Below, one piece after another: positions 1 to 64,000 of a DNA stretch of 64,000 bases (its first letter is position 1; each line of letters opens with the position of its first letter). The stretch comes from Clostridia bacterium (GTDB lineage Bacteria > Bacillota > DSM-521 > Neomoorellales > SLTJ01), in assembly GCA_024653205.1 (NCBI GenBank), contig JANLFO010000009.1, forward strand, positions 1 through 64,000. Reading direction: 5' to 3'. Under the pieces are notes generated by a model. That model was not told the DNA's origin, searched no databases, and was given only the letters and a program-made list of their open reading frames with translations. The translations under genes were made by a program, and so were the position numbers.

Positions 1-135
1 AAAACCAGTGCCACACCTAGATCTAAGCCTCCCTCAGGCCGGGAACTTGCGCTTAGCTGATCGCAAAGGCCAGGGGCCGGTGAACTTAATCATCCTTCGA
101 TACAAGAATGAGCCGCAGGCCCGGTCTCGTTGTTT

Positions 136-933
136 CTAGGTACCGGTCTCTGCCGATCCGGACCCGGTATCGGCGCTCTCACCCGCCTCGGAGCCGCCAT
201 CCTCTTCTTCTCCCTCTGGGTTGGTGGCCTCAGTCTCTCCTTCGTTCTCGTCGGTTTCCTCTTCGGCTGGCTCCACCACGCTTACGTCGCCGGTGTTCTG
301 GTCATAATCCACCTGGCAGCCCAGGGTCTGGTTGAGAAAACGGAGCGGTACCAGCACCCGGTTGCTGACCAAGAGGGCCGGAACCTCCAGCTCCTGTTTC
401 TCCCCGTTTACCCATACCTCCTTGCTGTAGACCGACAACACTACCGTGATGTCGTTCTTGATCACCGTGACCGTCCTGGCCTCCGGATCCCACTCAATTT
501 CTGCCTTGAGGCCCCGGGTTATGGCCCGCACCGGAATCAAAACCCGGCCGTCTTTAATAACCGGCGGCAGGTCCGAGGGGTCGAAGGCGAACTCGCGGCC
601 GTTCAGGAATACCTTACCGGTAAAACGGTGGAGCTGGGTGCGTTCCCGGACCTTCAGACCCAGGCCGGAAGCGCTGCCCGTCTGGGCTTCCGTCCCGGTT
701 TTTTCCTCTGTCCGCAGGCGGACTCGTTCGCGAGCTGCAGGCTGCTCCTTGGCAGCGCCGCTTTTCTCGTCGCCGGCCTGGGTTTCCTTTTCCAGCCGCT
801 TCGTAACCTGGTTGCGGTTCTTGCCGTCCATGTCCGGGGAGCCCGGCGCTGCGGCGGCGAACGCCGGGGCCAGGAGGGACAGAACCAGGAGGGTAAGTAC
901 GGTCAGTAGCAGAAATCGGCTTTGCCTGCGCAT
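136..933 (-). CDS. Secreted copper-amine-oxidase-N (stalk) domain protein
   Basis: Predicted 265-residue exported protein. Residues 1-28 form a signal peptide: a basic start, a hydrophobic run rich in Leu and Val, then AFAAAA before the mature part. A charged Lys/Glu/Arg linker (about 35-95) follows, then one copper-amine-oxidase-N-like domain (about 105-215) with the family signature pattern VFLNGREF, PPVIKDGRVLIPVRAI, TVTVIKND and NRVLVPLRFL. The tail (about 220-265) is almost entirely Glu, Gly, Ser and Thr. These domains are common on surface proteins of spore-forming Firmicutes and probably have structural or binding roles; no catalysis is implied. The ATG is preceded by GGGAGG. It stands alone, so context gives no substrate. 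Confidence 0.85.
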   Translation of the reverse strand: MRRQSRFLLLTVLTLLVLSLLAPAFAAAAPGSPDMDGKNRNQVTKRLEKETQAGDEKSGAAKEQPAARERVRLRTEEKTGTEAQTGSASGLGLKVRERTQLHRFTGKVFLNGREFAFDPSDLPPVIKDGRVLIPVRAITRGLKAEIEWDPEARTVTVIKNDITVVLSVYSKEVWVNGEKQELEVPALLVSNRVLVPLRFLNQTLGCQVDYDQNTGDVSVVEPAEEETDENEGETEATNPEGEEEDGGSEAGESADTGSGSAETGT

Positions 934-1105
934 AATCTTGCCTCCCTAGCGCTCAAGTTTGGGAACCACAGCGACTCTATCTAACTAAATGTTCTTGATG
1001 AAGCTTCCGCGTCACCTCCCCCGGGTTCCCAAAAGGCGCCTACGGTGCCGGCCTCGGCTGACCATATAATACCACAACCCCAACCCCAACCCTCTCAGTC
1101 AACAT

Positions 1106-2449
1106 CTAGTGCTGCCCGTACTCGAGCCCGGTGTCGATCATAGCCCGGAGGTTCTCCGGCCGGACACCGTCCAGCACGCCGCCGTTGGCCAGGATGTACC
1201 CCCCGTCGGACCCGACCTCCGTAACCAGCTTCTTAACGTACTGCCGTACTTCTTCCGGGTGGCCTACCTTAAGCAACGGCAGAGGCACGTTTCCGGCAAT
1301 GCAGGCTTTGCCGGCAAGGGTGTCCTTTGCCCTCACCATGTCGGTCTGGTCGAAGAGCCACATAATTCGTCCTGGGGGCAGGTCCGGATCGGCCAGGAAG
1401 TCCAGGCGCTGGTTGTAGCTGCCTTCTACAAAGACGAAGGGCACCAGACCCTCTCTAATCAGCCCCAGAAGAACGGCTTTAAAGCTGGGCCAGTAGAACT
1501 TGGCAAAGGCCTCCCGCGAAAGGAAGCCATCTGCGCCTTTATGAAGGGGAATCTGAACCAGGGGGCTACCGCCGAGGCGGGAGTTATGTACCCCCATATC
1601 GATCATTATCGGCACCAGACGATCCAAGGCAGCTAGAACCTGATCCCGACGGCGGTACATGTCTAACATGATGCCACGGGTGCCGCGCAGGGTATCACCC
1701 AAGGTGTCGAAGGGTGCCTTGGTAAACCCCGAGGCCAAACGAGGTAACCCGAGAGTGGCGCTATTCTCGGTATCTACCGCCCCGGTGGCCTTAATCCACT
1801 CCTGCGCCGCCCGCCCGGCGGCCAGAAGCCTGGCAAAGGCCTCCTGTACCTCGGGTAGTCCTATAGCAACCAGGAAGGGCCCCATGAAGGGTAGTTCCAC
1901 CAGGTCGGTGAGGGGGAGCAACTTGTCCCAGGGCTCCAGCGCCCCGAAGATGCGGGGCAGGTAGTAGCGGAGCCAGTAATCAGAAGGATCGCGAAGGAGC
2001 AGATCGTACTCGTCCTCGCGCATATACTCCTTTTCTATGCACTGGAAGGGGATGTCCGGTGGGGTGCCGTGGCCGGGCCACTCGTACAGGCGGAGGTCCA
2101 GTACCTCGAAGACTTTGCCTGCCCCAATGCCGGCACTGGCCGCCAGAGTGTCGGTGGTGAAATCGTGGTTAAACTTGCGAAAGGCTTTGCCCAGCTTGGC
2201 ATAATCATACATGGCTTCCTGAGCGGTAATACCCCCGTACTGGGCGGGGTAAAAGCCGGTCAGGAGAATGATGGGTACCCGGTCCGGGCGACGGAGTTCT
2301 AGGGCATCACGCAGACGCCGTACGCGTTGTCGGTACGCCTGTCGGACCTCTTCGTTAGGGAACGGTATACCTGGGCCTTCCTCCCAGGCCTCCATTCGGG
2401 CCCGGTATTTTTCTTCTGGCGACAAGCGGTTCCAATTCGAAGGATACAC
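1106..2449 (-). CDS. Uroporphyrinogen decarboxylase-family (MtaA/CmuA-like) protein
   Basis: About 447 residues of the UroD/MtaA/CmuA fold, which in anaerobes usually serves corrinoid-dependent methyl transfer rather than haem synthesis. Family landmarks are the N-terminal SPEEKYRARMEAW segment, the central LREG..PFVFVEGS strand and the C-terminal NGGVLDGVRPENLRAM. The zinc-ligand pattern His-x-Cys...Cys of MtaA-type enzymes is not seen: the corresponding spots read EGSYNQR and ILANGGV, so the chemistry may differ. I chose the GTG at 2449 because GGGGGG lies 6 bases before it; an ATG at 2512 would add 21 residues without a good ribosome site. No corrinoid protein lies beside it; the nearest is at 32.4 kb. 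Confidence 0.75.
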   Translation of the reverse strand: MYPSNWNRLSPEEKYRARMEAWEEGPGIPFPNEEVRQAYRQRVRRLRDALELRRPDRVPIILLTGFYPAQYGGITAQEAMYDYAKLGKAFRKFNHDFTTDTLAASAGIGAGKVFEVLDLRLYEWPGHGTPPDIPFQCIEKEYMREDEYDLLLRDPSDYWLRYYLPRIFGALEPWDKLLPLTDLVELPFMGPFLVAIGLPEVQEAFARLLAAGRAAQEWIKATGAVDTENSATLGLPRLASGFTKAPFDTLGDTLRGTRGIMLDMYRRRDQVLAALDRLVPIMIDMGVHNSRLGGSPLVQIPLHKGADGFLSREAFAKFYWPSFKAVLLGLIREGLVPFVFVEGSYNQRLDFLADPDLPPGRIMWLFDQTDMVRAKDTLAGKACIAGNVPLPLLKVGHPEEVRQYVKKLVTEVGSDGGYILANGGVLDGVRPENLRAMIDTGLEYGQH

Positions 2450-2665
2450 AACCAACCCCCCAACAGAATTGTTAATTGTTATATAGTCAATTAACAAAAC
2501 AGTATTCTTCATGCTTGGGCCAGGCTCCTTCCGCCCTCGGCAACTGCGTGTACAGCGCTTGTGCTTTTCAGCGCCCGTTGAGAATGCTATACTGGCCTTA
2601 ACCCGCCAAGCCGTTGCTCATCGGGCTCTGCCGGGCCGCCTCCATGAATCTCGAGGTGACGCGAA

Positions 2666-3451
2666 GTGTCTGACGGCTTCTTGGTGTTATATGGGAGTAT
2701 TGGCGGCTTTGCCGCCGGCCTGCTGGGGATCGGCGGAGGTATACTCCTCATACCCCTGCTGGTTTACCTTGCCGGCATCTCGCTGCGCTCGGCTACTTCC
2801 ATCAGCCTGGTGTTCATCCTGTTTTCTGCCTCCTCCGGGCTCGGAGCCCACTTCAAGGCCGGCAACACCGACCTGCGCCTGGGTCTATGGATGGGCACCG
2901 GCGCCGTAGCCGGCGCTCTTGGCGGGGCCCACCTGGCGGGTATGGTTTCCGACCGGTTCCTCTTGGCCCTTTTGGGCGCGGTAACCGCCCTGTCGGCCTC
3001 GGTGCTGCTGGTGCCGAGGCCCGAAGACCTGCTCGACCCGCCTTCCGGGACCTTTGGGGAGTGCGGCCGGAGCGAAGCCCGGGTCAAGCCTGCCTTTGCT
3101 CTGGCGGTGGGCCTGGGGCAGGGCCTGCTCGCGGGGCTGCTGGGCCTGGGCGGGGGCGTCATCGTGATCCCCTTGCTCGTCTACCTCTTGGGAGTGAACA
3201 CTCATAAGGCCCTGGGCACTTCCCTGGCCGTGGTGTGGATTTCGGCCGCCGCCGGGCTGGCCTGGAAGGCCTCCACGGTGGAGATCGATACCCTGCCCCT
3301 GCTGCTGGTAATTGCCGGGGCGGTGCCGGCGGCCTGGCTGGGAGGCCGGGTGGCCGCCCGCCTTTCGCCCCGGTTGCTCCGGCTCCTGCTTTCCCTCATC
3401 CTGTGGTCGGTCACGGCCAGAACGGTCCTTGCCTTGACCCTGCGCGTTTAG
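2666..3451 (+). CDS. TauE/SafE-family membrane exporter
   Basis: 261-residue integral membrane protein with the two-half architecture of the TauE/SafE (DUF81) family. Each half opens with the glycine-rich family motif: GFAAGLLGIGGGILLIPLLV near residue 15 and GLLAGLLGLGGGVIVIPLLV near 155. About eight hydrophobic segments are visible. Characterised members move sulfite, sulfoacetate or related organosulfur anions, but the substrate cannot be read from sequence. The GTG start follows GAGGTGACG at a normal distance. It is transcribed away from the UroD-like gene and ends before a hairpin at 3525-3540. Confidence 0.85.
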   Translation: MSDGFLVLYGSIGGFAAGLLGIGGGILLIPLLVYLAGISLRSATSISLVFILFSASSGLGAHFKAGNTDLRLGLWMGTGAVAGALGGAHLAGMVSDRFLLALLGAVTALSASVLLVPRPEDLLDPPSGTFGECGRSEARVKPAFALAVGLGQGLLAGLLGLGGGVIVIPLLVYLLGVNTHKALGTSLAVVWISAAAGLAWKASTVEIDTLPLLLVIAGAVPAAWLGGRVAARLSPRLLRLLLSLILWSVTARTVLALTLRV

Positions 3452-3524
3452 GCACGTTCCCGGGCACGGTTTGGCCTTGAAAGCCGAAGAACAGCAGGGC
3501 GGCGAAGGCGGATGAGGCGGACGC

Positions 3525-3549
3525 TGGAGCCCCGGCTCCATTCCTTTTT
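3525..3549 (+). terminator. Hairpin and T-run after the TauE gene
   Basis: A perfect stem TGGAGCC/GGCTCCA (3525-3531 with 3534-3540) is followed by TTCCTTTTT. This has the form of an intrinsic terminator for the exporter gene. Confidence 0.7.
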
Positions 3550-3562
3550 AAGGAAGGAAACC

Positions 3563-3590
3563 TTGAGCGCGGGCCGCCCGTCATTATCTT
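3563..3590 (+). promoter_or_regulatory. Candidate sigma-70-type promoter for the Gmad2 lipoprotein
   Basis: TTGAGC (3563-3568), a 16-base spacer and TATCTT (3585-3590) lie about 55 bases before the lipoprotein start. This is a match by eye only. Confidence 0.4.
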
Positions 3591-3646
3591 AGAGTGCAGA
3601 CCCCTCGAAAACCTACAGAGGAGATTGCGGAAGGGAGGAGAATACG

Positions 3647-4234
3647 TTGCGGAGACTGGCGTGGATATTGCTCGCGGCGCTTATAGTGGTGGGGCTGGTA
3701 CTGGCGGGGTGCCAGGCGGCGGCGCCGGAACCGGAATCGGGAGGGAGCGCGGCCGGACGGGAGCCGGCGGCGGTTTCCGAGCCGCAAGGCGCGGTGCCCT
3801 CCGGTGGCGAGGGGCAGGCGGGGAAATCGCCGGAGGAGCCGGTGAGTTCCGGCCCACCAAGCGAGGGCGAGGAGGCGGATGAGCCGACGCCGCAGCCGGT
3901 GGCCCAAAGCGACAACTTCCGCCTGTTTACCCCAGCGCCGGACACCACGGTGACCGTCGGGCAGCCGCTCACCATCCGGGGTCAGGCCCGGGTATTCGAG
4001 GCCACCTTTAGCATAGAGCTGGAGGACGGCCATAACATCCTGGCCGAAGAGGTAGTAACGGCGGACGAAGGTGCTCCCGGCTGGGGGGACTTTGAAGTGC
4101 AACTGAACTTTGATCCTCCTACCAGCCCTCACGGCACGCTCCTTTTTGTAACCTACAGCGCCCAGGACGGCTCTCGGCAGGAAGAACTGGTAGTGCCGGT
4201 GAAATTCGACCGGGTGGTGCCGCTGGTAAGCTAG
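3647..4234 (+). CDS. Lipoprotein with Gmad2 (spore-germination immunoglobulin-like) domain
   Basis: 195 residues. A short basic start and hydrophobic core end in a lipobox with Cys at about residue 22 (VLAGCQ), so it is probably a diacylglycerol-anchored lipoprotein. A low-complexity linker rich in Pro, Glu, Gly and Ser (about 25-85) leads to one C-terminal domain with the Gmad2 pattern: NFRLFTPAPDTTVTVGQPLT, then GQARVFEATFSIELEDG, then WGDFEVQLNF and GTLLFVTYSAQDGS. Gmad2 domains accompany germination proteins of spore formers, which fits the ger operon 8 kb away. The start is TTG at 3647, eight bases after AGGGAGGAG. Function beyond an extracytoplasmic binding or structural role is unknown. 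Confidence 0.8.
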   Translation: MRRLAWILLAALIVVGLVLAGCQAAAPEPESGGSAAGREPAAVSEPQGAVPSGGEGQAGKSPEEPVSSGPPSEGEEADEPTPQPVAQSDNFRLFTPAPDTTVTVGQPLTIRGQARVFEATFSIELEDGHNILAEEVVTADEGAPGWGDFEVQLNFDPPTSPHGTLLFVTYSAQDGSRQEELVVPVKFDRVVPLVS

Positions 4235-4235
4235 C

Positions 4236-4270
4236 GGGTCGGCCGCGGGACCGGGGACGGGCGCCGACCC
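4236..4270. terminator. Hairpin between convergent genes
   Basis: GGGTCGGC (4236-4243) pairs perfectly with GCCGACCC (4263-4270) in the short gap between two convergent genes. There is no T-run, so a bidirectional terminator role is only possible. Confidence 0.35.
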
Positions 4271-4294
4271 CGACCCTCCCACCCGGCCTTGAAT

Positions 4295-5020
4295 CTAGTG
4301 GGCGCAAAAGCAGACCCGCTCGTACCCTTCGAGATAGGCCAGGCCGGCAATGCTCACCCCGTAAAACAGGGTGGGCTTTTCGGTCAGCAGGGAAGGAAGG
4401 GTGCCGTTCACCGCAGTGCTACCGGTGGCCAGAACTACCTCTGCCCATTCCAGTAACTCCGCATTGTGTTCCCCGGACTCAACCCGCACCCCGGACTTCA
4501 CCTTGCCCACGTTTTCGGGGTCGAGGTCGCTGACCCGGACGGGAAACTCCGGGGCCAGGGTCTCCAGCATGGCCGGCTGCAGGCCGATCAGGGCGATGCG
4601 GGGGCGGCCGAAACGCCGGCGGAGGTATTCGGCCAGTTGGCCTGCGCATTGGCGGGGTTCGGTGTCGCGGCAGTGCACGGTGCCGCTCACCAGCCCCAGA
4701 TGGCGCAGAACCGCGTTGAGAGTAGCGATAAACACCGCCCGCCGGTAGTTGTCGGCCAGGGGGAGCTCCAGGACCTCCCTCAGGGAGCCGGAGTAGGTTC
4801 CCGGCCGGTCGGTGAAGGCCTGGCCCTTGGCTCCCCGAAACTCGGCTTCCACCAGCACTTCCTTGCCCCTGAGCAGGGGATAATCCGTCCGGTCCGGCTG
4901 CCCCAGGGCCTCCTGAGGGGAAAGCGGCCGGGCGCTTACTACCGCCACCGGCTCGGCCAAGAGTCCGTGCCGGCGCGCCAGTTCTTGCAGATGGGTCTTG
5001 GCCTTCTCGAGCAGTGACAC
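4295..5020 (-). CDS. DUF364 / Rossmann-like putative metal-chelation protein
   Basis: 241 residues. The N-terminal half (about 1-110) resembles the enolase-N-like part of DUF364 proteins. The C-terminal half is Rossmann-like, with RIALIGLQPAMLE, RVSDLDPENVG, WAEVVLATGSTAVNGT and a GVSIAGLAYL near the end. Family members occur near metal or molybdenum handling genes and are described as putative heavy-metal chelators; no enzyme activity is established. GTG at 5020 is preferred because GGGAGGTGG lies just upstream and the TATAAT at 5061-5066 would otherwise sit almost against an ATG at 5053. The C-terminus ends CFCAH, a possible metal site. It is monocistronic here. Confidence 0.7.
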   Translation of the reverse strand: MSLLEKAKTHLQELARRHGLLAEPVAVVSARPLSPQEALGQPDRTDYPLLRGKEVLVEAEFRGAKGQAFTDRPGTYSGSLREVLELPLADNYRRAVFIATLNAVLRHLGLVSGTVHCRDTEPRQCAGQLAEYLRRRFGRPRIALIGLQPAMLETLAPEFPVRVSDLDPENVGKVKSGVRVESGEHNAELLEWAEVVLATGSTAVNGTLPSLLTEKPTLFYGVSIAGLAYLEGYERVCFCAH

Positions 5021-5060
5021 CTCGTCTCTCCACCTCCCGCCGGTCAGGTTCACAATTCCA

Positions 5061-5069
5061 ATTATAGCA
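5061..5069 (-). promoter_or_regulatory. Extended -10 promoter for the DUF364 gene
   Basis: On the minus strand TGCTATAAT reads as an extended -10 element, with the core TATAAT at 5066-5061. It places the transcript start near 5054, about 35 bases before the GTG chosen at 5020. Confidence 0.5.
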
Positions 5070-5298
5070 TAGGCTCAGAACGCGGACTACACCGAGCCGT
5101 GCCCAAACCTCCCTACCTTGTTTCGTGGTGGAGGCTCCGCTTCCCTCTCGCATTTGTGCCAATACATAACCCGCCTGCCGTGTAACCAGTCCGGTAACGG
5201 GCATGGGGGCCACGAATCTCTCCCGCCCGGCCGTGAAATAAACCGGACCGGGCCGGGCACTCTAGGGACGGAGACCAAGGAGGTGCCGGGGAGCCAGC

Positions 5299-7335
5299 AT
5301 GCCCGAAGAACTCGATGCCGACCTTTACCGGCTGGCCCTGGCCTACCGGGTTCAGCCCGTGTACCGGGACGCCCAGGGGCACCGGCGCCGGGCAGACCCG
5401 GAGGCTCTGCTGGCCGTCCTCCGCGCCCTGGGGGCCCCGGTGGAAAGGGTGGCCGACGCGGCCCCGGCCCTGGAAGACCATTACCGGCAGCAGGCCCGGC
5501 GCCTTTGTCCGCCGGTTACGGTGGTGTGGAGCCCGGGACCGGCCGCGGTCACCCTGGCGGCACCCGGTCGGCCTCCAGCCGATCGGGCGGAGTGTCAACT
5601 GGTGCTGGAGAACGGAGAGGAGCGTCACTGGCGGGTGGAAGCGGCCGCTTTTTCCGTAGCCCGGCGGTACCGGGCAAGGAGAAATAATCTGCTTCTGCGG
5701 CTCGCCCTGCCGTCCGACCTGCCCTGGGGATACCACCGCCTGCGGGTGCGGTTGGGAAGCAGGGAAGGCTCCACGCTGCTGATAGTCGCCCCCCGGCGGG
5801 CCTACCCAACGCCGAAGGGGCGGGCCTGGGGAATATTTTTGCCCCTTTACGCGCTCCGTTCGGAACGAAGCTGGGGGGTGGGGGATTTCTCCGATCTGTC
5901 CGGCCTGGCCTCCTGGGTGGCCGGGCTAGGAGGTGGAACGGTGGGCACCCTACCCCTCCTGGCCGCCTTTCTTGACCGTCCCCTCGACCCCAGCCCCTAC
6001 ACTCCGGTGAGCCGGCTGTTCTGGAACGAGCTCTATCTGGACGTGTCCCGGGCCCCGGAACTCGCGGCCTGCCCCCAGGCCAGGGAAGTGGTGGCCTCGG
6101 CAGATTTCCGGCGGGAGCTGAACAGGCTTGCGGCCGAGCCCGGGGTGGACTACCGACGGGTCCTGAACCTCAAGCGCCGGGTACTGGAGCTGTTGGCCCG
6201 GGAGTGCTTCGCCCGGAGGCCGCAGGGCTCCCCTGAACTCGCCGCCTGGGCAGCCGGTCACCCGCGGGCGCGCGACTACGCCCGCTTCCGGGCGGCGGTA
6301 GAACTCCGGGGGGAGACCTGGCCCTCCTGGCCGGAGCGGATGCGGGAGGGCCGGCTGGAGGAGGGAGACTTCTCTCCCGAGGGAGAGCGCTACCACCTTT
6401 ACGTCCAGTGGCTGGCCGAACGGCAGTTGCAGGACCTGGTGCGGGGCTCGGGCGCGGGACTTTACCTGGATCTCCCGCTGGGGGTTCACCCCCACGGCTA
6501 CGACGTATGGCGGGAGCGGGAGGCCTTCGCCACCGAAGTATCCTGCGGCGCGCCTCCCGACCCTTTCTTCCGTCAGGGACAGAATTGGGGTGTACCGCCC
6601 CTCCACCCCGGGTGGCTGCGGGAGCAGGGCTACGCTTACTACCTGGCCTGCCTGCGCCACCACCTGCGCTACGCCCGGGTATTGCGCCTGGATCACGTGC
6701 TGGGACTGCACCGCCAGTTCTGGATCCCGAAGGGTATGGACCCCCGTCAGGGGGTTTACGTGCGCTACCGGGCCGAAGAGTTTTACGCCCTCTTGAGCTT
6801 GGAATCCCACCGCCACCGGGCGATTATCGTAGGCGAGGATCTGGGCCTGTTGCCCCGGCCCCTGCGGGCGGCTATGAAGCGGCACGGCCTGTGGGGAATG
6901 TACGTGTTCCAGCTCGAGCACCCGTTCTCGCCCGGCCCGGGCCGGGCGGTTCCGGCCAGGAGCCTGGCCTGCCTCAACACGCACGACACCCTGCCCTTTG
7001 CCGGCTTCTGGGACGAACTCGGTTCTGCCGGCCAGAGCGCCCTCAAAGAGTGGCTGCGCCGGTCCGGCGTTCTCCGGGGAGAACCCGGGGAGCGGGAGCA
7101 GGTCTTGGCCGCCTGTCTGAGATACCTGGCGGCCGGTCCGGCCGGCCTGCTCATGATTAACCTGGAAGATCTCTGGCTGGAGACCGAACCCCAGAACGTA
7201 CCCGGCACCGGGTGGGAGCGGCCGAACTGGCAGCGCCGCGCCCGCTACGGCCTGGAGGAGATAAGGCGCCTGCCGGCGGTCAGGCAGATACTGGAGGAGG
7301 TGAACGCGCTCCGCTCCTCCCCTCCGGCGGAGTGA
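5299..7335 (+). CDS. malQ: 4-alpha-glucanotransferase (amylomaltase, GH77)
   Basis: 678 residues, the long MalQ form with an N-terminal domain (about 1-155) before the GH77 barrel. The barrel begins with RAWGIFLPLYALRSERSWGVGDFSDL. Catalytic landmarks are RLDHVLGLHRQFW (nucleophile Asp), VGEDLG (acid/base Glu) and NTHDTLPFAGFW (third acidic residue). The enzyme transfers alpha-1,4-glucan segments between maltodextrins in the cytoplasm. The gene directly after it, 24 bases away, is a GH57 enzyme, so the pair probably processes storage glucan or maltodextrin. The ATG follows AAGGAGGTGCCGGG. The strong GC3 bias produces long spurious open frames on the other strand. Confidence 0.92.
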   Translation: MPEELDADLYRLALAYRVQPVYRDAQGHRRRADPEALLAVLRALGAPVERVADAAPALEDHYRQQARRLCPPVTVVWSPGPAAVTLAAPGRPPADRAECQLVLENGEERHWRVEAAAFSVARRYRARRNNLLLRLALPSDLPWGYHRLRVRLGSREGSTLLIVAPRRAYPTPKGRAWGIFLPLYALRSERSWGVGDFSDLSGLASWVAGLGGGTVGTLPLLAAFLDRPLDPSPYTPVSRLFWNELYLDVSRAPELAACPQAREVVASADFRRELNRLAAEPGVDYRRVLNLKRRVLELLARECFARRPQGSPELAAWAAGHPRARDYARFRAAVELRGETWPSWPERMREGRLEEGDFSPEGERYHLYVQWLAERQLQDLVRGSGAGLYLDLPLGVHPHGYDVWREREAFATEVSCGAPPDPFFRQGQNWGVPPLHPGWLREQGYAYYLACLRHHLRYARVLRLDHVLGLHRQFWIPKGMDPRQGVYVRYRAEEFYALLSLESHRHRAIIVGEDLGLLPRPLRAAMKRHGLWGMYVFQLEHPFSPGPGRAVPARSLACLNTHDTLPFAGFWDELGSAGQSALKEWLRRSGVLRGEPGEREQVLAACLRYLAAGPAGLLMINLEDLWLETEPQNVPGTGWERPNWQRRARYGLEEIRRLPAVRQILEEVNALRSSPPAE

Positions 7336-7359
7336 GGAGGGGAGCGGGCCGGAAACGCC

Positions 7360-9795
7360 GTGGAAAGGTACGTGTGCATACACGGCCACTTTTACCAGCC
7401 GCCGCGGGAGAATCCCTGGCTGGAGGAGGTAGAGCGGCAGGATTCCGCCCACCCCTACCATGACTGGAACCAGAGGGTCACCGCCGAGTGCTACGCTCCC
7501 AACGCCTGGGCCCGTATCCTGGACGACGAGGGGTGGATAAGCAAGATCGTCAACAACTACGCCCGCATCAGCTTCGACTTCGGCCCCACCCTGTTGAGCT
7601 GGCTGGAACGCCACGCAACGGAGGTATACCGGGCCATCATCGAGGCCGACCGGGAAAGCCGGGAGCGGTTCTCCGGCCACGGCTCCGCCCTGGCGCAGGC
7701 CTACAACCATATCATCATGCCCCTGGCCAACCGCCGGGACAAGCACACGCAGATAATCTGGGGCATCCGGGATTTCGAATACCGCTTTGGCCGCCGGCCG
7801 GAGGGGATGTGGCTGCCGGAAACCGCCGTGGACCTGGAGACCCTGGAGCTCATGGCGCGGGAGGGCCTGCGCTTCACCGTGCTGGCCCCCCACCAGGCCC
7901 GCAGGGTACGCCGGCCGGGCGGGGGGTGGGAGGAAATGGGTCCAAGAGGGATAGATCCTACCCGGCCTTACCGCCTGGAACTGCCCGGGGGCGAGAGTCT
8001 GGCCGTCTTTTTCTACGACGCCTCCATCTCCGTCGCCGTGGCCTTCGGCGACCTCCTGGAGGACGGGGAGAGGTTCGCCCGGCGGCTGGCGGCCGGATTG
8101 CGCCAGCCCCGGCCCGGGCCGCAGCTGGTGAGCGTGGCCACCGACGGGGAGACCTTCGGCCATCACCACCGCTTTGGAGAGATGGCCCTGGCCTACGCCC
8201 TGGACTACCTGGAAAGCAGGCACCTGGCCCGGCTGACCAACTTCGGCGAATACCTGGAGCGGTATCCCCCGGAGTACGAGATAGAGATTGCGGAGAACAC
8301 CTCCTGGAGCTGCTTCCACGGGGTGGAGAGGTGGCGGGCGGACTGCGGCTGCAACACCGGGCGGCACCCGGAGTGGTCTCAGGCCTGGCGCGCGCCCCTG
8401 CGCGACGCCCTGAACTGGCTGCGCAACCGCCTGGCCCCCGAATACGAGCGAGGGGGCCGGCGCTACCTTAAAGACCCCTGGGCGGCGCGGAACGACTACA
8501 TTTCCGTGATCCTGGACCGCTCGCCGGAGAACGTGGACCGCTTTCTGGCCCGCCACGCCCTCCGGCCCCTGGAGCCCGAGGAGCAGGCTGCGGTCCTCAA
8601 GCTCCTGGAGATGCAGCGCCACCTCCAGCTAATGTACACCAGCTGCGGCTGGTTCTTCGACGACCTGTCCGAAATCGGGACCGGACAGATCCTGCTCTAT
8701 GCTGGCCGGGCCGCGGAACTGGCCGGGCAGGTACTGGACCTGCGCCTGGAGGAAGAGTTTCTGGAGCTCCTGGCCCGGGCCAAGAGCAACCGGGCGGAAG
8801 CGGGGGACGGAGCGCAGGTCTACCGTCGGTGGGTACGGCCGGCGCAAGCCGGCCTGGAGAGGGTAGCGGGAAGCCTGGCCCTGGAAGCCCTTTCCGAGGA
8901 GGAGGCGGCCTCGCCCGCGCTCCGCGCCTTTTCGGTCCGCCACCTCGACCGGCGCGCGCTTCCTGCCGGCGATGCCCGGCTGGTGGTGGGCCGGATGGAA
9001 GTGACTTCTCACCTCACGCGCGAATCCCTCACCGCCGAGTACGCTGCCGCGCGCCTGGGCGGCCACCTGGTACTGGGTTGCGTACGGCCGGCCGCTGGCG
9101 CGGATCCTGAGGAGTGGGCCTTTCCGATCGAGGAGGCCTTCCGGCACGGCGACCTGGCGGAGGTAGCCCGGCGGCTCAGCCTGTGTCCGGGGGGCACGGC
9201 TGTCGGGCTGGAGCAACTCTTTCGGGATCAGCGGCGCCGGGTTTTGGAGCACCTCATGCGGGGCGCCCTGGCGGCGGCCGAGGCCGACCTGCGCCGGCTC
9301 TACCGGAGCCAGGCGGGCCTGATGCGCTTCCTGCGCCATCACGGTTTCCCCTTGCCCCGGGCCTTCGGTGCCGCGGCCGAGTTCGCCATAAACGGCGCCC
9401 TCTGCGAAGAGCTGGGCAAGGATGCGCCCGATCCGGGACGGGTGGCCCGGCTGCTCGAGGAGGCGCGGTTGTGGGAGCTGGAGCCTTCTCGGGAAGAATT
9501 GCGGGCAACGGCGGAGACGACGCTGGCCCGGGTGGCGGAAAAGCTCTCCCGCCGTCCCGAGGATCTCGACACCCTGCTGTCCCTGGAGCGGGCGGTCGAG
9601 GCGGCCGGGTGCCTGCCCTGGCCGGTGGATAGCTGGCCGGCGCAGAAGGTTCTCTACCAGGTGGCGCCGTCGGCGTACCGGCAGCAGCAAAGCCGGGCCG
9701 ATCAGGGGGACGAGTACGCCCGCACCTGGGTAGAACTCTTCCGGTCGCTGGCGCGGCGGCTGCGGGTGCGGCTTGCCCCGGCGCCGGGTTCCTAG
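7360..9795 (+). CDS. Glycoside hydrolase family 57 protein with DUF3536 region
   Basis: 811 residues. The N-terminal GH57-type barrel starts YVCIHGHFYQPPRENPW and continues through GHGSALAQAYNHIIMPL, RRPEGMWLPETAVDLETLEL and VATDGETFGHHH, which contain the expected acidic residues. The C-terminal half (about 330-700) follows the DUF3536 pattern, including SSWSCFHGVERW and MQRHLQLMYTSCGWFFDD. GH57 enzymes act on alpha-glucans (amylase, amylopullulanase, branching enzyme); the specific activity cannot be assigned. GTG start at 7360, 24 bases after malQ with GGAGGGGAGCGGG between them, so the two are likely co-transcribed. Confidence 0.85.
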   Translation: MERYVCIHGHFYQPPRENPWLEEVERQDSAHPYHDWNQRVTAECYAPNAWARILDDEGWISKIVNNYARISFDFGPTLLSWLERHATEVYRAIIEADRESRERFSGHGSALAQAYNHIIMPLANRRDKHTQIIWGIRDFEYRFGRRPEGMWLPETAVDLETLELMAREGLRFTVLAPHQARRVRRPGGGWEEMGPRGIDPTRPYRLELPGGESLAVFFYDASISVAVAFGDLLEDGERFARRLAAGLRQPRPGPQLVSVATDGETFGHHHRFGEMALAYALDYLESRHLARLTNFGEYLERYPPEYEIEIAENTSWSCFHGVERWRADCGCNTGRHPEWSQAWRAPLRDALNWLRNRLAPEYERGGRRYLKDPWAARNDYISVILDRSPENVDRFLARHALRPLEPEEQAAVLKLLEMQRHLQLMYTSCGWFFDDLSEIGTGQILLYAGRAAELAGQVLDLRLEEEFLELLARAKSNRAEAGDGAQVYRRWVRPAQAGLERVAGSLALEALSEEEAASPALRAFSVRHLDRRALPAGDARLVVGRMEVTSHLTRESLTAEYAAARLGGHLVLGCVRPAAGADPEEWAFPIEEAFRHGDLAEVARRLSLCPGGTAVGLEQLFRDQRRRVLEHLMRGALAAAEADLRRLYRSQAGLMRFLRHHGFPLPRAFGAAAEFAINGALCEELGKDAPDPGRVARLLEEARLWELEPSREELRATAETTLARVAEKLSRRPEDLDTLLSLERAVEAAGCLPWPVDSWPAQKVLYQVAPSAYRQQQSRADQGDEYARTWVELFRSLARRLRVRLAPAPGS

Positions 9796-9942
9796 CCTTC
9801 GCAGGTTTCCCTGCCATAACCCGGCGGAGCCCGACAAATCTTACCCGGGCGGGCCGCAAAGAGGAGTCCGCGCTTTTGGGGCGAATCCCCCTATGAGACC
9901 AGCCCAAACGGGGTCATGGGGCCGGTTGCGGGGGTGAGGGTA

Positions 9943-10707
9943 ATGAACGCCGCGGCCATGGAGAAGGCGGTGCAGCTGGTAAGGCAGGCGCGGCGGATAG
10001 TGGTCTTTACCGGGGCCGGAGTAAGCACCGAATCGGGAATTCCGGATTTTCGCAGCCCGGGCGGGATTTGGAGCCGGTACGACCCGGAGGAGTTCACCTA
10101 CAGCCGCTTCATGAGTTCGGAAGAAGCCCGGCGGCAGCACTGGCAGATGCTCAAGGAGACCTTTCTTGCCTATCAGGCGGAGCCCAACGCCGCCCACCAT
10201 GCCATAGCCGAACTGGACCGCCGGGGCCAGCTGGACTGCGTTATCACCCAGAACGTGGACGGCCTGCACCAGAAGGCCGGGGTGCCCGAGGAGAAGGTAT
10301 TCGAGCTGCACGGCACCATGAGGTGGGCTTACTGCCTGGCCTGCGGCCGGCGCTATCCCATGGAGGAAGTGTCGGCGTGGCTCTCCCGGGGAATAGAAGT
10401 GCCGGAATGCACCTCCTGCGGGGGCACGCTGAAACCGGCGGTGGTGTTCTTCGGCGAGAGCCTGCCGGCCCTGGTGCTGGCTGAGGCCACGCGCCGGGCC
10501 CAGGCCTGCGATCTGTTTCTGGTGGCAGGCTCCAGCCTGGTGGTTTATCCGGCGGCCTATCTGCCCGAGTACGCCTTGCGCTCCGGGGCCAAGCTGATCA
10601 TAGTCAATCTTACCGCCACCCACCTGGACGTCCGGGCCGAAGTGGTGTTAAGCGGCCGGGCGGGAGAGATACTGGACCAGTTGGTCCGGAAAGCCGTCGG
10701 TGCCTAG
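9943..10707 (+). CDS. cobB: NAD-dependent protein deacylase (sirtuin, Sir2/CobB)
   Basis: 254 residues with every sirtuin landmark: [20 protein letters not shown] (NAD site), [13 protein letters not shown], the catalytic His in ELHGTM, a zinc knuckle CLACG...CTSCG, then [12 protein letters not shown] and [11 protein letters not shown]. It removes acyl groups from lysines, consuming NAD. The ATG at 9943 is preferred over an in-frame ATG nine codons earlier because GGGGGTGAGGG sits immediately upstream. The next gene, a Crp/Fnr regulator, starts 27 bases later and may be in the same transcript. Confidence 0.92.
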
Positions 10708-10734
10708 GCCCTCGTTCAGGGAGGCGGGCCGGTT

Positions 10735-11397
10735 ATGGGGAGAGGAACGGCCAGCATGTCCGCAGTGCCAGCCTTCGCCCGCCACGGGTATGCCTTCCGC
10801 TACCCGCGGGGGACGGTAATCTTCGTGCAGCGGGATCGGGCGAGCAAACTGTACCTGATCCTGGAGGGCGTGGTCAAGCTCAGCATTTTCAGCGACCAGG
10901 GTCAGGAGAGAATAATCGAGTTCATCCGGCCCTACCGCTTCCTGGGGGCGCCGGACGTGTTCTCCGGATCGCTTTACGGCATTACCGCCATAGCCTACAC
11001 CGAAGTGGTGGTAGCAGGCTTTACGGCGCAACAGGTGGAGGAGCTGTTGTCGCACGATCGAGAATTTGCCATCCATTTGGCCAAGTCCCTGTCCCAGCAC
11101 GCCCGGGCCTTGGGCCGGCAACTGGTGGGAGACAGCTTTTATCCTGCGGTGGGACGGGTGGGGTTCGCCCTTCTGAACCTGGCGGTGCAGATCGGAGCGG
11201 AGCTTGAGGGCACGGTGGTGGCGCTCCCCATTACCCAGAACGAGCTGGCCCGCTACGTGGGCTGTAATCGGGTTACGGTTACCAAGGCCATAGCCGAGTT
11301 GGCCGAGGCCGGCCTGCTTAAGAAGCAGAAAAAGCACCTCCTGGTCCTGGACCACGTGGCCCTGCGGCGCTGGCTGGAGGATATGGTGAGGGTATAG
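10735..11397 (+). CDS. Crp/Fnr-family transcriptional regulator
   Basis: 220 residues. The N-terminal cyclic-nucleotide-binding-like beta barrel (about 15-125) includes LYLILEGVVKLSIFSDQGQE. A dimerisation helix follows, then a winged helix (about 165-215) with ITQNELARYVGCNRVTVTKA as the recognition region. No Fnr-type iron-sulfur cysteine cluster is seen in the N-terminus, so it is not an obvious oxygen sensor; the ligand is unknown. An alternative ATG at 10756 would drop seven residues and also has a purine-rich site before it. Lies 27 bases after the sirtuin gene. Confidence 0.88.
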   Translation: MGRGTASMSAVPAFARHGYAFRYPRGTVIFVQRDRASKLYLILEGVVKLSIFSDQGQERIIEFIRPYRFLGAPDVFSGSLYGITAIAYTEVVVAGFTAQQVEELLSHDREFAIHLAKSLSQHARALGRQLVGDSFYPAVGRVGFALLNLAVQIGAELEGTVVALPITQNELARYVGCNRVTVTKAIAELAEAGLLKKQKKHLLVLDHVALRRWLEDMVRV

Positions 11398-11722
11398 ACC
11401 GCTACTTCGCTCTTGGATTGCCGAGGCGATAGGGCGGGAGCCAAGGGCGTCCCTAGGAAGCGGCCAAAGGATAGCTGAGGATCCGGTGACAGATGAATAG
11501 TTCGGTAAACGGTCCGGCCGGATGGGGCCGGGCCTTTCGTTTGGGCTGCACGTTCGGGCCGCAGGCGGCGGCCCCGTTCTGGGGGCCTTCTGGCGGGATG
11601 CCGCCCTTGTAAGAGATGTTCCCGGTATGTACGGCCCTGGAATGGAAAACCTAAGTATCAGGCTGCGGGACACGCTCTGCAAGTGGAGCAACAAAGGCGT
11701 ACTTGGGGGAAATGAACGAGGG
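11398..11722. other. Gap before the ger operon
   Basis: About 325 bases without a convincing gene. The gerA frame is open upstream to 11522, but that part shows no family similarity. A forespore (sigma-G) promoter would be expected here; I could not place one reliably. Confidence 0.4.
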
Positions 11723-13351
11723 ATGTGGGGTTTCCGCAAGCCGCCGCGGACCCGTTTCCGGGTCGGGGGCCGGAGGCGGCAGGAGCCGGATCCGGGAAAC
11801 CGCTACCCTTCCGGTTCTTCGGTGCGGCTCAGTACCGACCTGGACGCCAATATGGCCATGCTGAAGAGAACCTTCGAGCGCTGCAGCGACATCGTCTACC
11901 GGGAGTTCGTCCTGGCCCAAAACCCCAGGGTGCGGCTGGAACTGATCTACGCCGACGGGCTCTCCGACCGCACCCAGATCAGCGAGCAGATCCTGCGGGC
12001 TCTGGAGCTGGAGCTGGCCATGGCCCTGCCGGGGGCGGAGCGGGAGAAGCTGACCCGGGGTAGGGTGCTGGAGCTGGTCAGGGATCGGGGCCTTTGCAGC
12101 CACGAGGTGCGGGAAAGCGATCTCCTCCCGGAGGTGGTGCAGGCGGTCCTTTCGGGAGACGCAGTGCTGCTGGTGGAAGGCCATGCCCGGGCCCTGATCA
12201 GCGCCAGCCGGGGCTGGGAGACGCGGGCCATCAGTGAATCCGAAGCCGAGCCTACGGTCCGGGGCCCCCGGGAGGCTTTTGTGGAGAGCCTGCGGATTAA
12301 TACTGCCCTGCTCCGGCGCCGGATAAAGAACCCGCGGCTGAAGATCGAGAGCCTAGTGCTGGGCAAGGTGACCCGCACCGACGTGGCCGTGGCCTACATA
12401 GAGGGCATAGTGAACGAAAAGATAGTGACGGAGGTCAAACGGCGGCTGCAGAGGGCGCAGGAACTAGACGCCGTGCTGGACAGCGGCTACCTGGAAGAGC
12501 TGATCGAGGACCATCCCTTCAGCCCCTTCCCCACCGTCAACCACACCGAGAAGCCCGACCGGGCGGCGGCGCTGCTCTTAGAGGGCCGGGTGGCCATCCT
12601 GGTGGACGGCACCCCTTTTGTGCTCACCGTGCCCAGTCTACTCGTGGAGTACCTGCAGGCGCCGGAAGACTACTACGAGCGCTTCATCTTTGCCTCGGCG
12701 GTGCGTCTGGTCCGGTTTACGGCTGCCGTCCTCTCCCTGATCCTCCCTTCCTTCTATGTTGCCGTGATCAGTTTCCACCCCGAGATGTTGCCTACTCCCT
12801 TGCTGCTGAGCGTGGCCGCCCAGAGGGAGGGGGTGCCCTTCCCCGTATTCGTAGGCGTGCTGTTGCTGGAGCTGGCCTTTGAAATCCTGCGGGAAGCGGG
12901 AATCCGCCTGCCCCGGCCCATCGGCCAGGCGGTGAGCATCGTGGGCGCCTTGGTGATCGGGGAGGCGGCGGTGCGGGCCGGGCTGGTGGCCGCCTCCACG
13001 GTGATTGTGGTGGCCCTGACCGGCATCGGCTCCTTCACCTTCGCTTACAGCGCCAGCATCGCTTTGAGATTGCTGCGCTTCGTGCTCATGGTGCTCTCTG
13101 CCAGCCTGGGGCTGTTCGGGCTGACCTGCGGCCTGGCGGTGATCGCCTTTCACCTGTGTAGCCTGCGCTCGTTCGGCGTGCCCTATCTCTCCCCTCTCGC
13201 CCCTACCACCCAGGTGGACCTGAGAGATGCCGCCTTCCGGGCCCCCTGGTGGGCCATGTTTACCCGGCCCCGCCTGATCGCCCGCCAGGACCAGGTCCGC
13301 CAGACCCCGAACCTAAAGCCTGCTCCTCCCACCCGGCGGAGAAGGAGGTGA
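11723..13351 (+). CDS. gerA: Spore germination protein, GerA family (A subunit)
   Basis: About 542 residues. A charged basic N-terminus precedes the large hydrophilic GerA domain, with LRLSTDL-like onset, RTQISEQIL, SGDAVLLVEGHARALI and RGPREAFVESLRINTALLRRRIKNP. The C-terminal half has several membrane segments, from FASAVRLVRFTAAVLSLILP onward. It is the A subunit of a nutrient germinant receptor or channel in the spore inner membrane. It lies 7 bases before gerB and forms the usual A-B-C operon. The start is uncertain: ATG 11723 is used because GGGGGA lies upstream, but ATG 11642 is also in frame. Expression is presumably late in sporulation; no promoter was identified. Confidence 0.88.
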   Translation: MWGFRKPPRTRFRVGGRRRQEPDPGNRYPSGSSVRLSTDLDANMAMLKRTFERCSDIVYREFVLAQNPRVRLELIYADGLSDRTQISEQILRALELELAMALPGAEREKLTRGRVLELVRDRGLCSHEVRESDLLPEVVQAVLSGDAVLLVEGHARALISASRGWETRAISESEAEPTVRGPREAFVESLRINTALLRRRIKNPRLKIESLVLGKVTRTDVAVAYIEGIVNEKIVTEVKRRLQRAQELDAVLDSGYLEELIEDHPFSPFPTVNHTEKPDRAAALLLEGRVAILVDGTPFVLTVPSLLVEYLQAPEDYYERFIFASAVRLVRFTAAVLSLILPSFYVAVISFHPEMLPTPLLLSVAAQREGVPFPVFVGVLLLELAFEILREAGIRLPRPIGQAVSIVGALVIGEAAVRAGLVAASTVIVVALTGIGSFTFAYSASIALRLLRFVLMVLSASLGLFGLTCGLAVIAFHLCSLRSFGVPYLSPLAPTTQVDLRDAAFRAPWWAMFTRPRLIARQDQVRQTPNLKPAPPTRRRRR

Positions 13352-13358
13352 GGAGGCG

Positions 13359-14453
13359 GTGGAGCCGGAAACCATTGACGGCCGCCAGGCCACCTGGCTT
13401 ATGATCGGCCTGATCCTGCCTACCGCCTTCCTGGTGGTGCCGGCCATTACCGTCAAGCACGCGGGGCAGGGCGCCTGGCTTTCCATCCTGGTGGCCGTTC
13501 CGGTAGGCCTGGCCGTGGCCCGAATGGTAGTGAGTATCTGCCTGCGCTTTCCCGGAAAGTCTCTCTTGCAGTGTGCGGAGGTTATTCTGGGCCGGGTGCC
13601 GGGCAAGGCGGTGCAGTTCCTGTACGTCTGGTGGTTCCTGCATGGCGCTGCCTTTATTTCCGACGAGTTCGGGTCCTTTCTCTGCGCGGCCATCATGCCC
13701 GATACTCCTCCCTTGGTGTTCTTCATAGTGGGCACGGCGGTGGTGGCCTACGGGGTCCGCCACGGGCTGGAGGTGCTGGCCCGCTATACCCAGGTCTTCC
13801 TGCCTCTCACCCTGACCCTCTTGAGCGTGGTGCTGCTCTTGGCCGTCACCGAGATGAAGTTCAGCCGGCTGCTTCCCCTGCTGGAGAGAACCCCGGCGGA
13901 GATCCTGAAGGGGGCGGCCACCCCCATGAGCTGGCTGGGCGAAAGCGTAATCTTGGGTCTGATAGTGCCTAATCTGGCCCGGCCCCGGGAGGCCATGGCG
14001 GTGGCGGTGCGGGCCCTCCTCTTCGTCAGTTTTTTCCTCTGGGCTTGCGTGGCCGCGGCTATCCTCGTTTACGGTCCGGTGCTGCCGGCCGGCTGGCTTT
14101 TCCCCACCTACAACGTGGTGCGGGTGGTTTCCATTGCCAACTTCCTGGAGCGGCTGGATGCGGTGGTGGTGGCGGCCTGGATGTTCGGCGGCTTTACCAA
14201 AGTAGGGTTGTTCTTATACGCCGCCGCCTTGGGCAGCGCCCAGGCGCTGGGGCTGAGAGACTACCGGCCGCTGGTGGGCCCGCTGGCGGTAATCCTGGTG
14301 GGCCTGGCCACCCTGTGCCGGAGCGTGGTGGACCTGCGGGATTTTGCCGCCCGCGTGTGGCCGGCATACACCCTTTTGCCTTTCGCGTTGGGGTTCCCCC
14401 TCTTGCTGCTGGCCGTGGCCGCCCTCCGGCGGCTGGGGGCGAGAAAGGCCTGA
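13359..14453 (+). CDS. gerB: Spore germination permease, GerB family (B subunit)
   Basis: 364 residues with about ten hydrophobic segments, an APC-superfamily-like transporter fold. Family pattern at the N-terminus: ETIDGRQATWLMIGLILPTA, followed by VVPAITVKHAGQGAWLSIL. GerB proteins are thought to bind the germinant within the receptor complex. GTG start at 13359 immediately after GGAGGTGAGGAGGC. Its stop overlaps the next start in a TGATG arrangement, indicating translational coupling with gerC. Confidence 0.88.
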   Translation: MEPETIDGRQATWLMIGLILPTAFLVVPAITVKHAGQGAWLSILVAVPVGLAVARMVVSICLRFPGKSLLQCAEVILGRVPGKAVQFLYVWWFLHGAAFISDEFGSFLCAAIMPDTPPLVFFIVGTAVVAYGVRHGLEVLARYTQVFLPLTLTLLSVVLLLAVTEMKFSRLLPLLERTPAEILKGAATPMSWLGESVILGLIVPNLARPREAMAVAVRALLFVSFFLWACVAAAILVYGPVLPAGWLFPTYNVVRVVSIANFLERLDAVVVAAWMFGGFTKVGLFLYAAALGSAQALGLRDYRPLVGPLAVILVGLATLCRSVVDLRDFAARVWPAYTLLPFALGFPLLLLAVAALRRLGARKA

Positions 14454-15667
14454 TGCGCACCGCCAGGCTGGTCTTGGTGCTGGTGCTGGCGACCGGGCTC
14501 CTGACGGGCTGCTGGAGCCGGCGCGAGATCACGGAGATAGCGGTGGTGCTGGGAACGGGGGTGGACCGGACTGCGGAGGGAAAGATCCGGCTCACGGTGC
14601 AGATCGCCCGGCCTACCGCCTTTGCGGGCGCAACCGGAGCGGGAGGCGGTGGCGGGGGCGGTCAGGCAACGCCGACCAGTTGGGTGGTTTGGGCCGACGG
14701 CCGTACGGTCGAGGAGGCGGAAAGAAGCCTGGCGCGCCTGGTACCCCGCCAGCTTTACTGGGGGCACTGCATTGTGCTGGTCTTCGGGGAAGAGATGGCC
14801 CGGCACGGCCTTTACCCGGTAATCGATTTCTTCCTGCGCAGCCGCCAGCCCCGGGAGATTATGTGGGTGATGGTGGCCAAGGGCGAGGCCCGGGAGGTCA
14901 TGGAAAGCTATTCCCCTCTAGCCAATACCTCGGCCCAAGCGGCGGGCTTCTTGGCGTTGCTAAAGGTGGGCAAGTTCGTCCGGCTCAAGGATCTGGCAGA
15001 GATGCTGGCCAGCCGGGAGGGGGAGCCGGTAGCCACCCGGGTAGAGGTGCGGGAGGCGGGAACCACGCCCGGGCCGGCACCCGGCCAGGGTACCAGTCCG
15101 ACCGTGCCCAGGCAGGTAGAGATTACGGGGAGCGCCGTATTCCGGAGAGACCGCCTGATAGGCTGGTTCAACGCCTACGAGACTACCGGACTGAAATGGC
15201 TCAAAGGGGAGGTCGACAGAGAGGTGCTGCTGGTACCCACCCCGAGCCGGGAAGAGGGAAAGGTCTCGGTGAGCATCATGGGGGGCCGGACCCGGATCCT
15301 GCCCGAGCTCTCGGGTGACCGGGTGCGCTTCAACGTGCAGATGCGGGTCGATGCCATGGTAGCCGAACAGCAGTCGCTTTCCGACCTGGCCCGGCCGCCC
15401 CAGGCCAAGGCGCTGGAGGCCCTGGTGGCGGAGGAGATCAGGCGGCGGGCCCTGGTGGCCCTGCGCAAGGCGCAGCAGGACTACGGCGTAGACCCTTTCC
15501 GGTTCGGTCATGCCTTTCACCAGAAATACCCGCGGCAGTGGCGAGAGATCGAGGGCCGCTGGAACGAGCTGTTCCGCCGGGCGGAGTTTCGGCTGGAAGT
15601 AAAGGTGCATCTCCGCGAACTCGGGCTGGAGATGAGACGGGTGGACGTTCCGCCCCCCAAGAGTTAG
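14453..15667 (+). CDS. gerC: Spore germination lipoprotein, Ger(x)C family (C subunit)
   Basis: 404 residues. A lipoprotein signal ends LLTGCWSRREITEIAVVLG, a very typical GerC start, with lipid Cys near residue 19. The GerC domain follows: VVWADGRTVEEAERSL, WGHCIVLVFGEEMARHGL, SRQPREIMWVMVAKGEAREV, and the C-terminal FGHAFHQKYPRQWREIEGRW. A Gly-rich insert lies near residue 60. The ATG at 14453 overlaps the gerB stop; a longer frame upstream runs inside gerB and is not used. It completes the germinant receptor. Confidence 0.9.
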   Translation: MRTARLVLVLVLATGLLTGCWSRREITEIAVVLGTGVDRTAEGKIRLTVQIARPTAFAGATGAGGGGGGGQATPTSWVVWADGRTVEEAERSLARLVPRQLYWGHCIVLVFGEEMARHGLYPVIDFFLRSRQPREIMWVMVAKGEAREVMESYSPLANTSAQAAGFLALLKVGKFVRLKDLAEMLASREGEPVATRVEVREAGTTPGPAPGQGTSPTVPRQVEITGSAVFRRDRLIGWFNAYETTGLKWLKGEVDREVLLVPTPSREEGKVSVSIMGGRTRILPELSGDRVRFNVQMRVDAMVAEQQSLSDLARPPQAKALEALVAEEIRRRALVALRKAQQDYGVDPFRFGHAFHQKYPRQWREIEGRWNELFRRAEFRLEVKVHLRELGLEMRRVDVPPPKS

Positions 15668-15849
15668 GCGGTACGGCCGTCACGCGCGGGCCTGGGTTCA
15701 CAAGATCGGCTACCGCCCGGCGACAAAGGGCCGGCGCCTGGGGGTCCGAAAACGGCGCCGTGGAAGTTGCCTGATTAGGGTGGTTGCGGGGAGCCCGTGG
15801 CCGGCGACGCCGGTTCGATCGCGACCGGGCTGGAGGAGAGGCGAGACGG

Positions 15850-16065
15850 ATGTGGCTGCTGCTTTTGGCCGCCTACGCGGCCCTGGTGGCCCTAGAAGTG
15901 CCGGGACTGGTGAAAAGAGGGATGCGCCGGGAATTGGCCGCCTTTTTCTTCTTCCTGGCCCTGGCGGTGGCGCTTACCCTGCCCCAGAGCCTGGGGGTGG
16001 AACTGCCGAACCCCATGCGCTTCATCGGAGCAATTTTCCGGCCCCTGTCCAAGTGGCTCGAGTAA
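15850..16065 (+). CDS. Small membrane protein downstream of the ger operon
   Basis: 71 residues: two hydrophobic segments (about 1-20 and 29-48) and a short tail ending PFSKWLE-like, here RPLSKWLE. The ATG at 15850 follows GGAGGAGAGGCGAGACG. It lies 180 bases after gerC in the same direction. I do not recognise a named family; similar small two-segment proteins are often found next to ger operons, but a role in germination is only an inference from position. Confidence 0.6.
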   Translation: MWLLLLAAYAALVALEVPGLVKRGMRRELAAFFFFLALAVALTLPQSLGVELPNPMRFIGAIFRPLSKWLE

Positions 16066-16141
16066 GGGTTCTTGCCTGGGAGGGCAGGAATCCGGGTTGC
16101 GGTTGTGGTATACTGAACAGAGAAAGGGAGGAGGGATAACC

Positions 16142-16327
16142 GTGCCGTTTAATATCGGGCTGCCTGAGCTGCTAATAATCCTCGTGATCTGCCTCATCGT
16201 TTTCGGGGCGGGCAAGCTTCCCAGCGTGGGCCGGGCTTTAGGACAGAGCATCCGCGAGTTCAAGGAGGCCCAGCAGGGGCGGATTTCGGCGGCGGAGAAG
16301 GAATCCGGTTCTAAGGAGCAGACCTGA
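16142..16327 (+). CDS. tatA: Twin-arginine translocase subunit TatA/E family
   Basis: 61 residues. A single N-terminal membrane helix (GLPELLIILVICLIVFGAGKLP) is followed by the amphipathic helix start PSVGRALGQSIREFKEA, the TatA hallmark with FGxxKLP hinge, then a charged tail. It forms the pore-like component of Tat export of folded proteins. GTG start at 16142 follows GGGAGGAGGG. A second TatA/B-like gene follows 14 bases on; no tatC is in the window. Confidence 0.9.
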   Translation: MPFNIGLPELLIILVICLIVFGAGKLPSVGRALGQSIREFKEAQQGRISAAEKESGSKEQT

Positions 16328-16341
16328 GGGGAAAGAGCAGG

Positions 16342-16539
16342 GTGAACATCGGCGGCTTCGAGTTCCTAATCATAGTGCTGGTGGCCCTGGTGGTCCTGGG
16401 CCCCAAGGAGTTGCCCAAGCTGGGCCGCACCCTGGGTCTGGCGGTGCGGGAATTCCGCCGGGCCTCGCAGGGACTGAGGGAAGAATTGGGCATCGACGAT
16501 CTACTCGACGCCGATAAGGAAGAGAAAAAGCCCAGTTAG
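16342..16539 (+). CDS. Twin-arginine translocase subunit TatA/TatB-like
   Basis: 65 residues. Layout as TatA/TatB: a short N-terminal helix FEFLIIVLVALVVLGPKELP and the amphipathic KLGRTLGLAVREFRRASQGL. The Gly-Pro hinge (LGPKELP) and Glu near the start of the helix are closer to TatB than the FGAGKLP of its neighbour. GTG start at 16342 after GAGGGGAAAGAGCAGG. Paired with the upstream tatA gene, it could supply the TatB function to a TatC encoded elsewhere. Confidence 0.85.
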   Translation: MNIGGFEFLIIVLVALVVLGPKELPKLGRTLGLAVREFRRASQGLREELGIDDLLDADKEEKKPS

Positions 16540-16573
16540 AAGTGGGGCCCGCGAGCCCCGTGCGGCGACATGC

Positions 16574-16969
16574 CTAGGTCCTTCTGGGCGGAGGCCCTGG
16601 CCGCTTCACGATACGCTGCACCACGCCGATGATTCTGTGCTCCGGCCCCAGGGGCAGGTCAGGGTAGGAGTGCTCGGGATTGTTGGCCCGCAGGAGGTAG
16701 CGGCCGTTTTCTTTTACCAGGTGTTTTACCGTGACTTCCTCTCCCGCCAGCAGGGCCACCACCGTTTCGCCCGGCTGTGCGGTATCTGCCTGTCTTACCC
16801 ATACCCCGTCGCCCGGAGCTATGCCCGCACCCACCATGCTGTCTCCCTGTACGGTCAGGGCGTAGTCTACCTCCAGATCGAAATTGGATCGGGCCGCTTT
16901 TAACGGCAGGAATTTCCCGAACGGAGTCGTAATAACTGGATTTGTAACTCCTATAATGGCAGCGGATAC
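16574..16969 (-). pseudogene. LexA/S24 peptidase C-terminal domain without its DNA-binding part
   Basis: The frame is open from 16969 to the stop at 16574 and encodes a recognisable S24 domain: DYALTVQGDSMVGAGIAPGD carries the catalytic Ser, and EEVTVKHLVKENGRYLLRA the catalytic Lys. There is no ATG, GTG or TTG before the Ser; the first ATG follows it directly. The LexA winged helix and the Ala-Gly cleavage region are absent, and the place where they should be is occupied by a promoter-like TATAAT and a riboswitch on the other strand. Most likely a truncated remnant, although a rare start codon (ATT or CTG) cannot be excluded. Confidence 0.6.
16952..16957 (+). promoter_or_regulatory. -10 element before the c-di-GMP riboswitch
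   Basis: Perfect TATAAT about 32 bases before the aptamer core. The -35 region is weak. It would start the riboswitch-chemoreceptor transcript near 16964. Confidence 0.55.
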
Positions 16970-16983
16970 CTATCCGCCAGGGC

Positions 16984-17066
16984 CGAAAAGGGCAAACCCT
17001 CCGAAAGGTGGGGACGCAAAGCCACGGGCCTAAGGCCCCTTGGGGTACGGCAGCCGGGTTGCCGGG
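16984..17066 (+). ncRNA. Cyclic-di-GMP-I (GEMM) riboswitch
   Basis: The sequence carries the conserved GEMM-I core in order: AGGGCAAACC, CCGAAAGG, GGGACGCAAAGCCACGGGCC, a TAAGG joining segment, and the closing P3 half GCAGCCGGGTTGCCGG, which provides the tetraloop-receptor layout of the family. It lies about 55 bases upstream of a chemoreceptor gene, a common GEMM target, and is followed by a hairpin that could be its expression platform. Confidence 0.93.
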
Positions 17067-17074
17067 GTAATGAG

Positions 17075-17105
17075 CCAGGCGCCGGGGGGTCGCCTGGTAA
17101 TTTTT
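17075..17105 (+). terminator. Riboswitch expression-platform hairpin
   Basis: CCAGGCG (17075-17081) pairs with CGCCTGG (17091-17097), followed by TAATTTTTA. This has terminator form, and lies just before the GGGGGG ribosome site of the chemoreceptor. Whether c-di-GMP turns expression on or off cannot be read from it. Confidence 0.6.
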
Positions 17106-17121
17106 ATAGGGGGGTAGAACC

Positions 17122-20525
<3,404 letters not shown>

Positions 20526-20618
20526 AGGGAAAATGGCCTTTTAACCGGCGGGCACGGGTTATTTGTTCGGCAGGGTTCGGCCGAGGCCACGTCGAATTGT
20601 CTTCTTTGGTGAACGGAT

Positions 20619-22364
20619 ATGCCTGGGCCCGACCGGAAGCGGCAAGCTGGTCCCTACGGCGAGATGTGGGCGGAGGACAAGGTGGACCGAGGCGAGGCCG
20701 AGGCTGGTCCCTGCTTGGTCTTGGTCTACCGTAGCTCCGCCTTTTTCCGTTTCGGTCATCGCTTACGAGAATGCCTGGAGGGCGTGCTTTCCACCGCCAC
20801 GTCCTACTTTGGATTCGGCGAGGCTCACCTGCTGCTCCTGCGGAGTGGCCACAAGGCCGTGTACCTTTGCGCCGGCGAGGCCGCCGGCCGGGGCCGGGAG
20901 CAATACTTGGCCGGTTTGGAGGACCGCCCCCTTTTGGAGCTTTCCCCCGAGGCCGGGACCAACCTGCCCATGATTCTGCGGGCCGGGGATCCGGTCGGGG
21001 TTATCGAGGTGGGCATTTTTCACGCCGACGGCGAGCAGGCGCGAGCGCTGCTCCACAAGGTAGTCCCCCTGGCCCGCCACATAGCCGACCTGATTCAGGA
21101 CTCCCTCTTCCGGCCGCAAAAGCGTTCCCACCTGCGGCGGCTGGCGGTGTGGCTGGAAACGGTCAGCGCCATCAGCTCTACCCTGGATCTGAAGCAGGTG
21201 CTGCACCTGGTAACCCAACTGGCCGCCGATCTCCTGCGGGGGCGTTGCTCCATTCTCTTGCTGGACGAGGAAACCCAAACCCTGGTTCCGGAAGTGGCGG
21301 TGGGGGTCTACGATCCGGTACTGAAGAAGAAGTTCAAGAACCTAAAAGGACGCCAGCCATTTCCGGCCATCGTGCGGGCCTTGAAGACCCAGCGTCCGGT
21401 GGTAGTGACCCCGGAGAACATGGACGAGTTGATCCCTCCCGACGTGACCACGGCCTTCGAGCTGCAGTGGACGGTGTACGCGCCGATCGTGATCCGGGGC
21501 CGGGGCGTAGGGGTGATGCAGGTGGACCGGCCTCCGTATCCCTCGGCGGTGGGCTCGCCTTTCTCCCGGGAGGAGATTGAGATTATTGCCGCCATGGCCA
21601 AGGAGACCGGCATCGCCCTGGAGAACGCCCAGCTGGTCGAGGCCCTGGCGCGCAAGGAGCAGACCCTGCACAGCCTGGTCAACAAGATCATCACCGCCCA
21701 GGAAGACGAGCGCAAACGGGTGGCAGGCGAAATCCACGACGGCGTTATTCAGGCCCTGTTGGGTATCTGGTACCGGCTGCAGCGGCTGACCTCCCAGGCG
21801 GGCGGTACGCCTGCAGCCGAGTTCTGGTCCGAACTAGAGCGCCTGCGGGACGAACTCGGGGGCCAGATACAGGACATCCGCCGCATCGTCTACAACCTGA
21901 GGCCATCGGTGCTCGATAACTACGGTTTGGTTCCCGCCATCCAGGCCTACATAGAGACTCTGCAGGCCGGTTCCGGTCCGCTCATCGAGATGGTCAGCCG
22001 GGGGACGGACCGCCGTCTGCCGGCCAACATCGAAATCACCCTGTACAGGGTGCTGCAGGAAGCGCTGGCCAACGTCATCAAACATGCCCAGGCCACCGTG
22101 GTACGGGTGGAACTCACTACGGAGGCGGAGGCCGTGACTTTGGAGGTTAAGGACAACGGGCGCGGCTTCAGCGCTCCGCCCGGTACCTGGGCTCAGGGGC
22201 AGCAGCATCTGGGACTGGCGAGCATCGAGGAGCGGGTGTTGCTGGTAGGCGGAACCTGCCAGATTCGCTCTCGGCCCGGCCAGGGCACTACGGTCAAGGT
22301 GGTTATTCCCGTTTCCGGTTCGCAGGAACGGCCGGCGGTCGGTCTAAGTAGAGGAGGAGGCTAG
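20619..22364 (+). CDS. GAF-domain sensor histidine kinase, NarL-type (HisKA_3)
   Basis: 581 residues, no membrane segments. An N-terminal region of unknown type (about 1-170), a GAF domain (about 185-345; LLRGRCSILLLDEETQTLVP...IVIRGRGVGVMQVD), the HisKA_3 dimerisation box with phospho-acceptor His in EIHDGVIQALLGIWYRLQRL, and a HATPase domain with EALANVIKHAQA and VKDNGRGF. A cytoplasmic kinase sensing a soluble signal. The start is uncertain: ATG 20619 or ATG 20664. The response regulator gene begins 2 bases after the stop, so the two form a cognate pair. Confidence 0.88.
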   Translation: MPGPDRKRQAGPYGEMWAEDKVDRGEAEAGPCLVLVYRSSAFFRFGHRLRECLEGVLSTATSYFGFGEAHLLLLRSGHKAVYLCAGEAAGRGREQYLAGLEDRPLLELSPEAGTNLPMILRAGDPVGVIEVGIFHADGEQARALLHKVVPLARHIADLIQDSLFRPQKRSHLRRLAVWLETVSAISSTLDLKQVLHLVTQLAADLLRGRCSILLLDEETQTLVPEVAVGVYDPVLKKKFKNLKGRQPFPAIVRALKTQRPVVVTPENMDELIPPDVTTAFELQWTVYAPIVIRGRGVGVMQVDRPPYPSAVGSPFSREEIEIIAAMAKETGIALENAQLVEALARKEQTLHSLVNKIITAQEDERKRVAGEIHDGVIQALLGIWYRLQRLTSQAGGTPAAEFWSELERLRDELGGQIQDIRRIVYNLRPSVLDNYGLVPAIQAYIETLQAGSGPLIEMVSRGTDRRLPANIEITLYRVLQEALANVIKHAQATVVRVELTTEAEAVTLEVKDNGRGFSAPPGTWAQGQQHLGLASIEERVLLVGGTCQIRSRPGQGTTVKVVIPVSGSQERPAVGLSRGGG

Positions 22365-22366
22365 AG

Positions 22367-23017
22367 TTGGCGGTCAGGGTGATGATAGTGGACGATCACC
22401 CTATGGTACGGGAGGGGCTGGTGGCCATGCTCGGTCCCTATTCCGATCTGGAGGTGGTCGCCACCTGTGCCGACGGCGAGGAGGCGGTGGTCGCGGCGCC
22501 GAGCGTATTGCCGGACGTGATACTGATGGATATCCGGATGGGCGGTCTCAACGGGTTTGAGACCACCAGGCGCATCCTGGGCGAAAACCCCCGGGTAAAA
22601 GTGCTCTTCCTGACCATTTACGAGGACGCCGAATCCATCCGCCAGGCCCTGCAGGCGGGGGGGAGCGGGTACATTCTCAAGCAGGTTACCCAGGAGAAGC
22701 TGGTGGAGGCCATCCGCCGGGTCTACCGGGGCGAAAAGGTGATCGACCCGGAGCTTTTCGGCCGCGTGGTGAACGACTACGCCCGTCTGGCCCAGGGAGT
22801 GGGGGCGGACGCGGCGGCAGGAGCCGAGGAGCTTACGGTTCGGGAGCAGGAAATCCTGCGTCTTTTGGCCCGGGGCTTGACCAACAAGGAAATCGCCGCG
22901 GCCACGCATCTGGCCACCGATACGGTTAAGACCCATCTGCGCAACATCTACCGCAAGCTGGGGGTGAGGAACCGCTCCCAGGCGGTTTCCGTGGCCCTCA
23001 AGCTGTTTCACCGATAG
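22367..23017 (+). CDS. NarL/LuxR-family response regulator
   Basis: 216 residues. Receiver domain (about 1-120) with the acidic pair VDDHP and phospho-acceptor Asp in VILMDIRMGGLNG; C-terminal LuxR-type helix-turn-helix with LTVREQEILRLLARGLTNKE and TVKTHLRNIYRKLGVRNRSQ. TTG start follows AGAGGAGGAGG and lies 2 bases after the kinase gene. Targets unknown. Confidence 0.93.
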   Translation: MAVRVMIVDDHPMVREGLVAMLGPYSDLEVVATCADGEEAVVAAPSVLPDVILMDIRMGGLNGFETTRRILGENPRVKVLFLTIYEDAESIRQALQAGGSGYILKQVTQEKLVEAIRRVYRGEKVIDPELFGRVVNDYARLAQGVGADAAAGAEELTVREQEILRLLARGLTNKEIAAATHLATDTVKTHLRNIYRKLGVRNRSQAVSVALKLFHR

Positions 23018-23082
23018 GTCTGGGTTTTGTGTTTGGTCCTTGCCTTGGTGCCGGCCGATATTGCGCCTTCCGGCCTTCCGGA

Positions 23083-23158
23083 GGCCTGGCACCCGTAGAG
23101 GCTCCTGCCACCAGAGTCCCGGTGGTGAGGTCAGGCAGGTGGCCCCGGGTGCCAGGCC
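23083..23158. repeat. Compound inverted repeat between convergent genes
   Basis: A perfect 13-base inverted repeat (23083-23095 with 23146-23158, GGCCTGGCACCCG and its complement) encloses a second one, CCTGCC/GGCAGG (23104-23109 with 23134-23139), and a third, CCACC/GGTGG (23108-23112 with 23121-23125). It lies between two convergent genes and may serve as a bidirectional terminator; it lacks a T-run and could also be a small palindromic repeat element. Confidence 0.6.
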
Positions 23159-23227
23159 GGTAGTAGGTGAAACGCCATGGCTCGGGACCGGAAGGCGGTT
23201 TCGGCCCGGGTACCGGTCGCACTCCCC

Positions 23228-23482
23228 TTATTTCTCGGTGTAGTATCCGGGCGGGTCGTCACAACGGTCGTCACGGCGGCGCCGCGGGCAGGGGATCATT
23301 ACTATCTGGCCGATCTGCAGGTTCTCCGGGTCGGCGCAGGGATTGAGGCGCAGGATCTCGTCCAGATCTACGCAGTAGCGGCGGGCCAGGTTGTAGAAAG
23401 TGTCGTCCCGCTGGATCACGTGCAAGATATACCGGCGCCAAAAGTATTCGCCGCCGGCCCAAAGGGCTTCGTTCTCCGCCAT
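23228..23482 (-). CDS. Small LysM-domain protein
   Basis: 84 residues. After a short N-terminus (MAENEALWAGGEYFWRRY) comes a single LysM module: HVIQRDDTFYNLARRYCVDLDEILRLNP...LQIGQIVMIPC. The tail is basic then acidic (RRRRDDRCDDPPGYYTEK). LysM modules bind N-acetylglucosamine polymers such as peptidoglycan; no signal peptide is seen, as in several spore-coat LysM proteins. ATG at 23482 has GAAGGAGAAAGGGGGGAAG before it. Confidence 0.82.
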   Translation of the reverse strand: MAENEALWAGGEYFWRRYILHVIQRDDTFYNLARRYCVDLDEILRLNPCADPENLQIGQIVMIPCPRRRRDDRCDDPPGYYTEK

Positions 23483-23652
23483 TTTCTTCCCCCCTTTCTC
23501 CTTCCAATCTATGCAACAGGTGGAAGAGGGGTGCGCCGCCGGCCCGCAGCCCGTTTCCCACCGCGATCCGGTCGGCCCGGCACCGGCCGCCGCTGCGCGT
23601 GCGTACCGGGGTGCGGGCACGAGCCAAGTGCCGGAAGCCGCGGCCGGATAGT

Positions 23653-23696
23653 TCTTTTGGTGGGCGAGGTTGGATCTTTTAGTGGGCGAGGTTGGA
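23653..23696. repeat. 22-bp tandem direct repeat, two copies
   Basis: Two adjacent copies (23653-23674 and 23675-23696) begin TCTTTT and end GTGGGCGAGGTTGGA, differing at one base (G or A). They lie between the LysM gene and comEC. Confidence 0.85.
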
Positions 23697-23743
23697 CGCC
23701 CTGCGAGGGCCAGGCAGGAATGGGCGATCGGCCGGGATCGGGC

Positions 23744-26353
23744 TTAGGGCAGGACCGTTCTCACCGCCAGGCGGCAGCCGTCGCTTATGAAGGTGACGGC
23801 GCCGTGTTCATCGGTGCGGTAGAGGGGAACGGAGCGGGCACGCCAGAAGGCGAGAACCTGTGGGGAGGGGTGGCCGAAATCGTTGCCTTCCCCCACGGAG
23901 ATAACGACCACCTGCGGGTCGACTGCGGCCAGAAAATCCTCCGCCAGACCGTTGGCGCTGCCGTGGTGGGGCACCTTAAAGACTGTGCTCTTCAAGCTAC
24001 TAGGCAGGGCGCCAAGGGCATCTGCCTGGCGTAGATCCTGCATGGCTGCCGCCTGAATATCTCCGGTGAGCAGGAAGCCGGTCTCTTTGTAGGTACATTT
24101 CACCACCAGGGAATAGTCGTTTTCCGTCCACTCCTTCGTTAGGTTGAGGCCGTCGCCCGGGGCAGGGGGGTTGAGAACCACCAGCTCCACCTCCGGGTCC
24201 AGTAAGATGCGGTGGCTGCGTCTTACCTCCCGGTAGGGGAGGTGTCGGCTATCGAGGAAGGCGGTAAAGGCTTCATAGGAAGCGCCAAAGCAGGATTGGG
24301 GCGGCAGCAGCACCAGGGAGGCCGGGATTTTCTCCAGGACGGAGAATAGCCCCTCGATATGATCACCGTGCGGGTGGGTGCTGATCACCAGGTCCAGGTG
24401 CCGGACCCCGCGCCGCTGCAGGAACGGCACCACCGTCTTCGCTCCCGGATCGTAGTTGGATTGCCGCCCTGGCGGCGGGCCCCCGGCGTCGATCAGCACG
24501 TGCCGGCCCCCGGGGGTACGGAGGTAGATCGCATCCCCCTGGCCCACGTCGAGGAATACCACCTCCAGCCGGGGGGTACCGAGCGGCAGGCAGGCGGCGA
24601 GCAGGGCCAGGAGGAGCGCCGTAACCGGCACCGGCCACAGGCGCTTCCAGGGTATCCGGGCCCGTTGGCACCAGGCCTCGCGGGCCAAGATCAGGCCGCC
24701 GAAGTAGAGGGCCGCGCTCCAGGGGCCAGGCCGGGGCACGGTCAGGGCCAGGCCCCTGACTTCGGAGAGGGCGGCCAGCAGAGAACCCAGTCCGTCCAAT
24801 AGCCCCCCGCAGGCCAGGGTAAGAGCACCGGCCATCGCCGGCCACAACCCGGCCAGAGGTATGAGCAGCATCCCCAGGATGGTTACCGCCCCTATGGCCG
24901 GCAGGACTAACAGGTTGGCCAGCAACGCTCCGGGGGAAAACAGCTGAAAGTAGTAGGCAATGAGCCAGGCTACCCCGGTCTGGGCGGCCACGGTAACGGT
25001 CAGGTACCTGCGCCAGGGAGGCAGTACCGAGACCGTGGCTTCGAGCGTGGGGTTCAGGTAGATTATTCCCCAGGTGGCGGCCAGGGACAGCAGCAACCCG
25101 GGGCCCAGGAGTTCGTAGGGTCGCCAGAGGAGAATTACCAGGGTGGCTGCGGCCAGGGCCGTGTACGGGTCGGCCTCCTCCTCCCGGACCATTGCCCCCA
25201 GCCCCACCAGGGCCATTATCCCCGCCCGGGTCACGGAGGGGGTGAAGCCGGTCAGGACCATGTAAAAAAGGATCAGCAACCCGCCCAGGGCCAACTGCAG
25301 GGCCGGGGCGCCACCCGGCAGGCGGGCCAGCACCAGGGCCAGAAAGAGCACGAAGCCCACCTGCTGGCCGCTCACGGCGAACACGTGATACGTGCCTAAG
25401 GTCCTGTATACTTCCACGTCTTCCTCGTCGAGTCGCTCCTGGTCGCCGAAGAGCACGGCGGCCAGGGTGCCCGCCTCCCGGGCCGGCAGGGCCGACTCGA
25501 TGACCGCCAGCGCCCGCGTCTTTACGCCGTACACCCACTCGAGGATGAGGTTCTTCGGCCGGTGGCCCAGCAGGCGCACGTCGGTCGGCTCCACGCTCAT
25601 GCGGGTGAAGACCCCGCGCCGGGCCAGGTAGGCGCGGTAGTCGAACTCGCCCGGGTTGCGGGCGGTGGGAGGGAGCCTGAGCTGCCCGTAAACCCGCAGC
25701 ACGTCGCCGTAGCGGTAGCTCGGATAAGGGACGTGCGTGACGACTGTCCGGTTGGTCGGGCGTGGAGTGGCGGCCTGGGGGATTTCGTCACCTGCCGGTT
25801 CCTGGGCGGTATTTGCCGACCTTTCGAGCGGTCGATATACGACCAGCTCTACCTTCTCCTTGAGCGTTTCCCGCCAGTTCTCCTGGCGGGCTTCCCACGC
25901 CTCCAGCACGTAGACGGTGCGGTTGGCGTAGACCTTGGGCTCTTCCGCCACCCGGCCGGTAAGGTAGAGGTGGGTGTGAAGGTCGTCCAGGAGGGTGGAT
26001 TTCTTGGAGGCCGTATCCAACCGGGCCCAGGCCGCGCCCAGGAAAAAGAACAACGCCACCAGGAGCAGGGAGACCAGAGGCCCATTAGTGAAGGCGGCAA
26101 CGGGGTTTCTCTGGGAGCCCACGGGGCCCAACTCCGCAACCGAACCTGTATCTGCTTCTTGGGAAGCAGTACCCTTAGCGGGCTTCTCCCGAGATTTGCC
26201 GGGGCCGCCCAAGGAGCTATAGACCAGCGCGGCCGCCACCCCGGCCAGACCGGTCACCAGGCCCAGGAAGCTCAAGGGCCAAGAAGATCCGTACCCCGCC
26301 GCGACCCCGGCGGCAAAGGCCAGAGTAACTATTACTAGGGGACGCGTTTCCAT
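23744..26353 (-). CDS. comEC: ComEC/Rec2 DNA-uptake channel protein
   Basis: 869 residues. N-terminal membrane segments and DUF4131 region (about 1-220, interrupted by a hydrophilic insert near 50-80), the Competence domain (about 270-560) with AVLFGDQERLDEEDVEVYRTLGTYHVFAVSG and multiple helices, and a C-terminal metallo-beta-lactamase fold with VVFLDVGQGDAIYLRTPGG, ISTHPHGDHIEGL and KVPHHGSANG. This is the complete family arrangement for a protein that carries transforming DNA across the cytoplasmic membrane, with a probable nuclease domain. The ATG sits after a plausible site. comEA/comEB are not in the window. Confidence 0.93.
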   Translation of the reverse strand: METRPLVIVTLAFAAGVAAGYGSSWPLSFLGLVTGLAGVAAALVYSSLGGPGKSREKPAKGTASQEADTGSVAELGPVGSQRNPVAAFTNGPLVSLLLVALFFFLGAAWARLDTASKKSTLLDDLHTHLYLTGRVAEEPKVYANRTVYVLEAWEARQENWRETLKEKVELVVYRPLERSANTAQEPAGDEIPQAATPRPTNRTVVTHVPYPSYRYGDVLRVYGQLRLPPTARNPGEFDYRAYLARRGVFTRMSVEPTDVRLLGHRPKNLILEWVYGVKTRALAVIESALPAREAGTLAAVLFGDQERLDEEDVEVYRTLGTYHVFAVSGQQVGFVLFLALVLARLPGGAPALQLALGGLLILFYMVLTGFTPSVTRAGIMALVGLGAMVREEEADPYTALAAATLVILLWRPYELLGPGLLLSLAATWGIIYLNPTLEATVSVLPPWRRYLTVTVAAQTGVAWLIAYYFQLFSPGALLANLLVLPAIGAVTILGMLLIPLAGLWPAMAGALTLACGGLLDGLGSLLAALSEVRGLALTVPRPGPWSAALYFGGLILAREAWCQRARIPWKRLWPVPVTALLLALLAACLPLGTPRLEVVFLDVGQGDAIYLRTPGGRHVLIDAGGPPPGRQSNYDPGAKTVVPFLQRRGVRHLDLVISTHPHGDHIEGLFSVLEKIPASLVLLPPQSCFGASYEAFTAFLDSRHLPYREVRRSHRILLDPEVELVVLNPPAPGDGLNLTKEWTENDYSLVVKCTYKETGFLLTGDIQAAAMQDLRQADALGALPSSLKSTVFKVPHHGSANGLAEDFLAAVDPQVVVISVGEGNDFGHPSPQVLAFWRARSVPLYRTDEHGAVTFISDGCRLAVRTVLP

Positions 26354-26507
26354 ACCCGTGAGGTGGGCGGATTCGGCTTCGGCGGGACGGCACGGACTGG
26401 CAAGAGGTTTTCTGCCGAGTGGATGTTTTACGCAACTCTACCCGTCCTCTGGGGATGCCCACCTTAGGGGTGGGTGGCCATTGGTCCGACCCCGCCCAAG
26501 TGGCCTT

Positions 26508-26831
26508 TCAAACGGTCGCGGCGCCGGCGCCCGACTCGTCCGCGCTCTCCTCTTCCGGCGAGGCACCCGGCTCCCGCCCCGCCAACTCTTCCCGGTACAC
26601 GGTAACGTCCGGTGGCGCTTCTATCCCCGGCCTTACTTGCTCCCCAAAAGGTATGGGTTCTCCTATGAGCTTTAACCCCTTGAGGTGGCCCTGGATGGCT
26701 TCCTTTGCCCTCTGGAGTGCCTCTTCCCTAGTGCGGCCGTAAGTAAAGCAACCCGGAAGCGCCGGCACCGAGACGTGGTAGGCGTTGCCTTCTCTGTCCC
26801 ACTCCAGGATAACCTTGAATCCCCGCTCCAT
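26508..26831 (-). CDS. HicB-like antitoxin-type protein
   Basis: 107 residues. Residues 1-70 fit the HicB fold: FKVILEWDREGNAYHVSVPALPGCFTYGRTREEALQRAKEAI. The C-terminal 35 residues are acidic and of low complexity, without the ribbon-helix-helix DNA-binding part of full antitoxins. No hicA partner is seen on either side, so it is an orphan; orphan HicB-like proteins need not be antitoxins. ATG 26831 is preferred over GTG 26840 because GGAAGGGG lies at a normal distance. Confidence 0.75.
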   Translation of the reverse strand: MERGFKVILEWDREGNAYHVSVPALPGCFTYGRTREEALQRAKEAIQGHLKGLKLIGEPIPFGEQVRPGIEAPPDVTVYREELAGREPGASPEEESADESGAGAATV

Positions 26832-27225
26832 CCCGCCCACACCCCTTCCTTAACGTGAGGTATCGGACGACTGCACTGCCAAGGCCTATTCTACACTACT
26901 CTTGGGATCATTACAACGAAGCCCTGAAACCCGGCGCGGGGTTCGCGGCAAGCATCAGGCGGGTAGTGCTTTACCTGTGGCCGGCGTCGTTCGTAGTAGT
27001 CCGAGTTTGGCTACCCGCCTGTAGCGCACCGGGACCGTCCTCAGTTGACAAACCCCACAGGGCAACCACCAGGACGGCCAACGAAGCAATGAGTAACCGT
27101 AGAGAGCGGGTCGGGAGCCCACCCGTCTGGGCGGCCTCACCAAAAAGCGGAAGCGACACAACTGTCAAGCAGAACGAATTGACCGGTGGGAAGCTTGGGT
27201 TGCCTCTGCCCAATATGCAGACTTA

Positions 27226-27265
27226 TAATGCCTGTGTAAGAAAGCTAATGCCTGTGTAAGAAAGC
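27226..27265. repeat. Perfect 20-bp tandem repeat, two copies
   Basis: TAATGCCTGTGTAAGAAAGC occurs twice head to tail (27226-27245 and 27246-27265) without mismatch. Confidence 0.95.
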
Positions 27266-27471
27266 CCTTGAAAAGGTGAAGCATTTAGCTATGGCTTTCC
27301 CGGAAGAATCAGATTGGCTGGGGTCTTCATCAGCGAATAATGCGGCGTCAGTTTTGCTTTTTCCCAATCGCGGGTTTTTTAGAATCGCAGGTTTTTCAAC
27401 TTGGGTTGTCACGTGCTTAGACTGTTATCGTTACGGACCCCAGGACAGTTGCGTTCCGAAAAGTGCGTGAC

Positions 27472-27495
27472 AAAGCCTGCCCCGATGGGGGCTTT
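27472..27495 (+). promoter_or_regulatory. Hairpin upstream of the liv operon
   Basis: AAAGCC (27472-27477) pairs with GGCTTT (27490-27495) and an inner CCCC/GGGG extends the stem. It lies 110 bases before livG. It could be a leader hairpin or the terminator of something lost; no T-run follows. Confidence 0.4.
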
Positions 27496-27606
27496 GGGGT
27501 AAAGTGAAGGTCCTTTCGTAGATAGGCTGTGAAAGGCGAGGGGGGAACCTGGAGCCTTGAGGGGCACGTGATGTCAGAGAGGTCATATCCGGAGGGAGGT
27601 GGACTG

Positions 27607-28380
27607 ATGGCGGATTGCATGCTTGAAGTAATAGAAGTAAGCAAGCACTTTGGGGGCGTTAAAGCCCTCGATAAGGTCAGTTTTAGAGTGTACCGCAATG
27701 AGGTGGTTGGTCTAATAGGGCCGAACGGTTCGGGTAAAACGACACTCTTAGATGTAATTTCGGGGCATACTGCGGCAACCGGCGGCAGGGTTCTGTTTAG
27801 GGGAAAGGATATTACGCGTCTTGGTGCTGCGTCGATTGCCCGGCTGGGAATCCGAAGGTCCTTTCAGACAACCAGTCTCTTTCAGGACTGTACCGTATTG
27901 GACAACCTCTTGATTGCTTGTCATCTCCAAGACAAACGTCACCTGCTGGATTTCAAAAATCAGAAGAAACATGAGTTAGATTTAGAGAGGGAAGCGAACG
28001 GCGTACTCGAGTTTGTAGAGATTCCACGGTCTTATGCCAAGCGCATGGTGTCCGAGCTAAGTACGGCTGACCAACGCCGATTGATGGTAGCAATGGCAAT
28101 TATTAACCAACCATCGATGATTCTATTGGACGAACCGTCGGCAGGCATGATTGTGAGTGAACGGGATGATTTCAAACAGATTCTGGCTAAAACACGTGAC
28201 CGCGGCATTACCATCTTGATTGTGGAGCACCACGTACGTCTATTGTCCGAGATCTGCGACCGGCTGGTTGTTCTTAACTTCGGACGGGTGATTGCCGACG
28301 GAAGTCCGCAAGAGGTACAACAGGATCCCGTTGTAATTGAAGCGTACCTGGGAAGGAGTGCCGCCGTCTGCGCCTCATGA
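27607..28380 (+). CDS. livG: Branched-chain-amino-acid-type ABC transporter ATPase, LivG-like
   Basis: 257 residues. Walker A GPNGSGKTT, Q-loop region RRSFQTTSLFQDCTVLDNLL, Walker B MILLDEPSAGM and H-loop IVEHHVRLL are all present. The ABC signature is unusual: where LivG proteins have a GQQR-type motif, this one reads ELSTADQRRLMVAMAI. It would power import through the LivH/LivM pair downstream. ATG 27607 is preferred, eight bases after GGAGGGAGGTGG. Base composition is clearly lower in GC than the left part of the window (28 of 60 bases in 27661-27720). Confidence 0.88.
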   Translation: MADCMLEVIEVSKHFGGVKALDKVSFRVYRNEVVGLIGPNGSGKTTLLDVISGHTAATGGRVLFRGKDITRLGAASIARLGIRRSFQTTSLFQDCTVLDNLLIACHLQDKRHLLDFKNQKKHELDLEREANGVLEFVEIPRSYAKRMVSELSTADQRRLMVAMAIINQPSMILLDEPSAGMIVSERDDFKQILAKTRDRGITILIVEHHVRLLSEICDRLVVLNFGRVIADGSPQEVQQDPVVIEAYLGRSAAVCAS

Positions 28381-28455
28381 CTGCCCGCGCACCGGATTGC
28401 CCAGCCGTGAAGAATAGGCGAAGAGTGAAGCGTTCGAGGAAGGAGTAGTGCGAGC

Positions 28456-29160
28456 GTGCTGTCGGTCGAAGATCTGCATGTGGCCTGGGGAGATATTGAG
28501 GTCGTACACGGGGTCGATTTCGCCGCCAGGGAAGGCGGAATCACGGTCATCCTTGGGCCAAACGGAGCGGGAAAGACGTCCATCATGAAGGCAGTCATGG
28601 GGATGGCCCGGATAACAAAGGGAGTAATTCGCTTTGAAGGTGTGGACATTACGCGTTTGAGCACCAAGGAGCGGATGCGGCGGGGAATCGCTCTTTGCCC
28701 AGAAGGGAGGCTCGTCTTTCCTGCTCTCTCGGTCAGGGAAAACCTGGAACTCGGCGCCTATTTGAGGGCGGATAAGTCGGGCATTCAGGAGGATCTCGAC
28801 CGCTTCTTCACCTGGTTTCCGATTCTAAAGGAACGGTGTAATCAACCGGCGGGAAATCTGAGCGGCGGGGAACAGCAGATGCTTGCCGTCGCGCGCATGC
28901 TGATGTCGCGCCCGAAACTGGCCCTGCTCGATGAGCCCTCACTGGGACTGGCACCTATGCTGGTGGAAAGAATTGGAGAATACATCCGGAGGATTAACCA
29001 AGAAGGCACGTCCGTCTTGCTGGTTGAGCAAAATGCTCATATGGCTCTCTCCATTTCCGATTTTGCCTACGTGATAGATGCCGGTTCCATCGTGAAGGGA
29101 GGTGCCAGTAAGGAACTGGTATCGGACACATTCGTCCAAACCGTCTACTTGGGCGTCTAA
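28456..29160 (+). CDS. livF: Branched-chain-amino-acid-type ABC transporter ATPase, LivF-like
   Basis: 234 residues with a complete set of ABC motifs: Walker A GPNGAGKTS, signature NLSGGEQQMLAVARML, Walker B LALLDEPSLGLAP and H-loop LLVEQNAHMAL. It forms the second ATPase of a Liv/HAAT-type importer. GTG start at 28456, nine bases after GAGGAAGGAG. Lies 75 bases after livG and 51 before the binding-protein gene; likely one operon. Confidence 0.92.
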   Translation: MLSVEDLHVAWGDIEVVHGVDFAAREGGITVILGPNGAGKTSIMKAVMGMARITKGVIRFEGVDITRLSTKERMRRGIALCPEGRLVFPALSVRENLELGAYLRADKSGIQEDLDRFFTWFPILKERCNQPAGNLSGGEQQMLAVARMLMSRPKLALLDEPSLGLAPMLVERIGEYIRRINQEGTSVLLVEQNAHMALSISDFAYVIDAGSIVKGGASKELVSDTFVQTVYLGV

Positions 29161-29211
29161 TCTGGTGCACGGCCTAAATCTGATTATGCGAGAGAGGGGA
29201 GATAGAGGCAG

Positions 29212-30483
29212 ATGAAAAGAGCATGGATCGGTATACTCCTTATCCTAGCGCTGGTAGCGACTATTTCTTGCGTGGGCGGCTGTGGGAAACCGGCAGCCGA
29301 TTCCGGTACGCAAGAAGAAGTGGGAAAGATCGTTATTGGTGAGACGGAGCCCCTGACAGGGCCGATCGCCGTTTACGGGGTACCGGAATGCAACGCTACC
29401 AAGCTTGCGGTAGACGAGATTAATGCGGCGGGTGGCCTGGAGGTAAACGGAAAGAAATACAAGATCGAGCTGGTACAACTGGATGACCAATTAAACCCCA
29501 CCCTGGCATTTCAAAATGTGAAGAAACTGGTAGAGGTCCATGGTGCCCAGTTCCTTATCGGTTTCACCAACGCCGCAATGATAATGCCGGCGATGTCGTA
29601 CATTCAGCAGAAGAAGATCCCCGTGGTTGTTGGGGGTGCCCCGGATGAGATAATTACGGCAACGCCGAACCCTTACGTGTTCCGGATGCGCCCGCCCACG
29701 GCCTATACGGCGTTGGCCACGGGGAAGTTCATCTACAATGAATTCGGCGTGAGGACAATGGCGGTTATCGGCACCGTTTCCGAGCAGGCGCTCTTCAAGG
29801 ATATAGCCGAGGGCACAATGAAGGGGTTCGAGGCCATGGGCGGCAAAGTGACCAGCGTCCAGGACTTTAAGTCGTCGCAGCAGGATATGAGCGCCCAGAT
29901 TACCGCGGCGCTGGCGACGCAGCCCGACGCCATATATGCCCTGGCGCCCATCGAGTCTCAGGCTTTTGTGTACAAGCAGCTGAGAGAACTCGGCTATAAG
30001 GGGAAGATTTTCGGTTTTAGCGGAGGCAACGTAAAGCAGTTCACCAAGATTTGCACCGTTGATCAGCTTGAGGGGATATTCGACCTCATTCCCGCCGAGA
30101 TCAACCCGACGGACACGAGCATCAACGGTCCCGGTGCAGATGCATTTGTAGAAAACTACAGGAAGGCCTTCGGAGAGGATCCGCCGCCGGTAGCCGGATA
30201 CACCTACGACGCCATGAAGACGTTGGCGGCCGCGATTCAGGCGGCGGGCACCCTTGACCCCGACGCCGTGGTCCGGGAACTGGAAAACCTGGCAGTGCCC
30301 GAGGGCCTTGTACTGCAATGGGTCCCGGTGGAAGGAAAGCTGTTTGACAGCAGCCATCAGGCGTATATTCCGAATGCGGCCTTCGTCTTCCAGGGCGGGA
30401 AAAAGGTGGTCTACAAACTGATGGACAGCCCCATTGCCGAATACTCGAAGAAACTCGCTGAGGCCAGGGCCAGCAACAAGTAG
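29212..30483 (+). CDS. livK: ABC transporter substrate-binding lipoprotein, LivK-like
   Basis: 423 residues. A lipoprotein signal ends TISCVGGCGKPAADSG, with Cys 20 or 24 as the lipid site. The mature part is a type I periplasmic binding protein (Peripla_BP_6): IVIGETEPLTGPIAVYGVPE, NAAGGLEVNGKKYKIELVQLD, and AVIGTVSEQALFKDIAEG. Relatives bind branched-chain amino acids, amides, urea or aromatic acids, so the ligand cannot be assigned; its operon with a corrinoid methyltransferase suggests a methylated compound. ATG start after GAGAGGGGAGATAGAGGCAG. Confidence 0.9.
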   Translation: MKRAWIGILLILALVATISCVGGCGKPAADSGTQEEVGKIVIGETEPLTGPIAVYGVPECNATKLAVDEINAAGGLEVNGKKYKIELVQLDDQLNPTLAFQNVKKLVEVHGAQFLIGFTNAAMIMPAMSYIQQKKIPVVVGGAPDEIITATPNPYVFRMRPPTAYTALATGKFIYNEFGVRTMAVIGTVSEQALFKDIAEGTMKGFEAMGGKVTSVQDFKSSQQDMSAQITAALATQPDAIYALAPIESQAFVYKQLRELGYKGKIFGFSGGNVKQFTKICTVDQLEGIFDLIPAEINPTDTSINGPGADAFVENYRKAFGEDPPPVAGYTYDAMKTLAAAIQAAGTLDPDAVVRELENLAVPEGLVLQWVPVEGKLFDSSHQAYIPNAAFVFQGGKKVVYKLMDSPIAEYSKKLAEARASNK

Positions 30484-30497
30484 TCTGGGTCGGTCCC

Positions 30498-30542
30498 CCC
30501 TCCCATCCCCCGCACCTTCCATAGGTGCGGGGGATGGGAGGG
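30498..30542 (+). promoter_or_regulatory. Perfect 19-bp hairpin between livK and livH
   Basis: 30498-30516 pairs without mismatch with 30524-30542 around a 7-base loop (TTCCATA). No T-run follows. In binding-protein operons such a hairpin commonly stabilises the upstream message or partly terminates, giving more binding protein than permease. Confidence 0.85.
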
Positions 30543-30566
30543 TGAAGAGATTGGAGGGTGGCCGCA

Positions 30567-31433
30567 TTGTACGTGCTGCTGCAGCAATTGCTGAACGGGC
30601 TGGTTCTGTCCGGTCTCTATCTGCTGCTATCGCTGGGGCTGGCCCTGATATTCGGGGTCTTGGAGATCCCGCACTTCGCCTTCGGGGCGGTGGCCGTGAC
30701 CGGCGGGTACGTCGGGTACGTCCTGGTAAACCTGCTCGGCCTTCCCGTCTGGGCGGGAATTGCTTTGGCGGTCGTGATCTCGGCGGCAATCGGAGTGCTC
30801 CTGGATCTCCTCCCCTACCGCGACGTGAACAAATTACCTCCACTGAACGCATTTATCGTAGCCTTAGGCTTGATGACCTTCCTGAATAATACTTTGCAGT
30901 TACTATTCGGACCGGATCAGGTCCAGATCAAACTGCATGGGGAGCAATTGGTCTATCTGGGGCAACTGGTGCTTACCGAATTGCGCGTGGCCCTGCTCTT
31001 GGTGGCAATTGTCATCATGGTTGTGACCTGGCTGATCCTGAGAAGGACCAAGATTGGAATCGCCGTGCGCGCTGTGGCCGCCAACCGGGAAGCGGCCGCC
31101 CTAATGGGGATAGACATCAGGCGGATATCGGCCTTCGTTTTTGCGTACACCTCTGCCATCGGCGCCGTGGTAGGAATCATTTACGGCGGCTTGTATTCGC
31201 TCATCCCAACACGGGGCGACAATCTGATCTTCTTTGGGTTCGCGGCCATTGTCCTGGCCGGGATGGGCAACCTCATGGGCACTATCGTGGCCAGTGTGAT
31301 CTTAGGCGTATTCCAGGCGTTCATGATCGGGTACGTCTCCAGCGCATTCTCAACGGTTGCGGTTTTTGGCCTGATTATCCTGTTGCTCATTTTGAAGCCG
31401 ATGGGCCTGTTCGGCAAGGAGGTGAGACGGTGA
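30567..31433 (+). CDS. livH: ABC transporter permease, LivH-like
   Basis: 288 residues, about eight membrane helices. Family pattern: QQLLNGLVLSGLYLLLSLGL at the start, GIAVRAVAANREAAALMGID for the ATPase-coupling loop, and LAGMGNLMGTIVASVILGVF. TTG at 30567 is preferred because GGAGGG ends eight bases before it; an in-frame GTG at 30558 overlaps that site. The stop overlaps livM by four bases. Confidence 0.9.
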   Translation: MYVLLQQLLNGLVLSGLYLLLSLGLALIFGVLEIPHFAFGAVAVTGGYVGYVLVNLLGLPVWAGIALAVVISAAIGVLLDLLPYRDVNKLPPLNAFIVALGLMTFLNNTLQLLFGPDQVQIKLHGEQLVYLGQLVLTELRVALLLVAIVIMVVTWLILRRTKIGIAVRAVAANREAAALMGIDIRRISAFVFAYTSAIGAVVGIIYGGLYSLIPTRGDNLIFFGFAAIVLAGMGNLMGTIVASVILGVFQAFMIGYVSSAFSTVAVFGLIILLLILKPMGLFGKEVRR

Positions 31434-32380
31434 AGGCATCCATCAAACCGGGCATTATTCTTCCCTGGCTGATGATAGCCGTGGCCTTCCTGATTCCGGC
31501 GATTACGAGCAACTCCTTTTATCAGTCGCTGTTTATCGTAACCTTCATATGGATCATAGTGAATCAAGGCTTCAACATCATTCTGGGATACACCGGTTAT
31601 TGCTCCCTGGTTCAGGGCGGGCTGTACGGTACGGCCGCGTACATCACCGCGATCCTTACGACCGCGTACGGTACAAGCCCTTGGGTGGCAGCCCTCGTCG
31701 CCGTCTGTGCCGTCACCGTGCTCTCATTGTTGCTGGGCCTAGTGGTTTTCCGGACGTACGGGCAGTTCTTTGCCATCCTCACCCTGGTAATGGGGCTGGC
31801 GCTGTACGAGCTCTTCAAGAATCTCGAGATCACCGGTAGGGATGTGGGGATCGCGGGGGTCCCGAGCCTGCTCCCCGCGTCGTGGCCGGCGGTGTCTTAT
31901 TATTATCTGGTTCTGCTCATTATGCTGGGTGCCGTGGCCTTTGCCCTATGGCTGCGGAAGACCCGGCTGGGCTACGCCCTAAGGGGAATTGGGGCCAACG
32001 AAAAACTGGCGGCGAGCGTCGGTATTTCGCTCTACAAATATAAAATCGCCGCGCTCGTCCTGGCATCGGTGTATTCGGGGATAGGCGGTGTCCTTTACGC
32101 ATATTACATGAACTTTGTAAGCCCGGAGCCCTTTAGTGTCACCGCCTCGCTCTACATGCTGCTCGCGGTGGTGATTGGGGGTACCGGAACGATCGCCGGG
32201 CCGATCGTAGGATCGTTTCTATTGGTGTTTCTGCCTGCCTGGATGCAGGAGTTGGAGGCTTACCAGCTGACGATATACGGGTTAGTGGTAATTCTGATGA
32301 TCAGATTTATGCCCCGGGGGCTGGTCAGCATCGGGAGTTATGTGAAAGGAACGAGCCCGGCGGAGTCCGCCGGCCAGTGA
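31430..32380 (+). CDS. livM: ABC transporter permease, LivM-like
   Basis: 316 residues with about nine membrane helices. Contains FNIILGYTGYCSLVQGGLYG near the start, RKTRLGYALRGIGANEKLAASVGI as the coupling loop and VVIGGTGTIAGPIVGSFLLV. GTG start inside the livH stop (GTGA overlap), indicating translational coupling. The corrinoid-protein gene starts 24 bases after it with a normal ribosome site, which ties transporter and methyltransferase into one transcription unit. Confidence 0.92.
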   Translation: MKASIKPGIILPWLMIAVAFLIPAITSNSFYQSLFIVTFIWIIVNQGFNIILGYTGYCSLVQGGLYGTAAYITAILTTAYGTSPWVAALVAVCAVTVLSLLLGLVVFRTYGQFFAILTLVMGLALYELFKNLEITGRDVGIAGVPSLLPASWPAVSYYYLVLLIMLGAVAFALWLRKTRLGYALRGIGANEKLAASVGISLYKYKIAALVLASVYSGIGGVLYAYYMNFVSPEPFSVTASLYMLLAVVIGGTGTIAGPIVGSFLLVFLPAWMQELEAYQLTIYGLVVILMIRFMPRGLVSIGSYVKGTSPAESAGQ

Positions 32381-32404
32381 CGGGAATCCTGAAGGGGAGG
32401 GTGA

Positions 32405-33040
32405 GTGGATGTGAGGGATAGTCTGATACAGGCGATGGCGGAGCTGAATGAAGATGCGCTGCTCGCGGAAGTGCGGGCCCTGGTGGAGCAGAAGGTACCA
32501 CCGCTGGAGATCATTGCCGACCTTCAAGCCGGTATAACCATAGTTGGTAAGCGGTTTGAAGCCGGGGAATATTTCTTGGCCGAACTGATTGCCGCGGCCA
32601 GCCTGTTTACGGAAGTAACCAAGATGCTGGGAATGGACGTGGATGCCGACGCCGGCGCCGGCAAAGGGACGTTTGTGATCGGGACCATCTACGGGGACAT
32701 TCACGACATCGGGAAAAACCTCGTCGTCTCCCTCATGAAGAGCAACGGCTTCAGGGTGGTGGACCTGGGCGTGGATGTGCCCACCGAGAAATTCCTGGCG
32801 GCAATCAGGGAACACAAGCCGCAGGTGGTGGGCATCTCCGGTCTGCTGACCACGGTATACGACCATATGAAGGAATGCATCCAGGCCATCGAGCAGGCGG
32901 GGCTGCGCAAAGACCTGAAGATCATCATCGGCGGCGCGGCGGTCAACGAGTCGGTGCGCGAATACGTCAAGGCAGATGCCGTGTGCCTTACCGCCCAGCA
33001 GGGAGTGGACTACTGCAAGCGCCTCTTGGGGGTGAACTGA
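32405..33040 (+). CDS. Corrinoid (B12-binding) methyltransferase protein, MtaC/MtbC-like
   Basis: 211 residues. N-terminal helical cap (about 1-85; FEAGEYFLAELIAAASLF is the family pattern) and C-terminal B12-binding Rossmann domain with the base-off cobalamin signature GDIHDIGKNLV, where His is the cobalt ligand, then VVDLGVDVPTEKF, VGISGLLTTVYDHM and IIIGGAAVNESV. In three-component methyltransferases this protein accepts a methyl group from a substrate and passes it on. It sits between livM and a UroD-type methyltransferase with gaps of 24 and 2 bases. No corrinoid reductive activator is in the window. GTG start after GAAGGGGAGG. Confidence 0.93.
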   Translation: MDVRDSLIQAMAELNEDALLAEVRALVEQKVPPLEIIADLQAGITIVGKRFEAGEYFLAELIAAASLFTEVTKMLGMDVDADAGAGKGTFVIGTIYGDIHDIGKNLVVSLMKSNGFRVVDLGVDVPTEKFLAAIREHKPQVVGISGLLTTVYDHMKECIQAIEQAGLRKDLKIIIGGAAVNESVREYVKADAVCLTAQQGVDYCKRLLGVN

Positions 33041-33042
33041 AC

Positions 33043-34158
33043 GTGAAGTCCGGCCCGCAAATGTACGGCGAGCATTTGGAACGGCTACGGAAGGCCATCG
33101 CCATGGAAAAGACAGATCGCCCGCCGATTGTTCTCAATGCGGCCGCGTTTTGCTGCAAGTACGGCGGCGGAAAGCTGGCGGACCTGGTTAGCCGGGTTGA
33201 ATACGGGCATGCCTGTATTATCAAGGGAATGCTGAGGCTGGGTGACGGGGAGGTAGACGCTACCGAGCTCAACAACGAGTACCCCCCCGTTCTGGGCAGT
33301 ATCTTTCTCTCTCGGATCAGGGTGCCTGGACGGGACCTGCCGGATGACGAGATTTGGCAGATTGACGAACAGGGTCTCATGACCGAGGAGGACTACGATA
33401 CGATCATCCGGCACGGGTGGGGCTCGTTTCTCGCGGACTATTACCGGAGCAGGCTGGACGGTGTCGAGAGGGAGTACGAGCACCTCGCCCGACATGCCGA
33501 CAAGCTGGCTCAGATGTACACCGACGCCGGCATTGTGACCCTCGCACCCATCATGGCGCTGCCTCCCTTCGGAGCGATATCCGGCGGGCGCGGCATTCCC
33601 CGCTTCATGAGGGACCTGCACCGGATCCCGGACAAGGTGCAGGCCGTCTTCGACGTGATCCAGCATGAAACGGTGGAGACGATGAGGCAACAAATCAGGG
33701 ATTCCAGACCCCTGGCGGTTTTCATCGGCGGCGCGCGGGAGGCCGGGGATTTCCTAACCTATAAGATGTTTGACCGCTTTGCCTGGCCGTATTTTAAGGA
33801 ATTGGTGGAGGCTGCCGTCGCGGAGGGGGCGTTTGCCTATCTCCACCTGGATATGTGCTGGGACCGCTTCCTGGACTACTTTAAGGAATTGCCTAAGGGC
33901 AAGTGTATCTTCTCTCCGGACGGCACTACGGACATTTTCAAGGCCGGGCAGGTGCTCAAGGGCCACATGTGCTTCATGGGCGACGTCCCCGCCAGCATGC
34001 TGACGCTGGGCACGCCGGACGAGGTTTATGCCTACAGCCTGCGGCTGATCGAGGAATTCGCCGATTACGGGCTGATCATGTCCTCGGGCTGCAGCGTACC
34101 GCACAACGCCAAACCGGAAAACGTGAGGGCGATGATTGCCGCGGCTCTCGGGAAGTAA
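33043..34158 (+). CDS. UroD-family corrinoid methyltransferase
   Basis: 371 residues. UroD/MtaA-type barrel: ERLRKAIAMEKTDRPPIVLN at the start, IMALPPFGAISGGRGIPRFM in the middle, and at the C-terminus YLHLDMCWDRF and MSSGCSVPHNAKPENVRAM, which supply His and two Cys at the places where zinc is bound in methyl-transferring members. It probably moves a methyl group between a substrate, the neighbouring corrinoid protein and a cofactor such as tetrahydrofolate. GTG 33043 follows GGGGGTGAAC and begins 2 bases after the corrinoid gene; longer upstream frames run inside that gene. Substrate unknown. Confidence 0.85.
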   Translation: MKSGPQMYGEHLERLRKAIAMEKTDRPPIVLNAAAFCCKYGGGKLADLVSRVEYGHACIIKGMLRLGDGEVDATELNNEYPPVLGSIFLSRIRVPGRDLPDDEIWQIDEQGLMTEEDYDTIIRHGWGSFLADYYRSRLDGVEREYEHLARHADKLAQMYTDAGIVTLAPIMALPPFGAISGGRGIPRFMRDLHRIPDKVQAVFDVIQHETVETMRQQIRDSRPLAVFIGGAREAGDFLTYKMFDRFAWPYFKELVEAAVAEGAFAYLHLDMCWDRFLDYFKELPKGKCIFSPDGTTDIFKAGQVLKGHMCFMGDVPASMLTLGTPDEVYAYSLRLIEEFADYGLIMSSGCSVPHNAKPENVRAMIAAALGK

Positions 34159-34231
34159 CACGCCCGGCGAGTGTCAAGGCACATGGCTTGATAGATGGCC
34201 GTAGCCTATAGGCCCTGCGTACCCGCGGCCC

Positions 34232-34237
34232 TATAAT
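34232..34237 (+). promoter_or_regulatory. Candidate internal -10 element
   Basis: Perfect TATAAT in the 113-base gap before the FAD oxidoreductase gene, 40 bases ahead of its start. No good -35 is visible. Confidence 0.35.
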
Positions 34238-34271
34238 ATGGGAGAAACAATCAGGTAAGGAGGGCTTGATC

Positions 34272-35735
34272 GTGGAAATCTTTGGCGAATACGACGTGGT
34301 GATTGCCGGGGGCGGCACCTCGGGGGTAGCCGCGGCCATCGCCGCAGCGCGAGCGGGGGGGAAGACGGTACTGATCGAGCGTCTCGGGGCTCTCGGCGGC
34401 CAGATGAACGTTTCCGGGCCCCCGGGCTTCGCCTACGCCCACCTGTTCAACGCCCGCGGCGAGCAGATCATTGCCGGCATCGTCGAGGAAACGCATGCCC
34501 GGCTGCTAAAGGAGGGGCATGCGCTTCCCCACATCCGCCCGGACTTCCGCTCGCACTATACCTTCTCCTACGTGGACCCCGACTGGTGGGGCCTGCTGAT
34601 GTTCGAGATGATGCAGGAGAACGGTGTAGACCTGCTGCTCCATTCCCTCGTGGTCGATGTGGTTAAGGAGGGCAGCGCGGTCAAGGGGGTAATCGTCGAG
34701 ACCCCGTCCGGCAGACAGGTGGTGCTGGGCAAGGTGGTCATCGACTGCACCGGCGAGGGTTACGTGTGCGTGTGGGCCGGAGCGCCCTACGAACAGGTGC
34801 CCAAGGACATGCTGCAGCCGCACACGCTGGCCTTTACGGTCGATGGCGTGAACTGGGACAAGGTTATGGACTACATCAGGGAGCACCCCGAGGAGCTGGA
34901 GGTGGAACACCTCCTGACGCCGTACCTGATGTCCCAGGGCTGGACCAAGGAACGGATGCTGGAGCGCATCCGGCAATGCCGGGATATTACGGAGCTCGGC
35001 GAAGTGATGGGCTTTGTCTCGCTTCGTAACGAGGCCCTGGCCAAGGGAGAATGGCACGGATACAGCGGTGTGGGCTTCTTCCTCATCCCCAGGGACGGCG
35101 GGCACATCCAGGCGCACTTCCAGCACTCCTCGCACGTACCCAACTGCGACTGCACGGACGTGCGCGACCTGACCTACTGCGAGGTCGAGTCCAGGAGGCA
35201 AATTCTGATCGCCCTGAAGTTCATCAAGAAATACCTGCCTGGTTTTGAGAATTCCTACCTGACGCGGGTCTGTCCCGAGGTGAGAATCCGGGAAACCAGG
35301 AGGATCATGGGAGACTACGTCCTGACCAGCGAGGACGTGATCGAGGCCAGGAAATTCCCGGATGTTATCGGAAAGAGCGCCTTTCCTACCGGGGGGCATC
35401 ACGTGGCCGGAGTGGCCACAATCACGGCGCACCTGAAGGAGTCCGAGGGGAACGCCACCCGGTATCCCAAGGACGGCGGCTCGCATGACATTCCCTACCG
35501 TTGCCTGGTGCCGCGCGAGGTTGAGAATCTGCTGGTGGCCGGCAAGGCGGTGTCGACAGACCGGGATCCGTACCTGAGGTTCCTGATGCAGACCATGGTG
35601 ACGGGACAGGCGGCAGGGGTGGCGGCGGCGCTGTGTGCCAGGAAGGGCATCACCCCGAGGGCGTTGGAGCAAGATGTATCCGAGTTGCAGGAGATTCTCC
35701 TCAAGCAGGGTGCCATCCTGTACGGGACGCACTAG
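34272..35735 (+). CDS. FAD-dependent oxidoreductase (FAD_oxidored family)
   Basis: 487 residues. N-terminal dinucleotide fold DVVIAGGGTSGVAAAIAAARAG with the acidic end IERLGALGG, and the family C-terminus IPYRCLVPREVENLLVAGKA...VTGQAAGVAAAL. Between them is IRETRRIMGDYVLTSEDV, diagnostic for this PF12831-type group. No iron-sulfur motif is seen. GTG 34272 follows AAGGAGGG. It sits between the methyltransferase and an alcohol dehydrogenase and may oxidise the substrate or its demethylated product; this is inference from position. A clear exported relative lies at 61489-63330. Confidence 0.85.
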   Translation: MEIFGEYDVVIAGGGTSGVAAAIAAARAGGKTVLIERLGALGGQMNVSGPPGFAYAHLFNARGEQIIAGIVEETHARLLKEGHALPHIRPDFRSHYTFSYVDPDWWGLLMFEMMQENGVDLLLHSLVVDVVKEGSAVKGVIVETPSGRQVVLGKVVIDCTGEGYVCVWAGAPYEQVPKDMLQPHTLAFTVDGVNWDKVMDYIREHPEELEVEHLLTPYLMSQGWTKERMLERIRQCRDITELGEVMGFVSLRNEALAKGEWHGYSGVGFFLIPRDGGHIQAHFQHSSHVPNCDCTDVRDLTYCEVESRRQILIALKFIKKYLPGFENSYLTRVCPEVRIRETRRIMGDYVLTSEDVIEARKFPDVIGKSAFPTGGHHVAGVATITAHLKESEGNATRYPKDGGSHDIPYRCLVPREVENLLVAGKAVSTDRDPYLRFLMQTMVTGQAAGVAAALCARKGITPRALEQDVSELQEILLKQGAILYGTH

Positions 35736-35875
35736 GATACCGTGTGCCTGGTGGTCTGCCTTGGCCGTCGGCACCCGTGCGGTTGGCAGTTAGCGCGGTC
35801 TGGCCACCAAGCCTACTCACACGAAGCGTGGGCCTTACAACTTAAATTACTGAGAATGGTTCGGGAGGGATACTG

Positions 35876-37162
35876 ATGAAGGACGCCTTGGGGACGGCTG
35901 CCGCTCAAGAAGGCGGCGAGGAGATGGACGGGCTCAGAAAGGCGTTTTTGAGGGGCCACCCCATTCTAACCGGCGAGAAGTACAAGGGCTTTGGGATCAA
36001 GCAGACGGTGTATCAGGGTAGCGGCTGCATCAACAAAATCCCCGAGATTCTGGCCGCAGAAGGTTGGAAAAGAGTACTGCTTGTCGTTGATCCCGGTGTG
36101 CTCAACGCCGGAGGCGCCAAGAAGTGTATGGACTTACTGACCGCGGCAGGGGTTGAATATCAGATCTTTTCCAAGATCGAACCCAATCCCCTGGAGGTGG
36201 ATATTGAGAAGTACGGTATCCCCATGTACAAGGAAATGAAGGCGGACGTGATGATCGCCCTCGGGGGCGGCAGTACCCTGGACAGCGCCAAGGGCATCGC
36301 CATGGTTGGTGACAGTAATATGACCGTCAGGGAAGCCAGCGACAAGTGCTTCGAAATAGGGCCGTTTACTCCCCCGCCATGGAAGACATATCCGATCATC
36401 GCGGTTCCCACCACCGCCGGGACGGGGAGCGAGGTCATCCGTAATGCCGTAATTACCGAGCCCAACGGTCACAAGATGGTTCCCATGCACGACTGCATTC
36501 TTCCTGCCTACGCCATCTGCGACCCCGACCTGCTGGCCACCCTGCCGCCGCACGTTGCGGCAGCTACTGCCATGGACGCACTGGTACAGGCGGTGGAGGC
36601 TTACGTGAGCCTTGCCGCCAACGATTTCTCCGAAATGATGAGTTTGCGGGCCGTCGAGCATATAGGACCTCATATCGTTCCCTACTATCACAACCGCGCC
36701 ATTCCCGAACACGCCGACCACATGAGCAAGGGCTGCATGTATGCCGGTTTCGCCTGGAACAACTCCTTTATCGCGCAGATCCACGGGTCTAACCATCCCG
36801 TTACCGAGATCCTGGGTATTTCCCACGGCGAGGCCTGCGCTATTCTTTTCCCGGCGTTTGTCGAGTTCAACGGCCAGGTCTGTAAGGAGAAGTTTCGCAA
36901 GGTCTACAACCTGATGTATCCCGATCACCCGGTGGCAAAGGAAGAGTTTGAGCCGGAAATGCTGGTCAAGAAGTTGATCCAGCTCAACCGCGACCTCAAC
37001 ATTCTTAACGGTAAGACGTTGGCCGATTACGGCTGCACCGAGGAGATAGTCGACCGGATCGTCTCCGAGTTCAACGACAGGCTGTACTGCCTACCGCGGA
37101 CCACGACCAAGGCCCAGTTGAAACAGATGTATATGGACGTGATGAATGGCAAGTACAGCTGA
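35876..37162 (+). CDS. Iron-containing alcohol dehydrogenase family protein
   Basis: 428 residues. Fe-ADH fold: VYQGSGCINKIPEIL, GGGSTLDSAKGIAM for NAD(P) binding, VPTTAGTGSEVIRNAVIT, and the metal region AMDALVQAVEAYVS, IHGSNHPVTEILGISHGEA. Of the usual Asp-His-His-His ligand set, the first His (DALTH in typical members) is Gln here, so metal content and activity may be atypical. A soluble enzyme expected to interconvert an alcohol and an aldehyde, which would suit the aldehyde oxidoreductases encoded from 41 kb. ATG start after GGGAGGG. Confidence 0.85.
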   Translation: MKDALGTAAAQEGGEEMDGLRKAFLRGHPILTGEKYKGFGIKQTVYQGSGCINKIPEILAAEGWKRVLLVVDPGVLNAGGAKKCMDLLTAAGVEYQIFSKIEPNPLEVDIEKYGIPMYKEMKADVMIALGGGSTLDSAKGIAMVGDSNMTVREASDKCFEIGPFTPPPWKTYPIIAVPTTAGTGSEVIRNAVITEPNGHKMVPMHDCILPAYAICDPDLLATLPPHVAAATAMDALVQAVEAYVSLAANDFSEMMSLRAVEHIGPHIVPYYHNRAIPEHADHMSKGCMYAGFAWNNSFIAQIHGSNHPVTEILGISHGEACAILFPAFVEFNGQVCKEKFRKVYNLMYPDHPVAKEEFEPEMLVKKLIQLNRDLNILNGKTLADYGCTEEIVDRIVSEFNDRLYCLPRTTTKAQLKQMYMDVMNGKYS

Positions 37163-37679
37163 GTGTTATTCGGCACCATGGGCCTCGCACTTCCGTGCGG
37201 CTGGTGTGCGGAATCTCCGGCCGGTGAACACGGTCGGGTGCGGGGCTCCCTTTTCTCCTTGGGGATCGCCGCTGCGTACCCGGGAGGGGCCAGAGGTCTG
37301 ATGCCATAATCTTTCTGCCCCCTTGGGGGAGGACAGGCGCAGTTCGCGACGAACTCCATCCGTGGGAGCGTGCGGCGAGGCCGGAACCGGCAGCCCGGGT
37401 GCCATGCCGAACCTGCAGGCGCTGGCCGGGGCGCATGGCTCCCCGAGGGGAGCCCGTCTCAGGCGGTCTCTCCGGGAGGAGCCCGGTGGGGGCGGAGGCC
37501 GGCAGGTTCACGGCCTGGCAGGGGGCGACCCGGGGTGGTGGAGGGTGCGTCCGGACGGCCATGGGAGGAGGGTGGTGCGGGCGCACCTACGGTGACAACG
37601 CGGAACGCATGCCCGGTGCCTGCACATCACATTATCCGAGAACCGGTCGACTTCCTAGGCGTTTGAGGGGGGAGGCCCG
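37163..37679. other. Gene-free GC-rich gap
   Basis: About 515 bases between the alcohol dehydrogenase and the HTH regulator. Open frames on both strands are short and of low-complexity Arg/Gly/Pro composition; I see no family pattern, repeat or clear promoter. Confidence 0.5.
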
Positions 37680-39194
37680 TTGTTAGGGGATGAATCCTCG
37701 AGGCTAGGGTTTCTAATGGACAAGCTGGGCATTGGTGGTAAGGAATTAGCAAAAGTATTGAATGTTCACCATTCCCTGGTAAGCAAATGGAGAAACGGCG
37801 CCCGGTCACTTCAACCGCACTCGCCCTACCTGACCCAGCTGATCGAGTACTTCCTTACCGTAGACTCGGCGAGAAAGTATGAGAGAATAAGAGAGGTCCT
37901 GGGAAACCACTACCCCGATGCCAACCTAGACTCCAAGGAAACGTTATCTGCGCTCCTGGGCAGGTGGCTGTGCCATAATCCCACCGAGAGCAGTCAGATT
38001 CCCCTGTTGGGGGCCAGACGCAGGCACAGGATCTACCAGGCGCTGTTTGAGGTTTACAAGGGTAACGAGGGGCGAAGAGAAATCGTCTTGCAGTTGCTGG
38101 ACATGGCCCTTTCGCTTCCCAGGGGCCAGGAAATCTATATGTTCAGCGAGGAGGATACCTCCTGGCTGGTTGAGGATCCTGCTTTCCTGGCTACCTGGGA
38201 AGAGAAGTATCTGGAACTTCTCCGGAAGGGCACCCACGTAAGCATTATTCACACTACCTCCCGCGACCCCAAACTGATAGTTCAGACACTCGCCCAATGG
38301 CTTCCCCTGCACGCCACGGGTTGTACCTCGCCTTATTACTATCCCAAGAGTACCGGCAAACCGTTTAGGATATATCTCACCATTGTTAAAGACAAGGCGG
38401 GACTTGCGAGCACAAGTGTAGACGGTCTTTCTAGAGAATTGTACACCCACCTTTATTATGATCCGGTGACGGTGCAAACGCTACAGCGGATGTTTATGTC
38501 CCTGCTTTTCGAGAGTCGGCCCCTGTTCGACAGGGTTGACTCTCGATCGTTTCCCGAAGTGCTTAACTACCTGGTTCGGTTGGAGCAAAAGCCGGGGGAT
38601 AATTACTTCTATAACGTTATGCCCTTCTTCAGCACGATGCCCCGCGATCTTTTCATACGGGTACTGGTAGAAGGTGGTTTAAGCACTTCCCAGGTAGAAA
38701 TGGTGTTACCCTATTACGACAAGTTGAATCATCAGTTTCGGCTCAATATGGCGGGTAAGCGCTACCGCTATATATTAGACCTTCGCCAGCTCGAGCAATC
38801 ACTGCTATACCCTTCCACCACATCCGCGTGTGACCGGTTCCCTCACCTGGCGGGGTTTAGAATCAATACCACTTCCCGGCACCTTCATGAACAAATCACC
38901 TATCTAGTTCGCCTCATGGAGGCGAACCCTAACCTAGAAGTAGCCCTTACCTGCCAACCGCCAATGCCCAGGCTGGGTAGAATAAACCTCTGGCTGAAAG
39001 ACAGTAGTTTCATGGCGCTACCGGGCCCTCGCGCCGACGGGCTGTTCACCATTGACGAACCAATGATCGTACACAGCTTCTGGCAATTCTTTGAGGAGTT
39101 TTGGAACTCGCTTCCTTCAATTCAACGAGATAAGAATTGGATCAAGAAGAGGTTACTCGGGCTTCCGCGCCACTCGGCTGCCATCGGGGGGTAG
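37680..39194 (+). CDS. HTH-domain protein with large unrecognised C-terminal region
   Basis: 504 residues. The N-terminal 60 residues form a helix-turn-helix of XRE type: LGFLMDKLGIGGKELAKVLN, then HHSLVSKWRNGARSL as the recognition helix. The remaining 440 residues are soluble and mixed alpha/beta and contain two stretches that read like an effector-sensing or phospholipase-D-like fold only loosely (TWEEKYLELLRKGTHVSIIH; QITYLVRLMEANPNLEVALT); I do not recognise the family. TTG start five bases after GGGGGGAGG. Lower-GC like the liv genes. Its position between two catabolic modules suggests a regulator of one of them. Confidence 0.7.
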   Translation: MLGDESSRLGFLMDKLGIGGKELAKVLNVHHSLVSKWRNGARSLQPHSPYLTQLIEYFLTVDSARKYERIREVLGNHYPDANLDSKETLSALLGRWLCHNPTESSQIPLLGARRRHRIYQALFEVYKGNEGRREIVLQLLDMALSLPRGQEIYMFSEEDTSWLVEDPAFLATWEEKYLELLRKGTHVSIIHTTSRDPKLIVQTLAQWLPLHATGCTSPYYYPKSTGKPFRIYLTIVKDKAGLASTSVDGLSRELYTHLYYDPVTVQTLQRMFMSLLFESRPLFDRVDSRSFPEVLNYLVRLEQKPGDNYFYNVMPFFSTMPRDLFIRVLVEGGLSTSQVEMVLPYYDKLNHQFRLNMAGKRYRYILDLRQLEQSLLYPSTTSACDRFPHLAGFRINTTSRHLHEQITYLVRLMEANPNLEVALTCQPPMPRLGRINLWLKDSSFMALPGPRADGLFTIDEPMIVHSFWQFFEEFWNSLPSIQRDKNWIKKRLLGLPRHSAAIGG

Positions 39195-39367
39195 AAGGCC
39201 TGGGCCGTTGCTTTTCCGGGCTCCGGCAGCGGTTGCGCCCGACGAACTGTCAGGCCCGCAAAGCTGATGCAGATTTCCTTCGCCTGCGGGCAGTCCGCCG
39301 AACACCACCAACCCAGACCAAGGGTACGCCCAGGTAAGCAGCACCGGACGATTGAACGTTCGGGAGT

Positions 39368-39413
39368 GTTGCGTCTATTTGTCAACGGTAAGGTCGGTGA
39401 CAACTGGCGCAAC
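39368..39413. promoter_or_regulatory. Interrupted dyad, candidate operator
   Basis: GTTGCG (39368-39373) and TTGTCA (39379-39384) on the left match TGACAA (39398-39403) and CGCAAC (39408-39413) on the right. The dyad ends 28 bases before a TATAAT. Confidence 0.55.
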
Positions 39414-39441
39414 CGCCTGGCCCCGCGGTGAGAGCGAGCAT

Positions 39442-39447
39442 TATAAT
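39442..39447 (+). promoter_or_regulatory. -10 element for the UGSC-like gene
   Basis: Perfect TATAAT 80 bases before the start; no consensus -35, as expected for a promoter dependent on an activator bound at the dyad just upstream. Confidence 0.45.
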
Positions 39448-39527
39448 AGTTACGCGGCGGCACGGCCTGTGGCGGCGTACGGGAATGTAGAGACCTAAAA
39501 TCGGCGAAAAGACCAGGAGGGAGAGGT

Positions 39528-41240
39528 ATGACCAGCAAACTAGAACCCGTACTGGACCCGCGGGGGATACAGGAAAGAGCAACGCTTGTACTGGCCCGCC
39601 GGCCCGGCGTAGACGAGCTGAAAAGGGGCAAGATCCTTTTCTACGACAATACCAAGCTGGATTTCTGCAACTACGGCGAAGTATTCGTCCGGATTAAGGA
39701 ACGCTTCCGGGAAATGGGCATCGGCAATTTTGTCGATTACCGGGAGACCGTGCGGGGCAAGGATACCAAGGCACTGGAAGCCTATGCCGCCAAGCTGGCC
39801 GAAGAGAAGCCGACCGCGGCCGTGGTGGCTCTGGGAGACATGGGCACCTCCCCCGCGACCTGCATTGTATCGATAGCACTGGAGAGGCTAGGCATACCTA
39901 CGGTATACATCACCGCCAGCCCGGGGCACGAGTTGGTACAGGGAGTGGCCTATTACCGGGCCGGCAAGCTCTGCCTGTGTAACCTAGACCTATATCAGGC
40001 CAGCACCCGGGAGCAGATCCGCGCCGAGGTCGATGCTCACTGGGACTATATACTGAACAGCCTAACCGCTCCGCCCGAAGTGCTGGAGAAGCTGGCCGCC
40101 ATCCCCTTCCCGGTTGACCGTGTTCCCCCTAGGAGCGACGGCCTGCTGCCGTGGGCGGAGGGCATCGAAATGGCCGAGGAAAGGCTGTATGAGCCCGGCT
40201 GCTATCTCGAGGAATTCATGGAGGTACTGGACCGGGAGCACCTGGGCGACGGCCTGCCCGTGGTTCCCCCCACGCGGGCCCGTTACCAGAAGATGCTGGC
40301 CTACTGTCCCTTTAACCCGGAAACGGTTCTGGCCTACGAGGTGGGTCCCAGCGGCAAGAACATCACCGTAAAAGACGTGCTGGTAGCGGCCGTGATGGCC
40401 GGGTGCAAGCCGGAGTACGTACCCATACTAATCACGGCCTTCCGGGCCCTGGCCAATCCGAAGTACAACTTCCTCCAATCGGTAACCACCTCCCACCCCG
40501 GAGGCAACCTGGTGTTGGTGAGCGGACCCATAGCGCAGGAGATAGGGATATTCGGGGGCCAAGGCTGCCTGGGGCCCGGCTTCCGCGCCAACGCCACCAT
40601 CGGCCGGGCGGTGAACCTGGTACTCATCAACGTGTGCCGGTCGGTGCCCGGTGTTTGCGATCTGGACTGCCTGGCCTCGCAGGCGGAGTTCACCTATTGT
40701 TTTGCGGAAGATCCTTCCCTGACGCCCTGGAAGACCATCAACGAGGAGCGTTTTGATCGGGACACCACCTGCGTTCTGGTGCTGAAGGCAGAGCCCCCGC
40801 ACGATATCATCGACTTTCTCAGTCAGGACGGAAGAGACCTGTTGGACACCATAACCCACTGTTGCACCACCCTGGGATCCAACAATGCCTACCTGCCGGG
40901 AAGCCTCATTGTCGTGCTCACCCCGGATCATGCCCGGATGCTGGCCGACGCGGGGCTGGACAAAGACCAGATCAGACAGCACATCCATCTGCGGGCGGTT
41001 AACGAAGTGCCCATGATAAGGAACCGGGGAATTGTGCCCGTGCGGCCGCCGGGATTCGACCAGCTGCACCCCATGCCGGTTACGCGCTCCCCTCAGGATG
41101 TGGAAATAGTGGTGGCCGGCGGCAAGGGAGGGCATTCGGCGGTCATCCTGCCCTGGGCGCTGCACAGTGAGGCCATAGTGGAGCCGGTCCTCCTGCCGGA
41201 CGGAAAACCGGCGAAGAGCATCGTTGAGTTCAGGCGCTAG
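39528..41240 (+). CDS. UGSC-like domain protein with large conserved C-terminal domain
   Basis: 570 residues. The N-terminal 180 residues follow the UGSC family plan: LARRPGVDELKRGKILFYDN, a Rossmann-like core, and AAVVALGDMGTSPATCIVSIALERLGIPTV. In UGSC proteins this spot reads GD-U/C-GSCT-x-C; here Sec/Cys is Met and only the last Cys remains. The C-terminal 360 residues begin LGDGLPVVPPTRARYQKML, are rich in conserved Gly and Cys (GGQGCLGPGFRANATIGRAV; ITHCCTTLGSNNAYLPGSL) and match no function I know. No signal peptide. ATG after GGAGGGAGAGG. It precedes an AOR-family gene by 108 bases, so a shared pathway is likely. Confidence 0.65.
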   Translation: MTSKLEPVLDPRGIQERATLVLARRPGVDELKRGKILFYDNTKLDFCNYGEVFVRIKERFREMGIGNFVDYRETVRGKDTKALEAYAAKLAEEKPTAAVVALGDMGTSPATCIVSIALERLGIPTVYITASPGHELVQGVAYYRAGKLCLCNLDLYQASTREQIRAEVDAHWDYILNSLTAPPEVLEKLAAIPFPVDRVPPRSDGLLPWAEGIEMAEERLYEPGCYLEEFMEVLDREHLGDGLPVVPPTRARYQKMLAYCPFNPETVLAYEVGPSGKNITVKDVLVAAVMAGCKPEYVPILITAFRALANPKYNFLQSVTTSHPGGNLVLVSGPIAQEIGIFGGQGCLGPGFRANATIGRAVNLVLINVCRSVPGVCDLDCLASQAEFTYCFAEDPSLTPWKTINEERFDRDTTCVLVLKAEPPHDIIDFLSQDGRDLLDTITHCCTTLGSNNAYLPGSLIVVLTPDHARMLADAGLDKDQIRQHIHLRAVNEVPMIRNRGIVPVRPPGFDQLHPMPVTRSPQDVEIVVAGGKGGHSAVILPWALHSEAIVEPVLLPDGKPAKSIVEFRR

Positions 41241-41348
41241 TCGGGACGTTGTGTGTATAGACCTGGCGGGTAGAAGCAGTGATACCTGCAGACAGTGCCC
41301 CGCCTTGACCGTACTTACGGCGGGCGGACCGAGGGAGGTATCCTGGAT

Positions 41349-43262
41349 ATGCCTCAAGGCGGCTACATGGGGAAGATTCTAATCGTAGACTTGGCCCGGC
41401 GGACCTACGAGGAGGTGGACGGTGCCGAGAGCCTCTACCGGGAATACATCGGCGGCTACGGACTGGGAGCGAGGATTCTGTACGAGGTCATGAGGCCCGG
41501 TGTAGATCCGTTGGGCCCGGAGAATGTCATCGGGTTCGTAACCGGAACCTTTGTGGGTACCAAGGTGCACGGCGGCGGGCGGTTTAACGTGGTGGCCAAA
41601 TCCCCTCTGACCGGCGGATGGGCCGATAGCAGCTGCGGCGGGCGCTTCGGCCCGCGGCTAAGACGCGCGGGATACGACGGCATATTTGTACGCGGCTGTT
41701 CGGACAAGCCGGTGTACCTGTGGGTTTCAGAGGGGAGGGTGGAGTTCCGGGACGCCTCCCACCTGTGGGGAAAAGATGCTCTGGAAACAGAAGACATCGT
41801 CCGGAGTGAATGCGGCCGGGAGGTTGGAGTGATAACTATCGGCCTTGCCGGAGAGAACCGTTGTTGGATTGCCGGCCTTATCCACGATCAGGGCCGGGCG
41901 GCGGCCCGGCAGGGTCTGGGGGCGGTAATGGGCGCCAAGCTCCTGAAGGCGGTGGCCGTGGAAGGATCCAAAGAAGTTCCGGTGGCCGATATGGATGCCT
42001 ACGAAAGGGTTCTCAGGGTTATGTCGGAGGACCTTAAGTCCAGGCCGCACATTGTGGACGCACTCCGACAATTCGGGACGCCGGTTGTGTACGTGACCAA
42101 CGTTGCCATGCAGGACGCCCCCATCCAGAACTGGAAAGGAATAAGCTCGGAGGTATATCCGCTGGAGCGGGCGCAAAGGCTGGGCCCGGAGGTATATCTG
42201 GGGCTGGAGAAACGGAAGTACGCCTGTGCGCAGTGCGGCATAGCCTGCGGGGCGCTAATCGAACTGGATGGACCCACCGGCCCTCTGCGAACGCACCGGC
42301 CGGAATATGAAACCATAGCTGCCTTCGGAAGCATGTGCCTGGTGGACGATGTGGCCACGGTGATAAGGGCTAACCACCTCTGCAACCGCTACGGCCTGGA
42401 CACCATTTCCGCCGGTGCCACCATTGCCTTTGCCATGGAATGCTATGAAAGGGGCCTCATCACGGATAAGGAGACCGACGGTCTCTCGCTGAAGTGGGGC
42501 AACAAGGACGCGATTCTGCCGCTAATTGAAATGATGGCCCGGCGGGAGGGTATCGGCGCGGTCCTGGCAGACGGGGTGCGGCTGGCCAGTCAGCGTATAG
42601 GCGGGGGCAGTGAGGAGTTCGCCATCCACGTAGGGGGACAGGAGCTTGCCTGTCACGACCCCCGGTGCTGGCCGGGGTTTGGGTACGGGTACGCGCTGGA
42701 TCCCACACCCGGACGTCACACTCAGGGAGGGGTGGGATTCATCGAACACGGGTGGACGGACAAGACCCTGGAGAAACATGGTTATAACCTGAGCCATCTC
42801 GCCCAGGAAAGATACAGTTACCACTCCAAGGGTAAGGTCCTGGCGCTCCTTAATCACTGGTTTCAGTTCTTCAATTCGACCGGAATGTGCCTGTTCAACG
42901 TATACGGGTACCAAGAGTATCCCATTCTCGAAGCCTTCAGGGCCGTCACCGGATGGACGACCTTTGACCTGAACGAGGCGCTGACCGCAGGAGCGCGCAT
43001 CAATACCCTGCGCCACTGCTTCAACCTGCGGGAAGGCGTACAGCCCCAGCGATGGACGCTTCCGGAAAGAGTGAGAGGGAACCCACCGCTGGCAGGGGGT
43101 CCCACCGCAGGGGTAACGATCGACCTTGAAGCAGTAAAGGCAGATTACTACCGCGAACTCGACTGGGACGCGGTTACCGGCGAGCCTTCGCCCCGGGAAC
43201 TTCGTCGGCTGAATCTAGCCGAATTGGTGGGCCGCGGGGCAGCGCGACCAAAGGAGTCCTGA
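41349..43262 (+). CDS. Aldehyde ferredoxin oxidoreductase family protein (first copy)
   Basis: 637 residues. N-terminal AOR domain: KILIVDLARRTYEEVD, YIGGYGLGARILYE, then GRFNVVAKSPLTGGWADSSCGGRFGPRLRRAGYDGI, the pterin-binding pattern. The 4Fe-4S ligands are CAQCGIAC plus a later Cys, probably NSTGMC. Members use a tungsten or molybdenum bis-pterin cofactor and ferredoxin, oxidising aldehydes or reducing acids; some are specialised for other substrates. ATG 41349 is chosen for its N-terminal match and the GAGGGAGG upstream. A MoaD-like protein gene follows, which fits pterin cofactor supply. Confidence 0.88.
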   Translation: MPQGGYMGKILIVDLARRTYEEVDGAESLYREYIGGYGLGARILYEVMRPGVDPLGPENVIGFVTGTFVGTKVHGGGRFNVVAKSPLTGGWADSSCGGRFGPRLRRAGYDGIFVRGCSDKPVYLWVSEGRVEFRDASHLWGKDALETEDIVRSECGREVGVITIGLAGENRCWIAGLIHDQGRAAARQGLGAVMGAKLLKAVAVEGSKEVPVADMDAYERVLRVMSEDLKSRPHIVDALRQFGTPVVYVTNVAMQDAPIQNWKGISSEVYPLERAQRLGPEVYLGLEKRKYACAQCGIACGALIELDGPTGPLRTHRPEYETIAAFGSMCLVDDVATVIRANHLCNRYGLDTISAGATIAFAMECYERGLITDKETDGLSLKWGNKDAILPLIEMMARREGIGAVLADGVRLASQRIGGGSEEFAIHVGGQELACHDPRCWPGFGYGYALDPTPGRHTQGGVGFIEHGWTDKTLEKHGYNLSHLAQERYSYHSKGKVLALLNHWFQFFNSTGMCLFNVYGYQEYPILEAFRAVTGWTTFDLNEALTAGARINTLRHCFNLREGVQPQRWTLPERVRGNPPLAGGPTAGVTIDLEAVKADYYRELDWDAVTGEPSPRELRRLNLAELVGRGAARPKES

Positions 43263-43382
43263 TCCGCGGCCTTCCGGCGGTTTCTGCATTCCCTGCAGTT
43301 GTTGGGGCAGGTGGCCTCTCCGGGCGGCCCGGGGGCCCAGGGGAGGGAGAAACCGTATCGGCGGCGGCAGGGGGGACGGCGG

Positions 43383-43658
43383 TTGGCTTTTGACTTTTAT
43401 CAAATAGGGGCGCTCAGGGATTTCCCGAGTCGGGTACGGGTAGAACAGGAGAACATTACCATCCGGGATTGCCTCAAGTACCTGGGAGAGCGCTACCACC
43501 GAGACCTGGAAGCGGAACTGCTGGACGAGCAGGGGCAGTTACAGGCCGGGTATCTGCTGCTACTCGACGGCCGCAGCATCGGTTCGGAGAAGGGGCTGGA
43601 GGCCGTGATACCCGACAACGGCGTGCTGCTCCTAACCGTTCTTATCGCCGGCGGATAG
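43383..43658 (+). CDS. MoaD/ThiS-family sulfur-carrier protein
   Basis: 91 residues with a beta-grasp fold: VRVEQENITIRDCLKYLGER near the start, LLLLDGRSIGSEKGLEAVIP, and the obligatory C-terminal Gly-Gly (LLLTVLIAGG). Such proteins donate sulfur for the metal-binding dithiolene of molybdopterin/tungstopterin; copies beside AOR genes are common. TTG at 43383 is chosen because GGGGGGA lies five bases before it; the frame is open upstream but without family similarity. Confidence 0.8.
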   Translation: MAFDFYQIGALRDFPSRVRVEQENITIRDCLKYLGERYHRDLEAELLDEQGQLQAGYLLLLDGRSIGSEKGLEAVIPDNGVLLLTVLIAGG

Positions 43659-43861
43659 GAGGAGTGACCCGGGCGCGGCGGCGGGCCAGGAGGCGAACCC
43701 CGGTTGAACCTAGCGGAGCGGAGAGGCGACGGGGTGGAGGCTGCCGCCTAGGGCTTCTGCCGAGAATATACGGGGCGGCGCCGGTGTACCTGGCGGCTCC
43801 CGCCGTGCGGCCCGGCTTCCGGCGGCGTTTGCGTGCGGTCTAACGAGAATAGGGACTCTGT

Positions 43862-43882
43862 AGCGCCGGCTAGTCCGGCGCT
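43862..43882. terminator. Hairpin, possible terminator
   Basis: Perfect 8-bp stem AGCGCCGG/CCGGCGCT with a 5-base loop; no T-run. Confidence 0.4.
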
Positions 43883-44108
43883 CTGCGTCTTCGTGCCGGT
43901 GTTGCGCCCGAAGGCACCCGGTTCGCCACCGTGGCAGGACCTTTCCAGGGGCTGGAGGGACGCGCTACCACCGGCGGCAAGCGTGAGGCCGCAGAACCCC
44001 GTCTTTCACCGCTCTGCGCGATTTGACCCGGCGGCCTCTCGACCGGCATGGGCCGGCGGAGCGGCTGCCCCTTCTCGTGCTGGGGCGGATGCTAACCCGG
44101 CGCGGGTG

Positions 44109-44125
44109 CTCCCCTAAAGGGGGAG
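44109..44125. promoter_or_regulatory. Small hairpin in the leader of the second AOR operon
   Basis: CTCCCC (44109-44114) can pair with GGGGAG (44120-44125), about 90 bases before the AOR start. Role unknown. Confidence 0.35.
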
Positions 44126-44211
44126 ACAATTCTCACTCCTTTTAGGGATTTACCTGAGGCCAGAATTTATTTATCATGGATAGGAACATACGGAGGTAGG
44201 CGAGGAGAGCC

Positions 44212-46158
44212 ATGAGGTACGCCGAGGCCGGATGTAACCTGGAAATCGATCTTTCCCGGGGCACGGTGACGAAAGTTGAAACCGATCCGAGACTGACCGA
44301 ACTCTACCTCGGAGGTTTGGGTACCAACGCCAAACTGTTGTGGGATCGGGTTCCCCCCGAAGTGGACCCCTTTTCCCCCGATAACCTGCTCATATTCAGT
44401 GCCGGCCTGTTGGGCGGCACCCCCGCGCCGGGTGCCAACCGCACCATTGTGTCGTCTTATTCCCCTCAGACCCTTCTGATGGGCTTTTCCATGATGGGAG
44501 GGTTCTGGGCGCCGGAACTGAAGCTGGCGGGCTACGATAAGGTGGTTCTCAAGGGCAGGTCGCCGGAGCCGGTGTACATCTGGATACACGACGATCAGGT
44601 GGAGATACGCGACGCCCGGCACCTGCGGGGGAAAGGCGCCTACGAAACCACCCGGCTCATCCGCGAAGAGCTTAACGAGCCCCGGGCCCAGGTGCTGGCC
44701 ATTGGCCTGGCGGGGGAGAACCGGGTGTATTACGCCTCCATCGAGCACATGCGCTCCAGCGCCAGCCGGCTGGGCCTGGGTGCCGTAATGGGGGATAAGA
44801 AAGTAAAGGCCATAGCCGTCCGGGGCAGTAAGGATCTGGCCGTAGCCCGTCCGGCCGAGTTCTCCGAGCTGTGCGAGGAGGTTCTCCGCTATATCGAGTT
44901 TCGCAAGGCCAATCCCATCAAAGGGGTGCCCCCCATCCTGGCCGGTCTGGGTTCGCCGCAGGAAATGGCCCTGCACGACGAGCAATGGCACGTGGACAGC
45001 TTTGCCTGGGGACACGCCCGCCACCGCCGGAAGGGCTTTTGGACCGAAGAGATCGCCAGGCAGTGGAGCGAAACCCAGTCGAAGGCCATAGAGCGCCTCA
45101 TAAGCTGCTACAACTGCCCGATGCGGTGCGGGGGGATAATCCGCCACCCGATGATACAGCGGTACATGATGAAGTGCTACTCCAAGCTGACCTACGTCAT
45201 GGCCGCCATGGCCGACGACCTGGCCTTCGGCTTTGAAATCGCCGGCCTGGCGCAGGAATACGGCGTGGACGGGTTCACCACCCCGCAGGTTCTGGCCTTT
45301 GCCGTAGAGCTGTACGAGGCCGGTATTCTGACCGATCAGGATATGCCCGGCTTCCCCAAGGATAACCGGGACAGGTTCTTCTGGCTCCTGGAGAGGATCG
45401 TCAGGCGCGAGGGCATAGGAGACGTTCTGGCCAACGGGGTCTACTGGGCGGCACGCCAGATCGGTCGCGGAGCGGAGGCCTTTGACCACAACACCATCAA
45501 GAAGCACGAGCAGGTCCCCATCAAGCTGGGGGTACTGAATCCCATTTACTACCTCCTGTGGTCTACCGGAGAGAAGGCCAATATCACTCAGATCGAGGGG
45601 CAGGTGCCGCAGGCTCCCTTCCCCACGCGGGAGGAAAGAGAGGAGTTTGTCAGGGACTGGATCCAGGTTCCTCATGAGAGGTTCAAGGAGTTTATTCTCA
45701 ACTGGGAACCCGGTACCTTCCCCTACTACCCCACCGTCGACATGGTCTGCGAACTGGTGGATTGGCAGGAAACCATGCACTACATCGACGACTGCACGGG
45801 CGTATGCGCCGGGCTTTCCTCTTTCCCCATCAAGCCGCCCTACCACATCCACAACTTCCCCCGGATTATCTCTGCCGCCACCGGGCTGGAGCTGGACGAG
45901 GACGGGCTCTGGGAAACCATACGGCGCAACCGCAACCTGGTTAGGGGCGTCAACGTGCGCCGGGGTCTGAGGAGAAAGGACGAGCGTCCGCCCGAGGATC
46001 ACTGGAAGAAGCGATTTCCGGAGTACGAGGCCAAGCTCCTGGACGAGTACTACCGGTTCAAGGGCTGGAATCCGGAGGGCATCCCCACCAGAGAAACCTT
46101 AAGCCGGCTCGGTTTGGACTACGTGGCCGAGGACTTGGAGCGGAGAGGGATCCTGTAA
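44212..46158 (+). CDS. Aldehyde ferredoxin oxidoreductase family protein, BamB-like (second copy)
   Basis: 648 residues. AOR N-domain CNLEIDLSRGTVTKVETDPR, YLGGLGTNAKLLWDRVPPEV and the pterin region SYSPQTLLMGFSMMGGFWAPELKLAGYDKV. The 4Fe-4S ligands are SCYNCPMRC and a later Cys in DDCTGVCAG. Gene order with the following polyferredoxin, HdrA-like and MvhD-like genes resembles class II benzoyl-CoA reductase (BamB, BamC, BamE, BamF), where the AOR-type subunit carries tungsten and reduces an aromatic thioester. A simple aldehyde or acid substrate is equally possible. The ATG follows ACGGAGGTAGGCGAGGAG; the stop overlaps the next start (TAATG). Confidence 0.88.
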   Translation: MRYAEAGCNLEIDLSRGTVTKVETDPRLTELYLGGLGTNAKLLWDRVPPEVDPFSPDNLLIFSAGLLGGTPAPGANRTIVSSYSPQTLLMGFSMMGGFWAPELKLAGYDKVVLKGRSPEPVYIWIHDDQVEIRDARHLRGKGAYETTRLIREELNEPRAQVLAIGLAGENRVYYASIEHMRSSASRLGLGAVMGDKKVKAIAVRGSKDLAVARPAEFSELCEEVLRYIEFRKANPIKGVPPILAGLGSPQEMALHDEQWHVDSFAWGHARHRRKGFWTEEIARQWSETQSKAIERLISCYNCPMRCGGIIRHPMIQRYMMKCYSKLTYVMAAMADDLAFGFEIAGLAQEYGVDGFTTPQVLAFAVELYEAGILTDQDMPGFPKDNRDRFFWLLERIVRREGIGDVLANGVYWAARQIGRGAEAFDHNTIKKHEQVPIKLGVLNPIYYLLWSTGEKANITQIEGQVPQAPFPTREEREEFVRDWIQVPHERFKEFILNWEPGTFPYYPTVDMVCELVDWQETMHYIDDCTGVCAGLSSFPIKPPYHIHNFPRIISAATGLELDEDGLWETIRRNRNLVRGVNVRRGLRRKDERPPEDHWKKRFPEYEAKLLDEYYRFKGWNPEGIPTRETLSRLGLDYVAEDLERRGIL

Positions 46159-46709
46159 TGGCCAAAAGAAAGGTAAGGGTGATCAAGGTCAACCTGGACG
46201 AATGTAACGGCTGCCGGGCCTGCGAGGTGGTGTGCTCGGCCTTTCACGCCAACCCCAAGTTCAGCACCACCAATCCCGGCCGCTCCCGCATTAGGGTGCA
46301 TTTCGACCCCTTCCGGAACGTCTTCGTGCCGGTTTTGGCCAGCGCTTACACCGCCTTTGAGTGCCCGGGCCGGAACCGGTATTCGGCCAACGGGACCGAA
46401 TACGACGAGTGCGCCTTCTGCGGCGTATCCTGCCCGTCCAGGGACCTCTTCAAGGAGCCGGACTCGGGACTGCCCTTGAAGTGCGACATGTGCGAGCAGG
46501 ACCCTCCCCTGGAGGAGCCCATGTGCGTGAAGTGGTGCCTGGTTCACGCCCTGACCTATGAGGAAAGGGAGGAGGAAGTAGAAGAGGCCGCCTTGGATGA
46601 ACTGGAAACGGGAATGGAATCCCTGGTGGACCGGTTTGGGCCGGAGAAGGTAATGGACAGCCTGGCGCGGATACTGAGCGGCAAGGGCTACCTCAAGGTT
46701 GAGGGTTGA
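46158..46709 (+). CDS. Polyferredoxin (4Fe-4S) electron-transfer subunit, BamC-like
   Basis: 183 residues of the DMSO-reductase-B/HycB ferredoxin type. Cysteine motifs in order: CNGCRACEVVC (about 16-26), CAFCGVSCP (about 91-99), CDMCEQ...CVKWCLVHAL (about 111-130). Enough Cys for three or four clusters. It should carry electrons between the AOR subunit and the HdrA-like protein. ATG overlaps the AOR stop (TAATG), so the two are translationally coupled. The C-terminal 50 residues are acidic and helical. Confidence 0.88.
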   Translation: MAKRKVRVIKVNLDECNGCRACEVVCSAFHANPKFSTTNPGRSRIRVHFDPFRNVFVPVLASAYTAFECPGRNRYSANGTEYDECAFCGVSCPSRDLFKEPDSGLPLKCDMCEQDPPLEEPMCVKWCLVHALTYEEREEEVEEAALDELETGMESLVDRFGPEKVMDSLARILSGKGYLKVEG

Positions 46710-46748
46710 TCAGGGCCTCCGCCTTGAGGTGGAGGGGGTGAGAGAGGG

Positions 46749-49700
46749 ATGGAGAAGGAAACGGCGACCCGGCAATTGCTCCGGAGCCTGGTGGAGCGCA
46801 GGCTGGGAGACGTGATGGTGGTCGGCGGGGGCATCAGCGGCGTCCAGGCGGCGCTCGACCTGGCCACCGCAGGTTTCAAGGTCTACCTGGTGGAGAAGGG
46901 GCCGGCCATCGGGGGCAAGATGTCCCAGCTGGACAAGACTTTCCCCACCAACGAGTGCTCGATATGAATCCTGGCACCTAAACTGGTCGAGGTCGACCGG
47001 CAGATCAACATACAGGTCCTGACCAATACCGAGGTGGAGAGGGTAGAAGGGGAGGCCGGGGACTTCAGGGTGGCCCTGGTGAAAAAGCCCCGGTATATCA
47101 TTCTCGACCAGTGCACCGGCTGTACCACCTGCGTGGAATACTGCCCGGTTACGATTCCCGATCCCTTCAACCAGGGGCTTTCCAGAAACAAGGCCATCCA
47201 CCTGCACTACTCCCAGGCCGTTCCCCTCATCGCCTACATTGACGAGAACTGCCTGTACCTCAAGGAGAAGAAATGCGGCATCTGCGCCGGGGTCTGCGAG
47301 AAGAAGGCCATTGATTTTACCCAGAGTCCGGAGAGGATCGAAGTCAGGGTAGGGGCCATAGTGCTGGCCGCGGGATACGACCTGTCCGACGCGGTGGCGG
47401 TCGACGAGTTCGGCTATCAAAGAATGGCCAACGTGGTAACCAGCCTGGATTTCGAACGCCTCACCTGCGCTACCGGGCCGTACGAGGGCGAAATCCGGCG
47501 GCCCTCGGACCGCAGGCACCCAAAAAAGATAGCCTGGATCCAGTGCGTGGGCTCGCGGCAGGTGACCGAGGAAGGCAACAGCTACTGTTCGGCAGTCTGC
47601 TGCACCTACACGCAGAAGCAGGTCATTCTGGCCAAGGAGCACGACCCGGAAGTAGAGGCGGTCATATTCCACAACGACATCCGGTCCTACGGCAAGGACT
47701 TTGAGCGTTTCTACCGGCGGGCGGCCGGCCTTCCCGGGGTGCGGTTCGTGCGCAGCTACGCTTCCATCGGCAGGGAAATCCCGGAGACCAAGAACGTTAC
47801 CGTAAGGTATTCCACCCCGCAAGACGGCGTGCGGGAGGAAGAGTTCGAGCTGGTGGTCCTGTCGCTGGGTCTCAATCCGCCGGTGCAGGCCAGAGAGCTG
47901 GCCGAGAAGTTCGGCATAGAGCTCGAGCCGCACGGGTTCTGCAGGACCAATCCCCTGAACCCGGTGGAAACCACCCGTCCCGGAATCTACGTGAGCGGAG
48001 CCTTCTGCGGCCCGGCGGACATTCCCGAGGCGGTCTTCAGCGCCAGTGCCGCCGGTTCCCGCTGCGGCGAGCTGCTGGGCCGGCGGCGGGGGAAGCTCGC
48101 CCGGGAAAAGCAGTATCCTCCCGAGAAGGACGTCTCGCAGGAGGAACCCAGGATCGGCGTCTTCGTATGCTACTGCGGGGCCAACATCGGGCGGGTGGTG
48201 GACGTCCCCGCGGTAACCGAGTACGCTTCCACCCTGCCCGGCGTGGTCTACGCCCAGCAGCAGTTATTCTCCTGCGCCAGCAACTCCACCAAGGAAATAG
48301 CCGACGCCATAAAGGAGAAGGGGCTCAATCGCGTGGTGGTGGCCGCCTGTACCCCCAGGACGCACGAACCCACCTTCCGCAGCACCCTGCGTGAAGCCGG
48401 CCTCAATCAGTATTACTTCGAAATGGCCAACATCCGGGAGCACTGTTCCTGGGTTCACCCGCGGGAAAAGGAGGCGGCCACGGAGAAGGCTAAGGACCTG
48501 GTTCGCATGGCGGTGGCCCGGGCACGGATGCTGGAGGCCCTCCAGGATCTGGAGCTGCCGGTGACCAAGGTGGCCCTGGTCATCGGCGGCGGCGTGGCCG
48601 GCATGACCGCGGCCCTCTCCATAGCCGACCAGGGCTTTGAGGTTCACCTGGTGGAGAAGCAGGAGGAGCTGGGAGGAACGGCCCGCCGGCTCCACTATAC
48701 GCTGGAGGGGGTAGACGTCCAGGCCTTCCTGCGGGAGCTGACAGGGAAGGTCAAGCGGCACCCGAGGATACGCGTGTATACCGGCGCGGAAATCCTCGAG
48801 GTCACCGGGTACATCGGCAACTTCCTCACCAGGGTCCGGTGCGCCGATGAGGTTGCCGAGATAAATCACGGGGTAGCCGTCATCGCCATCGGGGCGGAAG
48901 AGTATAAGCCCGACGAGTACCTCTACGGAAAGGACGACCGGGTGCTGACCCTCCTGGAGCTGGAGGAACGGATTGCCGGAAAGGACGAGAAGGTAGCCCG
49001 CTGCCAAAGCCTGGTGATGATTCAATGCGTGGGCTGCCGGCAGGAGGACCGGAACTACTGCAGCCGCGTGTGCTGCAGCCACGCGGTTAAGAACGCGTTG
49101 AAACTGAAGGAAATCAACCCGGAGGCGGACGTCTGCGTTCTCTTCCGGGACATGAGAACCTACGGCCTGCGGGAAGATTACTACCGGGCGGCGGCGGACA
49201 AGGAAGTGAAGTTTATTCGCTACGATGCCGAGAACAAACCCGAGGTGGAACCGGCAGAAGCGGAAGAGGACGGCCGGGAAATACTGAGGGTTACCGTGAC
49301 CGACGCGGTCCTGGGCCGGAGGGTGGCCATCGAGGCCGACCTGGTGGCGCTGGCGGCGGCCGTGGTGCCGGCGGCCGACACGGGAAGGGTGGCGCAACTG
49401 TTCCAGCTCCCCTTGAACGAGGACGGGTTCTTCAAGGAAATCCACGTCAAGCTGAGGCCGGTGGAGTTCAGTACCGACGGGGTCTTCCTCTGCGGGTCGG
49501 CCCACTACCCCAAGCACCTGCCGGAGGTCATCGGCCAGGCCTACGGCGCCGCCGGCCGGGCGGTGAACATCCTCGCCCGGGACTTCGTCACCACTTCCGG
49601 TGCCGTGGCCGAGGTAACGGAGAAAAGGTGCATGGGCTGCGGCGCCTGCGCGGCGGCCTGTACCTACGGAGCCATAGAACTCTACGAGGCGCGGGGGGGC

Positions 49701-49871
49701 AGGAGGGCCAGGGTCAATCCCTTCCTCTGCAAGGGGGACGGCCTGTGTAACGCCAAGTGTCCCACCGGAGCCATCGCGCTCAAGCACTACACCGACCGGG
49801 CACTGGCAAGCCTGGTGGACGCCTTCGGCGCCGAGCCGGAACCTGCGGCCTCAAAGGCGGCCGCAGGCTAG
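46749..49871 (+). CDS. hdrA: HdrA-like flavin/iron-sulfur protein, predicted selenoprotein (in-frame TGA at 46965)
   Basis: 1,040 residues if TGA (codon 73) is read as selenocysteine. Both sides are in the same frame and together restore the HdrA motif TFPTNECSI-U-ILAPKLVEVD, where ordinary HdrA has Cys. Layout: an FAD fold with VVGGGISGVQAALDLATAG (about 20-75); ferredoxin insert CTGCTTCVEYCP and CGICAGVCEKKAI (about 120-190); HdrA body; a second HdrA unit starting IGVFVCYCGANIGR (about 465) with VIGGGVAGMTAALSIADQG (about 608) and VGCRQEDRNYCSRVCCSHAV; C-terminal ferredoxin CMGCGACAAACTYGAI and CKGDGLCNAKCPTGAI (about 960-1010). It is probably the flavin-based electron-splitting or confurcating centre of the operon. 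ATG after GGAGGGGGTGAGAGAGG. Confidence 0.85.
46965..47000 (+). promoter_or_regulatory. Selenocysteine codon and SECIS-like hairpin in hdrA
   Basis: TGA at 46965-46967, then a hairpin whose core GGTCG (46985-46989) pairs with CGACC (46994-46998) around loop AGGT; two further pairs extend it to 46983/47000. The loop lies 22 bases after the TGA, and the AGGT loop matches the AGGTCT loop known from the E. coli fdhF SECIS element. Confidence 0.75.
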
Positions 49872-49901
49872 CGGGCCAAAGCCGCGAAAGGGGGGAAGCA
49901 G

Positions 49902-50705
49902 ATGTCTGCCGGACGAGGGTTCAAACCCAGGCTCCTAGGTTTCGTCTGCCAGTGGTGAGCGTACGCGGCGGCGGACCTGTCTGGAGTTTCCAGACTTCAA
50001 TATTCCACCGAAATGCGCTTGGTCCGGGTAATGTGCTCCGGAAGGGTAGACCTGGGGCTCATTCTCCGTGCCTTTTACAACCGGGCCGACGGGGTCTTCA
50101 TCGGGGGCTGCCGCCTGGGCGAGTGCAAGTACGATACTCACGGCAACTACCACGCCCTGAACACGGTCTCCCTGGCCAAGAGGCTCCTGGAGCACATGGG
50201 TCTGAACCCGGAAAGGCTGAGGATCGCATTCATGTCCTCCAGCGACGGGGCCTTCTTTGCCCAGGTCAGCAACGAATTCATCAACCGGGTGCGGGAGTTG
50301 GGACCCCTGGGCGAGGGGGAGGGGATAGGCCGGGAAGAACTGAACTTGGCGCTCGGGCAACTGATGAAGCTGGTCCCTTATATCAAGCTGGTGAAAAAGG
50401 AAAAGCTGGGCCTTCGTCTGGGCCGCCCGGAGGAATACGAGCGGCTGTATACCCGGGAAGAGATAGAAGAGCTGCTGGGTCAGGTGGCTTCCTACTCCAT
50501 TGACCCGGAGAAGTGCCACGGTTGCATGAGGTGCGCCCGGTTGTGTCCGGCGGAGGCGATTACCGGAGGCAAGAACGAGGTTCACGTAATCGACCCGGAG
50601 AAATGCCTCCGGTGCGGCACGTGCCTGGAGGCCTGCCCGCCCCGCTTCGGTGCGGTGGTGAGAAAGTCGGAACCCTACCCTCTTCTTGCCCGGGCCGGCG
50701 CGTAG
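49902..50705 (+). CDS. MvhD-like iron-sulfur protein fused to ferredoxin, predicted selenoprotein (in-frame TGA at 49956)
   Basis: 267 residues if TGA (codon 19) is selenocysteine. The start reads FKPRLLGFVCQW-U-AYAAADLSG and continues in the same frame to MRLVRVMCSGRVDLGLILRA and GVFIGGCRLGECKYDTHGNY, the MvhD pattern; the normal motif is CxxC, here C-Q-W-U. Residues about 1-140 are MvhD, and two 4Fe-4S motifs follow, CHGCMRCARLCPAEAI (about 205) and CLRCGTCLEACP (about 236). In methanogens MvhD connects hydrogenase to HdrA; in Bam complexes BamF is the counterpart. The ATG at 49902 has GAAAGGGGGGAAGC before it; an internal ATG at 50013 would lose the conserved motif. Last gene of the operon. 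Confidence 0.85.
49956..49995 (+). promoter_or_regulatory. Selenocysteine codon and SECIS-like hairpin in the mvhD-like gene
   Basis: TGA at 49956-49958; GTCTGGA (49979-49985) pairs perfectly with TCCAGAC (49989-49995) around a GTT loop, 27 bases after the TGA. Distance and stem length suit a bacterial SECIS element. Confidence 0.7.
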
Positions 50706-50743
50706 CCCTTGCCGGGAGTAGACCGATATCCCGGCAAAGGCTA
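50703..50743 (+). terminator. Strong hairpin at the end of the AOR-Hdr operon
   Basis: TAGCCCTTGCCGGGA (50703-50717) pairs with TCCCGGCAAAGGCTA (50729-50743) with one mismatch, overlapping the stop codon. No T-run, so termination efficiency is uncertain. A second stem GCCACCC/GGGTGGC lies at 50772-50805. Confidence 0.55.
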
Positions 50744-50903
50744 TGTCCGCCCTGAAAGTGTAGCCGCCTCTGCCACCCGTACTCTACTGGTAGAAGGTGG
50801 GTGGCGCGCCCGGATGTGACTGGCTCAAAGGATCCGTGGCGTGTCTTCAGGCCTTCTGCCGGTTCCCACTGCGCGGCGTGGGCGTACAGGAAGAAGTTTC
50901 GGT

Positions 50904-52151
50904 TCAGGTTCCGGCCTGCCAGGAGCGAAGGTACTCCTCCTGCGCAGCCGTCAGCTTTTCCAGCTTTATGCCCATACTGGCCAGCTTGAGCGCCGCCACC
51001 TGCCGGTCTATGTCTTCCGGCACCCGGTAGACCTGCCGCTGCAGTTCCTTTGCCCCGCCCTTGTAAAGCCATTCTACTACCAGAGCCTGGTTGGCAAAGC
51101 TCATGTCCATTACCTGGGCCGGATGCCCTTCGGCCGCCGCCAGGTTTACCAGCCGGCCCTCGGCCAGGAGGTAGAGCCTGCGGCCGTCGGCCAGACGGAA
51201 TTCCTCCACGTTGTCCCTCACCCGCTCGCGGGAAACGGCCAGCGCCCGTAACGCCTCCAGGTTGATCTCCACGTCAAAGTGCCCGGCGTTGGCCAGGATG
51301 GCGCCGTCTTTCATGAGCCCGAAATGCTCCTCGTCTATGACGTGCTTGTTGCCGGTAACCGTGCAGAAGATGTCCCCCTGGCGGGCCGCCTCCTTCATGT
51401 CCGTAACCGGATAGCCGTCCATGGCCGCCTCCAGGCCCCGCAGCGGGTCCGCCTCCACCACCACCACCCGGGCGCCCAGCCCCCGGGCCCGGGCGGCAAC
51501 CCCCCGGCCGCACCAGCCGTAGCCCACCACCACGAAGGTGCTGCCGGCCAGAAGATAGTTCGTGGCCCGGATTATACCGTCCACCGCCGACTGCCCGGTG
51601 CCGTAACGGTTGTCGAACATGTGCTTGGTCAGGGCGTCGTTGACCGCCACCACCGGGTACCGCAACACCCCGGCCCGGGCCATGGCCCGCAGCCGAATCA
51701 CCCCGGTGGTGGTTTCCTCGGTCCCGGCCGTTACTCCGTCCAACAGCTCCTGCCGCTGGCGGTGCAGGGTGCTGATCAGGTCGGCGCCGTCGTCCATGGT
51801 GATGTGGGGCTTGGTGTCCAGCACCTGGTGGATGTGGCGGTAGTAGGTCTCCTCGTCTTCTCCGCGCACGGCAAAGGTGGGAACGCCGTAACTTTGGTTG
51901 AGGGCGGCAGCCACGTCGTCCTGGGTGGAAAGGGGGTTGGAGGCGCAAAGGGCCACCTCCGCCCCGCCGGTCTTGAGCAGCCGGACCAGGTTGGCCGTCT
52001 CGGTGGTGACGTGCAGGCAGGCGCCGACGCGCAGGCCCACAAGTGGTCTTTCCTTCTCCCAGCGGCGGGCGATGGACGCCAGGACGGGCATGTGCTGCCC
52101 CGCCCAGGCAATGCGTCGCTCGCCCGTAAGGACGAGTTCTTCACGATTCAT
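50904..52151 (-). CDS. ahcY: S-adenosylhomocysteinase
   Basis: 415 residues, typical bacterial length. Landmarks: the LASIARRW start, [35 protein letters not shown], the active-site region [23 protein letters not shown], and NAD binding at [20 protein letters not shown], with C-terminal [14 protein letters not shown]. It splits S-adenosylhomocysteine to homocysteine and adenosine after SAM-dependent methylation. ATG follows AAAGGAGCAACG. It is the only minus-strand gene in this region and separates two accessory modules; no known SAH or SAM riboswitch was recognised before it. Confidence 0.95.
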
Positions 52152-52554
52152 ATCGGGTCGTTGCTCCTTTCGTCTTGGTCGGCCCCCGTGTTCGTCCGAG
52201 GGATTCCCGGCCCCGGACGGAGGCCCGGCGCCGGCCGATGAACCTCGCCCAGGTTAGGTTTTCCCAATTATCGTAACGAGTACCGGCCTTCGACACGCCT
52301 CCGGATTCTTCCTGCCAAGGGCATCGGGTTTTGTCTCGGACCAATTCCGTGGACCGAAGGACCTGGGGCACCACCCGCCGAGAAGACATGTCCGTGAACT
52401 GTCAGGGACGCCATGCGGTGATTGCGGAGGCGGTAGAAAACCCGGCGCCCAAGGAGGGAGTTAAGAGGATAAGGTAGAAGTTCAGATATTAAGAACTGCT
52501 TGATGTGGCACACGATTACCCTCGATAATCTCGGTGGGCCGAAGGGGTGGGAAC
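52152..52554. other. Divergent gap between ahcY and the sigma-54 activator
   Basis: About 400 bases. Near the right end is a promoter TTGATG-18-GATAAT (52500-52529) for the activator gene and a small dyad AGTTC/GAACT (52479-52497) just upstream of it. The remainder holds no recognised gene or riboswitch. Confidence 0.5.
52500..52529 (+). promoter_or_regulatory. Promoter of the sigma-54 activator gene
   Basis: TTGATG (52500-52505), an 18-base spacer, GATAAT (52524-52529), placing the transcript start about 20 bases before the GTG at 52555. Confidence 0.5.
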
Positions 52555-53988
52555 GTGAGCACAGGAAGGTCGTCGCCTGGCGACCCGGCTCCTGAAGAGC
52601 TCAACCTGCTGGGAATGGCGCTTCTGGAGTCCTCGCCGGAGGGCATCCTGGTGGCCGACGCCCGAGGCACCATAATCTATGCTAATGCGGCTTATACCCG
52701 GATCCATCACCGCGACGGCAGGGCGCGGGTAGGTACCAACATATTTGCGACCAACCCGGAGGGAGCGTTGGCGGAGGCGCTGCGCAGCGGGCGGGCGGTC
52801 TTCGGCAAGCGCCACCGCCCGCCCAATTCCGAAGTAGAAGTGCTGGCCCGAGCCTTTCCCGTTTACCACCAGGGCAGGTTGCTGGGGGCGGCGGTATTCT
52901 TCCAAGAGGTTACCGGAGCCCTGGAAATCCTGGAACAGCTCAAGCGGGCCCAGGAATGCCTGGCGGTGCTGTCTTCAAAGATCGAAGAGATCGGCCGTGC
53001 CCCTTACAGCTTCGCTTCTATCGTGGGGCAGAGCCCCCGCCTGCAGCAGGCCCTGGAAGTGGCCCGGAAGGCCGCGGCAACTGACGCCACGGTTCTGCTG
53101 AGAGGGGAAAGCGGCACCGGCAAGGATCTGTTTGCCGCCGCCATCCACAACGCCAGCCGCCGGGCCAAGTATCCTTTCATCCACGTTAACTGCGCCGCCG
53201 TGCCGGAGACGCTCCTGGAAAGTGAGTTCTTCGGATACGAGAAAGGAGCCTTCACCGGTGCTGCCCAGCGCAAGCTGGGCATGTTCGAGCTGGCCGACCG
53301 GGGCACCCTGTTTCTGGACGAAATCGGGGACCTGGATCTGAGGTTGCAGGCCAAGCTGCTTCAGGTCCTGCAGAGCGGCGAGTTCCGCCGGATCGGCGGC
53401 ACGGCCATGGTCCGGGCAGACGTTAGGGTCATCGCCGCCACCAATCGCAACCTGGAAGAACTGATCGAAAGGGGCCAGTTCCGGCCCGACCTGTACTTTC
53501 GTCTGAACGTGGTGGAAATCGCCTTGCCGCCGTTACGGGAGCGCAAGGAGGATATTCTCCTCCTGGTGGACCACCTCCTCGGCCGGCTGTCGCGCAAGGC
53601 CGGCAAACGGGTGGCCGGCATCGACCCCGAAGCCATGAACCTGCTTCAGGACTACTGCTGGCCGGGCAACGTGCGGGAGCTGGAGAACGTCCTGGAGAGG
53701 GCCCTGGTGCTGGTGGAAGAGGGCAGGCCAATCCGGCCCGAGCACATTCTTCTGCCTCGCATTCGTTCCGCAGCCCCTCAAGCGATAGTGCCCCTGCGCG
53801 ACCTGGAGGCGGACATGATCCGCCGGGCAATAGACAGGTTCGGCACTTCCGTTGAGGGAAAGAGGCAGGCCGCGCGTGCCCTGGGCATATCTCTTAGTAC
53901 CCTGTACGACAAACTCAAGCATATGGGAGGCACGGTTTCCGAGAATCGGAAAGGGAATTCTGAGAATAAGAAAGCTACTTTGCGTTAA
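52555..53988 (+). CDS. PAS-domain sigma-54-dependent transcriptional activator
   Basis: 477 residues. N-terminal PAS domain (about 20-125; GILVADARGTIIYANAAYTR), AAA+ domain (about 155-395) with Walker A GESGTGKD, the intact sigma-54 contact loop GAFTGA, Walker B GTLFLDEIGD and arginine-finger region FRPDLYFRLNVV, then a Fis-type helix-turn-helix (RQAARALGISLSTLYDKLK). It can therefore activate sigma-54 RNA polymerase in response to a small ligand sensed by PAS. GTG 52555 is chosen with GAAGGGGTGG before it. The neighbouring UbiD-TRAP genes, with two dyads in front, are the likely targets. Confidence 0.92.
   Translation: MSTGRSSPGDPAPEELNLLGMALLESSPEGILVADARGTIIYANAAYTRIHHRDGRARVGTNIFATNPEGALAEALRSGRAVFGKRHRPPNSEVEVLARAFPVYHQGRLLGAAVFFQEVTGALEILEQLKRAQECLAVLSSKIEEIGRAPYSFASIVGQSPRLQQALEVARKAAATDATVLLRGESGTGKDLFAAAIHNASRRAKYPFIHVNCAAVPETLLESEFFGYEKGAFTGAAQRKLGMFELADRGTLFLDEIGDLDLRLQAKLLQVLQSGEFRRIGGTAMVRADVRVIAATNRNLEELIERGQFRPDLYFRLNVVEIALPPLRERKEDILLLVDHLLGRLSRKAGKRVAGIDPEAMNLLQDYCWPGNVRELENVLERALVLVEEGRPIRPEHILLPRIRSAAPQAIVPLRDLEADMIRRAIDRFGTSVEGKRQAARALGISLSTLYDKLKHMGGTVSENRKGNSENKKATLR
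53936..53952. promoter_or_regulatory. Candidate activator-binding dyad, copy 1
   Basis: TTTCCG-N5-CGGAAA. It lies inside the last codons of the activator gene, 86 bases before the second copy of the same dyad. Confidence 0.55.
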
Positions 53989-54016
53989 GGATTGCGGCGG
54001 CGGCGCCATTATCCGA

Positions 54017-54042
54017 ACGGATTTCCGAAAAGCGGAAACCGT
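54017..54042. promoter_or_regulatory. Candidate activator-binding dyad, copy 2
   Basis: TTTCCG-N5-CGGAAA at 54022-54038, extended by ACGG/CCGT flanks. It is followed by TATAATATTTTTC, so it might alternatively end the activator transcript as a terminator. Confidence 0.55.
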
Positions 54043-54076
54043 TATAATATTTTTCTAGCAGCTTTGCCCTCCCGGA

Positions 54077-54093
54077 TTAGCATGAATATTGCA
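54077..54093 (+). promoter_or_regulatory. Candidate sigma-54 (-24/-12) promoter for ubiD
   Basis: TTAGCATG-N4-TTGCA compares with the consensus YTGGCACG-N4-TTGCW: the -12 box is perfect and the spacing exact, with two mismatches in the -24 box. It lies 54 bases before the UbiD start. Confidence 0.5.
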
Positions 54094-54146
54094 AGCAACT
54101 GGCTCAGAGCCGAAATTGCCGGCCCATTCTACCGGGAGGCGATCCC

Positions 54147-55520
54147 ATGTCTGATCTACGGTCCTTCTTAGACGCAGTCAGAAGCCGGTTGCCCGACCAG
54201 TATGCGGAGATAGACAAGGAGGTAGATCCGAAGTACGAAATAGCCGCGATCCAAAAGAAACTGGAGAAGCAAGACCGCTATACCGTGTTATACTTCAGGC
54301 GGGTTAAGGGCTCTGATATGCCTGTGGTGCTTAACGTTTACGGCAATCGCGACCGCCTGGCCTTCGCGTTGGGTACCACTCCGGATAAGGTGGCGGATAT
54401 CTACCGCCAGCGGGAGGACAACCCCATTCCCCCGCAGGGAGTGGGAGAGGCACCGGTTCAAGAGGTGGTGATCACGGGGGACAAGGTGGATCTATACCGG
54501 CTGCCGGTGCTCACCGCCCACGAACCCGACATCGCTCCGTACATCACCACCGGCATCGTCATTGCCAAGGACCCCGATACCGGGGTACACAACGCCAGCT
54601 TTGGACGCCTGATGCTGGTGGATCGAAATACCGTTTATACGCACGTAACCCCGGGCAGGCATCTGCACCAGTACTATGCTAAGGCCGAAAGCCGCAACCA
54701 AGCGCTGCCGGTAACCATCAGCCTGGGCAGTCCGCCGACCTGGGCACTGGGGGCCCTGTCTCTCATTCCCATCGATCAGGACGAGTTGGGCGTTATGGGG
54801 GCTATGGACGGTGAACCTCTGAAAATAGTGGCCGGCAAGACCGTTCCGGTGCCCGCCCTGGCCGAGGCGGAAATCGTCCTGGAAGGCGAACTTCTTCCCC
54901 ACGTTCGCGGTGAAGAGGGGCCGTTTTGCGAGTTTACCGGTTATGCCACCGGACGGCGCCACCGGCACGTAATCAAGATTTCTGCCATTACCATGCGCCG
55001 GGACCCCATTTACCATGCGCTGGTTGCCGGTTCCACGGAGCACCGGATACTGGGCTCCATTGCTAAGGAATCCTACCTGTTCAAGGTCGCCCGGGTGGCG
55101 GCTCCCTCCGTGAGGGCCGTACACGTGCCCGTATCCGGGTGCGGGCGCTTCCACTGCTACGTTTCCCTGGAAAAGAAGGCCAAGGGGCAGCCGCTGAACG
55201 TGGGCATGGCGGTTCTGGGAGCGGACATTTACACCAAGATGGTGGTAGTGGTGGATCACGACATTGACGTGTTCGACGAGCGAGAGGTGCTTTGGGCGGT
55301 GGCCACCCGGGTCCAGGGTAACCGGGATATTACCTTCATTCCCCGCGCCCTGGGGTCGGACCTGGACCCCTCGGCGGATGAGGACGGTGTGGTGTGCAAG
55401 ATGATCGTGGACGCCACCGCCAAGCCCTTTCTGGATCAGTACCACGCTCGGGCCGTGGTGCCCCGGGAGGTGATGGACCGAATCCGGCTGGAGGATTACC
55501 TACCCGGTTTGAGCCGCTAG
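54147..55520 (+). CDS. UbiD-family prenylated-FMN-dependent decarboxylase
   Basis: 457 residues with the UbiD plan: LRSFLDAVRSRLPDQYAEID, then HNASFGRLMLVDRNTVYTHV containing the catalytic-region Arg, and GPFCEFTGYAT with the two Glu of the E-R-E triad, followed by TMRRDPIYHALVAGS. UbiD enzymes reversibly decarboxylate aromatic or alpha,beta-unsaturated acids using a cofactor made by UbiX, which is not in the window. The ATG follows CGGGAGGCGATCCC. It is the first gene of a set with a TAXI-TRAP importer, probably supplying its carboxylate substrate, downstream of a sigma-54-like promoter. Confidence 0.9.
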   Translation: MSDLRSFLDAVRSRLPDQYAEIDKEVDPKYEIAAIQKKLEKQDRYTVLYFRRVKGSDMPVVLNVYGNRDRLAFALGTTPDKVADIYRQREDNPIPPQGVGEAPVQEVVITGDKVDLYRLPVLTAHEPDIAPYITTGIVIAKDPDTGVHNASFGRLMLVDRNTVYTHVTPGRHLHQYYAKAESRNQALPVTISLGSPPTWALGALSLIPIDQDELGVMGAMDGEPLKIVAGKTVPVPALAEAEIVLEGELLPHVRGEEGPFCEFTGYATGRRHRHVIKISAITMRRDPIYHALVAGSTEHRILGSIAKESYLFKVARVAAPSVRAVHVPVSGCGRFHCYVSLEKKAKGQPLNVGMAVLGADIYTKMVVVVDHDIDVFDEREVLWAVATRVQGNRDITFIPRALGSDLDPSADEDGVVCKMIVDATAKPFLDQYHARAVVPREVMDRIRLEDYLPGLSR

Positions 55521-55586
55521 AGCATTTGCCGGAGGCAGGGGCATCTTCGAGGGTCTTCAATACGGGGGAGAGGAGGCACTAAGGCA

Positions 55587-56672
55587 ATGACAAGCGTTAG
55601 GTTGTGGAAGCGCGGCATGCACTTGGCCCTGATCGGGTTGCTGTTGGCAGGGGTGGTCGGGTGCGGCGGAGGTCAGAGGCCCTCCGGCACTCCCGCACCT
55701 CAGTCCGGCCAGGCCGGAAACGGAACAACCGCCTCCAACGTGCTTACCCTTGCCACCCACCCGGTGGGAAGCCTGGTGAACAGCCTGGGTACCGGTATCG
55801 CCACCGTGCTCGGCAAGTACCTGGGCACTGAGGTGAAGGTGATGCCCACCACCGGACCGATTGAGTGGCTGCCCATGATTGCCACCGGTGAAGTGAATCT
55901 GGGCGTGCTCAACAACTGGGATGCCCAGATGGGCAGGCTGGGAAAGGAGGATTTCCAGGCGGCCACCGGCGGTAAGGGGGCCCCCATTTACCTGCTGGCC
56001 TCCGGCACCCGCTCCATGGTGGGCACCATGGTGGCCGACAACTCGGGCATAAGGACGGGTCAGGACCTGAAAGGCAAGAGGGTAGTGGTTACGGTCACGG
56101 GAAGCGGCGGCATTACCGCCCAGAATAAGGCGGCCCTGGCCAACTTTGGGCTGTCCGAAGCGGATGTGAGACCCATCAGCGTGCCCAGCATTGAGGCCGG
56201 CCTGCGGGCGGTAATCGAAGGTAGGGCCGACGCCACTACCATCAGCCTCGGTACGGCGGTGATCACCGAACTGGACGCGGAGAAGGGCGCCCGCTACCTG
56301 TCTTTTGACCCTTCGCCCGAGGCGGTGCGGCGGATGCAGCAGTACTATCCCTGCTACCTGGAGAAGGTAGAGCCCGGTCAGGGCCGGGTTGGGGTCAGAG
56401 AACCCGCTTACCTCATGTGCTACGAGTTCTACCTGGTGGGCTCGGAGAACCTGGGAGAGGAGACCGCCTACCAGATAGTCAAGGCGCTGTGGGAGCACAG
56501 TCAGGAACTGGGTGAGATCCACGCCCGGCTAAAGGACTGGGTTCCCGATCGTTTCGTCAACCCCCGGGCAACCATTCCCTATCATCCCGGAGCGGTGAAG
56601 TTCTACAAGGAAGCCGGCGTGTGGGGCCCGGACATGGAGTCGCTCCAAAGCCAGCTCCTGGCGGCAAAGTGA
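55587..56672 (+). CDS. TAXI-type TRAP transporter solute-binding lipoprotein
   Basis: 361 residues. Lipoprotein signal ending GVVGCGGG (Cys near residue 22), then the TAXI pattern: LATHPVGSLVNSLGTGIATVLGK-like start (glycine-rich), GPIEWLPMIATGEVNLGVLN, KGKRVVVTVTGSGG and LSEADVRPISVPSIEAGLRA. It captures a small organic acid outside the membrane for the fused permease encoded 11 bases downstream. ATG after GGGGGAGAGGAGGC. Confidence 0.9.
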   Translation: MTSVRLWKRGMHLALIGLLLAGVVGCGGGQRPSGTPAPQSGQAGNGTTASNVLTLATHPVGSLVNSLGTGIATVLGKYLGTEVKVMPTTGPIEWLPMIATGEVNLGVLNNWDAQMGRLGKEDFQAATGGKGAPIYLLASGTRSMVGTMVADNSGIRTGQDLKGKRVVVTVTGSGGITAQNKAALANFGLSEADVRPISVPSIEAGLRAVIEGRADATTISLGTAVITELDAEKGARYLSFDPSPEAVRRMQQYYPCYLEKVEPGQGRVGVREPAYLMCYEFYLVGSENLGEETAYQIVKALWEHSQELGEIHARLKDWVPDRFVNPRATIPYHPGAVKFYKEAGVWGPDMESLQSQLLAAK

Positions 56673-56683
56673 GGTAGGTAGCC

Positions 56684-58648
56684 GTGGCAGCCAGCAACAA
56701 TCACGATGATAGGCAGGCGGCGAGACCGGGCGGGCCGGATACCCTTCCGGCCCTCCGGTACGTGAAACGCGCCCTGGCCCTGGCCGTACCGGCGGTAGGC
56801 GTGGTGGCGGCCCTGGATCTCCCCCTTTATCTAACCGGGGTTTCTCTGTTCAGCCAGCAGTACCTGGCCCTGTTCTGGGGATTGGCCAGCGCGCTGGTCT
56901 TCCTTACCGTGCCGGCTTCGAAGCGACAGGGTAAGACGGATATACGCTGGTACGATCTGGTTCTGGCGGGATTGAGCTTGGTTGCGGGGATATATGTGGC
57001 TGTGGGTTATCCCCGCCTGCTACCCACTCTAGGCCTTATCGATAATACCCGCATTCTCCTAGGTGCGGGGGCAACTCTGATAGTGTTGGAAGCTACCCGG
57101 CGGTTGACCGGCTGGCCCCTGGTGATAATCGTCCTGACCTTTATCCTGTACGGGCGCTTCGCCTATCTTTTCCCGGGTCCGTTGGAGGGAAGCGGGATTT
57201 CCTGGCCGCGACTCATAAGCCAATTGTACCTGGGGGCCGACTTCCTCTTCGGCACCCCTCTCAAGATTGCCGCCATAGTGGTTTTCGGCTTCGTGGTTTT
57301 CGGCCAGTTTCTCTTCACCACCGGAGGGGGTGACTTCTTCGTGCGGCTGGCCGAGGGGGCTATGGGCCGCCAGCGCGGTGGCCCGGCCAAGGCGGCGGTG
57401 ATAGCCAGCTCCCTCTTCGGCACCATATCTGGTTCGGCGGTGGCCAACGTGGCCAGCGTGGGGGTGGTTACTATCCCTCTGATGAAGAAAACCGGCTACC
57501 CGGCGGTCTTCGCCGGCGCGGTAGAGGCCGTTTCCGGCACCGGCGGCTGCATCATGCCCCCGGTCATGGGGGCCGCCGCCTTCATAATGGCGGAGTTCCT
57601 TGGGGTGCCCTATCCGGTGGTGGCGGTGGCGGCGGTGCTGCCGGCAATCCTCTACTATCTGGGCGACTTCATGCAGATACACCTGCGCGCGGTCCGACTG
57701 GGGCTGGAGGGTTTACCGCTGGAGGATATTCCGTCGCTCAGGAGAACGCTGGCCCGTGGCTGGCCCTTCCTGATCCCCGTCGCCGTGTTGGTATATGCCC
57801 TCTTTGTTCTGTACCTGCGGCCGGAATTTTCGGCCCTGATTGCCACCGCTTCCCTGCTGGTAGTGGCGGCCCTGAGGAAGGAAACCCGCCCCAGCCTCAG
57901 CCTGAGAAAGGTTGTCGAGGCCCTGGAAGGGGTAACCAAAGGCATGCTGGAGATCACGATTGTGTGCGGGGCTGCCGGCCTGATCGTTGGAGTAGTAGGG
58001 TATACCGGCCTGGGCCTCTCGCTCTCGGCCTTCCTTACCCAGCTAAGCGGGGGCAATCTCTTGTTGCTGGCCGTGCTGACCGCGGTGGTAAGCTCCATCC
58101 TGGGAATGGGCATGCCGGTCAGCGCGTGCTACATCCTCCTGGCCGCCCTGGCGGCTCCGGCCATGGTTCAGCTGGGCGTGGATCCGCTCCTGGCCCACCT
58201 GTTCATATTCTACTTCGGCACCTTTTCCTTCCTTACACCCCCGGTCTGCCTGGCGGTTTACGCCGCCTCCTCCATTGCCGGCTCGCCGATGATGCCTACC
58301 GCCGTCCAGGCCATGAAGCTGGCGGTAGCCGGCTATTTGGTGCCTTTTATCTTCCTGTACAAGCCGGGACTGGCCTTGGTGGGACCGGCCGGCGAGGTAG
58401 CCTGGTCGGTATTCGACGGCGTGATCGCCACCGTGTTGCTGGCCTGTGCGCTAGAAGGATATCAGTTCCGGACTTTGAGCCCTCCGGAGCGCCTGGCCCT
58501 GGCGGCGGCAGGGATTCTCCTTTTCGTGCCCGGCTGGGAAACCCGGATCATCGGGCTGGTCATTGCCCTGGCGGTGGGGCTGCTGCAGCTAAGGGCTTAC
58601 CGCGCTCGGCAGAGTTCGGTTCCCCATTGCCGCGAAGCTGGGCTTTAA
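56684..58648 (+). CDS. TRAP transporter fused permease (DctQM type)
   Basis: 654 residues, about 16-18 membrane helices, combining the small and large TRAP membrane subunits in one chain as is usual for TAXI systems. Large-subunit landmarks: GTISGSAVANVASVGVVTIP, SGTGGCIMPPVMGAAAFIMA, LGMGMPVSACYILLAALAAP and FGTFSFLTPPVCLAVYAASS. GTG start at 56684, eleven bases after the binding protein. The last 20 residues (QLRAYRARQSSVPHCREAGL) look non-native and overlap a fragment of another transporter. Confidence 0.92.
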   Translation: MAASNNHDDRQAARPGGPDTLPALRYVKRALALAVPAVGVVAALDLPLYLTGVSLFSQQYLALFWGLASALVFLTVPASKRQGKTDIRWYDLVLAGLSLVAGIYVAVGYPRLLPTLGLIDNTRILLGAGATLIVLEATRRLTGWPLVIIVLTFILYGRFAYLFPGPLEGSGISWPRLISQLYLGADFLFGTPLKIAAIVVFGFVVFGQFLFTTGGGDFFVRLAEGAMGRQRGGPAKAAVIASSLFGTISGSAVANVASVGVVTIPLMKKTGYPAVFAGAVEAVSGTGGCIMPPVMGAAAFIMAEFLGVPYPVVAVAAVLPAILYYLGDFMQIHLRAVRLGLEGLPLEDIPSLRRTLARGWPFLIPVAVLVYALFVLYLRPEFSALIATASLLVVAALRKETRPSLSLRKVVEALEGVTKGMLEITIVCGAAGLIVGVVGYTGLGLSLSAFLTQLSGGNLLLLAVLTAVVSSILGMGMPVSACYILLAALAAPAMVQLGVDPLLAHLFIFYFGTFSFLTPPVCLAVYAASSIAGSPMMPTAVQAMKLAVAGYLVPFIFLYKPGLALVGPAGEVAWSVFDGVIATVLLACALEGYQFRTLSPPERLALAAAGILLFVPGWETRIIGLVIALAVGLLQLRAYRARQSSVPHCREAGL

Positions 58649-58862
58649 TCCCGCCATTCTGGCCCGGATTATCGCCGGTACGGCGCTCGCGGTATCCGTC
58701 CCCTGGGCGGGGGCTGCGGCCGGTACCTGCTTCTCCTTCGGTGCGGTGAAGTTTGGGGACATGTTCCGCATCGGAGTGGTGGTTACGGCGTTCACCCTGG
58801 TGGTTATAACCGCCTTGAGCATCTTGCTGGTGCCGGCGTTCACAGCCTTCACCGCGCCCTAG
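58593..58862 (+). pseudogene. C-terminal remnant of a DASS/SLC13-type anion transporter
   Basis: In another frame, starting inside the end of the TRAP permease and running to TAG at 58860-58862, the sequence encodes FPIAAKLGFNPAILARIIAG, TALAVSVPWAGAAAGTCFSF and GAVKFGDMFRIGVVVTAFTL. This follows the last-helix plan of divalent-anion:sodium symporters (LG-N-P, S-x-x-x-x-P-x-x-x-x-x, V-K-x-G-D-M). There is no start of its own and some 400 residues are missing. Likely leftover of a replaced or rearranged transporter gene. Confidence 0.6.
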
Positions 58863-58939
58863 TATGTGGAACGTAAACCGGGGAGCCGCACGGTTTCTCC
58901 GATCCTAGCGGTGCCCCTGTTAGCCAGGCCTTCTCTGAG

Positions 58940-58982
58940 CGGGCGAGAATCTCGTTGCTCTATAGGGCGAGATATCTCGCCC
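58940..58982. promoter_or_regulatory. Two related palindromes before the SDR gene
   Basis: GGGCGAGATATCTCGCCC (58965-58982) is a perfect 18-base palindrome. A partial copy, GGGCGAGAATCTCG, starts at 58941. They precede a TATAAT at 58999-59004, a typical arrangement for operator sites of a dimeric regulator. Confidence 0.65.
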
Positions 58983-58998
58983 GCCGTATATGATGGGG

Positions 58999-59004
58999 TA
59001 TAAT
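58999..59004 (+). promoter_or_regulatory. -10 element upstream of the SDR gene
   Basis: Perfect TATAAT 17 bases after the palindrome at 58965-58982, which would occupy the -35 position. Confidence 0.5.
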
Positions 59005-59135
59005 GAGAAAGGACTTAGAGGAGGGGGGTCGATGCGGTAGGCAGTAAGCAGTAATTGTGGGTGCGGATAAAGGCCAGGCCGAAGCGGTTGTTCGGGAGCA
59101 AGAGGTCGGGAAGGCCCCGGAAAGGAGGAGCTTTA

Positions 59136-59903
59136 TTGCCGAGGCTAAAAGATAAGGTGGTAATCGTCACCGGCGCCGCCCGGGGCATCGGGCAGGTATT
59201 CGCCCGACGGTTGGCCCAGGAGGGTGCCAAGGTAGTAGCCGCAGACATCCTGGACGTAGGCGAAACCTTGGACCAGGTCCGGGCCCAAGGGGCGCAGGCC
59301 CTGGGCCTCAGGGTAGACGTGACCCGGTTTGAAAGCACCCGGGAAATGGCCGAAAACACGGTGGCTGCTTTTGGTCGCATCGACGTGCTGGTTAACAACG
59401 CCGCCCTGTACGGCGGTCTGAAGCTCAAGCCCTTTGACGCCATTCCGGAGGAGGAATGGGACCGGGTTTTTGCGGTGAACGTCAAGGGGATATGGCAGTG
59501 TTGTCGGGCGGTAGTGCCGGTGATGAAGCGACAGGGCGGGGGCGTAATAATCAATATTTCCTCCGCCTCTATCCTGGAGGGAGCCCCACTGCTCAGTCAT
59601 TACGTAGCCTCTAAGGGGGCGGTTTGGGCCTTTACCCGTTCCCTGGCCCGCGAGCTGGGCGAATACGGCATCCGGGTGAATTCCATTACCCCAGGATACG
59701 TAATGACCCGGGCCTCCAAGGAGCTCTCGGACGACCCCAAACAGCTCGAATTCATCCATAACGTGGCCCTGGAGCAACGGATTTTCAAGCGGCCCATGGA
59801 GCCCGAGGACCTGGAGGGAGTATTGGTTTTTCTGGCTTCGGACGACAGCGCCTTCATTACCGGACAGAACATTAATGTGGAAGGCGGAGCCCGCCACTAC
59901 TAG
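59136..59903 (+). CDS. Short-chain dehydrogenase/reductase (SDR) family oxidoreductase
   Basis: 255 residues. Cofactor motif TGAARGIGQ, structural NNAALYG, catalytic Ser-Tyr-Lys in NISSASILEGAPLLSHYVASK and the C-terminal ITGQNINVEGGARHY typical of classical SDRs, with Asp at the end of the second strand (AADI) favouring NAD. It would interconvert an alcohol and a ketone. TTG at 59136 is chosen because AAAGGAGGAG ends five bases before it; the frame is open upstream without similarity. Its promoter carries a palindromic operator. Confidence 0.88.
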   Translation: MPRLKDKVVIVTGAARGIGQVFARRLAQEGAKVVAADILDVGETLDQVRAQGAQALGLRVDVTRFESTREMAENTVAAFGRIDVLVNNAALYGGLKLKPFDAIPEEEWDRVFAVNVKGIWQCCRAVVPVMKRQGGGVIINISSASILEGAPLLSHYVASKGAVWAFTRSLARELGEYGIRVNSITPGYVMTRASKELSDDPKQLEFIHNVALEQRIFKRPMEPEDLEGVLVFLASDDSAFITGQNINVEGGARHY

Positions 59904-60148
59904 GGCCGGAGTTCCGCTACGTTTGGACCGGCCGCCCGGGGCGGGAACCACCTTGGGCGTCCGGCCCACTTTCCCGGTCGCCGGATGGTAGCCTCTTGCA
60001 AGGGGCCATCGCGAGCGTTCCGGTGCAGTCGAGGATGGAATGGTGCCCGGCGAGGCTTGAGGTACGGGGCGGAGCCTTGAACTTGCGCGGAAGGCGGGAA
60101 GAACCGGCTTGGGGAAAGAAAAGGGCTGGTGCGGGGCGCATAATGGGA

Positions 60149-60154
60149 TATAAT
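60149..60154 (+). promoter_or_regulatory. -10 element before the radical SAM gene
   Basis: Perfect TATAAT 36 bases upstream of the TTG start; no convincing -35. Confidence 0.4.
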
Positions 60155-60189
60155 AAACGAAAGAATTACTGGGGAAGGAGTTCGCTCAT

Positions 60190-61476
60190 TTGAGAATATT
60201 ATTGATCGCGCCGGAGACGCCGGGACCCAAGAAAAAGAAGGCCAAGGTGGTGCCTTTCCCCCAGCTCAGCCTGCCGCTTCTTGCCGCCCTCACCCCCGGC
60301 GAGCACCGGGTTAGGATAGTGGACGAGCGGTTGGAGGAAATACCCTGGGACGAACCCTGGGACCTGGCGGGAATAACGGTGATGACCGCCACCGCCCCGC
60401 GGGCCTACGAACTCGCCCGCAGCCTGCGCGACCGGCGCGTAAAGGTGGTGCTGGGCGGGAGCCATCCTACGGCCCTGCCTGAGGAAGCCGCCCAACATGC
60501 GGACAGCGTGGTAATCGGGGAGGCCGAGGGGCTGTGGGAGGAACTCCTGCAGGACGCCGGCCGGGGCCGGCTCAGGCGGTTTTACCGCCGGGACATGCCT
60601 CCTTCCTTGGCCGGACTTCCTTCTCCCCGCCTGGATCTGCTCACCGGGAGGTATTTCTTGAAGCAGGTTTACCAGACTACCCGGGGGTGCCCGCACAACT
60701 GCACCTTCTGCTCGGTTTCCACGGTTATGGGCCGCAAGTACCGGCACCGGCCGGTGGAGGAGGTCATAGAGGAGGTCAGGCGCAGCCCCGGCCGGCTGGT
60801 GGGCTTCCTCGACGACAACATCGTGGGTGACCCGGCCTATGCCGAAGAGTTCTTTGCCGCCCTGGCTCCCCTTAAGAAGAGGTGGGTGAGCCAGGGCACC
60901 GTGAGGATGGCCGAGAACGAAGAACTGCTCCGGAGGGCGGCTACCAGCGGCTGCCTGGGCTTATTTGTGGGCTTGGAATCGATTAATGAGGAAAGTCTGC
61001 GTCAGATGCGCAAGACCTTCAACCGCATTGATAGATACGGCAAGCTCGTAGAGAGGTTTCACGCCCACGGCATTATGGTGATCGGCTCTTTTGTCTTCGG
61101 CTTTGATCAGGACGACCCGTCGGTGTTTAAACGAACCCTGCGTTTCATTGAAGACACCAGGATCGACTTCGCCCAGTTCTCCATCCTGACGCCTCTGCCG
61201 GGCACCGACCTCTTCACCAAGCTGAAGGCGGAGGATAGGATCTTCTCCTACGACTGGTCTCGGTACGACTTTGCTCACGTGGTATACCGGCCCGCCCGGA
61301 TGAGCCCGAGGGAACTTCAGGACGGATACAATTTCGTCTTCCGCAGTTTCTACTCCTGGCCTCGGATCGCCAAAGGGATAGCACGCCACTGGCGCTACCT
61401 CCCCCACGTATTGCGCACGAAGCTCTACTATTCCTGGGTAAGCCGGCACCCGAAGCTGTTGTCCGAAAAGGCCTAG
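60190..61476 (+). CDS. B12-binding-type radical SAM protein
   Basis: 428 residues. N-terminal cobalamin-binding-like Rossmann domain (about 1-130; ILLIAPETPGP, GITVMTATAPRAYELARSLR, VVLGGSHPTALPEEA) without the DxHxxG cobalt-ligand motif, as is usual in this class. The radical SAM core follows with the cluster motif RGCPHNCTFCS (Cys x3, about 160-168), then GLFVGLESINEESLRQMRK and FVFGFDQDD. The C-terminal 90 residues are helical and basic. Relatives modify lipids or small molecules, often adding methyl groups; no substrate is indicated. TTG start after GGGGAAGGAG. Confidence 0.88.
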   Translation: MRILLIAPETPGPKKKKAKVVPFPQLSLPLLAALTPGEHRVRIVDERLEEIPWDEPWDLAGITVMTATAPRAYELARSLRDRRVKVVLGGSHPTALPEEAAQHADSVVIGEAEGLWEELLQDAGRGRLRRFYRRDMPPSLAGLPSPRLDLLTGRYFLKQVYQTTRGCPHNCTFCSVSTVMGRKYRHRPVEEVIEEVRRSPGRLVGFLDDNIVGDPAYAEEFFAALAPLKKRWVSQGTVRMAENEELLRRAATSGCLGLFVGLESINEESLRQMRKTFNRIDRYGKLVERFHAHGIMVIGSFVFGFDQDDPSVFKRTLRFIEDTRIDFAQFSILTPLPGTDLFTKLKAEDRIFSYDWSRYDFAHVVYRPARMSPRELQDGYNFVFRSFYSWPRIAKGIARHWRYLPHVLRTKLYYSWVSRHPKLLSEKA

Positions 61477-61488
61477 CCGGGCGAAAAG

Positions 61489-63330
61489 GTGAAGGGTATG
61501 CGCGGGAAAGGTGCAAGGGCCCTGAGCGGGTTCTTCTTGGTCGCGGTAGTCTTGGGTTTGCTGGGTGTGGGCTCGGTCGGTGGCCCCGGCCTGGCCCAAG
61601 AGTCCCGGGATTTTGAGGTGGTGGTGGTCGGGGCCGAGCCGGAAGGAGTGGCGGCGGCACTGGCTGCGGCCCGCAGCGGGGTGGAAGTTCTCCTCCTGGA
61701 GAGGCGGGACGGTCCCGGAGGGCTCTTTACTTACGGGTGGCTGAATACCTTTGATCTCAACTATGCTCCCGGGGGAAAGGGAGAGCTGGTAACCCGGGGT
61801 ATCTTCGCCGAGGTCTTCCGGGAGGCAGGCGGGAGTTCCTTTGACGTGGAGCACATGCGGCGCCTGCTGGCGGGTTTCTTACGGCGGGAACCCGGCCTGG
61901 TGGTCCGCTACGGCGCCCTGTCCGTTGCCCCGGTACTCGACGAGTCCGGGGCGCTGGTGGCGGTCCGGGCCGTCTGGCCGCAGAGAACCTATCAGTTCCG
62001 CGCCCGGGTGTTTATAGACGCCACCGCCGACGCCGATTTGGCCGCGGCGGCGGGCGTGCCCTGGACCTACGGCGGAGAAGATTACGGCGCCGACGAAGCC
62101 CTGCCGGCCACGCTCATCTTCAAGCTGGACGGGGTGGACTGGGCGGAGGTGCAAGGCGCGTTGAGCCGAGACGGGAAGCCGTATACCGGCGCGGATTCGG
62201 TCTCGGCCTGGGGTTTCGGCGACCAGATGCAGCACTACCGGCCCGGCCACCCCCGGCTGCGGATACCGGATTTGAACCTAGGCCGCCAGAAGGATGGCAG
62301 CGTGCTGGTCAACGGACTGCAGATCAGCGGTGTCAACGGTCTGGACTCGGCTTCCCACCGGGAAGCCTACGAACTGGCCCGGCAGGAGATTCCGGCCATC
62401 GTGAGCTTCATGCGCTCCCGGCTCCCGGGTTTTGCCCGGGTACACCTCCTGGGTGTGGCTCCCGAGCTCTACATTCGCGAAACCAGGCATATCCGGGGCG
62501 AGTACACCCTCACCGTGGACGACGTGCTGGGAAACCGGTATTTCCCGGACCAGATCGGCGTGGGGTCCTATCCGGTAGACTTGAAGCGGCCGACCGCCTT
62601 GGGGAAGCCGCTGATGTACAGCCTCCCCTTCCGCTGCCTCGTGCCCCAGAAGGTGGATAACCTGCTGGTGGTGGGGCGTTCGGCCTCCTTCACTTCCCTG
62701 GCCGCCGGCAGCGCCCGGGTGGTCCCGGTGGGGATGGTGGCCGGGCAGGCCGCCGGCGTGGCCGCCGCCGTGGCCGTGCTGGAAAACGTTACCCCGCGGC
62801 AGATTGTCCGAGATGCCAGGCTCATGGAGCAGTTGCAGAACCGGCTGCGACTGCAGGGAGCCTACCTTCCGCGTTTTGACCTGAAGCATGCGGCGGCCGA
62901 TCACTGGGCCTATCCCGCGGTGCGGGAACTGCAGGCTCTCGGCCTGGTGGCCGGAGGCTACGACAACAATTATCGCCTGGACGAGCCGATGGTTGCCGTC
63001 TCCTTCTCTTGGCTGGCCCGGTCCGCCTTCGGTCTCCGCCACCCGGAGGCCCCGCTTCCGCCTCCGGACCGGTTGCCGGTGCCGGCAGAGAAGCGACCGG
63101 TGAGGCTGGCAGAGGCCGGCGATTTCTTGGACCGCTTACTTAACTGGTACCGCCCGGGGCAGGAGGTCACCTTTAACCCTACCCATGCCCGGCTACGCGG
63201 TCTCGCTCCGGGCGCCCCTTTGACCCGGGCTCAGGCCTATACTCTGCTGGCGGAGGCGCTCATGCTGGACCGCAGTCTCGGGCCCGGTCCGGGTTCTGCG
63301 GCGAGACCCGGCCTCGACGGGTACCGTTGA
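61489..63330 (+). CDS. Exported FAD_oxidored-family protein with S-layer-homology region
   Basis: 613 residues. Signal peptide (about 1-36, ending GPGLAQE). The FAD_oxidored domain follows to about 460: VVVVGAEPEGVAAALAAARS, IRETRHIRGEYTLTVDDV and LPFRCLVPQKVDNLLVVGRS. The dinucleotide Gly motif is GAEPEG instead of GxGxxG. The C-terminus has SLH-like modules (AADHWAYPAVRELQALGLVA; PLTRAQAYTLLAEAL) that could hold it to the cell wall. GTG start, 12 bases after the radical SAM gene. A redox protein outside the membrane with unknown partner; related to the cytoplasmic enzyme at 34272. Confidence 0.85.
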   Translation: MKGMRGKGARALSGFFLVAVVLGLLGVGSVGGPGLAQESRDFEVVVVGAEPEGVAAALAAARSGVEVLLLERRDGPGGLFTYGWLNTFDLNYAPGGKGELVTRGIFAEVFREAGGSSFDVEHMRRLLAGFLRREPGLVVRYGALSVAPVLDESGALVAVRAVWPQRTYQFRARVFIDATADADLAAAAGVPWTYGGEDYGADEALPATLIFKLDGVDWAEVQGALSRDGKPYTGADSVSAWGFGDQMQHYRPGHPRLRIPDLNLGRQKDGSVLVNGLQISGVNGLDSASHREAYELARQEIPAIVSFMRSRLPGFARVHLLGVAPELYIRETRHIRGEYTLTVDDVLGNRYFPDQIGVGSYPVDLKRPTALGKPLMYSLPFRCLVPQKVDNLLVVGRSASFTSLAAGSARVVPVGMVAGQAAGVAAAVAVLENVTPRQIVRDARLMEQLQNRLRLQGAYLPRFDLKHAAADHWAYPAVRELQALGLVAGGYDNNYRLDEPMVAVSFSWLARSAFGLRHPEAPLPPPDRLPVPAEKRPVRLAEAGDFLDRLLNWYRPGQEVTFNPTHARLRGLAPGAPLTRAQAYTLLAEALMLDRSLGPGPGSAARPGLDGYR

Positions 63331-63342
63331 ACTCGGGGGCGG

Positions 63343-64000
63343 TTACGGCGGCGCGTCCGGATCTCCCGGCCGGGCATCCGGAGCGGAGCCCGACCCGGCT
63401 TCGGAGGGGTGCAGCAGATAATCCCGGAAACCTTCCAGACTGTTGTCCAGAAAGTACTGCTCGCGCCGCCGCACGTCGGGAGGCAGCAAGGGGAAGCAGG
63501 CCAGCAGGGGATCGCGCTCCAGGAGGATGCTCCGGGCCGTATCGTACCAGGCCTTTTCGTCCTCGGCCCTGGTGAGGCAGTCGGCCGCGACTTCTGCCCA
63601 CAGGCGCAATTGTGCCCGGTGGCGGTCCAGGGTCTCCCGGGCCCTGGGGTTGGGGCCGTAGTGACCGTGGCAGAGCAGGATGCCGTCCAGGTCCAGTTCC
63701 AGAAGCCGGTCGAGGGAGGCCAGGGCCGGCCCGGGGAAGAAGCGGCGAGGGGTGGCGGGACGGAGGTAAAAACCCTCTACCGGCTGGTAGACGCCGGCGG
63801 CTTCACCCACAAAAAGAATCTTGCCCCGTAGAAAGCACAGGTGGTGGGCGGCGTGGCCCGGCGTTTCGATGACTTCTACGCCGGGAGCCTCGTCCGCCAG
63901 CCGCTCCGGTGGAACCGGTGGGGGCGGGCCGTAGTAGGCGGCCAGCCTGCCCATTACATCCTGGCTGGCCTGCCACAGGGCTGCGGGCGCGACCAGATGG
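63343..64000 (-). CDS. Metallo-beta-lactamase-fold hydrolase (N-terminus beyond window)
   Basis: Partial gene: the frame is open to the right edge, so the N-terminus with the HxHxDH metal motif lies outside. Visible are GVEVIETPGHAAHHLCFLRG (metal His), ILFVGEAAGVYQPVEG and LDGILLCHGHYGPNP (later metal His), then a C-terminal helical part with DNSLEGFRDYLL. An ATG at 63954 exists, but the sequence before it (HLVAPAALWQASQDV) is family-like, so it is internal. Converges with the FAD/SLH gene at 12 bases. Confidence 0.85.
   Translation of the reverse strand, partial: HLVAPAALWQASQDVMGRLAAYYGPPPPVPPERLADEAPGVEVIETPGHAAHHLCFLRGKILFVGEAAGVYQPVEGFYLRPATPRRFFPGPALASLDRLLELDLDGILLCHGHYGPNPRARETLDRHRAQLRLWAEVAADCLTRAEDEKAWYDTARSILLERDPLLACFPLLPPDVRRREQYFLDNSLEGFRDYLLHPSEAGSGSAPDARPGDPDAPP

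Follow-up and report, generated by a model that had tools for sequence, protein, structure and literature searches.

Predicted selenocysteine in a BamF-like MvhD-ferredoxin subunit encoded beside Sec-containing HdrA in a benzoyl-CoA reductase-like operon

The locus

In the present work, we examine a TGA-interrupted mvhD gene and its operon by means of sequence comparison and structure prediction. The window, that is, the whole stretch of Clostridia bacterium DNA that was analysed, is 64 kb long, and its genes of interest are collected in Table 1. By sequence, the order bamB-bamC-bamE/HdrA-bamF/MvhD is benzoyl-CoA reductase-like, in the sense of Bam-like only.

Table 1. Genes and features of the operon, in window coordinates
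Feature	Position	Strand	Remarks
bamB-like tungsten oxidoreductase gene	44212..46158	+	class II benzoyl-CoA reductase type catalytic subunit; 1021 bits to 4z3w
bamC-like iron-sulfur protein gene	46158..46706	+	182 aa; kept with neighbour genes in related operons
hdrA (bamE-like)	46749..49871	+	1040 aa; two flavin domains; one TGA as predicted Sec73 (CSIU)
TGA of hdrA, predicted to be read as Sec	46965..46967	+	residue 73
SECIS-like hairpin of hdrA, CTGGTCG-AGGT-CGACCGG	46983..47000	+	7-bp stem
bamF-like gene (MvhD/FlpD + ferredoxin), mvhD	49902..50705	+	267 aa with TGA read as Sec
TGA of mvhD, codon 19, predicted to be read as Sec	49956..49958	+	second CxWC position
SECIS-like hairpin of mvhD, GTCTGGA-GTT-TCCAGAC	49979..49995	+	7-bp stem
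C-terminal 2[4Fe-4S] ferredoxin domain of MvhD	about residues 197-247 (window 50484-50702)	+	

The mvhD reading frame starts with an ATG, which has a purine-rich ribosome-binding stretch upstream, and contains a single in-frame TGA before the stop codon. The translation is MSAGRGFKPRLLGFVCQW-U-AYAAADLSGV..., with GFVCQW-U-AYAAAD as the residues around the TGA. The Pfam family FlpD (PF02662) matches residues 12-134 of the product with an E-value of 4.8e-44 and a score of 149.7 bits, above the curated cut-off of 22.3. As this match runs across the TGA, the two sides of the codon constitute a single domain. Against the VhuD family (NCBIfam NF045873) the product reaches 127.3 bits, which is below the cut-off of 215 bits, and it is therefore considered here to be a VhuD homologue and is not classed as VhuD.

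Two 4Fe-4S motifs lie C-terminal to the FlpD domain, and among the nearest solved relatives of this region are ferredoxin domains at the C-terminus of NuoF/HydB-type subunits. An AlphaFold model of MvhD, calculated with 74 relatives as input, has a pLDDT of 93, with values of 97-98 near the TGA. It is very similar to ElpC (8rvu_F, TM 0.97) and, with a TM of 0.93 by target length, to the MvhD subunit in the Hdr-Mvh complex (5odh_D). Directly 3' of the mvhD stop, an inverted repeat (cttgccggga ... tcccggcaaag, 50709-50739) was noticed by eye, which possibly marks the end of the operon.

The BamB homologue aligns over its full length with 4z3w, and it keeps the equivalents of the tungsten ligand Cys322 and of E251, H255, E257 and H260, the roles of which in BamB are described in PMC12096430. 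It is important to point out that bamD and bamGHI are absent from the window operon. Since these components are missing, it is not certain that the operon encodes a working benzoyl-CoA reductase, and an enzyme acting on a substrate other than benzoyl-CoA is possible. The genome does encode the ring hydrolase BamA of the benzoyl-CoA pathway (504.7 bits; cut-off 464.5). It also has a second operon, on contig C16 (locus L051, 1342-12214), with bamBCDEFGHI-type genes and cysteine at both of the sites that are TGA in the window; the HdrA and MvhD proteins of the two operons are 67% and 52% identical, respectively. Just 5' of the bamB-like gene, there is a second gene of the aldehyde ferredoxin oxidoreductase family (41295-43262).

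Decoding of the TGA codon

The codon-19 TGA occupies a conserved cysteine position of the family, for which homologues with cysteine exist. The orthologues of two relatives from the same family, with 65-71% identity, have a TGA at the identical codon. Public genome contigs were then scanned for the CxWU pattern, and among the at least 117 stretches listed, an mvhD gene with TGA at codon 19 was found in at least 109 contigs. According to the record names, mostly those of metagenome-assembled genomes (MAGs), these contigs span several phyla, and the listed records include Deltaproteobacteria, Desulfobacteraceae, Bacillota, Geobacter, Rokubacteria, Planctomycetota, Chloroflexi, a Bathyarchaeota MAG and others.

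The machinery for selenocysteine insertion is encoded in the same genome (2.46 Mb in 51 contigs), which has selA, selB, selD and a tRNA-Sec gene with a UCA anticodon (76.7 bits); the SelA and SelB genes are both on contig C18. The selD gene (C5:66947-67873) has one TGA itself, and its product is probably a Sec-containing selenophosphate synthetase.

We now consider the RNA level. In mvhD, 20 nt separate the TGA from the stem of the hairpin. In raw counts, uncorrected for kinship, the 5-bp core of this stem is complete in 137 of 169 Sec genes vs 1 of 24 Cys genes, and the 7-bp stem of hdrA in 114 of 116 Sec genes vs 4 of 42 Cys genes. Random synonymous recodings of mvhD complete the 5-bp core in about 4% of cases. 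Past the UGA, the mvhD Sec genes mostly use one fixed set of codons for A-G-V-S-R (GCT GGA GTT TCC AGA), with the arginine codon being AGR in 154 of 169 Sec genes vs 3 of 24 Cys genes, and a few sequences have double substitutions that preserve a base pair. In terms of minimum free energy, the 42 nt past the mvhD UGA gave no signal relative to synonymous recoding (mean z +0.5); the specific hairpin, named beforehand by the sequence-only reading, was tested after this whole-segment energy. An Rfam search of the window returned no match to a SECIS family.

These results bear on whether the TGA could be a true stop, with mvhD being a pseudogene, carrying a sequencing error, or encoding a short peptide followed by a downstream restart. 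The default reading of the genetic code is all that speaks for this scenario, and against it stand the identical codon in many genomes, the RNA-level constraint past the TGA, the encoded Sec machinery and the conserved protein motif upstream of the codon: mvhD orthologues retain FxPRILGFVCxW, rather than beginning past the TGA with no such motif. We regard a true stop as extremely improbable, and decoding of codon 19 as selenocysteine is, on the comparative sequence evidence, close to certain. The sequence-only reading had proposed a TGA within the CxxC motif of a frame that continues, a 7-bp stem at SECIS distance, and two neighbouring genes, HdrA and MvhD-ferredoxin, with Sec at family cysteines. 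The FlpD domain across the codon bears out the first point and the hairpin past the TGA the second, while the TGAs in orthologues, the hairpins and the Sec machinery uphold the third.

The fused ferredoxin domain

The presence of the ferredoxin domain in MvhD was compared with the genes downstream, using a Fisher test uncorrected for kinship, in the 27 related operons whose sequence extends far enough past mvhD. In nine of them the domain is present in MvhD and bamG/H is lacking downstream, and in the other 18 MvhD lacks the domain and bamG/H is found downstream. The two are thus mutually exclusive in 27 of 27 operons, with no exception. From this pattern we infer that the fused domain may replace the NAD(H) module (BamGHI).

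The role of position 19

Counting Sec as Cys, C16, C45, C70 and C75 are invariant in 74 aligned MvhD relatives. Position 70 is either Cys or Sec across a set of more than 300 distinct FlpD sequences, while position 19 can be Cys, Sec, Ser, Asp, His or Thr. Relatives from the same order (L027, L029, L031 and others) often carry Sec at position 70, in a GUHPGDC motif, and Cys at position 19. These proteins belong to the same family as the window MvhD and are often encoded beside Sec-HdrA; they differ in having Sec at 70 and not at 19. One small subunit has in this way two alternative Sec positions, and 12 sequences have Sec at both.

The simplest reading of the alignment is that cysteines 16, 45, 70 and 75 are the ligands of the [2Fe-2S] cluster of MvhD. 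As position 19 is not among these four invariant residues, a role for Sec19 as a redox residue next to the cluster is more probable than one as a ligand. Another option considered was that Sec19 does ligate the cluster and tunes its potential. Sec19 is indeed only two residues from the invariant C16, and position 70, also a likely ligand site, tolerates Sec. However, 19 FlpD sequences have Ser, Asp, His or Thr at position 19 with the other four cysteines kept, and we consider the ligand role unlikely.

Relation between the HdrA and MvhD sites

The sequence-only reading had also suggested a Sec-Sec or Sec-Cys redox contact between HdrA and MvhD, and had proposed to compare orthologous operons to see whether the two positions change together. 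The pairs for this comparison were sampled from genomes of the window's phylum and of the phylum of a Desulfobacteraceae MAG, and from the genomes of the CxWU scan. Both sites could be read in 131 BamE/BamF-type pairs, a few of them from CxWU-selected genomes and so biased towards MvhD-Sec. Giving the HdrA state first, 92 pairs are U/U, 23 are C/U, 16 are C/C and none is U/C. Seeming cases of HdrA-Sec with MvhD-Cys (L251, L276) turned out to be contig ends or stretches of N. On a tree built with FastTree, three changes fall at the HdrA site and eight at the MvhD site, mostly uncoupled, and independent pairs on the tree give no significant association between the sites.

Strict co-variation of the two sites is thus not supported, with HdrA-Cys standing beside MvhD-Sec in 23 of the 131 pairs. 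The missing U/C class fits a possible one-way dependence, in which HdrA-Sec needs MvhD-Sec, although the tree has just three changes of the HdrA state.

The HdrA CxxU region may resemble the disulfide next to the flavin in enzymes of the glutathione reductase type. In solved homologous complexes, the [2Fe-2S] cluster of MvhD is directed towards the HdrA flavin, yet is 25 Å or more away from it (PMC12350162, PMC6019823). Could Sec19 of MvhD and Sec73 of HdrA nevertheless work as a functional redox pair, either in direct contact or through a relay? The absence of HdrA-Sec with MvhD-Cys would agree with this, and for the transfer step from cluster to flavin, the mechanism is stated to be unknown (PMC12350162). 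The 23 pairs with Sec in MvhD only, the unequal numbers of changes on the tree without association between independent pairs, and the cluster-flavin gap all argue against it, making such a pair rather improbable. The specific contact suggested from the sequence alone finds no support: the sites do not switch in step, and in the homologues the two cofactors lie 25 Å or more apart. A special case is a chalcogen relay in which C16-x-x-U19 of MvhD and C70-x-x-U73 of HdrA bridge the gap between cluster and flavin. It is a speculative idea to which we give even less credence, but if it were true, the one-way pattern of HdrA-Sec only with MvhD-Sec would mirror the relay.

Proposed explanation

Taken as a whole, it is highly probable that mvhD is a selenoprotein gene, with a hairpin directing the insertion of Sec19, and that its product is the BamF-like subunit of a complex of the BamB-BamC-BamE benzoyl-CoA reductase type. 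In the mechanism that we propose, SelB and tRNA-Sec would read the UGA at codon 19, directed by the hairpin that starts 21 nt past the codon. The product would be a BamF-like (MvhD-type) [2Fe-2S] subunit carrying its own 2[4Fe-4S] ferredoxin domain. By analogy with homologues in Hdr-Mvh complexes, it may exchange electrons with the flavin of HdrA (BamE). With the [2Fe-2S] cluster presumably held by the four invariant cysteines, Sec19 would be a fifth chalcogen beside it, speeding or tuning electron transfer in the place of Cys. The ferredoxin domain fused to MvhD could serve as the entry or exit for electrons in lieu of the BamGHI module.

Comparison with known systems

That MvhD and HdrA can contain Sec, at CxxU sites and as products of adjacent genes, is established. 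Sec has been reported in VhuD of Methanococcus and HdrA of Methanocaldococcus (PMC2933860) and in both MvhD and HdrA of Desulfobacterium autotrophicum (PMC2702500), while HdrA, MvhD and BamE of Desulfococcus multivorans are reported as selenoproteins with SECIS elements (PMC5109826). A review describes the CxxU motif, up to two Sec residues and the frhA-frhD-hdrA operon (PMC13188914), and in Asgard archaea, hdrA lies beside frhD (PMC11227280). Methanogens, sulfate reducers and Asgard archaea have MvhD/VhuD (FrhD) selenoproteins that belong to the same FlpD family as the window gene and share with it the CxxU motif and the adjoining Sec-HdrA (PMC2933860, PMC11227280, PMC2702500, PMC13188914). 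Unlike in those systems, the window gene has no hydrogenase genes with it, lies in a Bam-like operon and encodes a fused ferredoxin domain.

There is also a likeness to BamE and BamF of class II benzoyl-CoA reductase in Geobacter metallireducens and D. multivorans, where the same gene types are found beside BamB and BamC (PMC1924859, PMC5109826, PMC13328260). BamE of D. multivorans is a reported selenoprotein, as is predicted for the HdrA of the window, and the Geobacter contigs in our survey combine HdrA-Cys with MvhD-Sec. In contrast to the class II benzoyl-CoA reductases of these organisms, the window operon is without BamD and BamGHI.

The present analysis confirms a neighbouring pair of selenoproteins in a benzoyl-CoA reductase-like operon. 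It adds the breadth of the position-19 Sec site, the fixed hairpins and the one-way HdrA/MvhD pattern, and also shows how variable position 19 is and how the MvhD ferredoxin domain alternates with BamGHI. The codon concerned is easily annotated as a stop, has its own RNA hairpin and recurs across many phyla. As one genome holds the operon in both a Sec and a Cys form, it offers a natural comparison for what selenium contributes to flavin-based electron bifurcation.

Two further observations concern the surroundings of the operon. A UbiD-family decarboxylase gene (54147-55520) lies nearby, with NMT1-like and DctM-type transporter genes after it, and these genes possibly serve an aromatic acid. 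Finally, the window contains a c-di-GMP-I-GGC riboswitch at 16982-17067 (72.8 bits).
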